A DNA stretch of 64,000 nucleotides, from NCBI GenBank assembly GCA_956465555.1, contig OY101128.1, forward strand, positions 186,001-250,000, read 5' to 3'. Each line of letters begins with the position of its first letter. Position 1 is the first letter of the stretch. Origin of the DNA: Nitzschia sp. pyKryTriq1. Lineage: Eukaryota; Bacillariophyta; Bacillariophyceae; Bacillariales; Bacillariaceae. The notes under the pieces were generated by a model. It was not told the DNA's origin and ran no database searches. It saw nothing but the letters and a program-made list of their open reading frames with translations. This document shows, in pieces, positions 1-64,000 of this stretch. A program made the translations under genes and the position numbers.

Positions 1-1389
1 AGTCACATACTCTGGCATGATGTACATCATGAGATAAAAATACGTACCCAAATCAATGGCCGATACGGCCAATCGTCCATCACTGGTGGTAGCACAAGTG
101 ACTCCGGCCCAATCGCATTCTTCGGCACCCGACAACCATCTCGTCCAGGGAATGGGTTCGAACTGAATTTCTCCATTGGGCAATTTTCGAATCGCCTTTT
201 GATAGATACAATCTTCTGCCTCGTAATTGGGTCGAAGCGGATTGCAGGACAACCATCTTTGTCTTCCATTATTCGTCGTGGCATACCATAAAAAGACCAA
301 AAGATAACGTTGAATATAATCCAACTCTTCTTCTGTATAGTCGTCAGCATTATTTTGTAACTGTCGACCGTGACGGAAAGAATATCTTCTTCGTGCTTGT
401 GTGACACGGGAGGGATCTCGAAAGAGCATCCACTGCGCAGCTTCGTAGTACGGTGTCGCTTCTTGATAGACGACATCTCCCACCACCGTTTCCCACAAGG
501 CCAAGAGTTCTTCGTCTTCGGGACCGAGTGGGATGGGAGCAAAGGTCGGAACGGCACTGGGATAGGGAGTCATTGTGGGAGACAGGGTCGGCTCATCTTC
601 GAACGGTTTGGCGATTCCGAGACCTGTGCCAATGGTAATGGCAGCCAAGGCAATAAATATGAGAATACCCATCGTCACTAGCCCTCCGATGGAACTCAAA
701 AATTGATCTTCTTTGGCTTCTTCCACTTTCTCGGCCTTTTCTTTCAAGCCCGAAGGAGCCCGGACCAGCGGTTCTTGACCTGCTCGAGAAGAGGACGTCG
801 TCTTTGTTGTTGTCACTGGAGCTTGTTCGGGTTCTTCGGGAGGCGACGGAGCCTTTTTTTGAGACGACATCATGGTTCCTTGTTCATAGTCTTCATCGTA
901 AGTGGGCGGGCTCGGGGGCCGTGTTCCTTCTGGATCTCTGGAACGAGTTGAAGGTTCCTCGTCATCACCGCGTCGTACGACGGGCGCGGCACTGGGAAAG
1001 CCGCTCGCATCGACCGCAATTTCCTCTTCTTCGGTTTCGTTGGTAAAGTAGGTTTCTTCTTCTTCCGACTCGTCGTCTTCGTCGTCTTCGACAATTTCTT
1101 CTTCATAGCTCTCATCATCATCTTCTTCTACAACGACTTCTTCGGTTTCTTCTTCCTCCACCATTTTCTTGTCGTCATCTTCGGAATCCGTATTCCAGTT
1201 TTGGGCTGGCTGCTGCTGCTGCTGCTGCTGGTTGGCCGTAGATGTTGCGCCGCCAGTTTCGACATCACCACCGCCACCGCCAGCACCGAGAGCCGAAGAA
1301 GAAGAATCTTCGTTGGTGGACGATGATGGTGGCGGTGGCAAATCACTCGAAGACGATGATACCTGCGACGGATCATCATCGTCGTTCAT
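1..1389 (-). CDS. LRR-type single-pass membrane protein, N-terminal part (gene runs off the window)
   Basis: The frame is open from the ATG at 1389 to the window edge. An exon probably ends at 48, where a GTACGT donor begins at 47. Residues 1-230 are low complexity and very acidic, with a poly-Gln run and long Glu/Asp tracts. A hydrophobic helix lies at about 233-255. The outer segment then carries a Thr/Pro linker, the motif RWLSC, and WLSGAEECDWAGVTC, the cap that precedes the first leucine-rich repeat in diatom LRR proteins. The LRRs must lie beyond the window. The same architecture, cap motif and intron position recur in the gene at 10668-14885. With no signal peptide and an internal helix, type II topology (N-terminus inside) is inferred. 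Role unknown, probably cell-surface recognition or adhesion. Confidence 0.8.
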   Translation of the reverse strand, partial: MNDDDDPSQVSSSSSDLPPPPSSSTNEDSSSSALGAGGGGGDVETGGATSTANQQQQQQQPAQNWNTDSEDDDKKMVEEEETEEVVVEEDDDESYEEEIVEDDEDDESEEEETYFTNETEEEEIAVDASGFPSAAPVVRRGDDEEPSTRSRDPEGTRPPSPPTYDEDYEQGTMMSSQKKAPSPPEEPEQAPVTTTKTTSSSRAGQEPLVRAPSGLKEKAEKVEEAKEDQFLSSIGGLVTMGILIFIALAAITIGTGLGIAKPFEDEPTLSPTMTPYPSAVPTFAPIPLGPEDEELLALWETVVGDVVYQEATPYYEAAQWMLFRDPSRVTQARRRYSFRHGRQLQNNADDYTEEELDYIQRYLLVFLWYATTNNGRQRWLSCNPLRPNYEAEDCIYQKAIRKLPNGEIQFEPIPWTRWLSGAEECDWAGVTCATTSDGRLAVSAIDLGTYFYLMMYIMPEYVT

Positions 1390-1465
1390 GGTTTGATAGG
1401 CACCGCCAGCGGTCTTTCCAAACACCATATTTCGGTAACAATGTCTGATTTACTATCTATCTATC

Positions 1466-1501
<36 letters not shown>

Positions 1502-2128
1502 TCCCGGTAGTAGTATTAGGATATGGTGATGTTGTTGACACCACTGCACTACTATACAAAGAATACAAGTTGCTGCTGTTCTCCTTGGCCTCTCACCAGC
1601 TACAGTAGAACTACTAGTACTAGCGATGAATCAAAATGGAATGGAACTGACCACACAGCACAACTACTACTGCTAGTAGTAGTAGTCTACTAGTCGAGTA
1701 GTAGCAATAGAAGAGTGCGTCTCTCTCGGAAGTTGTTGTGTGTTGTGTGTCTTGGTTCTTATTGTATTCTATTATTTTTGTGGAACAAGTCGTATCAAAA
1801 AATTGGCTCGACTAAATCGGCAATAAGGGTGCGCCACAATCGAGCCGGCCGGGCGCGAAAAAAGATACGATTGTCGTGGTACGTATTGACGGACAGACGG
1901 ACGGCTAGATGGAGACCGGCTGGCTGGCGCGGTGAGGCCGGCGGCCCCCGCACCACCTACTGGTAGAATACCGGACGCGACCGAAAAAGCATGACAGAAA
2001 ATACGATCTTCTTCTTTCTTTTTCTCAACAACTTCTTTTTCTTTTCTGCGACCATGATGATGCTGATGCGGTGATTGAAGCCCAGAGAGCGCATCCTGGT
2101 ACGAACTAGACGGCGTACTGCCATTCCA
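1390..2128. other. Gene-free divergent intergenic region with CTTT microsatellite
   Basis: The region lies between the divergent LRR gene (-) and ankyrin gene (+), so it should hold both promoters. It has a CTTT run at 1467-1503 and clusters of TAGTAG around 1610-1700. I see no gene or RNA in it. An ATG cluster at 2054 is closed by a stop after six codons. Confidence 0.6.
1467..1503. repeat. (CTTT)n microsatellite
   Basis: About nine perfect CTTT units lie some 80 bp upstream of the LRR gene start. Confidence 0.95.
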
Positions 2129-3781
2129 ATGTCGACTCCAACAACAGCGACATCCAGTAGTTCTGATACGCCTACGCATACGCCTACGCATTATTTGATG
2201 AATCATCATCCTTCTGGCGGCGGCGGTCCTCGTCGTCGTGCTGGTCGTGCGGACTGCTGCTGGGATCGACTGTTGGTGGCGTGTCAAAAGGGAGATTTAG
2301 AATCCGTCCGAAGTTTGGTGGAAGATGAAGGCGTCTCCGTGAATCATTCCAATGTCATTCGACAATCGGCCTTGCACATTTGTGCTTGGTGGGCCCGTAC
2401 CGATTGCTTACAATATTTGCTCGAGTATCGTGGTCAACAAGGTAATACTGCTGGTAGCGATGGTATTTGTGATGATGGAAATGATGGTGTTGGTTCTGCT
2501 GGCGCCAATGTGAATGCGAAAAATACCATGACGGGGGCGACACCCTTGCATTGCAGTCTCCAATCGAGTCCGGCCGCCTTGGTCAAATCGGCACGATTGG
2601 CGTGTATCCGACTGCTGTTGGAACATGGTGCGGATCCGACCGAAGGGGACATGTCGGGACGGACAGCCTTGGAATATTTGGACGACGATGATATCGATCG
2701 AGCCGATATCATGGCGATATTTGAGGAAAGGAGTAGTCTTCAACAAAGACCCGCGATATTCACAGCCATTGCGGAACGAGATTTGGAAATGTTCGACCAA
2801 TCAATAGTATTACACGAAACCGACCAAGAGGGAAGGACACCAGGGGAACTCCTGTTTCAAGGCCAGACTCCACTCTTAAAATTGATTTCGGATTGGTGTC
2901 ATAACAGCGTTGTTGATGTTGTTGATGAGGATGAGAATGAGAATGAGAATGGTGCTGAGAAGGAGTCGTGTACGCATACTATCAACGACCCATTTTACAA
3001 GGCGGCAGTCAATAAACTCTTGGAACGACTCGTCGTCATCCTGGACGAAAGTGAAAGTACGAGTTTCGGAGCTGCTTCAACTTCTTCGTGGCTCTGTGCA
3101 AGAACAACTACAACCACATCAACAACCACATCAACCACTAGTAGGAGCGACAAGGAAAATGCGGAGGAAGGAACTGCCATGGATATACTATGTCGTGCCA
3201 TAGTGGAGCGCTACAAGCAGCTTCAAACATCATTACAGGATGATCCCACTGGACTGTTGCAGGATTGGTGCTCGACTGTCGATCAAATCGTCTCGATTTC
3301 GGCCATGCTAATGACAAAGCAGCAACAACAGCAACAGCAGCAGCAGGACGAGTCGTCTAGGCAACAACAACCACAACCACAACCACAACTCTACACGTTT
3401 GCTACCCAAGCTCATTGGCTCGACATTGCTCGCCGCAACTACATGGAACTGGCCGTGAAATTTAGCGAATCATCATGGAAGATATCTATCCATGGTGTGA
3501 CTAATCGGCAAGGTATGACCCCCTTGCATTTTGCCGCCCGGTCGGGGCATGTTCAAATGGTGCAATATCTACTACTTTCCTACGCCTTGTCCGTCGTAGA
3601 AGCAGTAGATGGTGATGGTGATGGTGATGATGATGATGATGATGATGATCATTCCTCTCCTTCTTGGTGCGACTTGTTGACACATCATGTCGATCAACGA
3701 GGACAAACCGCACTCCAAGCAGCCCAAGTCAATGGACATGATGAAATTGTACAATTGCTACAAAAGTATGGTGCTGCGTAG
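2129..3781 (+). CDS. Ankyrin-repeat protein
   Basis: A 550-residue protein from the first ATG of the open frame; the frame extends further upstream without an ATG. N-terminal ankyrin-like units include SALHICAWWARTDCLQYLL and TPLHCSL with CIRLLLEHGADPTEGD. A C-terminal pair contains GMTPLHFAARSGHVQMVQYL and QTALQAAQVNGHDEIVQLLQ. The middle (about 270-440) is low complexity with Asp/Glu, Ser/Thr and Gln runs, and an Asp run interrupts the last ankyrin pair. No catalytic domain, signal peptide or membrane helix is visible. Ankyrin repeats usually bind other proteins, so a soluble scaffold is inferred; the partner is unknown. The gene has no intron and is divergent from the LRR gene. Confidence 0.85.
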   Translation: MSTPTTATSSSSDTPTHTPTHYLMNHHPSGGGGPRRRAGRADCCWDRLLVACQKGDLESVRSLVEDEGVSVNHSNVIRQSALHICAWWARTDCLQYLLEYRGQQGNTAGSDGICDDGNDGVGSAGANVNAKNTMTGATPLHCSLQSSPAALVKSARLACIRLLLEHGADPTEGDMSGRTALEYLDDDDIDRADIMAIFEERSSLQQRPAIFTAIAERDLEMFDQSIVLHETDQEGRTPGELLFQGQTPLLKLISDWCHNSVVDVVDEDENENENGAEKESCTHTINDPFYKAAVNKLLERLVVILDESESTSFGAASTSSWLCARTTTTTSTTTSTTSRSDKENAEEGTAMDILCRAIVERYKQLQTSLQDDPTGLLQDWCSTVDQIVSISAMLMTKQQQQQQQQQDESSRQQQPQPQPQLYTFATQAHWLDIARRNYMELAVKFSESSWKISIHGVTNRQGMTPLHFAARSGHVQMVQYLLLSYALSVVEAVDGDGDGDDDDDDDDHSSPSWCDLLTHHVDQRGQTALQAAQVNGHDEIVQLLQKYGAA

Positions 3782-3983
3782 ACTCTACTCTCTACTATAG
3801 AGACTTGTGGTGGATTGGATTTTCGAAAGTCGAGTGAGTAGGTCGCGTCACGTAGTGCAACTGCCTGTACTGTACTCTCATAGTCTACCAGTATGTAGCT
3901 GCAAACTTCACTAGCACAGTAGATGAAGTATTACAGCAGCATGCTTTACATGCCACATTCAATTATTTGTTATACAGTACTTT

Positions 3984-6293
3984 TTACAATATAATAGCGT
4001 CTTCGACACCGCAATCACATATATCCACGGAGGCTGCCTGCAAGGGAGCGCAAAAGTCCGCGGGGATTTGTCCACCTGCAGCAACGTTTTCCAAGGCTCC
4101 ACACGAGATAGTACTGATTCCAGGAAAACCAGCCCCGGTAACGTCCAAGACACCATCCGGGTTGCGGACAACACCCTCGGCACAAACGGTACAAGGTACC
4201 GGTAGTAGAGGCTCAGCATCAGTAGGGGGGACAGCATCCCCGTCTTCTGCTACTACCACATCACCGCAATCGCAGGTAGTTAATGAGGCTTCCTGCAAGG
4301 GAGCGCAAAACTCGGCGGGGATTTGTCCACCTGCAGCAACGTTTTCCAAGGCTCCACACGATATAGTCTCGATTCCTGGAAAGCCAGCCGTGGACACGTC
4401 CAAGACGCCATCCGGGTTGCGCACCTCACCTTTGGCACAGACGGTACAAGGTAAAGGCTGAGGGGGAGAGGTAACGGCGGCATCTTCTTGCACCACCACA
4501 TCACAACCACACGGTTCGGCTGCGGCAGCTTGGAGAGCGGGGCATACGGTCTCGTTGACTGCTCCAGACGCGGCAAAAGACTCCAAAGCAATACAGCTAT
4601 AGATTCCTCCCGCAAAGTCAATTTGACCGGCGGGATTCGTAATCTCTTCCAAGGAACTGCTGCAAACGGGGCAAGAAAATACGACATCATCAGGGGAAAT
4701 ATTAATAACGCCATCTCCTCCACCGCCGCCTCCCGATGTATCCGGAGCAATGGCGTCTCCTTCTACTACACCACAATCGCAAGTAGTCACCGATGCTTCT
4801 TGCAATTGGGCACAGAACTCGGCAGGAATGAGTCCACCGTCAGCAAAGTTGTTCAAGGCGCCACAGGAAACCTCGTTGATTCCTGGAAAGCCAGCCGTGG
4901 ACACGTCCAACACACCATCGGGGTTGCGGACAACACCCTCGGCACAGACGGTACAAGTAGGCGGCGGCAAGGCTTCATCGCCTCCGGTACTAGGATTGGA
5001 ATCACCACCGGTTTCATCAGGTACTACTGCACAACCACATTCGTCAACCGCAGCCTCTTGCAACATATCACAAAAGGTATCTGGGATTTGTCCATTCTGA
5101 GCAAAGGCGTCCAATTGACCGCAGCTGAGTTCATCAATACCCGGAAATCCAGCGGACGTGACATTCAAGACAGCTTCTGGACTTCCAACCACACCACCGC
5201 CCGGGCAAACCGAACAGAGCGGCGCTTCTTTCGCGGCTTCTCCTCCTTCGTCGCTAGTATTATTATTATTATTACTCGTATCAGTGCCATTTCCAGCTAC
5301 ACAGTCACATCCGTCAACCGCAGCCTCTTGTAACATGTCACAAAAGGTATCTGGGATTTGTCCATTCTGAGCAAAGGTGTCCAATTGCCCGCAGCTGAGT
5401 TCATCAATACCCGGAAATCCAGCGGACGTGACATTCAAGACAGCTTCTGGCGTACCCACCACACCACCGTCCGGACAAACCGAGCAGGGCGGCGCTTCCT
5501 TCGCTGCTTCATCAGTACCAGAAGTAGTGACATTCATTGCTCCACCACAATCACACTCGGTAACAGAGGCTTCTTGTAAGAGAGGACAAAAGGTATCCGG
5601 AATTTGTCCATTCTTGGCAAACATGTCCAGTTGACCACAGGTCAGTGTGTCAATACCCGGAAAGCCCGCCGAGGATACATCCAAAATGCCATCCGGATTG
5701 CGAACCACACCTCCTTGAGCACATACTGTACAAACAGCAGCATCTGCATCGCCATCCCCTACACTTTGACATCCACAAATGCCTCTTGCCGAGGCCTGCA
5801 ACAGAGTGCACTGATTTTCGGTAAATTCTCCATCCAAGGCTCGTATGGCCAATTCCGCACATGTGGGTCGGCCACCCACAACTTCGACAATGGCATTCGG
5901 ATTGGTAACGGCACTATCCTCTCCACAAAGAAAGCACGTGAATCCTCCGTTGGTGGGATTCGGAGGCACCGCCATCGCGGGTGCCAATGTGGGTGAACCA
6001 ATGGGAGAGGATTTTGCAGCGTCATTATTATCGTCACTACGATTGTCATAGGCAGCATAGATGCCGTATCCAATTCCGGACGCCAACAAGACTACCAAAC
6101 ACACCAAAAGGGCCAACAACATGTCGGAAGGAGTGTAGTACCCTTCATCCACAATATCGACATATTCGATAATTTCGATTTCGACATCTTCATCATCATC
6201 GTTTTCGTCATCAAACAAGTCTTCGACGGTGATTTGTCCATCGTCGTCATCGTCAGCATCTTTTGTGGACTTTTGTGGTTGAGGATCGGCCAT
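3984..6293 (-). CDS. Type II membrane protein with eight six-cysteine repeats
   Basis: A 769-residue protein in one exon. Residues 1-50 are an acidic cytoplasmic tail and 58-81 a membrane helix. The rest is eight tandem units of about 60-66 residues plus linkers. Each unit follows C-x2-C, then in most units a variant of NPDGVLDV and AGFPGI, a central C, GQIPxxFC, LQxA, and a final C-x-C. Six cysteines per unit suggest a disulphide-stabilised ectodomain. Units 3 and 4 are nearly identical, and units 7 and 8 are close, so duplication was recent or the copies are homogenised. Units 1 and 6 are the most diverged. I recognise no named family and no enzyme motif. Convergent with the ankyrin gene and next to LRR membrane genes; a surface or wall-associated role is inferred. 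Confidence 0.85.
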   Translation of the reverse strand: MADPQPQKSTKDADDDDDGQITVEDLFDDENDDDEDVEIEIIEYVDIVDEGYYTPSDMLLALLVCLVVLLASGIGYGIYAAYDNRSDDNNDAAKSSPIGSPTLAPAMAVPPNPTNGGFTCFLCGEDSAVTNPNAIVEVVGGRPTCAELAIRALDGEFTENQCTLLQASARGICGCQSVGDGDADAAVCTVCAQGGVVRNPDGILDVSSAGFPGIDTLTCGQLDMFAKNGQIPDTFCPLLQEASVTECDCGGAMNVTTSGTDEAAKEAPPCSVCPDGGVVGTPEAVLNVTSAGFPGIDELSCGQLDTFAQNGQIPDTFCDMLQEAAVDGCDCVAGNGTDTSNNNNNTSDEGGEAAKEAPLCSVCPGGGVVGSPEAVLNVTSAGFPGIDELSCGQLDAFAQNGQIPDTFCDMLQEAAVDECGCAVVPDETGGDSNPSTGGDEALPPPTCTVCAEGVVRNPDGVLDVSTAGFPGINEVSCGALNNFADGGLIPAEFCAQLQEASVTTCDCGVVEGDAIAPDTSGGGGGGDGVINISPDDVVFSCPVCSSSLEEITNPAGQIDFAGGIYSCIALESFAASGAVNETVCPALQAAAAEPCGCDVVVQEDAAVTSPPQPLPCTVCAKGEVRNPDGVLDVSTAGFPGIETISCGALENVAAGGQIPAEFCAPLQEASLTTCDCGDVVVAEDGDAVPPTDAEPLLPVPCTVCAEGVVRNPDGVLDVTGAGFPGISTISCGALENVAAGGQIPADFCAPLQAASVDICDCGVEDAIIL

Positions 6294-7321
6294 GGTGCTG
6301 GTGCTGGTGCTGGTGCTGCTGGCTGATGGGTGATGGGTGATGATGTTCTTCTTTCTGCGGTCTTCTCTTTGTTCGAAGAACGGGGTACTATTCGTAGCTC
6401 GATTAATACTCCAGCAGGGAAGTAGATATAGAGATCCAAGAGGTTTGCAGTATGATACCGACCGTACAAGTAATGGTGAAAGCCCAAGAACAGGTTTTGC
6501 TTCACTTCGCTCGTAGAGTAGATCTTTCGATATCGCTGTTGAAAGAGAGAGAGGCGGAGAGATACCGGTTTGTCTACCGGTACTCTACGGTAGTAGTAGT
6601 AGTCTACTACGAGTATTCCTCAATGAAGGAACTTCGTACTGCTGTAATAATAATTTATACTTCGCGGTTTTTGGCGCTATCTGTCACATACCGGCGGTAC
6701 AGTACAGTAACTCGCACAAAACACATGATGCACACACCACTACCGGAAGCACGCGTGAAAAGATCTGATGTTTTCGTCGGCCCGTCCATGTATCATCGCG
6801 TAAATTCAATGTGCATCTCTTTTATTATCGTGCCAATTTATTTCGCATCTCTTTTATTATCGTGCCAATTTATTTCGCATGCGAAATTTTTTGGCCAAAG
6901 TCACGTCTAAATACCATAAATTTGGAGGGCCTATGTATGACTTTCTGCGAACTTTAACGGACGGACGGACAAATGAGGTATACTTTATTACTGCGGTACA
7001 TGGTTTGGGTCCAATCCAATCAGTCAAAGCAGTGACGTGGTCAGCAGTTTATTTCGCGGGCGCAAAAGAAGAAGAAACATCGCGCATCTCCTTCTTTTGG
7101 CTCTTGATTATTTTGCTGCTAGTGTAGAGCTGAACATCACAACTTCATTCGTTCCTTCTAATACTCTTGCATCATCGCGTCGACGAGGAGAATACAGCAG
7201 ATCAAACCCTTATTCTTCCTTCCGAAACCCCAAGCGCAGAGATCGGCCTCCAAGGCAGAAGAAATACTTCAGAAGCTAGTAGTATAGCGAGCTGCTTCAT
7301 TCTCGGATCTCTCCCTCCCGG
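6294..7321. other. Gene-free divergent intergenic region
   Basis: About 1 kb between the cysteine-repeat gene (-) and the mitochondrial kinase gene (+). It holds GTAGTAG-rich stretches, two CCGGT-containing words near 6565-6580 and an exact 32-bp tandem duplication at 6813-6876. The short open frames here have no recognisable composition or motif. Promoters for both genes are expected but no element is clear. Confidence 0.5.
6813..6876. repeat. Exact 32-bp tandem duplication
   Basis: The unit beginning GCATCTCTTTTATTATCG and ending TTTATTTC occurs twice head to tail, at 6813-6844 and 6845-6876, with no mismatch. The next bases (GCAT) begin a third copy that then diverges. Confidence 0.95.
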
Positions 7322-9205
7322 ATGATCTCGGATCGGATCCTTGGTTGGAGGATGTCATCGTCATTGAGACTACTTTGGGGGACCCGCAGCAGCACCCATG
7401 GTCGTCGTTGGGATTTGTTGTTGCTGGCCCGTAGTCGCCCCAATTCACCTGATGTATCATCAGTATCAGCATCGGCATTGTTCCAACAAATACGGCGGTT
7501 TATTTCCCCATCAATTTCTTCTTCTTCTTCATGTCTAATATCCAACCACCTTGACCATGATGGTGATGCCTCCTCCTTGTTTCGTACATCACCAACATCA
7601 TCCCCGCGGTATTCTTCTTTTTCTTCCTCCTCCTCCTCCTCGATCCGACGACGAGTATTCTCGAACGTGGCGGCAGCAGCAGCAGAAGAGCAGCAGGAAC
7701 AACCCGGAGGCGAAGAGCAACAGCAGCAGCCGACCCCAGAAATCCAAAAGTGGTCCAAACAACGATTAACCGAAACGACCCAAATCGAACAAATGAAACC
7801 CATCGTTGCCGATATAGCACTTCGTCTGGGACGACAATGGGACTTGCTGGACGAGTTACATACAATGGTTCATTCACTGCAACAAGAACATCAAGAACAA
7901 CAACAACAAGTACCTGGCAACACATCCGAGACAAGGCGACGACTCCAAATTTCACAAACCTTGGAACGTCTCGCTTCCAAAGAAATTCATAGTCTCAAAG
8001 TCTTGCACCGAGATACGCAACGCCAATGCCAACTCTTTTATCAAAACTTTCCAGAATCATCATCATCATCATCCCCATCCCCATCCTCCAAAATTTCTCC
8101 TCTCTTTCAACGACAACTCGGCCAAGCCTTCAAAGAAATTTATGCCCGGCATGCCTTGACGATTGAAACCATGGCGGAAATTGTGATTGATTTGAGAGGA
8201 ATTCTCATTGTAAGGAGCGATGAAGAATATGCACATAGTGATTCTTCAGAGGACGAGCAGCAGACCATGAATCAAGTCAAATCCATTGTGACGACCTTTT
8301 TGAAAAGTCGTTTACTGACGCAACTCTTGTGCGATCATATTGTCGATTGTACCATGCATCAGGAACGTAAACCTCATGGTGCCATTTCCGTAAACGTCAA
8401 TGTTGCCGAACTGGTTCAATCGGCAGCGACTGAGGCGCGTCATTTGGTCGAAGCCAATTTTATTTCTGTTGGCGGAGACGATCTTCATGACGACTACGAC
8501 TACAACTACGATGACTCACACAGCGACTCGGACGATGAGGATGTGCCACCGAAAACCATGATGAGAATCGCCGAAGAACCACCGGAACCGCCCCAAGTCT
8601 TGATAGAAGAAGAAGTATCTCGCGATAATATTACGGCAACGCTGGTACGACCTTGGCTTCAATACGCCTTGGTAGAATTGCTCAAGAACTCCTTGGCCAT
8701 TACCATGGAGCGGGATCGACGACCTACTCCCCATCATGACGAGGACGATGCCGAACACTCCTCTTCTTCTCCCTTTTGGCCAACCTATGTTCGTATTTAC
8801 GAAACAGATGAGCATGTCGTCATTCAACTTTTGGATCAAGGTGGCGGCTTTTTCTTCATGAATGATGATCATGATGACACAACGATGGCTTCCACAAAAG
8901 AACACAAGAAGAAGAAATTCATGAAAGATTGGTTTGAATTTGCCAATCGCAATGACAAGTGGGATCGAATGGATGAACAGCAAACCTATGCCATGGTCCG
9001 AAGTCCCATTCGGGGATTGGGGGTCGGATTGGCCTTGTCGAGATTGCATCTTCGACTCTTTGGAGGGGATTTGATTTTGGAAGATCGGCCAGCAGCAGAT
9101 GATAGTACCTTGGAAGGTCATGGATCGATGCAACTTCAGAGTGGAGTGACGGCGACGCTATTGTTGGCGAAGAATTTTGGAACGTTAGAAACTGACATCT
9201 ATTGA
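7322..9205 (+). CDS. Mitochondrial PDK/BCKDK-type protein kinase (GHKL ATPase)
   Basis: A 627-residue single-exon protein. The GHKL ATP-binding boxes are clear: N-box LVELLKNSLAI near residue 450, G1 box LLDQGGGFF near 505, and G2 box RGLGVGLALSRLHLRLFGGD near 565. The GLALSR...FGGDL form is typical of pyruvate dehydrogenase kinase and branched-chain 2-oxoacid dehydrogenase kinase, which phosphorylate the E1 subunit in the mitochondrial matrix. Upstream lies the helical BCDHK-type domain. The N-terminus is rich in Arg, Ser and Leu and suits a presequence. The second ATG at 7352 gives a cleaner presequence and may be the true start. An acidic insert precedes the N-box. Which of the two substrates is used cannot be told from the sequence. 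Confidence 0.85.
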   Translation: MISDRILGWRMSSSLRLLWGTRSSTHGRRWDLLLLARSRPNSPDVSSVSASALFQQIRRFISPSISSSSSCLISNHLDHDGDASSLFRTSPTSSPRYSSFSSSSSSSIRRRVFSNVAAAAAEEQQEQPGGEEQQQQPTPEIQKWSKQRLTETTQIEQMKPIVADIALRLGRQWDLLDELHTMVHSLQQEHQEQQQQVPGNTSETRRRLQISQTLERLASKEIHSLKVLHRDTQRQCQLFYQNFPESSSSSSPSPSSKISPLFQRQLGQAFKEIYARHALTIETMAEIVIDLRGILIVRSDEEYAHSDSSEDEQQTMNQVKSIVTTFLKSRLLTQLLCDHIVDCTMHQERKPHGAISVNVNVAELVQSAATEARHLVEANFISVGGDDLHDDYDYNYDDSHSDSDDEDVPPKTMMRIAEEPPEPPQVLIEEEVSRDNITATLVRPWLQYALVELLKNSLAITMERDRRPTPHHDEDDAEHSSSSPFWPTYVRIYETDEHVVIQLLDQGGGFFFMNDDHDDTTMASTKEHKKKKFMKDWFEFANRNDKWDRMDEQQTYAMVRSPIRGLGVGLALSRLHLRLFGGDLILEDRPAADDSTLEGHGSMQLQSGVTATLLLAKNFGTLETDIY

Positions 9206-10667
9206 AAATACTATTGAGAAATAGACGTTTGGCTTTGTTTGACTGCAATCAAATCGAGCATGATCCAAGTGACGATCCAGTAACTGGGAAAGAGTTTTGC
9301 AAGTGCACTTCTTTCGTCTTTTCTTCTTTCTTTTGGATGGTCGAATAAAATGGAGGCAAAACTCTACCACCAATCCAAATCAGCTTTGATCATGGCTACT
9401 AAACTGGTGTTCAGCGGTAACACCATACCAACAGGCTTGAGTCGTGATGGTACAACACTCGAATCATTCTTCGTCTACCAATCGAAGACAAGTCCACTTT
9501 GTACCGCCGTGGGGATGGTCGCACACTTTTAGTAGAAGATCATGATCGAACGACAGGCCAGGCCGTCTCATACAACATCATGTTGCCAAAGGAGTTTTCA
9601 TTGTTCCATGTTTTTAATTTAGAACATCGGCGTGGCTCTCTTTTCGAAGATTGTTATTTTTTGTCTCTGCAGGCGGCGGCGGCGGCGGTAATTCATTATG
9701 AGAATAATTCTTCATTCTGTCCACAACGACGACGCTATGATGAAGACAAAAGAGAATGTCATTGAGGTTTCGAAGCAGGCCTACCGCAAGCGCCAGCATC
9801 AAATTACTGCGAAAAGAAGACGATGCCATTGTTTGTTGTATTCTAATTCATACAACAAAACCAGTATCTTTGTTCGTTTGTGAGGTGGGGGCGGCTCTAG
9901 GTGGATGCCATCGATTGTTGCACGTGCAACGGAACAGGATTATTACCATGGTAAAAATTGTGAGTTGTGAGAGTGCTGGAATATTCTTACGGTACCATGG
10001 TAATAAGTGATCGCGCACCTCACTCTTCATCGCAAAAAGTGCGCGAAGTTCAAGTTGGTGATTTATTCTCTTCCTTCGACGACTGACGGACTTTAACGAT
10101 CGACGACTGCATCGAACCAAAAGTTGAAAATCCATCCCGCGCGAGCAGATTTACCATTAAGTATTTGCTGGCATAATCGAATTTATCATAGATGAGTGGG
10201 CTATTACATCTACTTTTGAAGCAAGATCGCCATAATTGATGAAATGTCAATGGGCACTAGTGGACGACCAATAATTATGGAACTCGAATGACCACAGGAT
10301 TATTGTTCGATGCATCATTTACCTGGTACAGTTGTGACTTATGTACTTGCACTGCCTCATGCACGTAGAAAGAATAGCGGGGTCTACGTGAAAGTAGAAA
10401 TCCTTCCAAAGTGGCCCAAATCCTGCGCACAGCGCACCACCACGCCGCGAGAAACAAAAGATGTAGCTAGCGAACGGTTCCGACCTTGTATTGTCTTCGT
10501 CACGCGTAAATTATCACGCAAAATGAATTCAAGTTTCGCTTAGCGGTGTGTGTGTTGTTCTGGTTGTTATTGTGGCTGTGAAGCATCACCAACAGAAATT
10601 GTGCGTCCCCTCTTTGGAACGACTTCTCTTTGTTGTGTGAAAGGTGCAACGCGTTGATAGGATCACA
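9206..10667. other. Gene-free intergenic region
   Basis: About 1.46 kb between two plus-strand genes. All frames are short (60-95 codons) and without recognisable motifs. A short imperfect inverted pair built on CCATGG lies at 9939-9954 and 9993-10007. No tRNA-like signals are seen. The stretch before 10668 should contain the promoter of the LRR gene. Confidence 0.5.
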
Positions 10668-13600
10668 ATGAGTGAAAACGAAGATGCAACTATGGATGAA
10701 GTCATCACCAAGACTGGTAAGTGATGATCTACTCGTACACTAGAAAAGGAAGACATGAAGGTTCTCTCAGGCCGTAAACGCGATGTGCCGTATGTGCTGT
10801 TCCATGGTCCATTGTGGCTGATCAGTTCTTCTCACTTCAACTTCCCTTTTTTATTTCGATTTTTTGTGAACTGTTGAAACCATAGATACCATGGATGCTC
10901 CGGAGGAAGTAGAAATTGCTCCAGCAGCCGAGGAGCAGCAAGATGAGCCAGTGTCCGTAGTGCCAGCAGCAGCAATGGAAGCAGAGCCGGAACTGAAGCC
11001 CGAACCCAGCATGGTGGAGGAACCCAGTAATAATAGTATGCCAGAACCAGTGGCTGCTGTTGCTCCCGCCGCCGCCGTTATTCCTCCAGAAATGTCGAAA
11101 GCCGCCGCCCAAGAGAAACAGGATGCCATGATTAAAGCAAGGGCCCGCGGAACTAGCCGAATGATGAATCGCCCTGGTGCAGTCAGCGTAGGAGCAGTCA
11201 GTGTACCGAATAATAATTATGATGAGCCGTCGCCATCGATGCCTGGTGCCGTGTCGGTCGCTCCTGCTGTTATGCCAGGAGCCATGGCGGTCTCCAACAA
11301 CAATCCGGAACCTTCTGCCATCATGCCAGCCGCTGCTGCTACGCCAGAACCAGTTTCCAAGGCTGTGGCTCGAGAACGCGCCGATGCCATGGCAAAACAA
11401 CGGGCACGTGGAACGTCTCGTATGACCAATCGTCCCGGAGCCACTGCTGTTGGTGCGGTATCTGTAGCCCATGAAGAACCCATGGCCATGCCCGGGGCTG
11501 TCTCGGTCTCTGCTCCAGAGCCCCCATCTGCTACGGCTAGCATGGAACCAGAACCAGTTTCCAAGGCGGTCGCTCAAGAACGAGCTGACGCCATGGCAAA
11601 ACAACGGGCACGTGGAACTTCTCGAATGACCAATCGTCCCGGGGCCGCAACTGTAGGAGCCGTTGCCATGTCGAATCCAGAGCCTTCGCCGGCTGCCAAG
11701 CCCGGCGCGATGCCAGTGGCAGGCCAGGGTCCTCCTGTGGATACTGTCCAGCAAGTTGTTTCTCAACAAGAAGCGGATCTCATGGCCAAAAACCGTGCCC
11801 GTGGGTCCTCCCGAGTGGCTACCGGTGCTGTAATGCCCGGCGCTACTGCCGTTGTTCCACCCTCCGCTGAAGGTCCTCCCGTCGATACTGTCCAACAAGT
11901 TGTTTCTCAACAGGAATCGGATCTCATGGCCAAAAACCGTGCCCGTGGGTCTTCCCGTGTGGGTGCAGTGATGCCTGGCGCTACTGCCGTGGTTCCACCC
12001 TCCGCTGAAGGTCCTCCCGTCGATACTGTCCAACAAGTGGTTTCCCAACAAGAGTCGGACCGGATGGCTAAAAACCGTGCACGTGGATCGGCCCGAGCTA
12101 CAGCCACCGCAGCCCCAGGAGCTGTTTCGGTGGCTCCAGCGGCTCAGGGACCTCCCGTGGACCATGTTCAGCAAGTCGTCTCACAACAAGACTCTGATAC
12201 GCAAGCAAAGAACCGCGGCCGACGTGCAGCTTCCGCAACCGCTGCGGGTCCTGTAGTGGGAGCTGTTGCGGTCACGCCTTCCACGCAAGGCCCACCTGTG
12301 GCTGTGGATCAAGTGGATCAAAAGATTATAGCCACGGAGGAAGCAGATGCCATGAGCAAGGCCCAGGCCAGCAATAGTAGCGTTGCCGACGTGAGGGGCT
12401 CCCGTGCTGCCCGCAGACAGCAACAGGCCGACGAAGACCGCGCCGCCAAGAATAGAGTTCGTGGTGGAATGGCCGCCAGTGGCCCTCCAGTGGTCACTGC
12501 TGCCGCCATGGCAGGTCCACCCGTCGAAATGGGCTCGGTGGATGAACCCGAAGCGGGTGGGTTGGATGAGATGGCCCGTCGCAGAGAAGAGCGTGCGCAA
12601 GCTCGTGCTGATCGTCGCGGAGGCGGTCGAAGTGTGGCCGCGTCGGTGGGCGCTGTTTCCGTCGCTTCTGGCAGTGGACCTACTCGCGAAGATCGCAAGG
12701 CTGCCAGAGATTCCGCAGCCTCATCTGCCGCCTCTACTTCAGGGAGTACTGTTTCGACAGGTGGCGCCACTAACTTTTCGAACATGTCCGAAACCGAGCG
12801 CAATCGCCGCTACAATGCCAAGATGGCGCAAATGGATCAACAAGCCGAGGACAGTAAGGAGAAGCGTGGTCTCAGCGATGATACCAACCCCGCAAGTAGC
12901 ACTGGAAGTACGTCCAATAACTTTTCGACCACGTCGGAAGCTGAACGCCAGCGTCGTTATGATGCCAAGGTGGGCAACATCGAGCAACAAGCTGAAGACA
13001 GCAAGGAGAAGCGCAGCAATTTAGATCCGTCTGTTCCTGTTGTCAAGAGGAGTCCACCGGGTGGTCTTGGTGTGCCTCCCGAAGTGCTTTCGGACAAACC
13101 TCAATCGTTCCGCAACGAGACTTTTTCGCACCTACTGGCCCAGCCCGCTGTAACGACGACCGCCGATCGTGGTGTGGCTGTCGCTCCAGATGTTGAATAC
13201 GGAGAATACTCTCAACCTGTTGTCGAAGACAACGATTTGGCTGTGGCTATTGCAATCGATGAAGAGGAAGAGGAAGAGGACGACAAGAATTTCGCTTACG
13301 CAGTTGAATTCGACCCCGACTCCAAGCCCCCGCTGTTTCAAAACCGTCGCTTCCGTCTTTACGGAATCGGCGGTGCAGTTTGCTTTGTCGTCTTGGCCAT
13401 TGTTTTGGTCGTCGGTATTGTTACTACGAAGAAGGACGGCACAACTACTCTTTTGACACTTGCTCCTACAGAAGCGCCAACAATGAGTCCCACTACTGCC
13501 CGTGAGAATCTTTACAGGAACTATTTTGCCGAAGCTGTTAGTCCCAAGGTCCTGGTTCCGGGAACGCCTCACTTCAGTGCCGCCGAATGGATCATGAACG

Positions 13601-14885
13601 AAGATCCAATGCAGATGGAGCCCACCAATCCGAACCTTTTGCAGCGTTACATGATGGCATTCTTGTGGTTCCATACGACCGAAAACGGGGCCAACTCATG
13701 GCGTTCGTGTAATCCACCCAAGGAAGGCGAGGACGATACTTGTGACTTCCTCGAGTTCACTCGCACGGCCAACGATACAATTGCCTATGTCCCGAGACAA
13801 GGCCGAACGCGATGGTTGTCCGGTCAAGGCGAATGCTCTTGGGTCGGTGTTGAGTGTGCCGGAGGTTCCGCGGTCTTGGGATTCCGTATATGTAAGTCAT
13901 TTTACTTGTTTGAAATTATTCATTCACTGAGAGGCGCCTTTCGCTAACACCCTGCTTCACTTTCAATCTTAAAGTTGGACAGCAATTGACAGGAACCCTT
14001 CCCACGGAACTGGCGGCCCTTCCCTTCCTTCAACGCATCTCGCTGGCCTACAATGAACTCACTGGTACTATACCACCGGAGTACGCAAATATCAAGCACT
14101 TGCTGGATATCGAGTTCCACGGCAATATGTTGATTGGAAGCATTCCACCAGAATACTTTGAGCCGGATGCCATGTCGTTGGTGAATTTTAATGTTGGAGA
14201 CAATTTGTTGAGCGGATCTTTGGATACTCGAATCGGACTCATGACTGATTTGAAAGGTCTTCACATCTTTGAGAACAATTTAGAAGGAAACTTTCCAACC
14301 GAGGTTGGAAATCTAAATTACCTCTCCTTCTCCCGAGTAAACGGAAATGGATTCACCGGCCCAGTTCCGACGGAACTCGGAAGACTTGGTCAACTCTCTG
14401 AGCTGTGGTACCACGAAAACGTCTTTACGGGAACGCTTCCCTCCGAGTTGGGTCGTCTATACCGGCTTCAGGACTTCCGCATTTGGGGTAACAAGTTGAC
14501 AGGAACGATCCCCGACGAACTCTGGAACATGAGCAAACTCAAGCGCTTTTCAGTGCGAGAGATGGACATCAGTGGTACGTTGAGTACCCTAGTAGGTCAG
14601 TTGACTGACCTAGTACAACTCAAGGTCAGCACCAACCAGATGACTGGACCTATTCCTGCTGAGCTTCAGACTATCGCTCCGTTGCGTCTCGTTTGGTTGC
14701 ACTACAACCTATTCACGGGCCAGGTTCCGGATGACATCTGTCGTCTCGTCCGACCCAATGGCTTGGAATTCCTTCAAGCGGACTGCAGTCCCAGTGACAA
14801 CCCACCCAATCCCTGCCGATGCTGCAGTGCTTGCTGTAGCAGGGAGGAACAAGTCTGTCTCACGAACGATTTGAACGGGAAATAA
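10668..14885 (+). CDS. Type II LRR membrane protein with repetitive cytoplasmic tail (three exons)
   Basis: Model: 10668-10716, 10886-13891, 13975-14885, encoding 1321 residues. Both introns are GT-AG with GTAAGT donors, and the frame is continuous. The cytoplasmic part (to about 840) has tandem modules: earlier ones contain ADAMAKQRARGTSRMTNRPG, later ones GPPVDTVQQVVSQQESD with KNRARGSSR. A membrane helix lies at about 842-865. The outer part has the cap WLSGQGECSWVGVEC and then about ten LRRs of plant-like form (LTGTLPTEL, LTGTIPPEY), ending in a cysteine-rich tail CRCCSACCS. Intron 2 falls just before the first LRR, as in the gene at 1-1389. There is no kinase domain. The alternating acidic and Arg-rich tail repeats may bind a cytoplasmic partner; that is inference. 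Confidence 0.9.
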
Positions 14886-15819
14886 ACTCCCAGCTGGCAG
14901 ACCTGCGTCTGCCGGTCAGTTCCGAAGTAGTAGTTTCATACATATCCACATCTATTTTAATATTTTTCTGTACGCGTTTATATTATTTCAGGCTGCAACT
15001 GATTTTAGACAACAGCTCGTCGATTTTCAATACCTGTTGCCTCCACTCTACTAGTAGCTACTCCTATAGTTGAGTAGCTCTCTCTAATAGTAGAGTATAG
15101 TGAGGGCTATCTACCGGTAGAGTACTACGAGTAATGTAGCTAAGAGTAGTAGTTCGTATTCTTCCCACCATACCGCATCGAACGGCACAACGACGACTGG
15201 TGCGTTTTCTGTTTCTACCTACAGTACAGTACGTGGCTGTTCCTTCGTTGAGAACCACAAATGAATAATAGTGCCCTGCTCGAACCTTCACTCAGTTCTC
15301 TGCTTCACCCTGCACCACCACTCACCACCCACCGGTACGACTACTTCGCGCACGGCGACAGAAATTTGGAATGTCTATAAGTCCGTCATCCAGTTGCGAC
15401 ATGGATAGGACAAAAAGCTGGTGAATCTTCCCTACTTCATTAAGCCTGGGAAGCATTTTCTGCAGAACGAGAAAGTCAAGATACGAGTATCTGCTGGGAA
15501 CTTGAGGAGGGTTTCCGGGCGACTGACTCCTCTCTCATCGCATTCGAATTCCTCTCATCACGTATCTGCGGGTACCGGATGATGGATGATATCTTTTTCG
15601 CGAAAAAAAATCACATCCACCTGATGTATTAACATCCTTTGTACTTTATCCTCAATAATACTTTTGCCGCCACCCTGGTGACAGGCATTTTGGATCGTCG
15701 TGGCTTGAGATAATCTTACTTCAGGCAGAATAGTATTACACCTGGATCCCACAGTGGAAATCCGGCTTGGACACATCTGTAGCGTTGGGGCAAAACACAT
15801 CATCATTGTTGGCGGCACG
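14886..15819. other. Gene-free intergenic region
   Basis: Between two plus-strand genes. It contains TAGTAG and ACCGGTAG-type words at 15050-15140 and no convincing coding frame. A GTG-initiated extension of the following frame reaches back to 15754 but has no ATG. Confidence 0.5.
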
Positions 15820-16401
15820 ATGGTGCGAAGGCAGGCGACGCGGACTGTGAACATTCCTCACACTCAGGTTTGGAAACTCTTGAGCGATCTCGAAAGTCCT
15901 TCCAAATATCATCCCATGGTGAATAGAGTTGAAATCACCAGCTCACACAACAAAGGCATCGGGGCTTCCAGGAGAGTCCACTACGTCGATGGGTCCACGG
16001 AAACGGAAGAAGTGGTGCAAATTGGGCAGGGATACATCATCTTCAAGCCCCATTCGTTCCATGAGAGTTCACCGGGGAAAGACTTTATCATGACCTACAA
16101 GGTCAAGAAACTCCTTCCGGATTGGACGGAGATTGTGCTCGAAGCCAACTACACGTTGCGTGCTGCTGATGGACCGTGGCGAGCTTTGAGGTCCTATCTC
16201 TCTATCGATCCTACAGTGAGGCGTCTCCATAAGCAACTTCAGAAGGTTTTGGAAGGAATAGAGTATCATCTAACCACCGAGAGGATGGTGCGAAAGTCAG
16301 TGGGCAACAATGTCGGGCCGACTCGAACCAGCCGCGGCAAGAACAAGGTTGTCCAGCAGCCTCACGTTGTTGTAGTTGTTGCTGCTGCTGGAACCACCTG
16401 A
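15820..16401 (+). CDS. SRPBCC (START/polyketide-cyclase-like) domain protein
   Basis: A 193-residue protein from the first ATG in frame. Residues 1-145 fit the SRPBCC helix-grip fold: an N-terminal strand (MVRRQATRTVNIP), a helix with QVWKLLSDLESPSKYHPMV, then alternating strands around RVHYVDGSTETEEVV and IVLEANYTLRAADGPWRAL, and a long C-terminal helix (VRRLHKQLQKVLEGIEYHL). Such domains hold hydrophobic ligands in a cavity and may be enzymes or carriers; ligand and reaction cannot be inferred. The last 45 residues are basic and then Val/Ala-rich. No targeting signal is evident. No intron. Confidence 0.75.
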   Translation: MVRRQATRTVNIPHTQVWKLLSDLESPSKYHPMVNRVEITSSHNKGIGASRRVHYVDGSTETEEVVQIGQGYIIFKPHSFHESSPGKDFIMTYKVKKLLPDWTEIVLEANYTLRAADGPWRALRSYLSIDPTVRRLHKQLQKVLEGIEYHLTTERMVRKSVGNNVGPTRTSRGKNKVVQQPHVVVVVAAAGTT

Positions 16402-17067
16402 AAGACCGGCATCCACTACTCAATGATCAATCAAAGAAACTCTTCTCTGTAGGCTTCCGGTGCAACCCTTGTCCCATTAACCAGCCTTCATCTCCTGAAG
16501 ACGCGGTGGTCACTTCCAATAAGAACACTGCATCATTCCTTTTCATACATGACACCCTACATGATCTCATGGTCCAAATAAGTTTTGAATCCAAGAGGAA
16601 CAAGGAACAAGGACTCTTTCCTCCTGCCCCCTGAACCTCATTTCTGTTTTGCATATACTGCGGACCTTTTTCCACGGCGAAGTTGTTGTTAGTAGTAGCT
16701 TGTGCAACAAACAACTACTACAAAACTCACCATAGATTAATCGCCGGCTAGCTTTACCCTTTCAGACAATGCTACTGTACCAGCCCCAAGTATTACTGCG
16801 AGGTCTTTCTAGATCTACAAGGTTTACGTATGTACGAGGAGCTAGTCACAGGGTCAGGGCTGTCGCCTCTCTAGTCTACGTCCCATTAACAAATCGAAAT
16901 TGATGAATTTTCAGATATGTTGTAGCTTTCTTTATGCAAACGACGGTATGGATCTACTTTATCTAACAATAACAACACCATGATGCTCCCGCATCATCAT
17001 CATCAACAACAACAACAGCACCATCCGCACTCACGGCTTTTCCTTCGTCGTCGTCATCTTTTCACTA
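16402..17067. other. Convergent intergenic region
   Basis: Between the SRPBCC gene (+) and an acidic orphan (-). I see nothing beyond short CAT/CAA repeats near 16990-17020. Confidence 0.45.
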
Positions 17068-17811
17068 TTACCAGCAAGCACATTGGCACTTTTCGGCTTT
17101 TCCGACTTGGTCCTTGTTGTCATCATGATACGGATCCGCGCTGTTCATTGCTCTTGCCTTTTCGGCCGTCTCAGTAAAGAGCTCCAGGGTTTGTACCTTG
17201 GATTTCTTGGTAAAGATTTCCGTCGCCATGCTCGCATCGGAGAAGGACAAAATTGGCTTTTCCAACAACAAGACGATTGGATCTTCTTCCTCCTCGTCGT
17301 CCGCAGCATCAGACTGATCGTCGCCGCTCTCATCATCGCGGCTACTATCCTCATCGTCATTGTCAATATTGTTATCGTCGCCGTCTGCTACAGGTATAGT
17401 GCTTGTGTTTTCATCGGCAGGTTCTCGTTCCTCGTTATCATTGTCATTGTCTGTATCCGAGGCCGACGATGAGGACAAGGCTTTGGAAGCCGTTTCTCGG
17501 ACATCTTCCACTGCTTTTTTCGTGCTGTGAAAGGCCCAGCAGACTTGGTCCGACACGAAACCCACACAGTCCATACCGCACAAGAAGAGTTCGGTCGAAT
17601 CAACGACGACAGTGGAGAGTAGCGTATTGCCACTGTCTTTGGCGAATTTTGTTGTTGTCTCTGCTGCATCCTCCTCATCGTCTCCAATCGGAGGTTCCGG
17701 TTGTTGCATCATCAACTTGTTTTCCTGAGCCGAGGGCACCGATTGAATCTTTGCCATGGTATCCTCGTCGATCTCGGTGGGAACGACCGATCGTTGGAAA
17801 AGGTTGATCAT
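17068..17811 (-). CDS. Acidic protein of unknown function
   Basis: A 247-residue frame from the first ATG, starting MINLFQRSVVPTEIDEDTMA. It contains a helix-forming segment near 75-115 (ELFLCGMDCVGFVSDQVC, then AFHSTKKAVEDVRETASKAL), a long Asp/Glu/Ser/Asn tract (about 120-180), and a second structured segment with SFSDASMATEIFTKKSKVQ. It ends in CQCACW. I recognise no family. It is preferred over the overlapping plus-strand frames because it is the longest and has ordered segments on both sides of the acidic tract. No signal peptide or membrane helix is clear. Confidence 0.5.
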   Translation of the reverse strand: MINLFQRSVVPTEIDEDTMAKIQSVPSAQENKLMMQQPEPPIGDDEEDAAETTTKFAKDSGNTLLSTVVVDSTELFLCGMDCVGFVSDQVCWAFHSTKKAVEDVRETASKALSSSSASDTDNDNDNEEREPADENTSTIPVADGDDNNIDNDDEDSSRDDESGDDQSDAADDEEEEDPIVLLLEKPILSFSDASMATEIFTKKSKVQTLELFTETAEKARAMNSADPYHDDNKDQVGKAEKCQCACW

Positions 17812-18484
17812 GGTGGTGGCTGTCGATTCTGGTTGCAATTGCTGTGGTTGTGTTGTTGCTTTTGTTCTTTGTTGGAGTGTTCGATGTTTTTGTTTTTGTT
17901 GTTGTTATTGTTGTTGTTGAGGAAGATGCATGAGGTTATTATTTCGTTGTTTCGAAGTTCTCCTTCTCATCAAATTATTATGACGATCGAACGGATAAAG
18001 GATAGAATATGTTCATGTGTATCTCTAAGTATCCGTAGTGGACACGTGCCTTCTTTCTAAGTCATCTCGGTTTTCCCAACGCCAACGCTCGCCGCCTGCT
18101 GGTGCGACCGTTATGTACGAATGGTTTTGGCGGGGGGAAATAATCATCATATGGGGCAGGTGAAAAAGAGGGAATTTGGAATCCTGTGAAATGATAATTA
18201 TTCATCATCTTTTCTTTCTATCACATCGGCCATCACCACGAAGATCCATCCGTCCACCATATCAGCAAGCAAAACAATATATCATCGACCATGACGCTGC
18301 TTTTCTTTTTCTCACTTCGCCACACATCAGACCACTGACCACTGCAATAATCCGGCACGATAATTAATCTGAACTACTGTAAATCCGCTGCTTATTACGT
18401 TTTGAAAGAAGCCGAATTTTCCTACAGTACTACTGCCGGCATCCATTGTCAAACAATCTATCAACAAGCGAGTAGCACAGGATC
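17812..18484. other. Divergent intergenic region
   Basis: Holds the upstream regions of the acidic orphan (-) and the CSL4 gene (+). T-rich and GTT-repeat DNA lies at 17830-17920. No gene is seen. Confidence 0.45.
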
Positions 18485-19255
18485 ATGACGGCAACAAATA
18501 CTCTTCCAACGCTGCGATATGCGGTAGGCGATACCGTAGTACCTGGAGATCGATTGGGAACGGTACGACAAATCCAACATGCGGGTGTTGGAACACATGT
18601 GCAGGGATGCCATGTGTATGCCTCGTTGGTGGGAAAGCTGTGTTTGGGCGCATTATCAGCATTACCATTGCAGAACGAAGAGAAGGATCGAGGAGAGGAG
18701 GACGAGATGGATGCACAACAAGACACATCTTCCAGTACAAGTACTGTGTTTTCTTGTTGGATCGAGCCTGCTACGAATACCACAAACTCGAACAAGCCGC
18801 TAGCGACGTCTCGCGTTCTCAGAGTCGGTCAACTGGTCCTTGGAAAAGTATTGAGAATTACGCCTCAAAATGCCATTGTCCAAATTTCGCTGGTGGAAGG
18901 AGTGGGAGCCGTGGTGGTGGGGCACCAGGAAGAATATTTGGAAGGCGCGATTCGACGCGAAGATATTCGTGGCGGAGGAGGAGCTACCAATATGGACCAG
19001 TCATTAGAGATTGGGGATTGCTTTCAACCGGGCGATATGGTGGCCTGTCGGGTCTTGAGTCTGGGGGACTCGCGACGGTACTTCTTGTCGACGGCGGAAA
19101 CGGAGTTGGGCGTGTTGAGAGCCGTCTCCCGTACATCTGGCGAAACCATGATTCCGATCAGTTGGAAAGAGATGCAATGTCCCGAGACGGGAGTCAAGGA
19201 AAGCCGAAAGTGTGCCAAACCGGGCGGTGGTGGTGGTGGTGGTGAGGAAGTCTAG
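18485..19255 (+). CDS. CSL4: Exosome complex cap subunit Csl4
   Basis: A 256-residue protein matching the eukaryotic Csl4/EXOSC1 layout. The N-terminal domain has VGDTVVPGDRLGTV and GVGTHVQGCHVYASLVGKL. A central S1-type RNA-binding domain has RVGQLVLGKVLRITPQNAIV and the family signature GAIRREDIR. The C-terminal part has FQPGDMVACRVLSLGDSR, FLSTAETELGVL and PISWKEMQCPETGVKESRKC, close to the family's PISW.EMQCP.T..KE.RK zinc-ribbon end. Csl4 forms part of the cap that feeds RNA into the exosome in nucleus and cytoplasm. A low-complexity insert (about 63-85) separates the N-terminal and S1 domains, and a Gly run ends the protein. No intron. Confidence 0.95.
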   Translation: MTATNTLPTLRYAVGDTVVPGDRLGTVRQIQHAGVGTHVQGCHVYASLVGKLCLGALSALPLQNEEKDRGEEDEMDAQQDTSSSTSTVFSCWIEPATNTTNSNKPLATSRVLRVGQLVLGKVLRITPQNAIVQISLVEGVGAVVVGHQEEYLEGAIRREDIRGGGGATNMDQSLEIGDCFQPGDMVACRVLSLGDSRRYFLSTAETELGVLRAVSRTSGETMIPISWKEMQCPETGVKESRKCAKPGGGGGGGEEV

Positions 19256-19557
19256 AGTATTACTGGTAGTATCTTACTCTTCTCCTAGTTGTTCTCCTCC
19301 GACAAGCAACGGTTATTCCAATCTATTTCAAGACACTCCTCGTCCAGTATGTACAGGCGCGATACGATGGTCAAGAACACCGCCCGAACATTCAGGGGCA
19401 TCTTCACAAGCTTCCTCAAGATGAAGGAGGTAATCAAACGCACTATTATTCATGCATTACGCCTACGGGGTCTCTAGGTTTGCTTATACCACTTGATCGT
19501 CAAAGCAAATAGCTACCATCTTGGCAGATGCCGCTACTGCGACATTGCGCATGAAGG

Positions 19558-19767
19558 TCACACGAAGCTCCATGATTTTAAGAGACACGTCTTTTCTCCC
19601 GCGGACGGATCTTCGTGGCAGTAGCCACTGCCACAGTCGGTGTGATTCTCACAAGTGTCTGCGTGATTGATGATGAGGGAGCAAGATCCTGGAAAGGCTC
19701 CGAGTGAGGTGGGCGTGTGGGCCCCCTCAAAGATTTCAATGTGATTGACAACACCCTCACCCCACAT
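19558..19767 (-). other. Possible exon or gene remnant, cysteine-rich
   Basis: A 69-codon frame whose translation looks protein-like: GVVNHIEIFEGAHTP, GSCSLIINHADTCENHTDCG, then SGYCHEDPSAGEKTCL, with five spaced cysteines typical of secreted modules. The frame remains open upstream for about 11 more codons before a stop at 19816-19818. An acceptor-like CAG lies at about 19804-19806, so it could be the last exon of a small gene or a decayed fragment. I found no convincing upstream exon. Low confidence. Confidence 0.25.
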
Positions 19768-19883
19768 TCGTCCGGGGGAGTATTCGTGTTGATACTCACT
19801 TATTCTGAGAACAGTCTAGCCGCGATGATATGGTCACAGGCGACCTCGCTCGATTGAACCGCGGTACGAACGGTACACGGTAC

Positions 19884-19918
19884 AGTACCAGTACCAGTAC
19901 CAGTACCAGTACCAGTAC
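19884..19918. repeat. (AGTACC)n microsatellite
   Basis: About 5.8 perfect hexamer copies, followed within a few bases by ACCGGTACC. Confidence 0.95.
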
Positions 19919-20123
19919 ACCGGTACCAGCAGCTGTATATGTAGTACTGGAAGTTGTAGATTCTTCTTCGTTTCGGAATTATTATTTTTTCGGAACCAGC
20001 ACCGCGATAAAATAATAATAATATCCTTCGCCCTTTTTGTGGCGTGCAAGTAGTGTACCGCGGTATACTGTACTTCGTATTATCTAATATTGCTTTCGAC
20101 TTTCGAGGTTTGCATTGAATATT

Positions 20124-20148
20124 GCGTTGCGTTGCGTTGCGTTGCGTT
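20124..20148. repeat. (GCGTT)n microsatellite
   Basis: Five perfect pentamer copies about 100 bp upstream of the coiled-coil gene start. Confidence 0.95.
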
Positions 20149-20251
20149 ATGCGTTGCTGATCCTGAAGAGAGAGAGAGAGTTGAAAGAGTATCTCAAGAC
20201 GAAGTATCATAGGAGTATTAGCAGAGAAATAGAGCAGCAGCGACCCTAACA

Positions 20252-23200
20252 ATGAACGACAATATTAGCAACAGCAGCAACAGCAGCAACAACAAAAACA
20301 AAAACAAAAACCCTCCCATCAGTCAGGTGGTGAGCCGTGTCGGCTTTGGATTGTTACCTGCCAAGGCATCTGCCACTCCGGATCCTCATCGGTTTTTGCC
20401 ACCACCGTCAGCAGCCGCAAAAGCAGCAAAAGCAGCTACAGCTACAGTTCCTAAACAGAAAGCATCCTCAAACCACCAGCAGCAGCGGCAGCAACTGCAG
20501 CAACTGCAAGATGAAACCACCACCACCACCACAACAACAACAACAACATCATCATCAAGCGGCACCGCCAGTAATAAGAATAACACCGAGGGTGATGAAC
20601 AACAACAAAAACACAAACAACAAGAAGAACAAGAACGCACTGCGCTAGCGATGAGGATGACGACGACGATGATTGAAAGCGAAGATTTGTTTTTGACGTT
20701 TCGAACCAGAGCCAAAGACAACAAGAAGAAGAAGGGTAACAGCACTGCTATTAATAGTGCGAATACTGCATCTACTGCATCTGCATCAGCAGCTGCCGCC
20801 GCGCCATCCCAAAACCGCCAATCCTTGTCGGCCTTTATTGAATCTCGACATGTAGTGTTTCAGAATACTACCAATCATTCTACGAATACGCCGAATAGGA
20901 ATACGAATACGAATACGAATCATCATCGATATAGTAGTAGTAGTAGTAATAACAACGGTGCTGCTGCTGCTGTTGCTGCTGCTGCTTTTGCTGCTAACGA
21001 TGATGCTTCGACGACGACAACAACAACGACGACAACGACAGCCGCCGCTGTGAATGCCAGCTTGTCGGAACGATTGGCCGAAACACAAGAAAAGTATCAA
21101 GCCGAATTGCGTCAATTACGACAAGAACGAACCTTATGGAGAGTCGATCGAAAAGAATTGGATCGATTCAAACAACAACAACAACAACAAATATCATCAT
21201 CGTCTCTCAACAACATCATCATGACACACCAACAACCAAAAATGGAGGATGATACTAAAAATATCAGCAATATCAGCAGATCCGTGGATGATGATGATGA
21301 TACGGCGAAGCCTCTTCCTTTTCTTTCCAAGAATGACGACGATATTCACAATCATAATCATAATAATATGATTATTGTTCCTTCATCATCATCATCATTG
21401 CTGGTGATGGAGTTTCAGACACTGCAAACGGCCCATCAACAATTACTGCAAGATCATGCCGAGCGAGAAGATCAGTTGGAAGAAGCGGTGCGTCAATGGA
21501 TGGAACTCAAACAAACCTTGTACGAATTGCAACAAGAGTTTCAAGAGGTACAATTGGAATTGAATCGAACCAGAAACAATAACATCATAATGACCAGCAA
21601 CAACAACAACCACAACAACAACAACAACAACTACAACATTCCAGCTACAGCAGCAACAACAGCAACAGCAACAACAACCACAACAACAGAAGAAAGCAGG
21701 ATGATTGAGAATTTACAAGAGCAAGTCTTGAAATGGCAAACAGTGTATTTTGATACCATGGAACTCGGAAACTCCAAATTGGAATCGTTGGAACAAGAAC
21801 TGGAACAGTTGCAACAACAGCGAGAAGAGGAAGCCGAAATGGCAGTACAGAAATTGGAACAGATTCAATCGCAATTCCAATCCCAACTCGAGGATTTGAA
21901 AAAAATGAAAAAGCAGCAGCAGCAGCAGCAGAGCCAAGTCCGTCAAATAATAATGATATCGGAGGAGAAGGAGGAGGAGGAGGCCACGGTGTCGCACAAA
22001 CAACGACAGCAGCAAGAACTACTACAGCAGCAAGAACTACAACTGACATCCCTCCAAGAAGAATTGCAGCTGGCCAAGGACAAGATTGTCTTGTTGGAAC
22101 AAAAGGCAAAGACGACGATGACGACGACGACGGCGACGACGGCGACGAGGGAGATTGCCCCGGTAGCAGCTTCGGAAGCCTTGGCGAGTGTAGGGAATAA
22201 GGATGACCAGCCCGAGGATGCCAATGGGTATCGACAGAAATGGGAGGCGTCCGAAGAAAAGCTACAGGAGTTGCAATCCAAGTGGAATCAAGAAAAGGCA
22301 AAGCTAACCTTCCGAGAACGTGACTTGCAAACACAAGTCAAAAAGGAACAAGAGCTGACAAGTTCGCGCTCGAAAGAGCTGTCCAAGTTGCGATCCGAGT
22401 ACGATGCCGTCCTGAACAATCGCGAGAGTGGTGATCAAGGACCGTTAAAAGAAAAGGTTCAAACGCTCGAATCGCAACTAGCTCAAGCAAATCTTCAGTC
22501 GCAACAAGCTCAAGGCGACTTGGCGACGCAAGAGCAACTCGTGACCAGTCTGGAGGCCCAATTGAAGTCCCAACAAGATGCTTTTTCTAATCAGAAAAAG
22601 ACGCATGCTTTATTGGAAGCCAAAATACAATCCCTTCAATCGAAATTAAAAGAGCAGACGACTCGGTCCATTGAGAAACAAGTCGATACTTCCACCGACG
22701 ATGAAGCGTTGCAAGAAGCCCGGGACAAATTGGCGACTCTTGAAAAGTCTTGGTCTGAAAAGGAAAAGGAATGGGCACAAGAACGCACCGACTTGAAGTC
22801 AAAAGCCGAGAAAGCGATGCTCAAGCTAGGAGAAATGACCATCATCTCGAGGAAACTTGAAGAGTCCAGGCGGGAGATAGAAGCCATGTCAGTGGAAAGA
22901 AGCAAATGGGAAAGCAAGGACGCCGAACGCGAGGCGGCCTTCAGTACCTTGCAGTCGGAGAGCGAAGCGACACAAGCGGTAAAGGCCAAGGAAATCGAGG
23001 AACTCAAGGCCAGCCTACAGGCCAAAGCGAGTGTTATCGAGGAACTTCGAATGGCAGCTAACACTCAAAAGGAATCGCAAGACTTGTTGGCGACCAAGGA
23101 GAAAGCTCTTCAAGATGCAATCGCGGAAAAAGAAAAGGCGAGAGAGGAGAGCGAGGAGTTGTTGCGTTCCTCTGCAGCAGAAGCCACTGCGTTACAAGCC

Positions 23201-26200
23201 AAATTGGACGAAGCGATCATGGAGTCTCTTGAAGCAAAGAAAAGACTTATGTCGCTGGAAGAGGAGGGATCGAGCACTGTCGTAGAACGTGAGCCGTCTG
23301 CCTTGGCTGCACTACAGGCAGAAAACGAAGCATTGCAAGCAATAAGAGACAAAGAAGTCGAGGGACTCAAGGCTGACCTACAGGTAAAGGAGGGCATCAT
23401 TGAAGAACTTCAAACGGCCGTTGAAGCTCAAAAGGAAGGTCAAGAAATGCTTGCAAAGACGGAGAAAGCGCTTCAAGAGGCTACCTCGGAGAGAGATAGA
23501 GCGAAGCAGGAGTGCGAGGTGCTGCGCGCTGCCGAAGAGGGTACAATTACCTTGCAAACCAAATTGCAAAAGCTTCGGGCGCTGAAAGAAGAGGCGTCAA
23601 GTAAGCACTCGGAACGTGAGGCGGTCTTGGCGGAACTAGAGGCGGCGAGCAAAGCCGCATTAACTGCCAAAGACAGAGAAATTGAGGAGCTGAAGACTGT
23701 CCTAGAGGCCAAACAGCGCGATCTCTTAGAACTTCGAACGGCTGTCGATGCTCAAAAGGAAGTGCAGGGTGCGCTAGCGACCAAGGAGAAAGCTCTTCAA
23801 GAGGCAATCGTGGAGAAGGAGAAGGCGCAAAAAGAGTGCGAGGTTTTGCGCTCCTCCGTGGTGGAAGCAACTTCCATACAGGCCAAGCTAGACGAAGCGA
23901 CCAAGGAGGCTATCGAAGCCAAGAAACAGCTTCAGACACTAGAAGAAGAATCAACTAAAGTCTCAGAACGCGGCTTGGCCTTGGCTGCGCTACCATCAGA
24001 AAGCGAAGCCCCGCAAGCTATAGAAGACAAAGAAATTGAGGGCCTCAAAGCAAGTCTGCAGGCCAAAGAGCGCGATCTTGAAGAACTTCGAACGGTTGTC
24101 GATGCTCAAAAGGAATTGCAGGACGCGCTAGCGACCAAGGAGAAAGCTCTTCAAGATGCGATCACGGAGAAAGAAAAGGTGCAAGAAGAGTGTGAGTTGT
24201 TGCGTGCTTCCGTCACTGAAGCCACGTCTTTACAAGCCAAATTGGACGAAGCGATCATGGAGTCTCTCGAAGCAAAGCAAAAGCTGCAGGATCTACAAGA
24301 CGAGGAATCCAGTAAGGCCTTAGATCGCGAGTCTGTCTTGACTGCAGTGCAGACGGAAAACAAAGCATTACTAGAAGTGAAGGACAAGGAAATCGAGGGG
24401 CTCAGGAACGACCTAAAGGCCAAAGAGAGCGATCTCGAGGCACTTCGAACGGCTATCGATGCTCAAAAGGAGGCACAGGACTCGCTAGCGAACAAGGAGA
24501 AAGCTCTTCAAGAGGCAACTACAGAAAAAGAAAAGTTGAAAGAGGAGTGCGAAGTGTTGCGAGTTTCTGTAGAGGATCTTGAAAAACTGCTTGCCGAGCA
24601 AAAGAAAAAGACCGAGATTACTATCAGCGTCCTTGACAGTATCAAGAAACAACGAGACGAGGAGACAAAGGCCAAGCGAGGTATATTTGAGAAGGCTGAA
24701 TCTGAGAGAAAGCTTGCCAGCATTGGATTGACGAAAGCCGCATCCGAAGTCGCAGAGCTCAAAGCGGCACACCAGAAGACGATCGTGCAAATGGAGGAGC
24801 AAATCTCCACCCTTCGTTCGTCGGAGACAGACGCTGCCGAAAAGATTACCGCGTTGGAGAGCAACAACTCTAGCTTATCAAAAGAGAGAGATGCCCTTCT
24901 CGACGAAAAGGTCCTGCTTCTAAAGAAACTCGAAAGTTCCGAGGCGGACGCTCACTTACAACAGACCGTCGACGATTTGAATTTGAAACTGGCCGAGCAA
25001 ACCAAGAAAATTGAGGAGGTCGAAACGGAATCAGTGGCTGCCAAGAGTCAGCTTGAGACGACCAAGGCAGACCTTGCTTCTGTGTCTACCCAGCTTGACG
25101 AGTCAAAGGGCATGCTGTCTGTAGTGCAAGAAGATCTCGACAAGTTAAAAGCTGCAAACGCTGAACTCCAAGAAAGAATCGAGGAAAAGATCTCCGAAGC
25201 CAGCGAACAGTCGAACAAGGTAGACAAGATCAAACGCTTGTTTTCGGACGCTCTCGTGAGTCTCAAGGAGAAAGACGCCGAACTTGCTGAAGCGTCGACC
25301 AAGTTGTCCGCAACCCAAGAAGAGCGCGATCAGCTGGCAGCCGCCAACGCTTTATTGAAAGAAAGTATCGAGAAGCAGGCCTCGGATGCCACCATGATGG
25401 AGCAGTCTGCAAAAGAGATTGCGAAACTGGAAGGATTACTCTCTAGCGCTCTCACGAGCCTGAAAGAGAAAAACCATGAAATCTCTCAGCTTGAAGAAAG
25501 TATCGCCAAAGAAAAGGATGACGCGGTAACGGCATCGAGAGCACTAGCTAGTACCGCTGCTGCTCCTGCTGACCTCGAGAAAGAGCTCGCCCCAAAACAC
25601 GAAAAGCTCCAAGAGGCGGAATCCCAGGCAGCAGAATCCAGGCAGCAATTAGAGGCTCTTCAAAGTCAACTAGAAGGCGTGCAAAAAGAAGGGCAAGCCT
25701 CCGAGAAGCAACTTTCCTTGCATCTGGCGGAGCAGCAAGCCCGCATCGATCAGCTTGAAGCCCAACTACTACAGCAGCAGAAGCAGCAGCAACAGCAGCA
25801 ACAGCAACAGGCGCAAGAGATGGCATCGAACGAACAGGCAGCAAACAATGACGAGAAGACCACGCTTGTTCAATCGGAACTCGAACAAGCCCGGAACGAG
25901 AATCGGGCACTGCAAGAAGAACTGGCGCAACGCCACGAACAAGTGACGTCGCTTCAACAGCAACTCGCCGACTTTTTGGATACATCCCGGAATGACACTG
26001 CCGCGGCCGAAGCCGAAATGGAAAAACTGGGTGAAGTGGCCGTCCAGGAGCTCGAAAAGCTCGGCACTACGGTCAAAATATTGGAATCTCAAAAGGAAAA
26101 CCAAATCAAGGTCATTACGTCTCTCGAAAAGCGTCTCACCGAGGTCACTGCCAACTCGCTTCAAATGGAAGCCACGCTTCGGGATCAGTTGGCGCGAGAA

Positions 26201-26983
26201 AAAGCCAAGGTCGATGCTCTCTCAACCACCGACGAAGCTGGTCCGCCCTTGACAAGAAAGTTGTCAGGTGGTGGTAGCGGTAGTGGTAGTGGCCATCGAG
26301 CAAGTCGATTATTTTCGGATTTGTTTTCTTCTTCCAATCATGCACAAAACTTTTCCATTCCCGAAGTGGAAGAGAATGATGGTGACTCGGCGGATGAAGT
26401 GTCGACATTAGGTTCTTTGACATCGGGAGTCTCCCAGTCAGAGTTCATTGGTGCGGCTCAAAAGAAGAAACAAGCCAATAACCCATGGTCTCGTTTCAGC
26501 GCCCTGGTGGGAGCTATTGAAGGTAGTGGTGGTGGTGGTAATGGAAATGGTGACGGCACGGGGGATGACGCGGACGCACGTCTCCTCAATGATTTGTTTC
26601 GAAAACGGGAGGAGCGAAGAAAGTCGCAACAACCCGTGATTGTACCCAGCCTTGCAGCAGCAGCGGCAGCTACAGCAGGTGCTGCTGCGCATGATGATGA
26701 TGATGGTGGTGGTGGTGATAATGTCTTTGATGACTATGTAGAAGATGTCGAGTTGTCCAAGAGTTTAAGGGAAAAGGCAGAACAGGAAAAGGCGAAGAAA
26801 AAGAAAAGGACGAAAGGAGCTGCTGCTCGGCCGTCCATTATTATTCCCAGTCAATTCAATGCAAAATATGAAGATGATGATGAGCAGGAGGAGGATGAGG
26901 AGGACGATGATTTGAATAGTATGTTGAGAGAAGCGCGCCATTCGGTGATTGTGGACTTTGCAGGTCAAGTGCGAAGTACATAG
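20252..26983 (+). CDS. Giant coiled-coil protein with five internal repeats
   Basis: A 2243-residue protein in one uninterrupted exon. The first 330 residues or so are low complexity, with Asn, Gln, Thr, Ser and Ala runs. From there to about residue 2000 the sequence is nearly continuous heptad-like coiled coil. Within it, five units start with variants of DKEIEGLKASLQAK, near 22985, 23348, 23672, 24026 and 24383. Spacings are 121, 108, 118 and 119 residues, close to 17 heptads. Units share ATKEKALQDAI, LQAKLDEAIMESLEAK and ELRTAVDAQKE. The C-terminal 240 residues are non-coil, Gly- and Asp-rich, with LFSDLFSSS and LLNDLFRKREERRKS. There is no motor domain, signal peptide or membrane helix. 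It could be a centrosomal, Golgi or cytoskeletal tether; I cannot assign a family. Confidence 0.85.
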   Translation: MNDNISNSSNSSNNKNKNKNPPISQVVSRVGFGLLPAKASATPDPHRFLPPPSAAAKAAKAATATVPKQKASSNHQQQRQQLQQLQDETTTTTTTTTTTSSSSGTASNKNNTEGDEQQQKHKQQEEQERTALAMRMTTTMIESEDLFLTFRTRAKDNKKKKGNSTAINSANTASTASASAAAAAPSQNRQSLSAFIESRHVVFQNTTNHSTNTPNRNTNTNTNHHRYSSSSSNNNGAAAAVAAAAFAANDDASTTTTTTTTTTAAAVNASLSERLAETQEKYQAELRQLRQERTLWRVDRKELDRFKQQQQQQISSSSLNNIIMTHQQPKMEDDTKNISNISRSVDDDDDTAKPLPFLSKNDDDIHNHNHNNMIIVPSSSSSLLVMEFQTLQTAHQQLLQDHAEREDQLEEAVRQWMELKQTLYELQQEFQEVQLELNRTRNNNIIMTSNNNNHNNNNNNYNIPATAATTATATTTTTTEESRMIENLQEQVLKWQTVYFDTMELGNSKLESLEQELEQLQQQREEEAEMAVQKLEQIQSQFQSQLEDLKKMKKQQQQQQSQVRQIIMISEEKEEEEATVSHKQRQQQELLQQQELQLTSLQEELQLAKDKIVLLEQKAKTTMTTTTATTATREIAPVAASEALASVGNKDDQPEDANGYRQKWEASEEKLQELQSKWNQEKAKLTFRERDLQTQVKKEQELTSSRSKELSKLRSEYDAVLNNRESGDQGPLKEKVQTLESQLAQANLQSQQAQGDLATQEQLVTSLEAQLKSQQDAFSNQKKTHALLEAKIQSLQSKLKEQTTRSIEKQVDTSTDDEALQEARDKLATLEKSWSEKEKEWAQERTDLKSKAEKAMLKLGEMTIISRKLEESRREIEAMSVERSKWESKDAEREAAFSTLQSESEATQAVKAKEIEELKASLQAKASVIEELRMAANTQKESQDLLATKEKALQDAIAEKEKAREESEELLRSSAAEATALQAKLDEAIMESLEAKKRLMSLEEEGSSTVVEREPSALAALQAENEALQAIRDKEVEGLKADLQVKEGIIEELQTAVEAQKEGQEMLAKTEKALQEATSERDRAKQECEVLRAAEEGTITLQTKLQKLRALKEEASSKHSEREAVLAELEAASKAALTAKDREIEELKTVLEAKQRDLLELRTAVDAQKEVQGALATKEKALQEAIVEKEKAQKECEVLRSSVVEATSIQAKLDEATKEAIEAKKQLQTLEEESTKVSERGLALAALPSESEAPQAIEDKEIEGLKASLQAKERDLEELRTVVDAQKELQDALATKEKALQDAITEKEKVQEECELLRASVTEATSLQAKLDEAIMESLEAKQKLQDLQDEESSKALDRESVLTAVQTENKALLEVKDKEIEGLRNDLKAKESDLEALRTAIDAQKEAQDSLANKEKALQEATTEKEKLKEECEVLRVSVEDLEKLLAEQKKKTEITISVLDSIKKQRDEETKAKRGIFEKAESERKLASIGLTKAASEVAELKAAHQKTIVQMEEQISTLRSSETDAAEKITALESNNSSLSKERDALLDEKVLLLKKLESSEADAHLQQTVDDLNLKLAEQTKKIEEVETESVAAKSQLETTKADLASVSTQLDESKGMLSVVQEDLDKLKAANAELQERIEEKISEASEQSNKVDKIKRLFSDALVSLKEKDAELAEASTKLSATQEERDQLAAANALLKESIEKQASDATMMEQSAKEIAKLEGLLSSALTSLKEKNHEISQLEESIAKEKDDAVTASRALASTAAAPADLEKELAPKHEKLQEAESQAAESRQQLEALQSQLEGVQKEGQASEKQLSLHLAEQQARIDQLEAQLLQQQKQQQQQQQQQAQEMASNEQAANNDEKTTLVQSELEQARNENRALQEELAQRHEQVTSLQQQLADFLDTSRNDTAAAEAEMEKLGEVAVQELEKLGTTVKILESQKENQIKVITSLEKRLTEVTANSLQMEATLRDQLAREKAKVDALSTTDEAGPPLTRKLSGGGSGSGSGHRASRLFSDLFSSSNHAQNFSIPEVEENDGDSADEVSTLGSLTSGVSQSEFIGAAQKKKQANNPWSRFSALVGAIEGSGGGGNGNGDGTGDDADARLLNDLFRKREERRKSQQPVIVPSLAAAAAATAGAAAHDDDDGGGGDNVFDDYVEDVELSKSLREKAEQEKAKKKKRTKGAAARPSIIIPSQFNAKYEDDDEQEEDEEDDDLNSMLREARHSVIVDFAGQVRST

Positions 26984-27326
26984 ACTATTAGTTCGGCGGC
27001 ATAGTATGTACAGTATGGATACTGACTGTCTGTCTGCAAGTAATAATTTTTGGAATATGGTACCTGGTACCGGTACTGTACGTGGTACAACAAGAACAAT
27101 GTTATAATAGTGCAATTATGTAATACTTGTACAGTATGGAAAACCGGACTACTATCACAACGCTCCTCAAGAAACAAACCAAGAAAGAAAGAAAGAAAGA
27201 AAGACTAGGTAGGTTCTACTATTGAATGATGATTCGGACGTGGATGGATAGATGGATGGATGGATTCTAGCTAGATCGGTACTACTCTTCCAGAGCCAGA
27301 GGACAGCCAGATAGCTAGCTAGCTAC
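26984..27326. other. Convergent intergenic region with GAAA and GATG repeats
   Basis: Short GAAA repeats (27181-27203) and GATG-type repeats (27241-27265) lie between the coiled-coil and uL11m genes. ACCGGTAC-type words occur at 27061-27080. No gene is seen. Confidence 0.5.
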
Positions 27327-27809
27327 CTAGGCCGATGCTGCCTTTTCTTCGTCTTGTTGTGCGTCTGTTTCTTCTCGCACCACAATTCCAATACTTCTGG
27401 CGGTTCCCACGACCGATTTCGCAATTCCCTCCAAAGGCAAATGCCATCGATTGTCATCCGCTTGTTTCATGGCGGCTATATGATACACCGCTTCCGGCGT
27501 AATATGTCCAGAAGGTTCCGCTCCCGCCACGTTCGGACTCGTGGGTCCTTTCGTCACCCCCGCCGCTTGCTTGACGAGCCAGGCCGTCGGAGGACTTCGA
27601 ACCGAAAAGGTATACGTTCGATCCGAGCGTGCCCGCAGTTCCACCCTCAATGGGGTATCCTTTTCGTAGAGCGTTTCCGATTTTTCATTAAACTCTTTGC
27701 AAAACTGTGCCATGTTGATTCCGAGCGGACCCAGCGCTTGACCGATGGCAGGACCGGGTTTGGCACTCCCCGCGGGGACTCGAAGACGCACGGCTCTCAC
27801 AAATGACAT
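27327..27809 (-). CDS. MRPL11: Mitochondrial ribosomal protein uL11m
   Basis: A 160-residue protein of the L11 family. It has VRAVRLRVPAGSAKPGPAIG, QALGPLGINMAQFCKEFNEK, then SPPTAWLVKQAAGVTKGP and a C-terminal rRNA-binding domain ending GTARSIGIVV. The NMAQFCKEFNEKSETL form fits mitochondrial rather than cytosolic L12-type proteins, and diatom plastid L11 is usually plastid-encoded, so a mitochondrial role is inferred. The start at 27809 aligns with the beginning of the domain. An in-frame ATG at 27938 would add 43 residues (MLLLLFITRITILLG...), but that stretch is rich in the TACCGGTA-type words of noncoding DNA here, so it is treated as leader. No intron. Confidence 0.9.
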   Translation of the reverse strand: MSFVRAVRLRVPAGSAKPGPAIGQALGPLGINMAQFCKEFNEKSETLYEKDTPLRVELRARSDRTYTFSVRSPPTAWLVKQAAGVTKGPTSPNVAGAEPSGHITPEAVYHIAAMKQADDNRWHLPLEGIAKSVVGTARSIGIVVREETDAQQDEEKAASA

Positions 27810-28388
27810 GTTACTGACTGTCCTACCGTACCGGTACCAGTGCTGTATTTCTTGTGCTGTGATATTAGAAAAGAGATTGAAAGTTTTGTTATTACCGAGT
27901 AGAATGGTAATGCGTGTGATAAAAAGCAGCAGCAACATCACCGCATCCTCATCATGGTCGGCCGTCGGCCGCGCCGCCGATAAGTCAGGAAGTCAGAAGC
28001 GTGTACCATACCGCGGTATATCGGTACCAGGTACTGGTACTATGGTACGTGGAGACTGGACGAAAACAGACAGAGGACGACGCAGTTTGCTACTCACGTA
28101 GCTTCCCCGCTTTTTTTCATTTTTCTGCCCCCTTTTGCAACATAGCCAGCGCGACCACGACCACGGCCGTTGTTCGTTGGTTATTCCGGCTCTCTCTCTC
28201 TCTCTCTCTCTCCCTCGTTCTCTCGCTCTCTCTTTTATTGATCTCTTTTGATATCATCACCGCACACTTGAAAGTTGTTAAAGTCGAGGATTCAACACAA
28301 AGATTGGTACTTATATGCGCCTTGCAAAATACTGTACTGTACCACCTCTAAAGGCTTTTACCGCGCACAGGGTGTAAATCACACGAAA
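27810..28388. other. Divergent intergenic region with CT microsatellite
   Basis: Between uL11m (-) and a low-complexity gene (+). ACCGGTACC and CGGTACCAGGTACTGG words lie at 27820-28040 and (CT)n at 28191-28212. Presumed bidirectional promoter. Confidence 0.5.
28191..28212. repeat. (CT)n microsatellite
   Basis: Eleven perfect TC dinucleotides about 180 bp upstream of a start codon. Confidence 0.9.
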
Positions 28389-29753
28389 ATGGGAGAGTAC
28401 ATTATCGTAACACGGGACGGTTCGAACCGACACATCATCGGACAAAGAAAAGCAGCAGCAGCAGCTGCAGCAGCTGCTGCTGCTGCAAAAATAGAAGAAG
28501 AAGAAATTGACGAAACAGAGAGTATGACCGACGACGACGATGAGGAGGAGAAGCAAACCTCCTCCCTGGGCTCGTCATCATCACCATCATCATCATCATC
28601 ATCACCATCGCCTGCCGTGGAGGACAATACAGCAAATCATATCCATCACGACTCTGCTGTTGGTTCACCACCACCAACGTCGTCTAGTACTACCACCATG
28701 AGCAAGAAGAAGCAGGAATCAGCCAAACCTAGTAGTACTAGTACTTCTACGAGTACTTCTGCTGCTCCTGCTGCTGCTGCTGCTGTTGTTGGAAACACCA
28801 AGAAAAGGTTTGATCGTCAAAAATGGGCCGTACAACTGGAACGGTTCAATCAATTGTTTCGTGAAAAGAAGAAGATGAGGAAGCTTAGTCAAGCGGAAGA
28901 AGCAAAAGAAATAATGACCACCACCAAGAGGCCGACGAGGATGGACCTGGAAGAACAGCAACAAGCGCAGCAAGCGGATCCAAAAGAAGAAGAAGAAGAA
29001 GAAGGACATCATCCTGGCCATGATGATCATGACAAAGAGCAGATGAGGATGACGGTACATGAACTTCGTGCTCAGATTCAACTCCTCGAATCCCAGAATC
29101 AAAATCAGCGCGTGACGATCCAGAGTCTCGAACGTCAAAACAAGACCCTGACCACTTTGTTGCAGCAGCAGCAACAACAACAACAACAACAGCAACAAAC
29201 TATATCCACTACTACTAATATTACTCGAGGGAGGAGCAGCATCGGATCGAATGAGGGTGGTGGTGGTGGTGGTGGTGGTGCCGATGACGTTGACCCTTTG
29301 CAAGGCATGTTCCAAAGTTGGAAAACAGCCACTGACAGTATCAGCAGCAGCAGCAGCCGACAACGCCAACCAAGGCGTCATACTACGATCATCATGGGAG
29401 GGAACACTTCTCTCTCCGACTTGCAGCATTCCATTGCCCAAGATGGTGGTGGTGCCATGAATGGTGGAGGACGAAGAAACCACGACCCAAGCGATCACAG
29501 TAGCACTTCTGCTCTTTCTTTGGAAAGTATGACTACTCATACCATCAGCAGAAGGGCATTATCAGTAGCTGGAGGTGCTGCCATCATGACAGCCTCTACC
29601 GGTAGCACTGGAGCCTTGCAACGATCATTTCTCGAAGACGCCATCATCGAAAAGCGACGACAGAGTAATACCTTTGCCCGTATTGCGGCTACCCTCTTTT
29701 CCTCATCATCGCCACCGAATAGTACTCATACTATTACCGAGGAGGGTTTTTGA
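28389..29753 (+). CDS. Low-complexity protein with short coiled coil, unknown function
   Basis: A 454-residue frame from the ATG at 28389; the frame extends upstream, but that part looks like leader. It starts MGEYIIVTRDGSNRHIIGQR and then runs into poly-Ala, acidic and Ser-rich tracts. A basic segment near 140-175 (KKRFDRQKWAVQLERFNQLF) and a coiled coil near 220-260 (VHELRAQIQLLESQNQN, QSLERQNKTL) are the only ordered-looking parts. A Gln run, a Gly run and a Ser-rich tail follow. No known family. The conserved-looking N-terminus and coil argue that it is expressed. Confidence 0.6.
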   Translation: MGEYIIVTRDGSNRHIIGQRKAAAAAAAAAAAAKIEEEEIDETESMTDDDDEEEKQTSSLGSSSSPSSSSSSPSPAVEDNTANHIHHDSAVGSPPPTSSSTTTMSKKKQESAKPSSTSTSTSTSAAPAAAAAVVGNTKKRFDRQKWAVQLERFNQLFREKKKMRKLSQAEEAKEIMTTTKRPTRMDLEEQQQAQQADPKEEEEEEGHHPGHDDHDKEQMRMTVHELRAQIQLLESQNQNQRVTIQSLERQNKTLTTLLQQQQQQQQQQQQTISTTTNITRGRSSIGSNEGGGGGGGGADDVDPLQGMFQSWKTATDSISSSSSRQRQPRRHTTIIMGGNTSLSDLQHSIAQDGGGAMNGGGRRNHDPSDHSSTSALSLESMTTHTISRRALSVAGGAAIMTASTGSTGALQRSFLEDAIIEKRRQSNTFARIAATLFSSSSPPNSTHTITEEGF

Positions 29754-30087
29754 ATGAAAGAAATAACGAACAAATGAATGAATGACTGGATTGGGAACTT
29801 GTTCACGTGGGGATTGCACAACAACAACAGCATCATCATCATCATCATAATACATTACTATAATAGTATATACCATTATATTGTTAGTCGTACAGACATT
29901 CGTTCAACACTCTCTCTAATGCGAAGCCAGTAGAGCTACATTCTCAAACTTAGTCGTAGGGACCGCACCAGTAGACTACTCTCTCTCTCTCTCTTCGTCT
30001 ATCGTACACTAGCGAAAAATAGATGGTATTCATGCATCATATGGTGTTTCTTTGTTACTTTCCTCTACCATAGCAGCATTCGCATTC
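29754..30087. other. Convergent intergenic region
   Basis: 334 bp with CAT and CT simple repeats; nothing else seen. Confidence 0.45.
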
Positions 30088-31239
30088 TCACCGACTACTA
30101 CTACTACTACTACTACTTATACTCGTGGCAGTGGCCATGAAATCATCGAGCGCCGCCGTTGCCTCTTGGAGTTGCTTCAATATTTGTATTTGGGCCACGG
30201 CGGAAACTCCCAACTCTCCTCGTAAACCCTGTCCGATCATGACATCGGATTCACCCCACAAGGCGAGGACCATTTCCCATTGGGATTCCAGCCGGTTGCG
30301 GGTCATTTCTTGGACCACTGATAATGTCGCCGCCGCCGCCCCATCACCCGAAGATGAGGATGAGGAGGATGAGGATGAGGAGGATGTTGTTGTTATGGAA
30401 TCTTCCAAAATCACTTTTCCACTCGACATGACTTTGGGTACCAAATTCAATACTTTAATTCCCGCTTCTTCCAATCGACCCGCTTGGACAACCTGCTGTA
30501 TATCGTCGGCGGCCAATCGTTGGGTCTGCAAAATTTCCCAAGCGTGGGCGATGGAATTGGGTGCCTGAATGGGCGGAACATAGGTAATGTCCGGCGCAAA
30601 CCGTTTCAATGCTTCCGGTGTCGAAACGTACGGTAACACACGATCATCAAAAATGGGTACTTTGTAGACACCAATGCATTCTTTACTCAAATCCCCCGGC
30701 AAACAGGCAGCTTGCGCAGACGGCAAGAATGATGGAGGAGGAGCAAGCACCATCATCGTCACCAACAACATCGAGAAGAGGACAGCCGCAGCAGCATCAC
30801 TGCGGAATGATTTTGCAACAAGCCATTGCTGGCGGCGATTTTTCAGGACCGATAATAATAATGATGGTGATAATGATGATGGGGAGACACCACCACCACC
30901 ACCACTTCTACTGTGAGTGCTTTGATCAGCATGCTCATCGTCACGGGTGCCGCTGCTCTCATTGATAGCAATACCCTTCTTCTTGCTGCTGCTGCTCGAC
31001 AACAATAAAACTGTCGGTCGAGGAGCGACTTCTTGTGGCAAAGCAGCACCGGCACTTTTTGGCTGACGCCGTAAGATCCTGTGGTTGTGGTTGTGTTGTT
31101 GTTGTTGTTGTTGTGCAATAATACCGGGACTATGATGATTTCCAAAAGCCTCGACGCCAACGACAACCACGGAAGAGTAGTAGACTGACAGTGATAGAAG
31201 ACAAAAGCAATAATAGATCATCATCATCATCATCATCAT
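30088..31239 (-). CDS. Probable thylakoid-lumen protein of unknown function
   Basis: A 383-residue protein with three targeting steps visible. First comes a signal peptide (seven Met, then IYYCFCLLSLSVYYSSVVVV) ending in VEAF, matching the diatom junction where Phe begins the plastid transit peptide. Next is a Ser/Arg/Lys-rich transit region. A second hydrophobic segment near 150-175 (AAVLFSMLLVTMMVLA) then ends in SAQA, a typical lumen-peptidase site. The mature part begins ACLPGDLSKECIGVYKVP and contains TPEALKRFAPDITYVPP and AGRLEEAGIKVLNLVPKVMS, apparently a helical domain. I do not recognise the family. The start at 31239 was chosen because the signal peptide begins there; the frame continues upstream to 31383. 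Two Ser runs interrupt the mature part. Confidence 0.75.
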   Translation of the reverse strand: MMMMMMMIYYCFCLLSLSVYYSSVVVVGVEAFGNHHSPGIIAQQQQQQHNHNHRILRRQPKSAGAALPQEVAPRPTVLLLSSSSSKKKGIAINESSGTRDDEHADQSTHSRSGGGGGVSPSSLSPSLLLSVLKNRRQQWLVAKSFRSDAAAAVLFSMLLVTMMVLAPPPSFLPSAQAACLPGDLSKECIGVYKVPIFDDRVLPYVSTPEALKRFAPDITYVPPIQAPNSIAHAWEILQTQRLAADDIQQVVQAGRLEEAGIKVLNLVPKVMSSGKVILEDSITTTSSSSSSSSSSSSGDGAAAATLSVVQEMTRNRLESQWEMVLALWGESDVMIGQGLRGELGVSAVAQIQILKQLQEATAALDDFMATATSISSSSSSSSR

Positions 31240-31675
31240 ACCATCAGGTAATACTGTACGCTCAACCTTCAGTTCCTGCTGAGAGCAGGTGATCGTTAGA
31301 GCTATGTAGCTTGAGATCCTTGCATCTTTTGGAATCATCATCATCATCTTCGCTAATACTCCACATGTTCGCTTTCTGCGCATTGCGCGTTGCGCGGCGA
31401 CGAACGTGGTTTCTTATTCTGTTCGTGCTCGAGCGCCAAAAGCACGCGCACCTTCCCTTCTTCATGGATTCAATAATTTTTTAGAGAGTGCGATGCGGTC
31501 CTGCTGTATGAGCAATTATTGTCGTGGCAATAAAGCAACAAAAGTGCTACCGGTATTACTGTAGCAGTACCGGTATATACTTGCCGTATGTATTGCTAAC
31601 GAGGACGTCGCCGTCGTTCGTCATCATCCTCATCACTTCGTCTCCTTCGACGACGACGACGACATCCCGCTCACG
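31240..31675. other. Divergent intergenic region
   Basis: Presumed bidirectional promoter of the lumen-protein and YnfA-like genes. Two ACCGGTA words occur at 31549-31576. Confidence 0.5.
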
Positions 31676-32113
31676 ATGGAGCAGGATTCCCCCGATAAAC
31701 AAGCCGAGAATGAAAGTGAAAATGAGAATGGAAATGAAAATGATAGTAATGCTTTTGAATGGACCGCTGCCACCATTGTTCAGAGTATTGCATTGTTTGG
31801 ACTTGCCGGTGTGGCGGAAATTTTGGGTGGTTGGATGGTGTGGATGGCCATTCGAGGGAATAATAGTAATGGCAAAAAGCCGTGGTGGTTTGGATTGATT
31901 GGGTCGCTCGTATTGGTCCTCTATGGTTTCATTCCCTGTCTACAACCGACGGATAATTTTGGACGAATCTATGCCGCCTATGGAGGATTCTTTATTGTAC
32001 TCAGTTTCTTGTTGGGATGGGCGTTGGATGGAAATCGCCCGGATATCGGGGATGTGGTGGGGGGAAGCATTTCGTTGGTGGGAGTGTTGATTTTATTATT
32101 CTGGCCTCGATGA
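31676..32113 (+). CDS. YnfA-like (UPF0060) four-helix membrane protein
   Basis: A 145-residue protein. After a hydrophilic Asn/Glu-rich extension of about 27 residues, the rest fits the bacterial UPF0060/YnfA family from end to end: LFGLAGVAEILGGWMVWMAI, SLVLVLYGFIPCLQP, NFGRIYAAYGGFFIVLSFLL, WALDGNRPDIGDVVGG and LVGVLILLFWPR. Four membrane helices are predicted by eye. The family is related to small multidrug-resistance transporters, but its substrate is unclear. The N-terminal extension has no evident targeting signal, so the membrane cannot be named. Presence in a diatom suggests old bacterial transfer or organelle origin; codon use does not look unlike its neighbours. No intron. Confidence 0.9.
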   Translation: MEQDSPDKQAENESENENGNENDSNAFEWTAATIVQSIALFGLAGVAEILGGWMVWMAIRGNNSNGKKPWWFGLIGSLVLVLYGFIPCLQPTDNFGRIYAAYGGFFIVLSFLLGWALDGNRPDIGDVVGGSISLVGVLILLFWPR

Positions 32114-32902
32114 ACTCTAGTGCATTTGCTTTTGCTTGAAATGAACTTTGGGGAAACGAAGCTGCTACGTGGTATAGTAGTACCAACTCGGTAAGAGGAA
32201 CATGCTCATCATGATCGGCAATACGGTACCGGTACGTAGTATGCTGCTGTACGTACCATCAGACACTTTCTTTGTCTCCAAAAAAGCCAGAGTGCGGGCC
32301 AAGCCTTGGAAGTGCAGAGCGAGGATGGATGACGAGTCGAGGAAGAAAGCAGGTGCAGTGTCTGTCGAAGGAACTCCTCTACTAGTAGTCGAGAGGCTGA
32401 CATCATCATCAAGAAGGAAACTACTTCTCCTAGTAGTTGCTACTAGTCTACTCTACCAGCTCCCATCTACCGACCGATCGCCGTCATTGGCCGACTACGA
32501 CTGTTCAATGCAATAATATAGACTATCATACCCTTCATTCTACCTGTTGAACGTACGTATCTTTCTACTACGAGTAGTAGGTACTGTAGTATAGAGGACT
32601 ACTGCGAGAGTGAAGTGCAGCCAGTACTAAAGCAAAATAATATCCTCTCTACCGGTAGCTAGAGTAATGTAGTATGAAGTGTACGAATGTATCATATATA
32701 TATACAACATCTCAATCTAGACTACTGTTACATCAAAATATAATCCTTGTTTCTTTTGCTGCCTTTCGTTTGTTTATTCCTTCCTTCCTTCTTTCCATTC
32801 CCCCAGGACAATATACCGTACCAGTACATACATTCCCTGCAGTCCATCTACTCGTACGTACTTTTAGTACTTCCTTACTTTGTTGTTGCTGTTGTTGTTG
32901 TT
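32114..32902. other. Convergent intergenic region
   Basis: 789 bp with TAGTAG words, ACCGGTAC at 32227-32234 and T-rich DNA at 32720-32910. One 104-codon frame at 32202-32516 lacks any protein-like feature and is not called. Confidence 0.5.
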
Positions 32903-34465
32903 TTAGTTGGCAGCATCGTCCGTAGCAGCAGCATCATCGGTATATTCGACTTGACTTTGATCCAAGTCATCATTCGCCTCTGCTTCATCGGCATACGGAT
33001 TCCTTGAAAGAGAGCTGGGATGTTGATGAAAGACAGTCACTTTACGAGCAATCTTCCAGAGTTGTGCCGCTTCTTGTTTGGTGGGCATGCTCGTACTGTG
33101 CAGTTTGCGAGCATTCCCAAACAGGGTCGTGAGGATATCGTCAGTGACGACCCGCGATTTGGGTGGCATGTATCCATAAATCGTCGCATGCAAGACCATG
33201 GCATACAAGTAGGATCCATATCCGGACGGGTGAATGCCATCGTCCAAAAAGAGTTTGGCCCAAAGATCTTGATCATCTTCCCAGACTTGCAAAAAGGCAT
33301 GTCCGACCGGCGCAATCTTGGTACGATGACCATGATGATGGCTGGTAAGTTTAGTATCCAAAAATTCCTTGTAAATGTTGGCACCTTGCATAATCATTGA
33401 AGTAAAGGTGGGAACGTCGGTCAAACCCGTCATGTTGACATTGTCCGACCAAAAGGCGTGGGGTTGAACAATGACTGGCGTGGCAGGTGTTCGAATCCGA
33501 TCCAACAAGGGACCGTACGTATAGTTGAGTCCCAAAATCGCTTCTTGTCGGGCATCATCAAAACACATGCGTTTGCTTTGATCGACAATCACGACATGGT
33601 CCCAATCCGGTGGTACGACGGAGGATGAGGAAGAGGAGGATAGTGCTTTGCTGTTTTCATAATCCAAATAGTTGTTATCTTGCAAGCATGGATTGGTTCC
33701 ATCATCGACATAGTGTCCATATTGATTGCCGTACGATAGCATGTTATCTTTTCCAGCCAACAATTGAGGTACCGAACAGGCTCCATAATCATAAAGGTAG
33801 GTACGAACATTGCCTTCGGTCATCCATTCAATGCCTCCTTGCATCGCGTTGGCACTCTTCCACTTGTAGTACATACCATTGCCCGTCTTGAGAATATTCA
33901 AGATGGATCCACTGCCATGCAGACAAGAATCTTGATGTATTTTGTAGTCCGTGACTGACTCAAACAGACGTGGCAAATCATTGACAAAAAAGTACGAGTT
34001 TCCAATGAAGGCCACATTCTTGACCCGATGTGCCGAAGACGTGGCAGCATACAAGACCACTGCCGCCGTCACCACGGCCAAGGAACTGTAAATAGCCAAC
34101 AGGACGAGTTTGGAAGCTCCTCCACACGACAATAGGATGGAACCCCAATAAATCATTTGATCCAAGAAACGAGCCAATCGTTCTCGGAGCGTCTTTCGTT
34201 TGTCGACCAATTCGGAACGATATCCGGGAGGCAAGGTCAGATCGGTATCCCCTCCTTCTTCGGGATCATTCAATTTGGCCGCTTTGGTACCATCCACATC
34301 GCTCCAAGCCGGACGTCCTTGGATGAGTTCATCGTCTTGATCTCGAGTCGGATTTCTCAACAAGACGGGCTCGGCGTCGATATCATTGTTGTTGTTGTTG
34401 TTGTTGCTACTGATGATCAGAGGCTCCTTCTTCTTGTTACTCCTGCTCTTGCTAAAGATACCCAT
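32903..34465 (-). CDS. Membrane-anchored SGNH/GDSL-hydrolase-like protein
   Basis: A 520-residue type II membrane protein from the first ATG in frame. A cytoplasmic tail of about 115 residues (Lys-rich start, Asn run, acidic stretch) is followed by a membrane helix at about 117-142. The outer domain begins with block I of the SGNH fold, VAFIGNSYFFVNDLP, with the candidate nucleophile Ser near 157. Near 407-413 it has LFLDDGIHPSGYGSYLYA, a block V with the Asp and His of the catalytic dyad. WDHVVIVDQSKR and TPVIVQPHAFWSD may be the middle blocks. SGNH enzymes cleave ester bonds in lipids or sugars; the substrate is unknown. The type II layout suits a Golgi or surface glycan (de)acetylase, by inference. 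Confidence 0.75.
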   Translation of the reverse strand: MGIFSKSRSNKKKEPLIISSNNNNNNNDIDAEPVLLRNPTRDQDDELIQGRPAWSDVDGTKAAKLNDPEEGGDTDLTLPPGYRSELVDKRKTLRERLARFLDQMIYWGSILLSCGGASKLVLLAIYSSLAVVTAAVVLYAATSSAHRVKNVAFIGNSYFFVNDLPRLFESVTDYKIHQDSCLHGSGSILNILKTGNGMYYKWKSANAMQGGIEWMTEGNVRTYLYDYGACSVPQLLAGKDNMLSYGNQYGHYVDDGTNPCLQDNNYLDYENSKALSSSSSSSVVPPDWDHVVIVDQSKRMCFDDARQEAILGLNYTYGPLLDRIRTPATPVIVQPHAFWSDNVNMTGLTDVPTFTSMIMQGANIYKEFLDTKLTSHHHGHRTKIAPVGHAFLQVWEDDQDLWAKLFLDDGIHPSGYGSYLYAMVLHATIYGYMPPKSRVVTDDILTTLFGNARKLHSTSMPTKQEAAQLWKIARKVTVFHQHPSSLSRNPYADEAEANDDLDQSQVEYTDDAAATDDAAN

Positions 34466-35320
34466 GCTGGTGGTCAAAGGCTACTACTAATAGATATTTG
34501 GAATCAGTCTACGACAATAGTGATGGGGTTCTGGTACTCGTAGTGGTACTCGCGGGGTAGTCGTTCAAAGAGAGAGAGAGAGAGAGATGCAAGAGCAACA
34601 AGAGCAACAACAACACTCGCAATGAAAATGATGTTTGCGGGGTTGGTTATGCCTCTCCCTCCAACCACCTCCAACAAGAGAAATAATGAAAGTCACGCTG
34701 TTCGATATTTTAATGTGTGTTTCATCGCGACGATCGCTTCCTTCTCTTATGTATTGGGTGTGTAATTATAGTGTATTGCCTCGCCAGCAGTCACGTATTT
34801 TATTTACGTTTTCTTCAGATCTGTACATGAACATTTCCGTTGGATAGCGATCGACGTTAAGTTACGGTTATAATTGGTCCGTTCACACCACATTCAGTGA
34901 CATCAGGCAGATCTCTATGGTATTCGTACGACGTACAAACGGCGGCGCTGGCGGATGCTGGACAGACGGTCTTTCACAAAAGTTCCGCGTATTATTATGC
35001 TGCAAAACAACCGAGTTATCTTCGTCGGTCGACCATGACGTTTTTTTTTATCCCATCGCAGTACCGATAGATACAGGTAGGACTACATACCTCTCTCTCT
35101 CTCTCTCTCTCTGTCCTGCTCTTCGAAAACGCATCATATATCATATTCAATATCAGACACCAGACACGCCATAGAGCATACCGGTACTTGTACGATTAGA
35201 TAGCAAAGATACGCTCTATCAACCAATCAATCCTCCCATCCTCCCATCCTCCCATCCATCCATCCATCCATCCTCCCATCCTCCCATCCTTCCATCCTCC
35301 CATCCTTCCATCCATCCATC
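34466..35320. other. Divergent intergenic region with simple repeats
   Basis: Contains GA repeats near 34572-34586, (CT)n at 35090-35112, ACCGGTAC at 35179-35186 and a CCATCCTC array directly abutting the CLP1 start. Confidence 0.5.
35231..35320. repeat. CATC/CATCCTCC compound array
   Basis: A pyrimidine-rich array of CATC and CATCCTCC units ends exactly at the ATG of CLP1, so it probably forms the 5' leader of that mRNA. Confidence 0.9.
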
Positions 35321-36961
35321 ATGGATCCTACTAGTAGTACTATGGACGCTGCCGATGCTGCGATGAATAATGCTGCGGGAGCGGATGCTCATCTTCCCGT
35401 GGTTCCTCCCGGTGCCGAACGGCATACTCTTCAACCTCAAGAAGAATTACGGATTGAAATTCCCTTTTCCAACACCAGCACTACTACTGCGAATACTACG
35501 GCCATTACGCTGCAAAAGGGAAGTTGTGAATTGTGGGGATGTGAATTGGCACTGGGCCATACGTATCGAATGGCGGGTAGTAATACTACTAATAGCGGAG
35601 GGATGCAACTCGCACTTTTTACGTGGCACGGATGTGTCGTGGATATTCAAGGACGGGTCGATATATCCTACATCAGCGATGAAACGGATCCGAATGTCTC
35701 CTTTGTCAACACGCATGCGCAATTGGAAGCCTTGCGAGATGAAGCCTTGCGAAGTGGGGGGCAAGGACCTCGCGTCATGATTGTGGGACCGAAAGAATCG
35801 GGCAAATCGTCTCTTTGCAAAACACTGGTCGCGTACGCCGTCAAGGTTGGACGGACCCCCTTGTGGGTCGATTTGGATCCTCAAGACAATGCCATTTCGG
35901 TTCCAGGGACCTTGAGTGTCGCACCCATGAACAGTGCTGCCATTACGGTGGAAACCTATGCGACTTGTGGGATTCCGCCTGGAATAAGTGTCCATCCACT
36001 CGTGTTGTGGCATGCGGGAACAGAAGCTCCGAATAAGCCGTTGAATATTGACTTGTTTCCAGCCCAAGTTGATCGGATCGCGGCTAGTATCAATGCAAGG
36101 TTTCAAGAAGATGAACAAGCACGAGCTTCGGGAATCATTGTCAATACGAATAGTGCCATGATTCAAACCGCATCCTCCTCGGGCGGAAGTGGGGGTGGGG
36201 GTGGCAATGACAGTAACATCAATGGCGGTGGTGGTAGTGATAGTAGTTATTATCACAAATGTCTGTTGCATGCTGCCGAAGCCTTGGATATTTCCGTTAT
36301 TCTCATCATGGGACATGATCGATTGTACAGCATGATGACCAATCACTACAAACAACAACCAGATGTGGTACAAGTTCCCAAAGTATTGAAACTTCCCCGC
36401 AGTGGAGGGGTCGTGAGTCGTCCCGAAGCCTTTTTGCGCCAGGCTCGATCGCGGGCCGTCAAACGGTACTTTTATGGTGATTTAGTGGATCCTCCCAAGA
36501 CATCGGAAAGTACTGCTACCACTGCGACCACAAGTGCAGCAACATCTACTTCTACCACTGTTTCTATTCCCAAACAAGTTCCACAATTGACACCCTTTTT
36601 ATTGCAATTGCCTTTTGGAGAAGTGGAAATTTACAAACTATCCAGCATGGCACTCAGTCGCAGTTTACTCCCGGTCGCCCTACAACAAACGACCGATGCC
36701 ATTCAAATTCAAAAAGTCGATTGGGAAGACGGAGGCGCCGAATCGTTGCAACATGCCGTCGTGGCGGTTTGTCATCCACAAGCCGTACAAGCCTATCAAC
36801 AAAGTGGTCGGGGACGGGATTTATGGACGTCGGGTGTCGCAGGATTTTGTGTCGTCGAACGGGTCTTGATGGATACGGACATGTTGCATTTATTGAGTCC
36901 ATGTGCGGGATCCTTGCCATCGAAAACATTATTGTTGGGGGATGTCACATGGATGGAATAA
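35321..36961 (+). CDS. CLP1: Clp1-type polynucleotide kinase, mRNA 3'-end processing factor
   Basis: A 546-residue protein with the three Clp1 domains. The N-terminal beta domain has [13 protein letters not shown] and [13 protein letters not shown]. The central kinase domain has the P-loop [15 protein letters not shown] near 155-165, the Walker B-like segment [20 protein letters not shown] and the expected GDLVDPP-type segment. The C-terminal domain includes [17 protein letters not shown]. Clp1 joins cleavage factor II in pre-mRNA 3'-end formation and, in some lineages, tRNA-splicing complexes, acting in the nucleus. The lysine and serine of the P-loop are present, so ATP binding and perhaps kinase activity are retained. 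Gly- and Thr/Ser-rich inserts interrupt the domain. No intron. Confidence 0.95.
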
Positions 36962-37498
36962 TAGTATACGAATAATAATAATAATAATAATAATGATAAT
37001 AATAATAACGTCTACGGTATGGATACCATGACGAGTACTGCTAGCTACTCTAGCGAAGACTCTTTGGCCGGCTATTTTAATTGACGTTGCTTGTTCTAAC
37101 TTCCTCGTCGTGCCGCAAGTGAATAACAAGTAGACTATGTACTTGTAGGGGAGTCCGACATCGATTATAAATAATGAGGTAACGAAATACCTCTCGATGT
37201 CCTCTGCTAGTCTTCCTTTGGTTGGCTGGCTGCTGTGCACTTCTTTCTTGGGGAGTGCTCTTGACTGCGCAAGTCCTCGTACAAGCACAGTGACGGTGGG
37301 GGCGCGAAGTAGACTGACTGCTATCATATGTGTCTGAACAACTCTTTCTGTTACAATAATTTTACTAATAGTAGTCTGCTGTACTCCTGTTGAGGCAGCA
37401 CTACCCATATACCGGGAGGTATCACACTGTTGTATGCGCATGGTCCGCTATACCGGTAGGTACGTACTGAACTGTACCGGTACTGTGGTACTGTACCT
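36962..37498. other. Convergent intergenic region
   Basis: 537 bp with an AAT-type repeat at 36970-37010 and ACCGGTA-type words at 37450-37486. No gene is supported. Confidence 0.45.
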
Positions 37499-39106
37499 CT
37501 ACCAGTCGGAGTCTCCTTCGTTTCGGTCTTCTGGAGAGTTTCGCTTTTCCCCTGCACTATCATCGTTCGGGCTCGCCTCGGAGGTTCCCCCCGATATCGA
37601 GGACGTTTCGGACGACTCTTGTTGGAACGAACCGCTAGTAGTAGTAGTCTCCTGAGGTTCCTGCAATATTTCTTCCGTTGACTTGTTGAGATCACTGATC
37701 GCCATGACTCGCATCAGCCATGACGACATGTCCGAGCTACGATCCGTGTCAGGCCGTGACACAAGCAGCCGTTCCCAAGCTGATCGTCGCTCCTTGTCTA
37801 GTTTGGCTATTTTTCGCGACGCTTCAATATTCTCATCTGTTGTGAGGTTACCACCCCTTTGTTTATTTAGATCCGAAGAGGGGTTGTCGCTAGAGCTGGT
37901 GCCTGCACCAGAAGAAGATTCCTTCTGATCTCCTGAACATTGGCCGCTACCAGAGCCATTCCCGTCCGAGGAGACAACTATTTGTTGCGCTTTTCTCTTC
38001 TTGGACATGGGCAGTGTCGTTGATACAGGCGCCTTCTTTCGGTCGTTGCTGTTCGTACCACCACTGGCAACCTTTTTGCTACCTGCCTGTAGCGGTACTT
38101 TACCATGAAGCTCGGCGTGGGTATGCTTAGTTCGAAAGTTTCGTTTGGCTACCGGGTCCTTGCAGTAAGCGCAATAGAGGAACTTGACTCCTCGATTACG
38201 GCAATCCGGAAAGCTGCATACTAACCCATCACCATGCTTGACATTCTCGGAAATCTCAAAGTAGGCCGTCTGCCGTGAGACACGCGTGAATGAGTGAATA
38301 AGTGAGTGAATGAGTGAGTGACTGGAGTGTTGTAGAAATCAATAAAATGATTGCATCGCCGAGCTTCTTACCTGAAAGTTGTGCTCCATAGACATACCCC
38401 GTGCTCTACAGGGTGCAGACCGCCCGTTTCCACTCGAAGAGCTACCCGATTGCACTGGTGTGGAAGATGAGTATTGCGAAGATTGTTCGGTACCCTTTTC
38501 GCTACCACCACTACTAGTAGTAGTATTCATTGTTATCGGCTGCTGCTGCTGTTGTGATCTCAAAGCGAACAAGGCTTGCGCGAGTTGATTGCTCGTATTC
38601 CCTCCTAACGGCGCACCCTGCTGCAATTGCTGGAGCTGCTGATAGATCATGTGATTATTGCTTCCACCAGGAGGATTTATACCTGGATGATGTGGCCTTT
38701 TCGGCTGCTGCTGCTGCTGTAGCCCTTCAAGCATGTTCGAAAGTGCGAGTTGCATCATGGGGTTGTTGCTGCTGCTGCTATTGCTGCTGCTATTCTGACC
38801 TCCGGCGTTGTTCATCGCAACTTTGCCAGGGGGAGCTGGGGGCGATCCGTCATGGTACGGAGATACTGACGGATTCGAGCCATGCAACAACGCTTCGAGC
38901 AAGGATGACATACCTTGATGGTTGGGGATCAGTGCGTTAGAAGCGCTGTTCGCCAAAAGGTTCAAGCGGTTGCTACCAGCGCCTTCGCTTCCGCTAGCGC
39001 CTTGCATACTGCCGAACTGAGACTTTTCGGGCATGGTGCTTGGCATCGATACCGCTGCTGGCAAAGGCCTGCTTTGGTTGCTTGATATGAGATTGTTGTT
39101 GTCCAT
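37499..39106 (-). CDS. Two-exon nuclear-type protein with putative C4-H2 zinc-binding motif
   Basis: Model: exon 1 39106-38372, intron 38371-38270 (102 nt, GTAAGA...CAG), exon 2 38269-37499; 501 residues in phase 0 across the junction. Exon 1 is Asn/Gln/Ser-rich. At the junction the protein reads GMSMEHNFQ then TAYFEISENVKHGDG, VCSFPDCRNRGVKFLYCAYC, and KDPVAKRNFRTKHTHAELHG. This gives C-x4-C-x9-C-x2-C followed by H-x-H, a plausible zinc site. The tail has a basic MSKKRKAQQ segment, a helix with KIAKLDKERRSAWERLLVSR, and acidic Ser-rich DNA-encoded runs. I recall similar domains in other diatom proteins but know no function for them. A nuclear regulator is inferred from the basic segment and low complexity. 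Read without splicing, the motif is lost. Confidence 0.8.
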
Positions 39107-40137
39107 TGTTCAAGCGTTCAATATTTCAATGGTCAATACGAGTAGTCAATAGTAATAGATGTAACAGCAGTGGCGCTGTTTGGCACTCGTTTTGGCTCTA
39201 GCTTTTTCTGCTTGTTGCGCAAGACAAAACAAAAACACCTTCGTTTTGCAGCCGCAGCTCGCTGTAGCATCCCGTAGGACTTGTACGTTGTCGAGAAGAC
39301 GTGCAGTCAGTCGCCGCAGGCATGTGGCATTCATTCTCGGCAAATGCTCGGTGCAGTATAGCGGCAATTATATATGGGAGAGAGAATTCACGGAAGAAGT
39401 TGTCCTCACCCCCCAGACGAAGTACTTTTATTTGTAATAACTTCGAATATGACTGAGAATTGTCAAAACGAAGTGAAAAATAAGGGGTAACTCGCAAGGT
39501 GGGTATTCTGATCAAGAAGCGCCGTGGAATAAAGAGAAATAATCGATCAAACATTGAGACGCACTTTGATCCAGCTTTGATTCCTTGGAAATCGCTGACG
39601 AAAACGTTAAGTAAAAACTACAAGAGTTGGTCCCCACAATGTCCGACACCAAGTACTTCACTACCGGGACTGGTAGCATCTGCTTAGCATCTGCTTGTTC
39701 CGAAAGACTTGCTTCCCAATAATGTTGCAAGTACTACGTACGTTTCGTATTTTTTATTTAGAGGGTCGTCTTTCGTCTTCTCCTCCTTCTTGTTGCGAAC
39801 ATATCAATTATTGCTGCTCAATAAAATATTAATGGAAGGTTGGTGAAAGACGACATCATGACTTCTTGGTGTCTATTCTACGCAGTAAAAATGTAAAGCA
39901 CGTACTGGACGATCCGAGATTCTCCGATTTTCGCGCAGGATGTTCGATGTTCGTATCGGAGCGGAGAAATTCTTTCCTTTAACAAGGATTTTGAATAAGA
40001 GCCGATTATCCACAATTTCGAGCAGCACTGTGTACAAGTCTAACAAATTTACAAAATTTACATAGTTTTACAAAATTTGGTACGATTGACTCCTCTACTA
40101 CCGATACTACAGTACTACTTGTACAGCACTACCCGCA
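39107..40137. other. Gene-free region upstream of the SINE
   Basis: About 1 kb with AT-rich stretches such as repeated ACAAAATTT near 40045-40080. No supported gene. The first part is the upstream region of the minus-strand gene ending at 39106. Confidence 0.45.
40123..40137. repeat. Left target-site duplication of the SINE
   Basis: ACAGCACTACCCGCA, identical to 40692-40706. Confidence 0.9.
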
Positions 40138-40691
40138 GGGTTACGTAGCTCAGGTGGTGAACTGATTTGGGAGGATCAGTGAGGCCCTGAGTTCGAATCG
40201 TCGCGCGATGACAGCTTTCTATGCTGTTTGTCGTTACACTCAAGCCCAATATTTACGTTTAAGAAGTCCGATCTGTCCAGCCACCTTGTGTGACCTAATG
40301 CTGACGCAGATACACGGACTCAACTCCTGATGCGCAGGCGGCGCAGGCCCCCCTGTGTCGCAAGCAGGGCAGGCCTATCATGGCGAATCTTCTGCACGGA
40401 CTCATGTACCCCGCCGTACCACTAGCAGACACCCATTAACGATACTGCGAGCGTGGCACACTTGCGCCTTCTGTACTTAACATCAAAGGAAAACCCGCCG
40501 GGCCTCTGCTGGGATCGATATCCCGAACTAAGCAAGCCCGCCGGCTAGTAGTGAGATGACAGACGACGCTAAATGAGCGGTAGTCCAACCAGACAAGGCT
40601 AGGTGGTGGCGAGCCTCTGTCGGGATTGATATCCTACGCTAGGCAAGCTCAATACCACTGGAGCTTGAAAACAACAACAACAACAACAACA
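40138..40691 (+). mobile_element. tRNA-headed SINE with (AAC)n tail
   Basis: A 554-bp element flanked by perfect 15-bp direct repeats. The head reads as a degenerate tRNA: TAGCTCAGGTGG near 40146 fits the RNA polymerase III A box with one mismatch, and AGTTCGAATCG near 40190 fits the B box with two. The body has no long open frame and contains an imperfect internal duplication (40502-40537 and 40613-40648). It ends in AAAACAAC followed by seven or so AAC units. Short length, internal pol III promoter, simple-repeat tail and target-site duplications together define a SINE mobilised by a partner LINE. The perfect flanking repeats suggest a recent insertion. Confidence 0.85.
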
Positions 40692-40706
40692 ACAGCACTA
40701 CCCGCA
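40692..40706. repeat. Right target-site duplication of the SINE
   Basis: ACAGCACTACCCGCA, exact match to 40123-40137. Confidence 0.9.
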
Positions 40707-41290
40707 CACCCTCTAGTAGAGCCTGCTGCTTGGTCACCATTCCATGCTGATGGAACATAATCTACAAATTTAGATAGAGAAGAAAACATAATAGAAATAT
40801 TTAGACATACAAACGTGAAGTCAATAACATAATCTAGAAATTTAGCTCCAGCCTGGTTTCTGCTGCCAATGCTTCATCTCAAAGGATTCCGTCTAGATAA
40901 TGCTGACCTGTCAAGTATTATTGGGTCGTTAGCACCATTTCCGGCGACGTAGGCTTTCACGCCTCCCCCACGTCGTTTTGTCTCGAAACAAAAAGACGCC
41001 GTATTTTATTACAAACAACAATTCATTTGACTTACCACTATTTTATTTGCCGAAAAGAGAGACCACTATTTTATTTGCCGAAAGAGAGAGAGAGAATTGG
41101 TCGAGATACAACTACTGGAAGATGAGGTTGTGCAGTTGTCGTATTATGTTGTTGTGTTTGTGAACGACCGATGATCGATGACCGAAAATCCACGCGCTAT
41201 CTCGTGAAGCCAAATATCATAACATGATGGCCGTAGTGCTATCGCGTGAAAGATTTCTATTTCTACGACGATAGATGTGATTCATGCCAT
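40707..41290. other. Gene-free region between SINE and minisatellite
   Basis: Contains a near-perfect 28-bp tandem duplication (ACCACTATTTTATTTGCCG...) at 41034-41061 and from 41062. From 41191 it holds single copies of the GCTATCGCGTGA-type word that founds the minisatellite. No gene is seen. Confidence 0.45.
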
Positions 41291-41482
41291 AATGTCTATT
41301 ACTAGCGCTATCGCGTGATATTGTATGAAATAATGTCTATTACTAGCGCTATCGCGTGATATTGTATGAAATAATGTCTATTACTAGCGCTATCGCGTGA
41401 TATTGTATGAAATAATGTCTATTACTAGCGCTATCGTGTGATATTGTATGAAATAATGTCTATTACTAGCGCTATCGCGTGA
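41291..41482. repeat. 41-bp minisatellite, about 4.7 copies
   Basis: Units begin AATGTCTATTACTAGCGCTA at 41291, 41332, 41373, 41414 and 41455, exactly 41 bp apart. The fourth unit has one visible change (CGTG for CGCG) and the fifth is partial. Confidence 0.95.
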
Positions 41483-41988
41483 AATAATGGCATAAAATAT
41501 TTTCCCGCGCGTGCTATCGCGTGAAACGAGTGGCACTCTGGCGAGAAATGGGGCGTCGCCGGCAAGAATTTCAATAGGTTATGAGCCTAAATATTTTTTT
41601 CCGCGCTCACGCGCGGAAATCAAGTTGCCGTGCAGCAGCACGGAATTTTCGCCGGGCGGGCGCGGAGTCTGGGGGCTGGGGGGTCCCGGTCTGACGGTCT
41701 GCCGTGCCATCACAACGCGTCGAGGGTGATCTGGTGGTTGATGGTTGATATCGATGCGAGACATGCATCATGCATGATGCGGTGCATGCTGGCTGCGAGA
41801 GGTGCGATGTGGCGCACGCATAATATAATATGTAGTAGTTCCGACGAACTTTCAGTTCCAACCTCTATCTTCGCGAGACCCATCAAGTATTATAAAATCA
41901 AGTATAAATCTTTTTTGGGTGGTGATCTAGACTAATAGCTGGAGAGCTTGTTTGTGCCACGACGACGAACAAGAAGAAGAAGAAAGTA

Positions 41989-44900
41989 ATGGGGCGTGGT
42001 CCATCGTCGACCATCAGGATGCGATACACCAGAATGCCTTGGTTGTTGTGCGTGGCGGTCAAGTTGTGTGGTGCTTTTCTTCTTCCTCTGGCTGCTCCAC
42101 CAGCAGAGCACAGATGGCGTGGTAGTAGCAGCAGTACTTTGAGTACTTCTACTTCTACTTCTACTACCAAGTTACATGGAATCAAGGGCTTTCGTATTTG
42201 GTTTGAAAATCAATTTCCAGATTCCATTGTCGAAATCAATGCCGATTCATCGGAAGACGAGTTTGATCATGTTCTGATGGATATGAACCATATGATACAT
42301 GTGATTTTGAGGAGAAGTCGAAGCGAGGAGCATGCCGTTCGTTTGCTAATGAGTGAATTGGATGGGGTGTTGAAAATGGCCGTTCCTACCAAATCCTTGG
42401 TCTTGGCCATTGATGGAGCACCGGCCGCCGCCAAGCTGGCAACGCAGCGAAGTAGACGGTACGGAACATTGGTACGGACCGAATGGAAACTGGAGCATTT
42501 TGATAAATTGAGAATATCCAAGAGCAAACGAGCTAGAAAACTGCGGAGCTACAATGCGGAGATTCAGAGTCTCCAAATTACACCCGGTACCCAATTCCAA
42601 GATACGATCGAGGCAACCCTTCTGTATTGGGCATGGCAACGATTACAACATCGACATGGAAGGCTTCGCGATGTACGAATATACATCAGTCCGTCTACTG
42701 TAGCGGGCGAAGGAGAAGTCAAGATACTGGAATGGATCCTACAAAAACCTCGGCAAGGTCAATCTGTGGCCATTTTAGGACGTGATAGCGATCTGCTTTT
42801 GGAAGGTCTCATCATTCCGCCGTATTGGACCCACAACATTTTTATCATCCAAGCCGATACGGCACGTCGATACTACAGTGTTAGTTTGTGGGAAACGACA
42901 CGAAAGCTTCAATCCTGGCTTCCATCTACTGCGCCACCCGAACAAATTCTGCAACTTCGGACCGATTTGGTGCTACTAATGATGTTGAATGGCAACGACT
43001 ATCTACCCAAACTTCGAGGCTCGAAAGGATTTTCCAATCTTTGTCAGATTTATCAACGGCTGCTTGGCAAAGAGTTTTCTTCTTCGAGCATCACTGATGA
43101 TGGTGGCGGCGATGAAGCGCAGCAAGCTGTGGGTTTGGTTGATCCAGACACTCTGGAATTTCGGCTCGATTTTTGCATAAAATTCTTCGAAGCCATTGCC
43201 AAAGCCTCACCACTCGCCAGCAATGGTACTTGGATGGATTCGTCGGTAGACCGCAAACAGTCTCCGTTGTCCAAACTGAACAATATTGTCGACGGCGGTT
43301 TCGTCCCACAGCCCAAAAAGTTTCGAGTGATCAAAAGTCGCTGGAGACGCGAGGCCGATGACAAGCTTGATGGCGACGACGAAGATGAGAACAACGAGGA
43401 CGCCGACGAAAATGATGAAATACCTCTAGACGAATCAGAGGGCCTCCTGGTGGATGACGACGACGACGATGATGGAGAAAATGACGACGATATTATTGAA
43501 GATGATGACTTTGATAATCGCAATCAAAGCGAAGGCAGACGAAAACAAATTTGCGTGCAGCTTACCCTGGGCGATCCAGAGTCGGATGATTTCCTCCGAT
43601 ATGAGCTTTGGCACTATATCGGTGAGCCTCTACGAACTACCAAACACAAACTTGCACTGATGGCTCTGGATGATTTCTTTGGCACGGATCTCGCTTCTTC
43701 TGACGAAGACTACGAAGTCTTGTTGGAATCTTCGGGAATCACGAGCCGAGGATATAGCTGGGAGATTCCGCAAGCGGCTCCTGGCAAGGTAGAAACATAT
43801 CTTGGAGGCCTCTTGTGGAATATTCAAACCTATCAAGACGGAATCTGCGCGGACTACAACTACAGCTATGGAAGACGGATGTCGCCCACAATCAATGATA
43901 TTATCGAGTTTTTCAAGACTGCCAAAAACGAAAATCGTCCCATCAGTCGCCATTCCCTGCTTGGAGAGAAGTTTTCATCGCCTGTATCGGCGGGTCTTTC
44001 GTGTCTGGCGGCGCTGCCCTCTCAAGTGAAACACTTGATTCCGGAGCCATATAGTCTGATACCCGATGAGACTGTCGAAGATTTCTATGCACAATCCATG
44101 GACAAGGAAGACAACACGTTTGATATGAAACAATTTGAGTCGTTATGTGAAGAAGAAATTCAAAGAATGCGTGTGGAGCGGGGCGAAGTGAACGAGCATC
44201 ATGACACTGGTGAAGGTGACAGTTCGACCCACGGTCGGAGGATTTTGTCAGGGGATCATTGGTGGACAGTTCTCGCCCGTACCCAAGAACCCTTGACTCA
44301 TCCTTTCGATCCGCCGGCTCCTCCCTGCGAGAACTTTTCGGAGCTCTTTCCAAATCCTCGAGTCCGAGTGAGCCGCGTCTTTGCGTGCGACGCTCCGCGC
44401 CCAAGAGCCGCTTGGGGACAGCTTGCCGAGATTGATGGGAAACGTGATCGACATGCGACTGAAGATATTGAACATTTAACGTTTGGCAAAATGCTACGAA
44501 AAAGCAATGATTCGTTTTTGGATGTCCCATATAAAGTCGACTACCCGATGGAGCGCCAGCGAAGTAGTTCGCAAAAGAAAAAGGAGAAGACGGCAAAGCC
44601 TCCGAAGACGCTGCCCACGGACGATGTGCCAGACGTGGACGGGCGTCTGCAAGAGTTCAAGAAAGAAATGCCCCCGACAAATCCCGCCGTCAATATGGAG
44701 GGTCAAACGGCACTCCAATTGCTGACGCAGCTGCACGATCTACAAATGGTCGGACCTATCAAATTCAACATTACCATGCCTTCCACTTCGGGTTACGCGT
44801 CCTGGAACCCGGGAAAATACGAACACTACCACCTGCGTATCCCTCCCAGCAGAACCAAAACGGCAAATGTTCTAAAAAGATCTCTCGACTTTGATCAGGA

Positions 44901-45540
44901 TAGAGACGTCGCTCGACAATCCCGACAAGCTCTAAAGCAGCATCTGGCCGATCTAGCACTTTCGGAACTGCTTGGGCCTGAACTTTCTTGGAAAAATCTA
45001 AGTTTCGCTGATCTACGATGGACCCTTCAGAGCAGAAATCCCAGCAGCAAGGTGAATGGAGAATCCGGAACAGCTACAAAAGGAGTCAAAGAGTCGCGAG
45101 CCAAGAAACAACTAGAACAACAGCCCAAGAAGAAAGCCAAACCGGGAGCTACAACGACGATGAACTCACAGGGCCAATCTGCGTTGGAGTGCCTCAACCA
45201 GCTTCAGGACAGCGGACTGATTGGAGGCAGCGAATTTCTCTATACGGAAGCTACCAAGGAATCCTCTTCACCCCAAGCTTTTGAAAAAGTTACGCTTGTG
45301 GTTCGTCCTGGCAAAAAGATACCCCTCCTTCTGGACCGCGAGATAACGGTGCATGAAGATAGAGGAGTTGAATTGACTAGTAGGAAGACAACCAAGCAAC
45401 GCCTTGCGTCCCTTGCAGTCACCGCGTTAAGTGGCCCTGAACTGGACTGGTCACGTGTCTCGAGTGCAGATCTCAAGTCCTTTTTGATGGACAAAGCAAA
45501 GTCCAAAAACGAGGGAACGTCTATAGTTGAGGATGGATGA
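41989..45540 (+). CDS. XRN-family 5'-3' exoribonuclease with probable plastid-targeting leader
   Basis: An 1183-residue single-exon protein. The XRN nuclease core is present: VLMDMNHMIHVI (Asp98), LVLAIDGAPAAAKLATQRSR (Asp142), ITPGTQF, ISPSTVAGEGEVKILEWI (Glu241, Glu243), AILGRDSDLLLEGL (Asp266, Asp268) and LVLLMMLNGNDYLPKL (Asp337). All acidic metal ligands of the family are therefore kept. The N-terminus, from Met11 or Met16, is hydrophobic (LLCVAVKLCGAFLLPLAAPP), with GAF resembling the diatom signal/transit junction, followed by a Ser/Thr-rich stretch. Plastid import is inferred. After an acidic insert and the XRN second segment, two related C-terminal modules start GQTALQLLTQLHDLQMVGP and GQSALECLNQLQDSGLIGG; each ends in a Lys-rich helix recalling a double-stranded-RNA-binding motif. 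Cytosolic or nuclear XRN1/XRN2 lack such a leader. Confidence 0.85.
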   Translation: MGRGPSSTIRMRYTRMPWLLCVAVKLCGAFLLPLAAPPAEHRWRGSSSSTLSTSTSTSTTKLHGIKGFRIWFENQFPDSIVEINADSSEDEFDHVLMDMNHMIHVILRRSRSEEHAVRLLMSELDGVLKMAVPTKSLVLAIDGAPAAAKLATQRSRRYGTLVRTEWKLEHFDKLRISKSKRARKLRSYNAEIQSLQITPGTQFQDTIEATLLYWAWQRLQHRHGRLRDVRIYISPSTVAGEGEVKILEWILQKPRQGQSVAILGRDSDLLLEGLIIPPYWTHNIFIIQADTARRYYSVSLWETTRKLQSWLPSTAPPEQILQLRTDLVLLMMLNGNDYLPKLRGSKGFSNLCQIYQRLLGKEFSSSSITDDGGGDEAQQAVGLVDPDTLEFRLDFCIKFFEAIAKASPLASNGTWMDSSVDRKQSPLSKLNNIVDGGFVPQPKKFRVIKSRWRREADDKLDGDDEDENNEDADENDEIPLDESEGLLVDDDDDDDGENDDDIIEDDDFDNRNQSEGRRKQICVQLTLGDPESDDFLRYELWHYIGEPLRTTKHKLALMALDDFFGTDLASSDEDYEVLLESSGITSRGYSWEIPQAAPGKVETYLGGLLWNIQTYQDGICADYNYSYGRRMSPTINDIIEFFKTAKNENRPISRHSLLGEKFSSPVSAGLSCLAALPSQVKHLIPEPYSLIPDETVEDFYAQSMDKEDNTFDMKQFESLCEEEIQRMRVERGEVNEHHDTGEGDSSTHGRRILSGDHWWTVLARTQEPLTHPFDPPAPPCENFSELFPNPRVRVSRVFACDAPRPRAAWGQLAEIDGKRDRHATEDIEHLTFGKMLRKSNDSFLDVPYKVDYPMERQRSSSQKKKEKTAKPPKTLPTDDVPDVDGRLQEFKKEMPPTNPAVNMEGQTALQLLTQLHDLQMVGPIKFNITMPSTSGYASWNPGKYEHYHLRIPPSRTKTANVLKRSLDFDQDRDVARQSRQALKQHLADLALSELLGPELSWKNLSFADLRWTLQSRNPSSKVNGESGTATKGVKESRAKKQLEQQPKKKAKPGATTTMNSQGQSALECLNQLQDSGLIGGSEFLYTEATKESSSPQAFEKVTLVVRPGKKIPLLLDREITVHEDRGVELTSRKTTKQRLASLAVTALSGPELDWSRVSSADLKSFLMDKAKSKNEGTSIVEDG

Positions 45541-45968
45541 GGAAGTGCTACTGGAGCTCCGTGAGGGGGGGTAGCCAATCTTTATCGAAGTGGTCGACGG
45601 GGAGATGGTCAATCACGAGGGTTTGGTTCCCGGATCCGCCAAAGAACAGCAATCGGAGCAGTCGAAGCGCAGTCGAGCGTGCACCGCGCGAATCGGCGAG
45701 CTGTATTCTTATCCAACTGATGATGTGGGACAGAACACACAAAAATCCGACTTCGACGATGATGGAAGCACATGTTGTCGTCCGTTTTGTGAGTCTCGTC
45801 ATGCAGATCTTTCATCCAAATTTAAATTGAATGGTACTTGGCGATGAAGAAGATGAGGATGCTTGATTTTCGCATGTGTGTGGCTCGTGAGAGATTTTCG
45901 GGCTAACCATTCCTTGAAAGGCAGGATCAAGCCGGAGGCGAGAAACAAGGAATACGCAAGGGACCAAC
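45541..45968. other. Intergenic region between two plus-strand genes
   Basis: 428 bp. Overlapping frames of about 85-97 codons on both strands lack recognisable motifs and are not called. It should contain the promoter of the IST1-EndoG gene. Confidence 0.45.
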
Positions 45969-47625
45969 ATGCCACTGGTTGGCAGTCACCGACGATTTGA
46001 GAAGGAAATACGGCAAAGTAAGCTGGATGAACCTTGGAGTGTTGGGAATTGTCTCTGTCTTTGCGTCTCATCCGTCGTTCCCGTGTGTTCCGTCCGCTGT
46101 GGAGTTAGAATCGAAAGCAGCATGTGACCGCTTGGCCTTGGAAATCGAGCGAACATCACGCACGGCTCAATCAAAAATGGTACTTTTGTCGAAGGAACGG
46201 ACGAACTCCAATACGAGAAACATGAATACTCGAATGTTGGCCATTCAACTCATACAAGATCACAATCGTGTTGATGTCTATCAGCTCCTGCATCAGAGTG
46301 TCCGAACTATCCATGAGAATACAACCAAGCTCACCTCTTTGAAATCGATTCCTTCCGATAAAGACTTGGTATCAGCAATGTCGAACATTATCTTTGGAGC
46401 CCCGCGGCTCGCTCTCTTTGAAGTAGAGGCGTTGGCGAATGTGTTTCGAAGAATGTATGGTGACAAGTTTACCGTGTGGACACGAAAGAACACTGGGGGA
46501 ATGGTCAACGAGCGAGTGGTGACAAAATTGACCAGACCAATCGAAGAGTCTCTCGTCAATCAATATCTGAACGCTATCACTAAACCATCGACTGCTGCTG
46601 GGAAAGCCAAAACACCAGTCGCACCAGCAAATAATACCGGCCGTACCACGCACAATGCGGCCGTTCGAAAGAGCACCCCAGTACTGCCACCCGTACCACC
46701 GAAGTCGTCTAGCCATCCCAACTCGTCCGAACAAATTCAAGAATTTCCTTCTACTTTGTCGGTCGTTTCCATGTCAAAGTTGGCTCCTACGCTTCCGATT
46801 CGGATCTTTCGACCAAACCAAAGACTCGAAATTGCATTTGACGTACGAACCAAGAATCCAGTCTACGTCATGGAGCGATTGGATGGTCTTGCCCGGACGA
46901 AAGCAACCATACGGCACCCCTTCTACGAAGAAGAAGGGCTACCTCCGGAGTACCGATCAAGACTTTGTAGTTTTATCCGAAGTGGATACGATCGTGGACA
47001 CATGGCCCCTGCGGCGAACTTTGGAGCCGAGTCTGTCCGAGATACCTTCAATCTTTGCAACGTGTCGCCTCAAGATCAAGCCATGAATCGTTCCACTTGG
47101 GTGAAACTGGAAAATTGGTGCCGAAAAGTAGCAGAACGAGAGTTGCAGTCTCCAAAAGCGATCGACAGCCAATCCGTCCATATTGTCACCGGCCCGGTAT
47201 GGCTGCCGACGATCGCCCCAGCCACCACCACGACCCAAAGCGGTCAACTGCACTTGTTTGAATACGCGGCTATTGGAACAGGAGACTCGATTGTCCATGT
47301 GCCCACGCATTTCTTCAAAATCATGGTCGTGTCCGACGACAAGAGAAGACAAATTCGAAAGTTTGCCTGCTTTTTGGTGCCAAACTTGAAACAACAGACC
47401 GGCGCCTCATTGGAAGAGTACGTTGTACACTGGGATAGATTGGAGGCGGTTACGGGATTGCAATTCTTTCCCCATCTTGCGACTTCGGAGTGGAAGGTGG
47501 ATGCTAGAAAAGTGACGGCTTCTTTGATTTCGAGCAGAAACGTGGCTACGACGCCTCGCCGCCGCAAGCCAAACGAACATGCCGTCGTATCTCTGTCGAC
47601 ACAGCTAGAACATTTGCGAATTTAG
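45969..47625 (+). CDS. IST1-like domain fused to an EndoG-type DNA/RNA nuclease
   Basis: Preferred model: 45969-46017 and 46109-47625 (91-nt GTAAGC...TTAG intron with a pyrimidine-rich 3' end), 521 residues in frame. Exon 1 gives MPLVGSHRRFEKEIRQ. Residues of about 7-165 fit the ESCRT-III-like IST1 domain: a basic first helix, LVSAMSNIIFGAPRLALFEV, ALANVFRRMYGDKFTVW, and NERVVTKLTRPIEESLVNQY. After a Pro/Ser/Thr linker comes a DNA/RNA non-specific endonuclease domain with GYDRGHMAPAANF (catalytic His314), FNLCNVSPQDQAMNRSTW (metal-binding Asn343), IVTGPVWLP and HFFKIMV. IST1 binds ESCRT-III and MIT-domain partners at membranes; EndoG-type enzymes cleave DNA and RNA. Alternative: no splicing and a start at 46027, giving a signal-peptide-like MNLGVLGIVSVFASH. 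The nuclease call is firm, the IST1 call good. Confidence 0.85.
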
Positions 47626-47730
47626 ACGGTGGGTACGTCCGAACTATACTCGTACTAGAATCATTTTTATCTATGTACCTACTACTATCTGGTTGTAACG
47701 CGTCGAAGAAGTGGTCTCATCGCATTCGCA

Positions 47731-47795
47731 GCGTTCATCTTTCATGGAACCAAAGCCCAAAGGCGAATCCATTGGTTCTCAGTCATTCACGAAGC
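47731..47795 (-). promoter_or_regulatory. Candidate SECIS element of the selenoprotein U gene
   Basis: On the minus strand, about 80 nt after the stop codon, a 65-nt segment folds by eye as follows: helix I GCTTC with GAA-c-GC, an internal loop, the core ATGA (47786-47783) opposite TGAA (TGA at 47744-47742), helix II with TG-a-GAACC against GGTTC-CA, unpaired AA, then a pyrimidine-containing apical loop. The order of parts fits a eukaryotic SECIS. Helix II is shorter than usual, so this is a candidate only. A SECIS is required somewhere in this 3' flank if the in-frame TGA is read as selenocysteine. Confidence 0.4.
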
Positions 47796-47874
47796 TAACA
47801 TTTGACGAGCGAGCGCCCCCAAACCACATGCTGCAGATTGGAGCTTTTCTTTTCATTAGTATTGCGCTATTGCG

Positions 47875-48490
47875 CTATTTTACCACCACCTCTTGTTCTT
47901 CTTGGGAGCGTCGAACCGCTTCCAAAGCCTTGACAATATCTTGAACGGGTAAATCGACACCCATCTCTTCTTTGTACGCATATCGGGGCTTGCCCATGGC
48001 ATCAAAGATAATCAACCCTCCCTGGACGACTCCTTCGCCTTTTCCATTCCACTTGATTCCCTTGCTTGTCACTCGTCTCCATGCACCATCCAAGAAACTC
48101 GTCAGCAACGTAAACAGTGATGGTAGCCCCGATGCCTTGCGATCTCCAAGCGCTTGGTACAAGGAGTAGGATTTGTCGCAATAGAGAGGATACTTTCCAT
48201 AGTAAGTATTCGAAAACTCTGCCAATCCCTCGTCGTCAATTCCTGTTTCCTTGACAACTCCAAACAGTTCAAAGCCCAAAAGACCCGCACGACTATCCCC
48301 ATACAATGCCGCGAGCACTGACAATGTCAAGGCTTGCTCGCGGCATAAAAATCATCCGGGACGTCGCACCACCAAACATATACTCCCATATTTATTTCCA
48401 CCACTATGTCTTTGCACCATTTCTCGACTCCGCAACACATCAATTTCGTGCACCGAGCTCTCGTCGATTCGAAGCTCCACCATCTAACGA

Positions 48491-48522
<32 letters not shown>

Positions 48523-48861
48523 GCAACAATAAGCAAGAGCATTAGGATGACAAAAGTTTGTTGGATATGGATTTGTTGACACGCCCAACATTCATCTAGG
48601 ATAGTATAGTATAGTATTCGTACGTACCGCAGCATCCTTCCAAGAGGCCGATAATTTCAAGGTTTCGTCCAGTTCCATGCTGGGGGGCACTTGGACTGGA
48701 ACATTTGGATCCACCAACACCAACGATTTTTTCATTTGTTCTCTCACAGATTTTATCACTTCTTTCGGATAGATTCGTGCATGACAGGTCCCGCCACCGT
48801 CCCCAGCACCACAGGCATTGCTGCTGCTGCTGGTGGTGGTGGTGGATGCCGTCGCTGCCAT
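47875..48861 (-). CDS. SELENOU: Selenoprotein U / peroxiredoxin-like 2 (PRXL2) with in-frame TGA (Sec)
   Basis: Model: exon 1 48861-48628, intron 48627-48484 (144 nt, GTACGT...TTAG), exon 2 48483-47875; 280 residues. In exon 2, TGA at 48354-48352 is followed in frame by TTT TTA TGC, giving VVRRPG-U-FLCREQALTLS: the UxxC redox site of the SelU/PRXL2 thioredoxin-like family, with U at about 122. Downstream the frame runs without a break and matches the family: GLLGFELFGVVKETGIDDEG, SLYQALGDRK, KGIKWNGKGEGVVQGGLIIF. Homologues have Cys or Sec at this spot. Protein is conserved on both sides of the TGA, which argues for recoding rather than decay. Likely a thiol oxidoreductase; no targeting signal is clear. 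The polypyrimidine tract of the intron is a CTTT microsatellite. The gene converges with the IST1-EndoG gene, 249 bp apart. Confidence 0.9.
48489..48520. repeat. (GAAA)8 microsatellite forming an intron pyrimidine tract
   Basis: Eight perfect GAAA units. On the coding (minus) strand they read (TTTC)8 directly before the 3' splice site of the selenoprotein U intron. Confidence 0.95.
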
Positions 48862-50611
48862 ACTAGCTAGTTCGTAGTAGTACGAGTATAATAGTGTTGA
48901 AGGTCTGACTCTGACTGAAGCCGATGTCACGCACCAAGTGCCGAGGACGACGCAGGATGATGATGATGATTCTTCTTCTTCCTCGTAGTCGACTGACTTC
49001 TACCGGTATAGAGTATAGCTTGTTGTTGTGGCCAGATCACAGACTGATGCGACGACGAAGAAAATCTTTGCTCCCAATAACAACGAGAACAAGGATGTAC
49101 TCGTACAGTGCCGGTACAATGTCAAAGGGTCCACTTCTACTATACTACTGTGCAGTACCTGTTACGTGCTTGCTGCTACGAGTACGTTTATACCAGGCAC
49201 TACTTGTACTGTACGTAATAATACATACCGGTACGTGAATATACAATACCGGTAGAGCTGATGATGATGATGATGATGATGATGTGTCGCCGATCCGCCA
49301 TTGTCGACCCGCAGCGATGCATGAAAAAAGATCGCTCTCTGATGCTCTCTGCACGACAAAATCAACCTGCACGACAAAATCAACCTGCGCGAAGAGGAGT
49401 CGTCGTCGTCGCGTCGTCGTCTCGCGTCAAGCTGAACGTGAAAACCGGAAAAAACAACAATCCATTTGCATTCATGTCATGCTACTAGTAGGTGTCGAGT
49501 GGCTCTACATCATCAGCGACTATTGTCTTGCATTGTCTAGCAGTTTGTCCTGTAGATCGTCCGTAGAAACTGTACTAGTTCCGGTGCGTCCAGTTGGACA
49601 TCTCGAAATGCGGCAACCCGACGTCGGCGGGCGAGGCATGTTGAAGAGGGACTTCGATCGGAGGAGTCCAACACCGAGCGAAGGACAGACGCTGTTGATT
49701 CGATCAACGACGATTCGCTCGCAGGCGAACGTCCATGACTGACATGGATCTTGGATCTTGCAATGTCCATTGGGATCATTGACAACCTTGAGAATGGGGG
49801 GGGAGGGGGGGTGGGGGGATTTCGCGCACATTCATTTTGTCGTGTTTCCCACGTCTTGCTGTACGTGTGATGCCCTACCAGGAATCATTCCGACATTGCG
49901 AGCGAGAACTGAATTTATGACTATGTGTGTGAAGAAAAATAGGTGTAAAGGGGAAGAAGTCTGCTGTTCCGCACCGCCGACTATTTTGCTGCAAGAAACA
50001 AATATAGCTACTCTTACTTCTTTTTAACTCCCGCCCACCCGCCCACTCTAGGGGGGATATTGTGTCAGGCGAGCTTCTTGATGGATTCGGCAAAGGAGCG
50101 GCGAATTCGCCAAACCTACGAAGAATCTGCCAGGAGGCAAGTCTACCAACTTCCCTCGGTGGCCTGCGTGGGCATGAGGACCTATACTCTAGCCACCAAT
50201 AGCAACAATCGTACCTCTCCTATCTATCTAACCACGCAGGGTGACGTGTACTTCCTATTACTATATGTATGTGTGTCACAAATAAATAATAATGACGCGG
50301 GAAAGACGAAGCAGCAGCGCGCGCGCGCTGCTGGCTGGATGCGCCATCGATCGTACCAAAAATAATCTATCGGAGTGGAAATGAAATCATATGATAGATC
50401 TACATGCACATAGTATTTGTATATTGACATTTCGAGCCAGCCAATCTCAATCCGAGAGGATGATTGATTGATTGATGAATGATTATGATGATTGATGATG
50501 ATTCCAATCTCTCTTTCTTCCACATCCATCGATCATCTTATATTACACCGATCAAACAAATACGTACCACAACACAACACAACACAACACAACACTCCTC
50601 TTCATAATATC
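48862..50611. other. Gene-free divergent intergenic region
   Basis: About 1.75 kb between selenoprotein U (-) and the kexin-like gene (+). It holds two ACCGGTA words near 49230-49255, (GAT)n at 49259-49282, an exact 18-bp tandem duplication GCACGACAAAATCAACCT at 49351-49386, a G-rich run near 49795-49820 and (ACAAC)n near 50568-50595. Frames of up to 152 codons on either strand are Arg/Ser-rich without motifs and are not called. Confidence 0.5.
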
Positions 50612-53600
50612 ATGATGAGAACGATGATGATGATGATGATGATGATGTCGACACTGCTGTTGCTACTGCCACTTGGTAGAAACCCAACCGTCCAAGCCGA
50701 GGCCGCCGATGGAGGACAAGTTCCAGCATCCTCCTCCTCCTCCTCGTCGTCGTCCTCTTCTTCTTCCCAGCACCTCCGTCGTCAAATGCAGCAATTCCCG
50801 GATTTCTCTTGTGACGTGTACAAAGACTTTTGTCCCACGAGGTTCAATGGAGTGTGCGAACGAAATATCGATAGTAGCGGGTTCGTGGGTGGTTCCGCGA
50901 ATACTTCTACGTCTAGTTCCACTTCTAGTTCCACGTCTACTACTTCTACCGTCGAGGTTTCTTCGCTTTGTCTTTCGGAAGGCAGCAGCGATTGCTTTGA
51001 TTGCGATGAATGTCAACGTCAATTCCATGCCGATTGTCAAGGATGTATTGCGCACAATTGTGTCTGGTGTCCTGGCGATGCCACGTGTTTCAATTCCGAT
51101 CAATACATCCTACTGGGCAGCAATCGACAAACCACCTGTACGACGCCGGGCGACTTTCAAAGCACGTGCAGCAGCAGCAGCAGCAGCAGTAGTAACAATA
51201 ACGTGTTTGATGATGTCTTGTACCAAGCCCAATCGTGGGTCTATGATCTCATTCAGTTGCCCAACGTCTGGAAAACTTACCAGGGACAAGGAATACGTGT
51301 CCGAATCAATGACAATGGAGTCGATGTCAATCATGCCGAATTCAGTGGACGGATCGATTACGATGCCAATTGCGACAATTACTTGCCCTTTGATACTACC
51401 GCCACCACCACCAACAACAATAACAATAACAATAATAATCAAGTAAATGATGAGGTGGGTGCGGGACATGGCACGGCCGTGGCCGGAATTGTCGGAGCGG
51501 CCGCCAACAATGGATTGTGCAGTGTCGGGATTGCTCCCCAAGTCACCCTTTCGAGCTGCAACATTTTTGACACCACCACCAGTAACAGCAACAGCAATAC
51601 TGGCGGTAATGCGAATAATAATAATAATATTCGATACCAATTCTTGGATCCATCCCAAATCGATCTGTACGACATTGCCCAAAATTCTTTTGGTGAAAAT
51701 GCCTGTGCACCACGAGAAGATCTAATATTGGGAAGAAGAAGGGAAGCAAGAAACTTGCAAGAAACGTGTCCCTTTACTTCATTTGCCAGTCAACAGCAAC
51801 AGCAGCAGCAGCAGCAAGGAGACATTGTCAATCTTCCCTTTCCGTGTGACTATTGCGACTTTACTACTTCATCATCATCTACCTCTACGTTTTCGCAATT
51901 ATGTCAACAAGCCATTGTCTTGCATTGTCGAATCTATTGGGAACAAGATCAAAATGGTTGTTTGGAATTTTTGGATGTATTGGTACAAGATGGAACGTGC
52001 GAATATTCTTCCAGTTTACCGGCCGCCATTCGACAAGGCATGACGACGGCCATTACGGAGGGACGTCAAGGCAGGGGGATTATTTTTGTAGCCGCGGCAG
52101 GAAATACCTACAAATCGGGAGGGGATACAAATTTGGGAGATGGATGGTCCAATTCGAGATTTGTCATTTCGGTGGGAGCGGTGGGAAAAGATGGAAGACA
52201 TGCGAGCTATTCGGTTCCAGGAGCCTCGCTCTTTGTGGCGGCACCGGGAGGAGATCATTCCAGTATTGCGAATCATGTCACTGTCGGTCTTTCTACATCT
52301 TCGAGCAATGCAGTATGTCGGGATGCCGGAGTAGGAACTTCGTTTGCCTGTCCGGTCGTTTCGGGAGTCGTCGCTTTAATGTTGCAAGCCAATCCGGACC
52401 TGACCTGGCGGGATGTCCAAGAGATTGTAGCCACCACGTCACAACGTGTCGATGTGACGGATGATACAGATGTTGACGACCGTATTATTAGCACGGCTAT
52501 TGTCAATGGAGCCGGCATTTGGCATTCCAACTATTATGGATTTGGAATTATCAACGCCGAAGCTGCCGTGCAAGCGGCCGAAACATGGACCTTGCTCGGA
52601 TCGGAACAAATGCTGGTGGTCGAGTCGGGTCGCATCGATTTGCCCTTGGTGGATGATCCTACAGTGGTAACCTCTTCCACTCTTTCCTTTTCCTCAAGTG
52701 CTGGTGGTGGTGGTGGTGGTGGGGACAATAATGATGCTTCTTCATCGTCGTCGTCGTTTCGAATTCAAAGTGTCCAAGTCTTGTTGGATTTGGAGCATTA
52801 TAGTCGAGGACATTTACAAATCGTCTTGACGAGTCCTCAAGGGACAAGATCCATTTTGCATCCCGGTCAACGTCCCGAAAACTATCAAATGGATATCAGT
52901 GCACGATGGAAGTTTTTGACTCTGAAATCGTGGGGAGAGAATCCATATGGTGATAGTGGAAGTGGAAGTGGCGATTGGACATTGGAGCTCACCGATTTGA
53001 CACCCGGGGAAGTATCGATGGCGTGTGTCGATGCAGATTGGATTGTTGACCAATCCTCTGTATCAGCCGTGTTGGATCCAGTCGATTGTCGATTCTTGGA
53101 ACAAGTCGGTGCTTGTATCGATGGGGAAATCAATCCATTGAATTTGGTTAGTGCAAATGATCTGGATGTATTGCTGAATCAGTTTGAAAACAGTGATGGA
53201 CTCCGGGCGACCGACGCGTGTTGTGCGTGTGGTGGAGCGGGAGTGAGTCGGCAAGATGTGACGGATCAACTCCGACAATGGACACTGGTCGTCTACGGAT
53301 ATTACTCTGATGGTCTTAGTGGTGGTGCGAACCAAGGAATGGGCGATGGACCAGCAACCTCGGCTCCGACAGTATCATCAGCAACGACAACCATCGAGCC
53401 CACAACATCATCTCCTACATTGCTGGTGGAAGAATCATCCGGTGTAACCGAGAGTCCTTCTCAATCCGATAATTTTTCCCCATCCATCTCGACTGACGTC
53501 CCAGCAGAGCAGGAGGGCAACGATGATCCTAACCAGCAGTCTCCTACCGATGATGGTTCCAACTCGTCTCCTGGCTTTGTCTTTCCTACGAGTGCATCAT

Positions 53601-53680
53601 CGCCGACGCATAACGGCGCAGTGGGTGTCATGATCGTCCTCGGCATTACCGTCGTCATGACGAGTCGTCTCTGTTGGTGA
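50612..53680 (+). CDS. Kexin-type subtilisin-like protease with P domain
   Basis: A 1022-residue membrane or secreted protease. The chosen start opens a signal peptide (Met run, then STLLLLLPLG); the frame extends 40 codons upstream. A cysteine-rich N-terminal region includes a PSI-like segment, CQGCIAHNCVWCPGDATC. The S8 catalytic residues are Asp234 (RINDNGVDVNHAEF), His286 (GAGHGTAVAGIVGA), oxyanion Asn498 (FVAAAGNTY) and Ser577 (VGTSFACPVVSGVVAL). A P/Homo-B-like domain follows (VLLDLEHYSRGHLQIVLTSP, then SWGENPYGDSGSG and DWTLELTDL). Then come a six-cysteine ShK-like segment ending CCACGG, a Ser/Thr/Pro stalk and a final hydrophobic helix. Asn runs and a Gln run sit between the catalytic blocks. 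Kexins cleave proproteins after basic residues in the late secretory pathway. A classic prodomain is not obvious. Confidence 0.85.
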   Translation: MMRTMMMMMMMMSTLLLLLPLGRNPTVQAEAADGGQVPASSSSSSSSSSSSSQHLRRQMQQFPDFSCDVYKDFCPTRFNGVCERNIDSSGFVGGSANTSTSSSTSSSTSTTSTVEVSSLCLSEGSSDCFDCDECQRQFHADCQGCIAHNCVWCPGDATCFNSDQYILLGSNRQTTCTTPGDFQSTCSSSSSSSSNNNVFDDVLYQAQSWVYDLIQLPNVWKTYQGQGIRVRINDNGVDVNHAEFSGRIDYDANCDNYLPFDTTATTTNNNNNNNNNQVNDEVGAGHGTAVAGIVGAAANNGLCSVGIAPQVTLSSCNIFDTTTSNSNSNTGGNANNNNNIRYQFLDPSQIDLYDIAQNSFGENACAPREDLILGRRREARNLQETCPFTSFASQQQQQQQQQGDIVNLPFPCDYCDFTTSSSSTSTFSQLCQQAIVLHCRIYWEQDQNGCLEFLDVLVQDGTCEYSSSLPAAIRQGMTTAITEGRQGRGIIFVAAAGNTYKSGGDTNLGDGWSNSRFVISVGAVGKDGRHASYSVPGASLFVAAPGGDHSSIANHVTVGLSTSSSNAVCRDAGVGTSFACPVVSGVVALMLQANPDLTWRDVQEIVATTSQRVDVTDDTDVDDRIISTAIVNGAGIWHSNYYGFGIINAEAAVQAAETWTLLGSEQMLVVESGRIDLPLVDDPTVVTSSTLSFSSSAGGGGGGGDNNDASSSSSSFRIQSVQVLLDLEHYSRGHLQIVLTSPQGTRSILHPGQRPENYQMDISARWKFLTLKSWGENPYGDSGSGSGDWTLELTDLTPGEVSMACVDADWIVDQSSVSAVLDPVDCRFLEQVGACIDGEINPLNLVSANDLDVLLNQFENSDGLRATDACCACGGAGVSRQDVTDQLRQWTLVVYGYYSDGLSGGANQGMGDGPATSAPTVSSATTTIEPTTSSPTLLVEESSGVTESPSQSDNFSPSISTDVPAEQEGNDDPNQQSPTDDGSNSSPGFVFPTSASSPTHNGAVGVMIVLGITVVMTSRLCW

Positions 53681-54182
53681 TCCATTACCATGGGTAGTGC
53701 CGCTGGTGGCCGATCATTGATTCCTTCGTTCTGTACCTATAGAGCAATTCCCTTTTTGAATGGACACTAAAGACGACGAAGAAAGATGACAGCTCCCGAC
53801 AAGCAGCAGCTAACCACTTGCTACAGTAGTTTGGGGCTGCAGTATGGAGTCGCACCGCTCATAAACCAAGAAAAGATGACAGGACGCGGTTCTCTGCTGA
53901 AAGTCATTCACGGTGACGCACGGAAATGGACTGCTGGTCTGTTCCGCGTACTAGGCTGTCATCGTTACTCCAAATGAAGCCACGGCGGCGATTTTCTGCT
54001 CCAGAATACCTTCAAAACTCTTGATGACCTTTAGAGCAGAGCCCTCAAACCTATGGTAGAAAGAAGAGATAAATTTCATACATTCTAGACACGTGGTCGG
54101 ATCGATACGCACCGCACAGCCGACATCTCCTCAAACTTGCTTGTTGTTGGAACTTACGCTCCTTCGAAATCATGAAGTAGTA
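53681..54182. other. Convergent intergenic region
   Basis: 502 bp. A 63-codon frame at 53786-53977 has no recognisable feature and is not called. Confidence 0.4.
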
Positions 54183-54488
54183 CTAGACAGCCAGACAAAT
54201 CAAGACAGTGGCAATAAATAAAAGACTAAAGACAAGAAAGTTGAGGCCTCGAACTCGCTTGTTTTCAAGGTATTCGAAGTAGTGATCCTCGGCTTCATCT
54301 TGCCTCCCAATTGTTCCGACGGAAGAACGATAATCGTTAAAGCTACTCGCGTTCTTCGACGAAGAGTTGACCGACAACTCTGACCGACAACTCTTCTTCC
54401 AATCGAGATGAGTTCTCAGACGTTTGACTTCCTTCAATAGTCCTTCCTTGGGAGCGAAATGCTTTGCTAATCGGATGTAATGAATCAT
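54183..54488 (-). CDS. Small tail-anchored protein, unknown
   Basis: A 101-residue frame from the first ATG, MIHYIRLAKHFAPKEGLLKE. A basic helical segment (EVKRLRTHLDWKKSCRSE), a Ser/Asn-rich loop and an acidic stretch (RQDEAEDHYFEYLENKRV) precede a C-terminal membrane helix, GLNFLVFSLLFIATVLICLA, that ends at the stop codon. This is the layout of a tail-anchored ER or mitochondrial outer-membrane protein with its body in the cytosol. No family is recognised. The frame is open upstream to 54539 without another ATG, so an upstream exon is possible. Confidence 0.45.
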   Translation of the reverse strand: MIHYIRLAKHFAPKEGLLKEVKRLRTHLDWKKSCRSELSVNSSSKNASSFNDYRSSVGTIGRQDEAEDHYFEYLENKRVRGLNFLVFSLLFIATVLICLAV

Positions 54489-54893
54489 TGTGAGCTCGAG
54501 AGACGATGAATAAAAGACGATCCTCTCTCCCTCGACCAAAATTGCATTCGTTGCTGTTGCCGACCGAAATAAAAATAATGGATCGCCATCTCCAAAGGGG
54601 CTTATTTACGGCATACATCGAATTCAAAGCTCTGGCTTTGAAAAATACGAAAGACACCAGCTATCATCACTCATCACCACGATGGCATGCGCGCGCGCGT
54701 GGCGGCAACGAAAGAGGTCGGCGCATTGTGTGACGTGGTAATACCAGTAGAGGGCGAAACACGCGAAACAACACTCATCTTTTTCTTTCTCTGACGACGA
54801 CGATGACGGATGCGACAAAACCATCGACGACGGTGATCCATCGCTGGATTGAACGTTAACGTCGTCACAATAATTTTACGTCTACTCTGCACC
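54489..54893. other. Divergent intergenic region
   Basis: 405 bp, presumed promoters of the tail-anchored and plastid NTF2-like genes. A (GC)n run lies near 54690-54698. Confidence 0.4.
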
Positions 54894-55601
54894 ATGATGC
54901 AATCATCCTTTATTGCTTGCCTTTTCCTTGCAGCCCTCGGAAGGGCGTCGGCCTTTTCGGCATCCTCGCCGCCTCCTCAGAAGCTTCTTCCGATGGAAAT
55001 CGACGCCGCGAAGGCCTTTGCCGAAAGCGAATTTCCAATTGGCCCCGATGATCTCATTGCTCGTGCAAAAGAAGTCTTGGCTCCGGAGGTTTCGATCGGA
55101 ACCAAAGACGGAGGAAAATGCCTGGCGGACGACTTTCAATTTTGCGCTGCCGTAGTGGGTCCCCTTCCAAAGGAAGATTACTTGAATGCTCTCGGAACCT
55201 TTCAACTCGACAATTCCTTCGATATCACTCAAAACGCCTTCGGTTTTACCGTCTCTCCTGTCCAACCGAATCGAGTCTACTGGTTCAACAATGCCGTCGC
55301 AACGATGAAAGCACCCTTTTTCGGTGCCGACCCCAGCGACGTCAAGGAGGATTTGGTCTTTCCTCCACAAGTCTTCCACATGGACTTTGACAAGGACGGA
55401 CAAGTGACCGAATTTGGTTTCTATACGGTGGATCGACAATATGGCAACACGGGAGGTCTAGGCGGTGCATTTGGATTTTTTTACGGCGTCGGCAAGCCCT
55501 TGCCGTTTCCGGAAGCCAAGCCCTACAAACCCTCCTTTCGTTTCCGAATGCTTCAATTCCTTGGTAGTGTGAGAAAGAAAGGGAGCAAAAAGTCAGAGTA
55601 A
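54894..55601 (+). CDS. Plastid-targeted NTF2/SnoaL-like protein
   Basis: A 235-residue protein beginning MMQSSFIACLFLAALGRASA then FSASSPP. The signal peptide ends in ASAF, the junction that in diatoms directs proteins across the four plastid membranes. The mature part resembles the NTF2-like cone fold of SnoaL-type proteins: a first helix (IGPDDLIARAKEVLAPEVSI), a pocket segment (LADDFQFCAAVVGPLPKEDY), then strands around VYWFNNAVATMKAPFF and QVFHMDFDKDGQVTEFGFYT. It ends in a basic tail, RKKGSKKSE. Such proteins may be small-molecule enzymes or binders; neither can be told here. The ATG at 54894 was chosen because it starts the signal peptide. No intron. Confidence 0.8.
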   Translation: MMQSSFIACLFLAALGRASAFSASSPPPQKLLPMEIDAAKAFAESEFPIGPDDLIARAKEVLAPEVSIGTKDGGKCLADDFQFCAAVVGPLPKEDYLNALGTFQLDNSFDITQNAFGFTVSPVQPNRVYWFNNAVATMKAPFFGADPSDVKEDLVFPPQVFHMDFDKDGQVTEFGFYTVDRQYGNTGGLGGAFGFFYGVGKPLPFPEAKPYKPSFRFRMLQFLGSVRKKGSKKSE

Positions 55602-55860
55602 ATAATATTCGTTGGTACGAGTACACTACTGATAGCAAGTTATAAAATTATAGTTCGTTTTGATGATGAAAGAGGACGAATATTCGTTTCGTAAACATGC
55701 TTTCTACTACTAATAGGGTTCGGAGTGTATCAGCCATGCACCGTGCTGACTGTACACGTGAATCTTTATTCATTGGCTTGACGAGCGAGTAGTATGCGAA
55801 AAGTGAGGTTGAAAACGCGTAAACTTTACTAAAGGTATTATGTAGGTCTCACTACTTTAG

Positions 55861-57291
55861 CTAGAATGGAGGATCGGCTTCAAAGATCATGGGAGCTCCC
55901 GAAATTGGATGATATATACACAGTTGGCGTGCATGAAGGCAGAGCGGAGACTGAACAGTACCGGTACTACTACTACTACTACTTCCAGTATTACTGAATG
56001 CAGCAGCAGCAGCAGCAGCAGCATTTCCATAGATATCATCGCCCACAATGGGAGCTCCTAATGCTTGGGCACAGTGCACTCGTAGTTGGTGAGTTCTGCC
56101 GGTCCAGGGCCTCAACTCCAATCGCGATACGGCTTGCCCTTTGTAGGTCTCTCGGCTCAACAAGGTCCATGTGGTGAGGCATTCTTTGGCAGCTTGTTTG
56201 TAGAACTTGTGGGTAGATCCAATCTGTCCAATCTTGACCGATGATTCTTCATCATCGTTGTCATTACTATTATGCATCTTGGGCCGAGCGATTCGCATAA
56301 AAGGAGGATTGTCCGGATCTCGTTCCAAATCGACATTGATTTCGCCTTCCATCATAGCCGAGGAAGAAGATGATGATGATGATGATAAAATGGGAGAATT
56401 ACCATGCATTACCAGCGCTTGATATGTTTTCTGGACGCGTCGTTCTTTAAAGTCGTCATGGAGCTTGGACAAGGCCTCGAGGGAAAGTGCGTAGACTATG
56501 ATTCCACTCGTGGCCATGTCCAAACGATGGACGACCATTTGATCCAAATCGATACCCGGCGGTCGTAGCGTCTCATACACCAACGTCGCCAATGACGGAT
56601 TGCGTCGGGAACCCGGAACACTGAGAATACCACTAGGCTTGTTGACGACACAGATGCTCGCATCGGCATACAAAATCTCCAAGGCGTCCAAGGGAACGGC
56701 CTGACTGGCCTGTTGCTCGACCCGGATTTTCTGAAGCAGATTATCCCGTTGTAAGGAGTTGAGTGATTCCAAATTTTCGACCATGGAGACAGATGTCTTG
56801 GACAGGTTGTAGCTGGATGGATTCCCGACTATTTGTTCCAAAAGTGTGTCCCGATGATGATCGTGATCGTCACCAGTTGCCAGTATTCTTTCTTCCGTGG
56901 AGGGTTCCATCACCGGCTCCGTTGTTGATTTAATAGAGAGTATCGAGTGATATCGCTGAAGTGGAAGCATTTGACCCTCGCACCAACTATCCGTAGACCG
57001 AGTGGATACCCGCCGCCTGGCTGGCAAATGATTCCAAGAAGGACCTGCCGAAGGAATAAAGAGAGGCGATCGACCATCAGCAGTATTATCTGACGCCGGC
57101 GAAGAGGAAGACTCGGTCAAGGAGTAGCCGAGTGCACAACTGAGAGAAAAAGAGGAAAGTGCAATGGAATAAGACAAGGCCAGCAGAAGCCTTCCGCGAC
57201 GAAGCTTTGTCAGAGTGACCTTTTCACGACAGCACAAATTTCTCGCTGATGGAAGACCCAGAGCTGCAAGCACATTGCTGTCGTCTTTCAT
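55861..57291 (-). CDS. RluA-family RNA pseudouridine synthase
   Basis: A 476-residue single-exon protein. From residue 200 on it matches RluA-type enzymes: LEILYADASICVVNKPSGIL, the catalytic motif MVVHRLDMATSGIIVYAL with Asp258, KTYQALV, and SRLELRPWTGRTHQLRVHCA then GAPIVGDDIYG. These enzymes turn uridine into pseudouridine in rRNA or tRNA. The N-terminal 200 residues are an extension with a hydrophobic stretch (LLLALSYSIALSSFSLSCAL) preceded by basic residues. That suggests organelle targeting, but no ASAF-type junction is seen. No S4 domain is visible. Ser runs, an Ala run and an acidic insert interrupt the domain at expected loops. The RNA target is unknown. Confidence 0.9.
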   Translation of the reverse strand: MKDDSNVLAALGLPSARNLCCREKVTLTKLRRGRLLLALSYSIALSSFSLSCALGYSLTESSSSPASDNTADGRSPLFIPSAGPSWNHLPARRRVSTRSTDSWCEGQMLPLQRYHSILSIKSTTEPVMEPSTEERILATGDDHDHHRDTLLEQIVGNPSSYNLSKTSVSMVENLESLNSLQRDNLLQKIRVEQQASQAVPLDALEILYADASICVVNKPSGILSVPGSRRNPSLATLVYETLRPPGIDLDQMVVHRLDMATSGIIVYALSLEALSKLHDDFKERRVQKTYQALVMHGNSPILSSSSSSSSSAMMEGEINVDLERDPDNPPFMRIARPKMHNSNDNDDEESSVKIGQIGSTHKFYKQAAKECLTTWTLLSRETYKGQAVSRLELRPWTGRTHQLRVHCAQALGAPIVGDDIYGNAAAAAAAAFSNTGSSSSSSTGTVQSPLCLHARQLCIYHPISGAPMIFEADPPF

Positions 57292-58680
57292 CGTCCAGAA
57301 CCGACGTTGGGAGCAAGCGGGAGCGCGATGCTTTCGCCTTCCAGCAAACGAGTATCAATTACTGCGATATCGATGGGCTACGAATGCAAGTACTGGTACG
57401 GTCACCTGCCCCCATCATCAAAATGGGCGGTCGAGATGCTTAATTGATGCTTTCAGTTTGTCAACTATCGATTGCTGATGCCCCAAAGTGGAAAGAGACG
57501 ACGACTCCAGATTCACAAGCCGTGTATCTACACTCGTATTGTATTGGCAGTGCCGCCTGTCCTCTAGCAACGAACTGGTTTAGGAGTAGCATACGCCGAG
57601 GAAGGAAATGATGCTCTCTCTATGAGAAATAAATGAAAGATACGAGTAGGTTAGAGAAAAATCACATCGTGCTGCTGCTGCGTGCGGTGGGCGTGGAGCG
57701 TGGAGCTCACCAAGGCAGTCGGGCGTCAGACAGACGTGATGGGCAGTCAGATCGAATGAGTCGTAAATCATGAAATAGCCATGTCTTCCAGCGGGCAGGG
57801 CAGATGCGTCTGTCTACTGCTGTACCTGGCTGTACCGGTACTGTACCAGTACAGTACCGGTACTCTACTACCGTACCGGTACCGGTAGACTGTACCGGTA
57901 CGAGTGGTTGGGGCTTCGCGTGGTGCGATGACCAACTGCTCTGCTGGCTCTTCAAGTTTGTACTGGTACCGTACCAGGTACCGGAACTTCTTGTACTCCT
58001 CGACGAACCGGTACGGTACTTGTAGCCCTACCGTACGAGTACCTGGTACAGTACCGGTACAGGTCCAGAAGTACTGGCGTTCTTTACAGTACCAGTGCAG
58101 CAGTCAGTAGTACCAGGTACCGTTACCTGTTATGCCTGTAAAACGTGCGGTAGATAACGAGCGTCATGCTTCATGGGCTGCGCTTCCTTTGGGAACCTGG
58201 GCATTTTTAACGGTTGGAATTTTTGGCGTACATCCTTCCGGGCGACTTTGGGGAAGTTGGGAATCCCACGTATTTTCCGGCGATTCCTTGAAGGCATCAT
58301 TTAACGTTCCTTTCACGATAATATAAGATTTTATTTAATGGTTTGGTGATTCCGAGGGGTTCCATGCAGAAGTTCCAGCATCAGCTTCGCCTCTATCACG
58401 CGAATGAATCTTCAATCTTCGCATTCTCGCTCGCCCGACACGACTTCGTCCGCTAGTCCGGATACCTCTCTCGCTCGCTTTCTGCTATTGCCGGTACCAG
58501 TACAAAGCGGTAGACCGTGGGAACGGGCCCGCGAGGCCGAGGAGTCGTCACAAAATCGCAAATCGCAAGGTTTGCTGTCATCCATCCCGTTGCATCCGAT
58601 CCACTCGGCATTATTGTTTGTCAACCTGTCTGCACAAACGTATCTCATCATTATTATTTATTATTACTACATTATTGAAC
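57292..58680. other. Gene-free divergent region with dense TACCGGTA cluster
   Basis: About 1.4 kb between RluA (-) and HSF (+). The part 57825-58130 is packed with GTACCGGTAC, GGTACC and CCAGTAC words, many self-complementary. No gene is supported; frames crossing the cluster are made of repeated YR and TG codons. Confidence 0.5.
57825..58130. repeat. Cluster of palindromic TACCGGTA / GGTACC words
   Basis: At least five exact TACCGGTA or overlapping ACCGGTACCGGT words and numerous GTACCAG/CTGGTAC relatives lie within about 300 bp. The stretch could fold into several alternative hairpins. Confidence 0.75.
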
Positions 58681-59679
58681 ATGCCTTCGAATAACAATAA
58701 CACTCATCGGGATGAGGAAAATCCTCTCATGGCGCTTGTCGATGCGGCTTCCATCCTTGAGTTACAAGTACCGGCACGCATTGAGGAAGGACCGTCGGAA
58801 GTGGAGGATGTGTCCGATATGTCGTCCGGCAGCGATAGCATCAGCGAGTGCGATAGCTCTTCGCGGCCCAGTACTCCCCCGGTATCCAAGGCTCCCCTTG
58901 TACCTGCTGTGTCACCGATGAGCGTTGCTTCGAGCTGTCGAACACGAAGTATTGAGGTATCTCTACTCGCAGCAGGAGCAGTATCATCATCCTCTCCGAA
59001 TAACAACAACAAGAAACTCACCTTTGCCGACCAGCTCATGGTGGCTCTCGACGACGACGAGTTGTCCGATATTTTGACCTGGATGCCTGATGGCAAAGCC
59101 TTCACGATTGTGGATCCCAAACGATTCACCAAGGAACACATGCCAGGGCTATTCAACATCCGAAACATGTCCTCCTTTGTGCGAAAACTCACCCGATGGG
59201 GCTTTGCTCGTTTCCACGACAAGGAAACCCTCAATAGCGACATTTTTTTCCATCCCGAGTTTCAACGAGGAAATCCTGATATGTGCCGTGACATCAAGTG
59301 CGGAGGGCGCAGTAGCACAGCACCGACTACGACGTTGCCTCCTTCTCGATCCACTGCTACAATTATTTCTCCTCCTGTCCTTGCCGTGGCAAAACAACGC
59401 ACTACTGCTGTTGTGCCACAAAACGTCATGCGCCCACGATCACTACCCACCGCTATGGATTCTTCTTTGTCCACGAGACGAAATTCGGAAGCCCCGTTGT
59501 TGCACCCGACTTTGGCGTTGCAGCGTTTTCTCGTTCTGGAGCAACACAGATCGTACTATCGACACCACCTACCGGCAGTACCAGCAGCATGGGCGGGGCG
59601 GTACCACCACTGGACGACGGCAGGTGCGGGTTACCACCACCATCCTCCTCGATCTACATCAACAATGGGGCCTTATTAA
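58681..59679 (+). CDS. HSF-type transcription factor
   Basis: A 332-residue protein. The HSF DNA-binding domain occupies about 113-215: LTFADQLMVALDDDELSDIL, TWMPDGKAFTIVDPKRFTKE, then the recognition-helix region NIRNMSSFVRKLTRWGFARF and FFHPEFQRGNPDMC. This winged-helix domain binds heat-shock-type elements in the nucleus. HSF-like genes are greatly expanded in diatoms and many are probably not heat-specific. There is no clear HR-A/B leucine-zipper oligomerisation region after the domain, only a Ser/Thr/Pro- and His-rich tail, so trimer formation is uncertain. The N-terminal 110 residues are acidic and Ser-rich. The start chosen is the first ATG after a leader lacking protein character. Confidence 0.9.
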   Translation: MPSNNNNTHRDEENPLMALVDAASILELQVPARIEEGPSEVEDVSDMSSGSDSISECDSSSRPSTPPVSKAPLVPAVSPMSVASSCRTRSIEVSLLAAGAVSSSSPNNNNKKLTFADQLMVALDDDELSDILTWMPDGKAFTIVDPKRFTKEHMPGLFNIRNMSSFVRKLTRWGFARFHDKETLNSDIFFHPEFQRGNPDMCRDIKCGGRSSTAPTTTLPPSRSTATIISPPVLAVAKQRTTAVVPQNVMRPRSLPTAMDSSLSTRRNSEAPLLHPTLALQRFLVLEQHRSYYRHHLPAVPAAWAGRYHHWTTAGAGYHHHPPRSTSTMGPY

Positions 59680-60970
59680 AAAACGATATTTGATATAAGA
59701 AGAGGCAGCAGGAGCCGCCAATTTTTAGAACCATTTTTTTGGAAGATTCAGCATTCCACCGGTCTAGAGTCCTACTAGTAGATCTAAATCTCCCCTCGGA
59801 GCTCCACAGTAGAGTAGTAGAGCCATCATGAAGTACTCATAGCGACAGCAGGCAAGCAAGAGTAGCCTAGCTAGATACACCCTGGACTACTACTAGTTTC
59901 GCTATCGCGGTACTCTACTAGTAGCTACAGACTGTCTTCGACGATGAGGTGCATACTCTAGCTCTAGTAGAGAGAGAAAGGACTGCAATCATATTACGTA
60001 GTAGTCTATTACTAATACTGTAGGCTGGTGGTTGGTGTTTCTCCACAAGGAGGGGGTGGTGGGCAAGCCCATTATTTGTTGCTTCGCTGTGATAGTGCTC
60101 TACTCAACTAGAGAGAGTTGTTGACTCTCCACCAGAGAGTAGGGCCTAGATGACTGCATGCGTGAACTCTACTACCTGGTACTGTACCACTCCGGCGGGG
60201 GTAATACAAAAGAAACTCGGAAAGAGGAAAAGGTTGATGTTTTTCGAACTACGAGGGGTAACGTCACTCTCGTGCGTGCAGCCCTTCTGGCAGAACCAAT
60301 GAGGAGACAGAGATAGAGACGCATCCGGTAAATTTTTATTAGAGGTGAAGCTTTCTTCACAAAAAATCTGGAAAGTGCATCTCCGCGGATGGAAGGGAAT
60401 GAACGAATCACTCGCGAATCTCGAAGCATCCACCGACCACCAAAAAGGATTGGCAGTTTCAGTGTATATATGCCCTGAATGGCATACACAACTTTGGTAC
60501 TGAATGTACGTGCAAAGCAAGGAACACAAGAAACCCGTCTGTCTGGGTACATATTATGTATTCGTACGCGCGTGATGGGATTCTTCTTAGTACCGGTACC
60601 AGGTGTACCGCAAGCAGAATGTCTACTACAGGTAGTAGAGTAGCGGACCACCCATCTCGCTTGACGACTACATGCAAAAACAGTCGAATGGATCAATCAA
60701 GGGGTTGGTCGAGTGAGTCAGTCCCCGTCCACCGTGCGTACGTGCGTACCGGTACCTTACCAGTACTTCGCACGTCGCATAATATCCTCCGCACAAAAAA
60801 TCTCTGATCTCCCTCCACAACAAGCAACAAGACATCCTTCTTTCTCTGATTGCTTGCTTGCATCTTGCGTCTCTCGTCCTCTCTCCTTTCCACACTTTGG
60901 TTACCTGGGCGCTACTTCAATCTATCCGATCAAGGAAGCTACATTTTTTTTAAAAAGCCAAGCAAGCATA
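59680..60970. other. Gene-free intergenic region
   Basis: About 1.3 kb between two plus-strand genes, with many ACTAGTAG/TCTAGTAG words (59770-60010) and ACCGGTACC words at 60590-60602 and 60749-60757. Minus-strand frames of up to 174 codons at 60146-60696 have no recognisable motif and are not called. Confidence 0.45.
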
Positions 60971-61894
60971 ATGTCCTTTACGTACGTCAAGATTCCTGCC
61001 GACAGCAGTGAACCCATTCAAGAGCTCACGGCGTCCAAACAAGGAGGTCTGGAACGAGATGAACTCGTAAAAGCGGCCAAGGCCTATTTTCATCATCAAC
61101 AACAACAAGCCAATAGCACCGCTGATCATCCTTCGTGTGAAATCACCGCCTTGAGTATTCCCTTGCCAGGCAATAATTATCGGGCGGTCAGTATGTACGC
61201 CCGCGATTACGGTTTGGACGATACCGAAAAGAATCGAAATTCTAGGGCGACCCAATTGGTAACAGCTTGTGGTCATGCGGTTCCCAAGCCCATTTTAGGA
61301 GATGTCTTTGTGGGACGGGCACACGACAATGAAGATTTCGAATGGGAACGCGACGACTTTACGACTAGTGATGCCGATCCGATGACGGCGGAATGGTGTC
61401 GTGTCGCGCGAACCACTGGTGGCGGTGGAGGACGCGGTGGAAATGCCGCCTCGTTGAGCAATTTGTTCCAACAACAACTCATGGCGGGGAATAGCAAGGC
61501 CCCGCCACAAATCGTGGCGCCTCCTACTACGTCGTCGTCCTCGTTGTATGGGATGGACGGCTCACCGGCAGTATCCGAGCCTTGGGGATCCTGGACGCAA
61601 TCGTCCGATGAAGTGGAATTGAAATTGGCAGTACCACTAGCGACAAGAGCGAAAGACTGCCGGATTACCTTTAAACGCAATCAACTGACAGTTGCAGTTC
61701 CATCGCCAGGGAGTGACGGCAACAAACAGCAAGAAGTCAAGCTCCAGGGAACCTTGTTTGGATCAGTGATTCCCGACGATTGCACCTACACCCTCGAAAG
61801 TGTTTCTGGGGATAATTCCCGTGAATTATGCATAACGATCGCGAAGGCTGATGAAGGTTCAACGTGGTCCTGGTTGACTACTGCAACCAAGTAA
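60971..61894 (+). CDS. CS-domain (p23/NudC-like) protein
   Basis: A 307-residue protein starting MSFTYVKIPADSSEPIQEL. The N-terminal 150 residues form an unrecognised domain (LTASKQGGLERDELVKAAKA, ITALSIPLPGNNYRAVSMYA). A Gly-rich linker follows. The C-terminal part (about 204-305) fits a CS domain: WGSWTQSSDEVELKLAVPLA, KDCRITFKRNQLTVAVPSPG, LFGSVIPDDCTYTLESV and a final STWSWLT. CS domains are seven-strand beta sandwiches of Hsp90 co-chaperones and NudC-type proteins that stabilise clients. Client and compartment are unknown; no targeting signal is seen. The frame is open upstream to 60713, but that part overlaps noncoding-style DNA and is excluded. Confidence 0.8.
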   Translation: MSFTYVKIPADSSEPIQELTASKQGGLERDELVKAAKAYFHHQQQQANSTADHPSCEITALSIPLPGNNYRAVSMYARDYGLDDTEKNRNSRATQLVTACGHAVPKPILGDVFVGRAHDNEDFEWERDDFTTSDADPMTAEWCRVARTTGGGGGRGGNAASLSNLFQQQLMAGNSKAPPQIVAPPTTSSSSLYGMDGSPAVSEPWGSWTQSSDEVELKLAVPLATRAKDCRITFKRNQLTVAVPSPGSDGNKQQEVKLQGTLFGSVIPDDCTYTLESVSGDNSRELCITIAKADEGSTWSWLTTATK

Positions 61895-62360
61895 AAAGCG
61901 AGGGTCGTTGGAAGGAACGTTGTTGCTGCCCATTGTGCCCACCTGCTGACAGATTGATTCCCGCAGGCTTGCCATCCAAGGTGGATATTCATGACGAGTT
62001 CCACCCATATTGATGGAGGCTCTAGAATTTCTGTAACTGTCTCAGTGAATGGACTTGATGCGATGTAGTACTGTACGAGTAATGGCTTTATTATAGAGTC
62101 TAGAGATCTGGCATCGCGGAGTTGGTCGCATCAGTCAAAGCGAAGCGAGCGGCGGGCGGGCGGGCGGGCGAGAGGTCGTGGTACCGGTACAGCATAGTGC
62201 GCGATCTCCCGCACAATATATTCACATCGGATGCTATGGGATATGCGATGATTCTTCGATGATTCTTTCTCCGCCATTTCGTTTCATCTACCGTACTCGT
62301 ATCCGATATCTTTCGACCAGATACTGGATTACCCCGTATTAGGCAATAGAGACTCATAGT
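61895..62360. other. Intergenic region
   Basis: 466 bp with a GCGG/GGGC repeat at 62150-62170 and ACCGGTAC at 62182-62189; nothing else seen. Confidence 0.45.
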
Positions 62361-63040
62361 ATGGTTGGCTATGTTGCCTTGACCCTTTCTCTGTTGGCAT
62401 TTTCCAGAGACAACACCAACAGTAGTCGACCACCAGCAGGGTCATCATCTGGAACAACAAGACGACGCAAGAACAACAACAACAACAACAACAGCAGCAT
62501 ACGACCAAATTCGCCCGCGCCTTCCACCAGCAAGTCTTCTCGTCCATCCTCGTCGTCGACGACGGGTCGCAAACGATACGATCGCTCGGGTGCGAAAAAG
62601 TCGCAATCAACAGCCAATCGTGATGGAACTTCTACTTCTTCATCTCGCGTACTATTCGAGGCGACAACTCCTCTGCTGGGAGAAGCTCCCCCCTTGACAC
62701 GTCCCAATGGACCTCGGCCCACCTACTTTACGTGCCGTCATACCTACGAAGAGACCTTGATGGACGAGATAACATTACTGCTACTTTCCATGGGCAAAAA
62801 CGATTCACCAAAAGTTGCAATCTCGACATTGGCACCCGGATTGGTGCAGGTCATCAAGAATGATGATAGTCATGATGATGATGATGATGGTAATACAAGT
62901 ACCGACGACACGCTACAACTACTCGACCCGGTCTATGCACTACAGACTCTACCAAACTGTGTGGTCGTTTCGGCAGATTCCATCAAGGGTTTGGCACAGG
63001 CGGTCTATGGAGGATTGTTGGGGCAAGGAGAGAATGACAG

Positions 63041-63071
<31 letters not shown>

Positions 63072-64000
63072 GATGCTCCTTGTCAGATACTACTTCGAGA
63101 GGCACTGCGACGGGCGCCCCGATCCAGTCTGGCCATTCACGGATTAGTACCAGGCATGTTCAAGGGACAAAAGAATCCCATCATGGAACATCGATCCCAA
63201 AAGATCGTGGAAGAATTGACCGGAATGTTGCGAAAAGGATATCCTGCGGCACGAAAAGAACGAGCGACTAGTACTAGTACTACTTCTGCTGGATCTGCTG
63301 GATCTGGTGGTGGTGGTAGTAGTGAGGGAGAGGATCATAATGATGCTGATGACTCATTGGAGAAAGGAGAACGATGGCTGCTGCAAGTGCTATTGATGAC
63401 TCCCGACTTGGCGGCCGCAAGTTTGGTCCAATGCCGTTCGGTGATGAGCGGTAGCTATTGGCCCAATTGGCGATTCCCCGCAGGTTTGGCCAAGGTGGAT
63501 ATTACCGACCAAGTCATGCCCAGTTCGGCCTATCGCAAATTAATGGAGGCACTCGAATGTCTCCAAATTCGACCATCATTATCATCATCATCATCATCAT
63601 CATCGACAGTCTATGACTTAGGAGCGTGTCCGGGAGGATGGACTTGGGTGTTACGATACGGTTTGAACTGTCCTCATGTCGTGGCGATTGATCGGAGCCC
63701 ATTGGATCCTCGATTGATGAAAGACGACCGTGTGGAATTTGTGCAGGGTGATGCCTTTTCCTTTGAACCGGCACCGCAACCATCATCAGCATCATTCTCA
63801 CCATCGTTATTATCGAATAATGAAAACGATGATGTTTGGATGGTTTCGGATGTCGTTGCCTTTCCCGATCGTATTCTGGAATTGTTAGAACGATGGTGCA
63901 GTGGCAAGTGGGCGACGGTCATGATTGTGACCATGAAATTCCATGGGAGCCAACCCGATTTTCCGGCCTTGTTCCAAGCCATGGATGTGGCCAAACAACA
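62361..64000 (+). CDS. RlmM/FtsJ-like rRNA 2'-O-methyltransferase (5' part; gene runs off the window)
   Basis: The frame is open from the ATG at 62361 to the end of the window (546 codons). The first 115 residues or so are a leader with a hydrophobic start (MVGYVALTLSLLAF), an Asn run and basic Ser/Thr-rich stretch, perhaps organelle targeting. The middle contains conserved-looking pieces (TYFTCRHTYEETLMDEITLL, SLAIHGLVPGMFKGQKNPIM, ERWLLQVLLMTPDLAAASLV) split by Asp and Gly runs. From about 415 comes an FtsJ-type methyltransferase fold: VYDLGACPGGWTWVLRYGL as the SAM-binding loop, HVVAIDRSPLDPRL, VEFVQGDAFSFEP, DVWMVSDVVAFPDRILELLE and a Lys in VTMKFHG. This order resembles bacterial RlmM, which methylates 23S rRNA; a plastid or mitochondrial rRNA target is inferred. 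Confidence 0.8.

Follow-up and report, generated by a model that had tools for sequence, protein, structure and literature searches.

The window analysed here, a stretch of 64,000 nucleotides, covers bases 186001-250000 of contig C14 in an assembly of 40.65 Mb and 20 contigs. Its minus strand carries a SelU/PRXL2 gene which, together with a likely 3' element, extends from 48861 to about 47716. Exon 1 (48861-48628) starts at the ATG 48861-48859 and has 78 codons (MAATAST...WKDAA, with the end reading ...SASWKDAA). It is followed by a 144-base GT...AG intron (48627-48484, GTACGT...CGTTAG) with a (TTTC)n run close to its 3' end. Exon 2 (48483-47875) encodes the SelU/PRXL2 (AhpC-TSA_2) domain in 202 codons plus the TAG stop at 47877-47875 and reads MVELRI...YGSICLVVRRPG-TGA-FLCREQALTLSVLAALYGD...VVVK-TAG. 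The sole internal stop in its translation is the TGA at 48354-48352, located between RRPG and FLCREQ, from which 158 codons are open to the TAG; a [U/C]-x-x-C redox site is present as RRPG-U-F-L-C. A preliminary description of this DNA had proposed an in-frame TGA within RRPG-TGA-FLC and a two-exon product of 280 residues, Sec included, and both were recovered by translation across the intron, with one internal TGA. The span that it had marked, 48282-48483, does lie inside the gene, but it takes in merely the 5' part of exon 2. A match to mir-324 on the plus strand (48781-48853, E 0.0062; 26.3 bits, where the gathering score is 70) overlies the Ser/Thr-coding repeats of exon 1 and was rejected as a chance hit.

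The AhpC-TSA_2 domain (PF13911) of the predicted protein scored 51.4 bits, above the curated Pfam cut-off of 27, and the part downstream of the TGA (window 47965-48288) matched the same family by itself, at 1.6e-12. The relative P0002 shows 79% identity in an alignment that crosses the TGA and takes in 98% of the query. Because of the post-TGA Pfam match and the P0002 alignment across the TGA, the reading frame is beyond chance. The best solved relative is 9us9_A, a prostamide/prostaglandin F synthase of the PRXL2 group, which matched residues 22-165 of P0001 at 2.3e-7. An NCBIfam search of the protein returned no family, and no relative was confirmed in the prokaryote genome contigs and viral contigs searched.

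The splice junction could be examined through the relative P0080, a protein of 120 residues from a source contig of 1156 bases, which is near-identical to exon 1 and exon 2 joined together. Its KDAA-MVEL junction is the predicted exon 1/exon 2 join, and its C-terminus, ...VVRRPG, ends at the residue directly before the TGA. An unspliced frame would run from exon 1 into ...AAVRTNTILYYPR and then a stop; thus the P0080 source contig must be without the intron, and it is most likely a transcript. The proposed joining of the exons over 48484-48627 is supported by this intron-less relative with the predicted junction. P0023 from Nitzschia inconspicua has the same exon junction (KDAA-MIEL vs KDAA-MVEL), in a model without the redox site.

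The preliminary description had suggested aligning the product with its relatives and looking for Sec or Cys at one column. In one search, about 5.8 billion proteins were screened and 79 relatives found; each was aligned to the query and read at the Sec column. Cys was found in eight and Trp in six; two (P0050 and P0080) have no residue there, and 63 are similar solely downstream of the column. RRPG is not intact before the Cys in two of the eight Cys rows (P0018 and P0040) and in one of the six Trp rows (P0056), while the second Cys of the site is kept in all 14 relatives having a residue at the Sec column. The Cys rows support the claim that the TGA occupies the position of the first CxxC Cys. 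Gene callers that work with code 4 print TGA as W, and the Trp at this column in six relatives is probably TGA read in that way. Among the 63 downstream-only proteins, 50 themselves start within three residues of the alignment start, and in the remaining 13 that start is preceded by some sequence that is unrelated or spliced differently. P0003, 99% identical to the query, starts only past the Sec site. Such frequent starts just past the site are the expected output of gene callers where a TGA stands, and they agree with the statement of the preliminary description that a standard gene caller would lose the active site. The gene is a clean example of a selenoprotein broken by routine annotation, with the active site missing in 63/79 relatives. 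Those relatives seen with a name are diatoms (Nitzschia, Amphora and one whose name begins Gram...), which is the basis for describing the genome as diatom-like. Three features of a eukaryotic selenoprotein gene are present at this locus: an in-frame UGA, conserved coding sequence flanking it, and relatives with Cys at the equivalent column.

The genome also encodes the machinery for Sec insertion. tRNA-Sec was found at three places above the Rfam cut-off, with the anticodon TCA (ARAGORN). Two of these loci (L007/L008, G000:C4:2830576-2830822) form an identical tandem pair, 161 bases start to start, and the third is on C5. There is one SepSecS gene, detected as exons, and one SPS2 gene with its own TGA within KG-U-ACKIP. 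Four family searches yielded seven further genes with TGA at the Sec site, or eight with SPS2; GPx contributes three of its four genes to this set, SelT and SelM one each. A PF10262 match with three TGA codons (L019) was kept out of the Sec panel, as its read had presumably run past an exon end. AhpC-TSA_2 matched the genome five times (L001-L005), L002 being the window gene. L001 is a second Sec SelU (RRPG-TGA-VLC) and L004 a Cys SelU paralogue (KRPG-Cys-VLC); in the alignments, identity to the window protein is 68/155 residues for L001 and 64/147 for L004. L003 (G000:C6:2576930-2577388) is a Prx-like AhpC-TSA_2 gene reading SLG-TGA-PLCQEF and probably encodes another Sec protein; its SECIS-like stem is its own free optimum fold. 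No SelU-type site was present in the stretch read for L005.

A candidate SECIS stem-loop was found on the minus strand at 47797-47729, starting 78 bases past the true stop and inside the 3' region (47500-47875, minus) that had been named beforehand. With the core forced unpaired, it can fold into a nine-pair helix I with one bulge (UAGCUUCGU/AUGAACGCUG), a GAAUGA/UGAA core (GAAUGA at 47788-47783, 3' GA at 47743-47742) and a short helix II. The stem can be lengthened by an outer helix, CUCGUC/GAUGAG (47809-47804 with 47721-47716). The forced structure is not the optimum of a free fold: unconstrained, the stretch takes another shape that is 1.1 kcal/mol better (-17.9 vs -16.8), pairs across the core and has 4 of 21 pairs in common with the forced one. 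The AA at 47773-47772 stays unpaired solely in the fold where it was forced to, and is paired otherwise. The forced-core energy is the second weakest of the nine Sec genes (weaker than seven of the other eight), and one unrelated site in the window beats it at -18.2. Taken as a whole, the 201-base 3' region shows no gain in stability over shuffled versions of itself (z -0.13). Energy rules give no credit to the non-standard pairs of a SECIS core, and the free-fold result is therefore not decisive. Rfam at permissive thresholds (E up to 10) gave no SECIS row at the gene, its 3' region, or seven sister Sec loci; its silence at SelU says little, since those sister loci are silent as well. The exact SECIS element of the gene remains a prediction. 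The non-optimum fold, together with the meaning of TGA as a stop under the standard code, is what speaks for a decaying gene, in which the TGA would be a true stop and the locus a pseudogene or a 121-residue stub. We regard this as very improbable: the TGA is the only break in 280 codons, the sequence after it is kept in relatives (P0002 at 79% and P0003 at 99% identity), and the homologous site is TGA in L001 and Cys in eight relatives.

Next, the 3' sequences of the Sec genes were compared with each other. A strict scan used an ATGA/GTGA core, a 3' GA, AA or CC in the apical loop and two helices, with those bases forced unpaired. It returned an element in four of eight Sec genes, SelU included, and none in the Cys gene L004. 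Applied to both strands of the window, the scan gave 51 matches, 24 of them with energy at least as good as that of SelU; the SelU site is the sole GAATGA core among the 51, and none of the 24 has one. GAATGA was found no more than 260 bases from the stop in 9/9 Sec genes (eight from the first panel plus SPS2), against a background of 224 in 2550 window stretches of 260 bases. SPS2, with its GAATGA 194 bases from the stop, was examined after the motif had been noticed and is the only fresh case for it. The 3' stretch of L024 begins 138 bases before the stop; counted from the first base of that stop, its GAATGA is 100 bases downstream. The paralogues L001 and L004 share the RRPG/KRPG-[U/C]-VLC type of site with the window gene; L004 differs by its Cys and by the lack of any GAATGA over the 603 bases read from the stop onwards, and it was the sole 3' control, the Cys genes L014, L018 and L005 being left out. 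The GAAUGA core continues with C in six of the nine Sec genes.

A looser fold test (core forced open, a minimum of five pairs in helix II and of four in helix I, reach of 300 bases) was tuned after the strict scan had found 4/8. All nine Sec genes passed it with the first GAATGA of each. Among the GAATGA sites of the window 4/50 passed, one of which is SelU (3/49 for the others), as did 27 of 300 GAATGA sequences planted at random places. The Fisher p value for 9/9 vs 3/49, about 2e-8, is optimistic, because the test was tuned later and the panel that chose the motif included SelU. In the unconstrained folds, the core is wholly free in four of the nine Sec genes (L001, L003, L016 and L020) and not free in five (the window gene, L015, L017, L024 and L025). 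Further GAATGA sites occur in the 3' stretches of L001 (index 414), L003 (71), L020 (369) and L024 (564); the second site of L003 fails the looser test, and the other three lie beyond the 300 bases tested. The second site of L020, about 369 bases past the SelT stop, reads GAATGAC and has a stable hairpin after it (-35.6 kcal/mol for the stretch as folded). The apical parts of the candidate set looked too unlike to align. It is conceivable, though we think it unlikely, that SECIS elements of this lineage have an extended GAAUGA core and a SECIS-binding protein that is more selective for the core than its animal counterpart. If true, this might account for the failure of the public SECIS model to find these elements, and the SelU gene would be one of a set recognisable by its GAAUGA core.

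Taken jointly, the results point to a SelU/PRXL2 gene with two spliced coding exons and SECIS-directed Sec at an in-frame UGA, a reading to which we give a probability of about 0.95. It draws on the computed frame, family, splice junction via P0080, Sec/Cys exchange, tRNA-Sec, SepSecS and SPS2 genes, and common GAAUGA core. The Sec reading of the UGA is supported because Cys occurs at the column in 8/79 relatives, P0080 ends at the TGA, and the Sec machinery is accompanied by eight further TGA genes; the codon is almost certainly read as selenocysteine. The SelU mRNA would be spliced from two coding exons, and a SECIS stem-loop, most likely the predicted one 78 bases past the true stop, would bring selenocysteyl-tRNA (anticodon UCA) to the UGA. 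Sec would then take the place of the first Cys in the CxxC site of a thioredoxin-fold redox enzyme, which may act as a thiol/selenol reductase or a peroxidase-like protein. A sequencing or assembly error in one base of a Cys or Trp codon has hardly any probability left: the TGA is indeed one base away from TGC, TGT and TGG, and six relatives have W, but P0080 (from a different contig and not identical in sequence) ends exactly at RRPG, the 99% identical P0003 starts only past the site, and eight further genes of the genome likewise have TGA at a Sec site. A changed code with TGA read as Trp throughout, for which the same six W rows could be cited, is negligible too, given that the TGA codons of the eight other genes coincide with the Sec positions of known selenoprotein families, the TGA of SelU takes the place of a Cys, the first one of CxxC, a tRNA-Sec with TCA is present, and W is what code 4 gene callers output for TGA.

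Selenocysteine-containing SelU is not new. In extracts of the published surveys, Sec-containing SELENOU is among the four most widely distributed algal selenoproteins, present along with the other three in over half of 36 genomes, and the number of selenoprotein genes in diatoms is given as 20 to 44 (PMC7539508); two SelU genes are listed for Thalassiosira pseudonana, and the mammalian SelU homologues are described as Cys proteins (PMC2375036). Compared by description with these extracts, the SelU of T. pseudonana and other algae is likewise Sec-containing, and no difference of kind from the window gene was found. The comparison differs for animal PRXL2/prostamide-prostaglandin F synthase, where 9us9_A matches but the mammalian homologues carry Cys (PMC2375036). 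Since Sec-SelU is already reported in these sources for diatoms and algae (PMC7539508; PMC2375036), the gene is a further case of a known kind, and it leaves existing knowledge of selenocysteine unchanged. With two Sec SelU genes beside one Cys SelU gene, this diatom-like genome is an additional one in which Sec/Cys exchange can be studied.

Two other frames of the window, both on the plus strand and measured stop to stop, were recorded. The frame at 45907-47625 (572 codons) encodes an IST1 domain (ESCRT regulator, 60.5 bits) and, after it, a DNA/RNA non-specific endonuclease domain (128.8 bits), which is an unusual pairing. The frame at 50492-53680 (1062 codons) encodes a subtilase with a proprotein-convertase P domain and many Ser/Asn runs.
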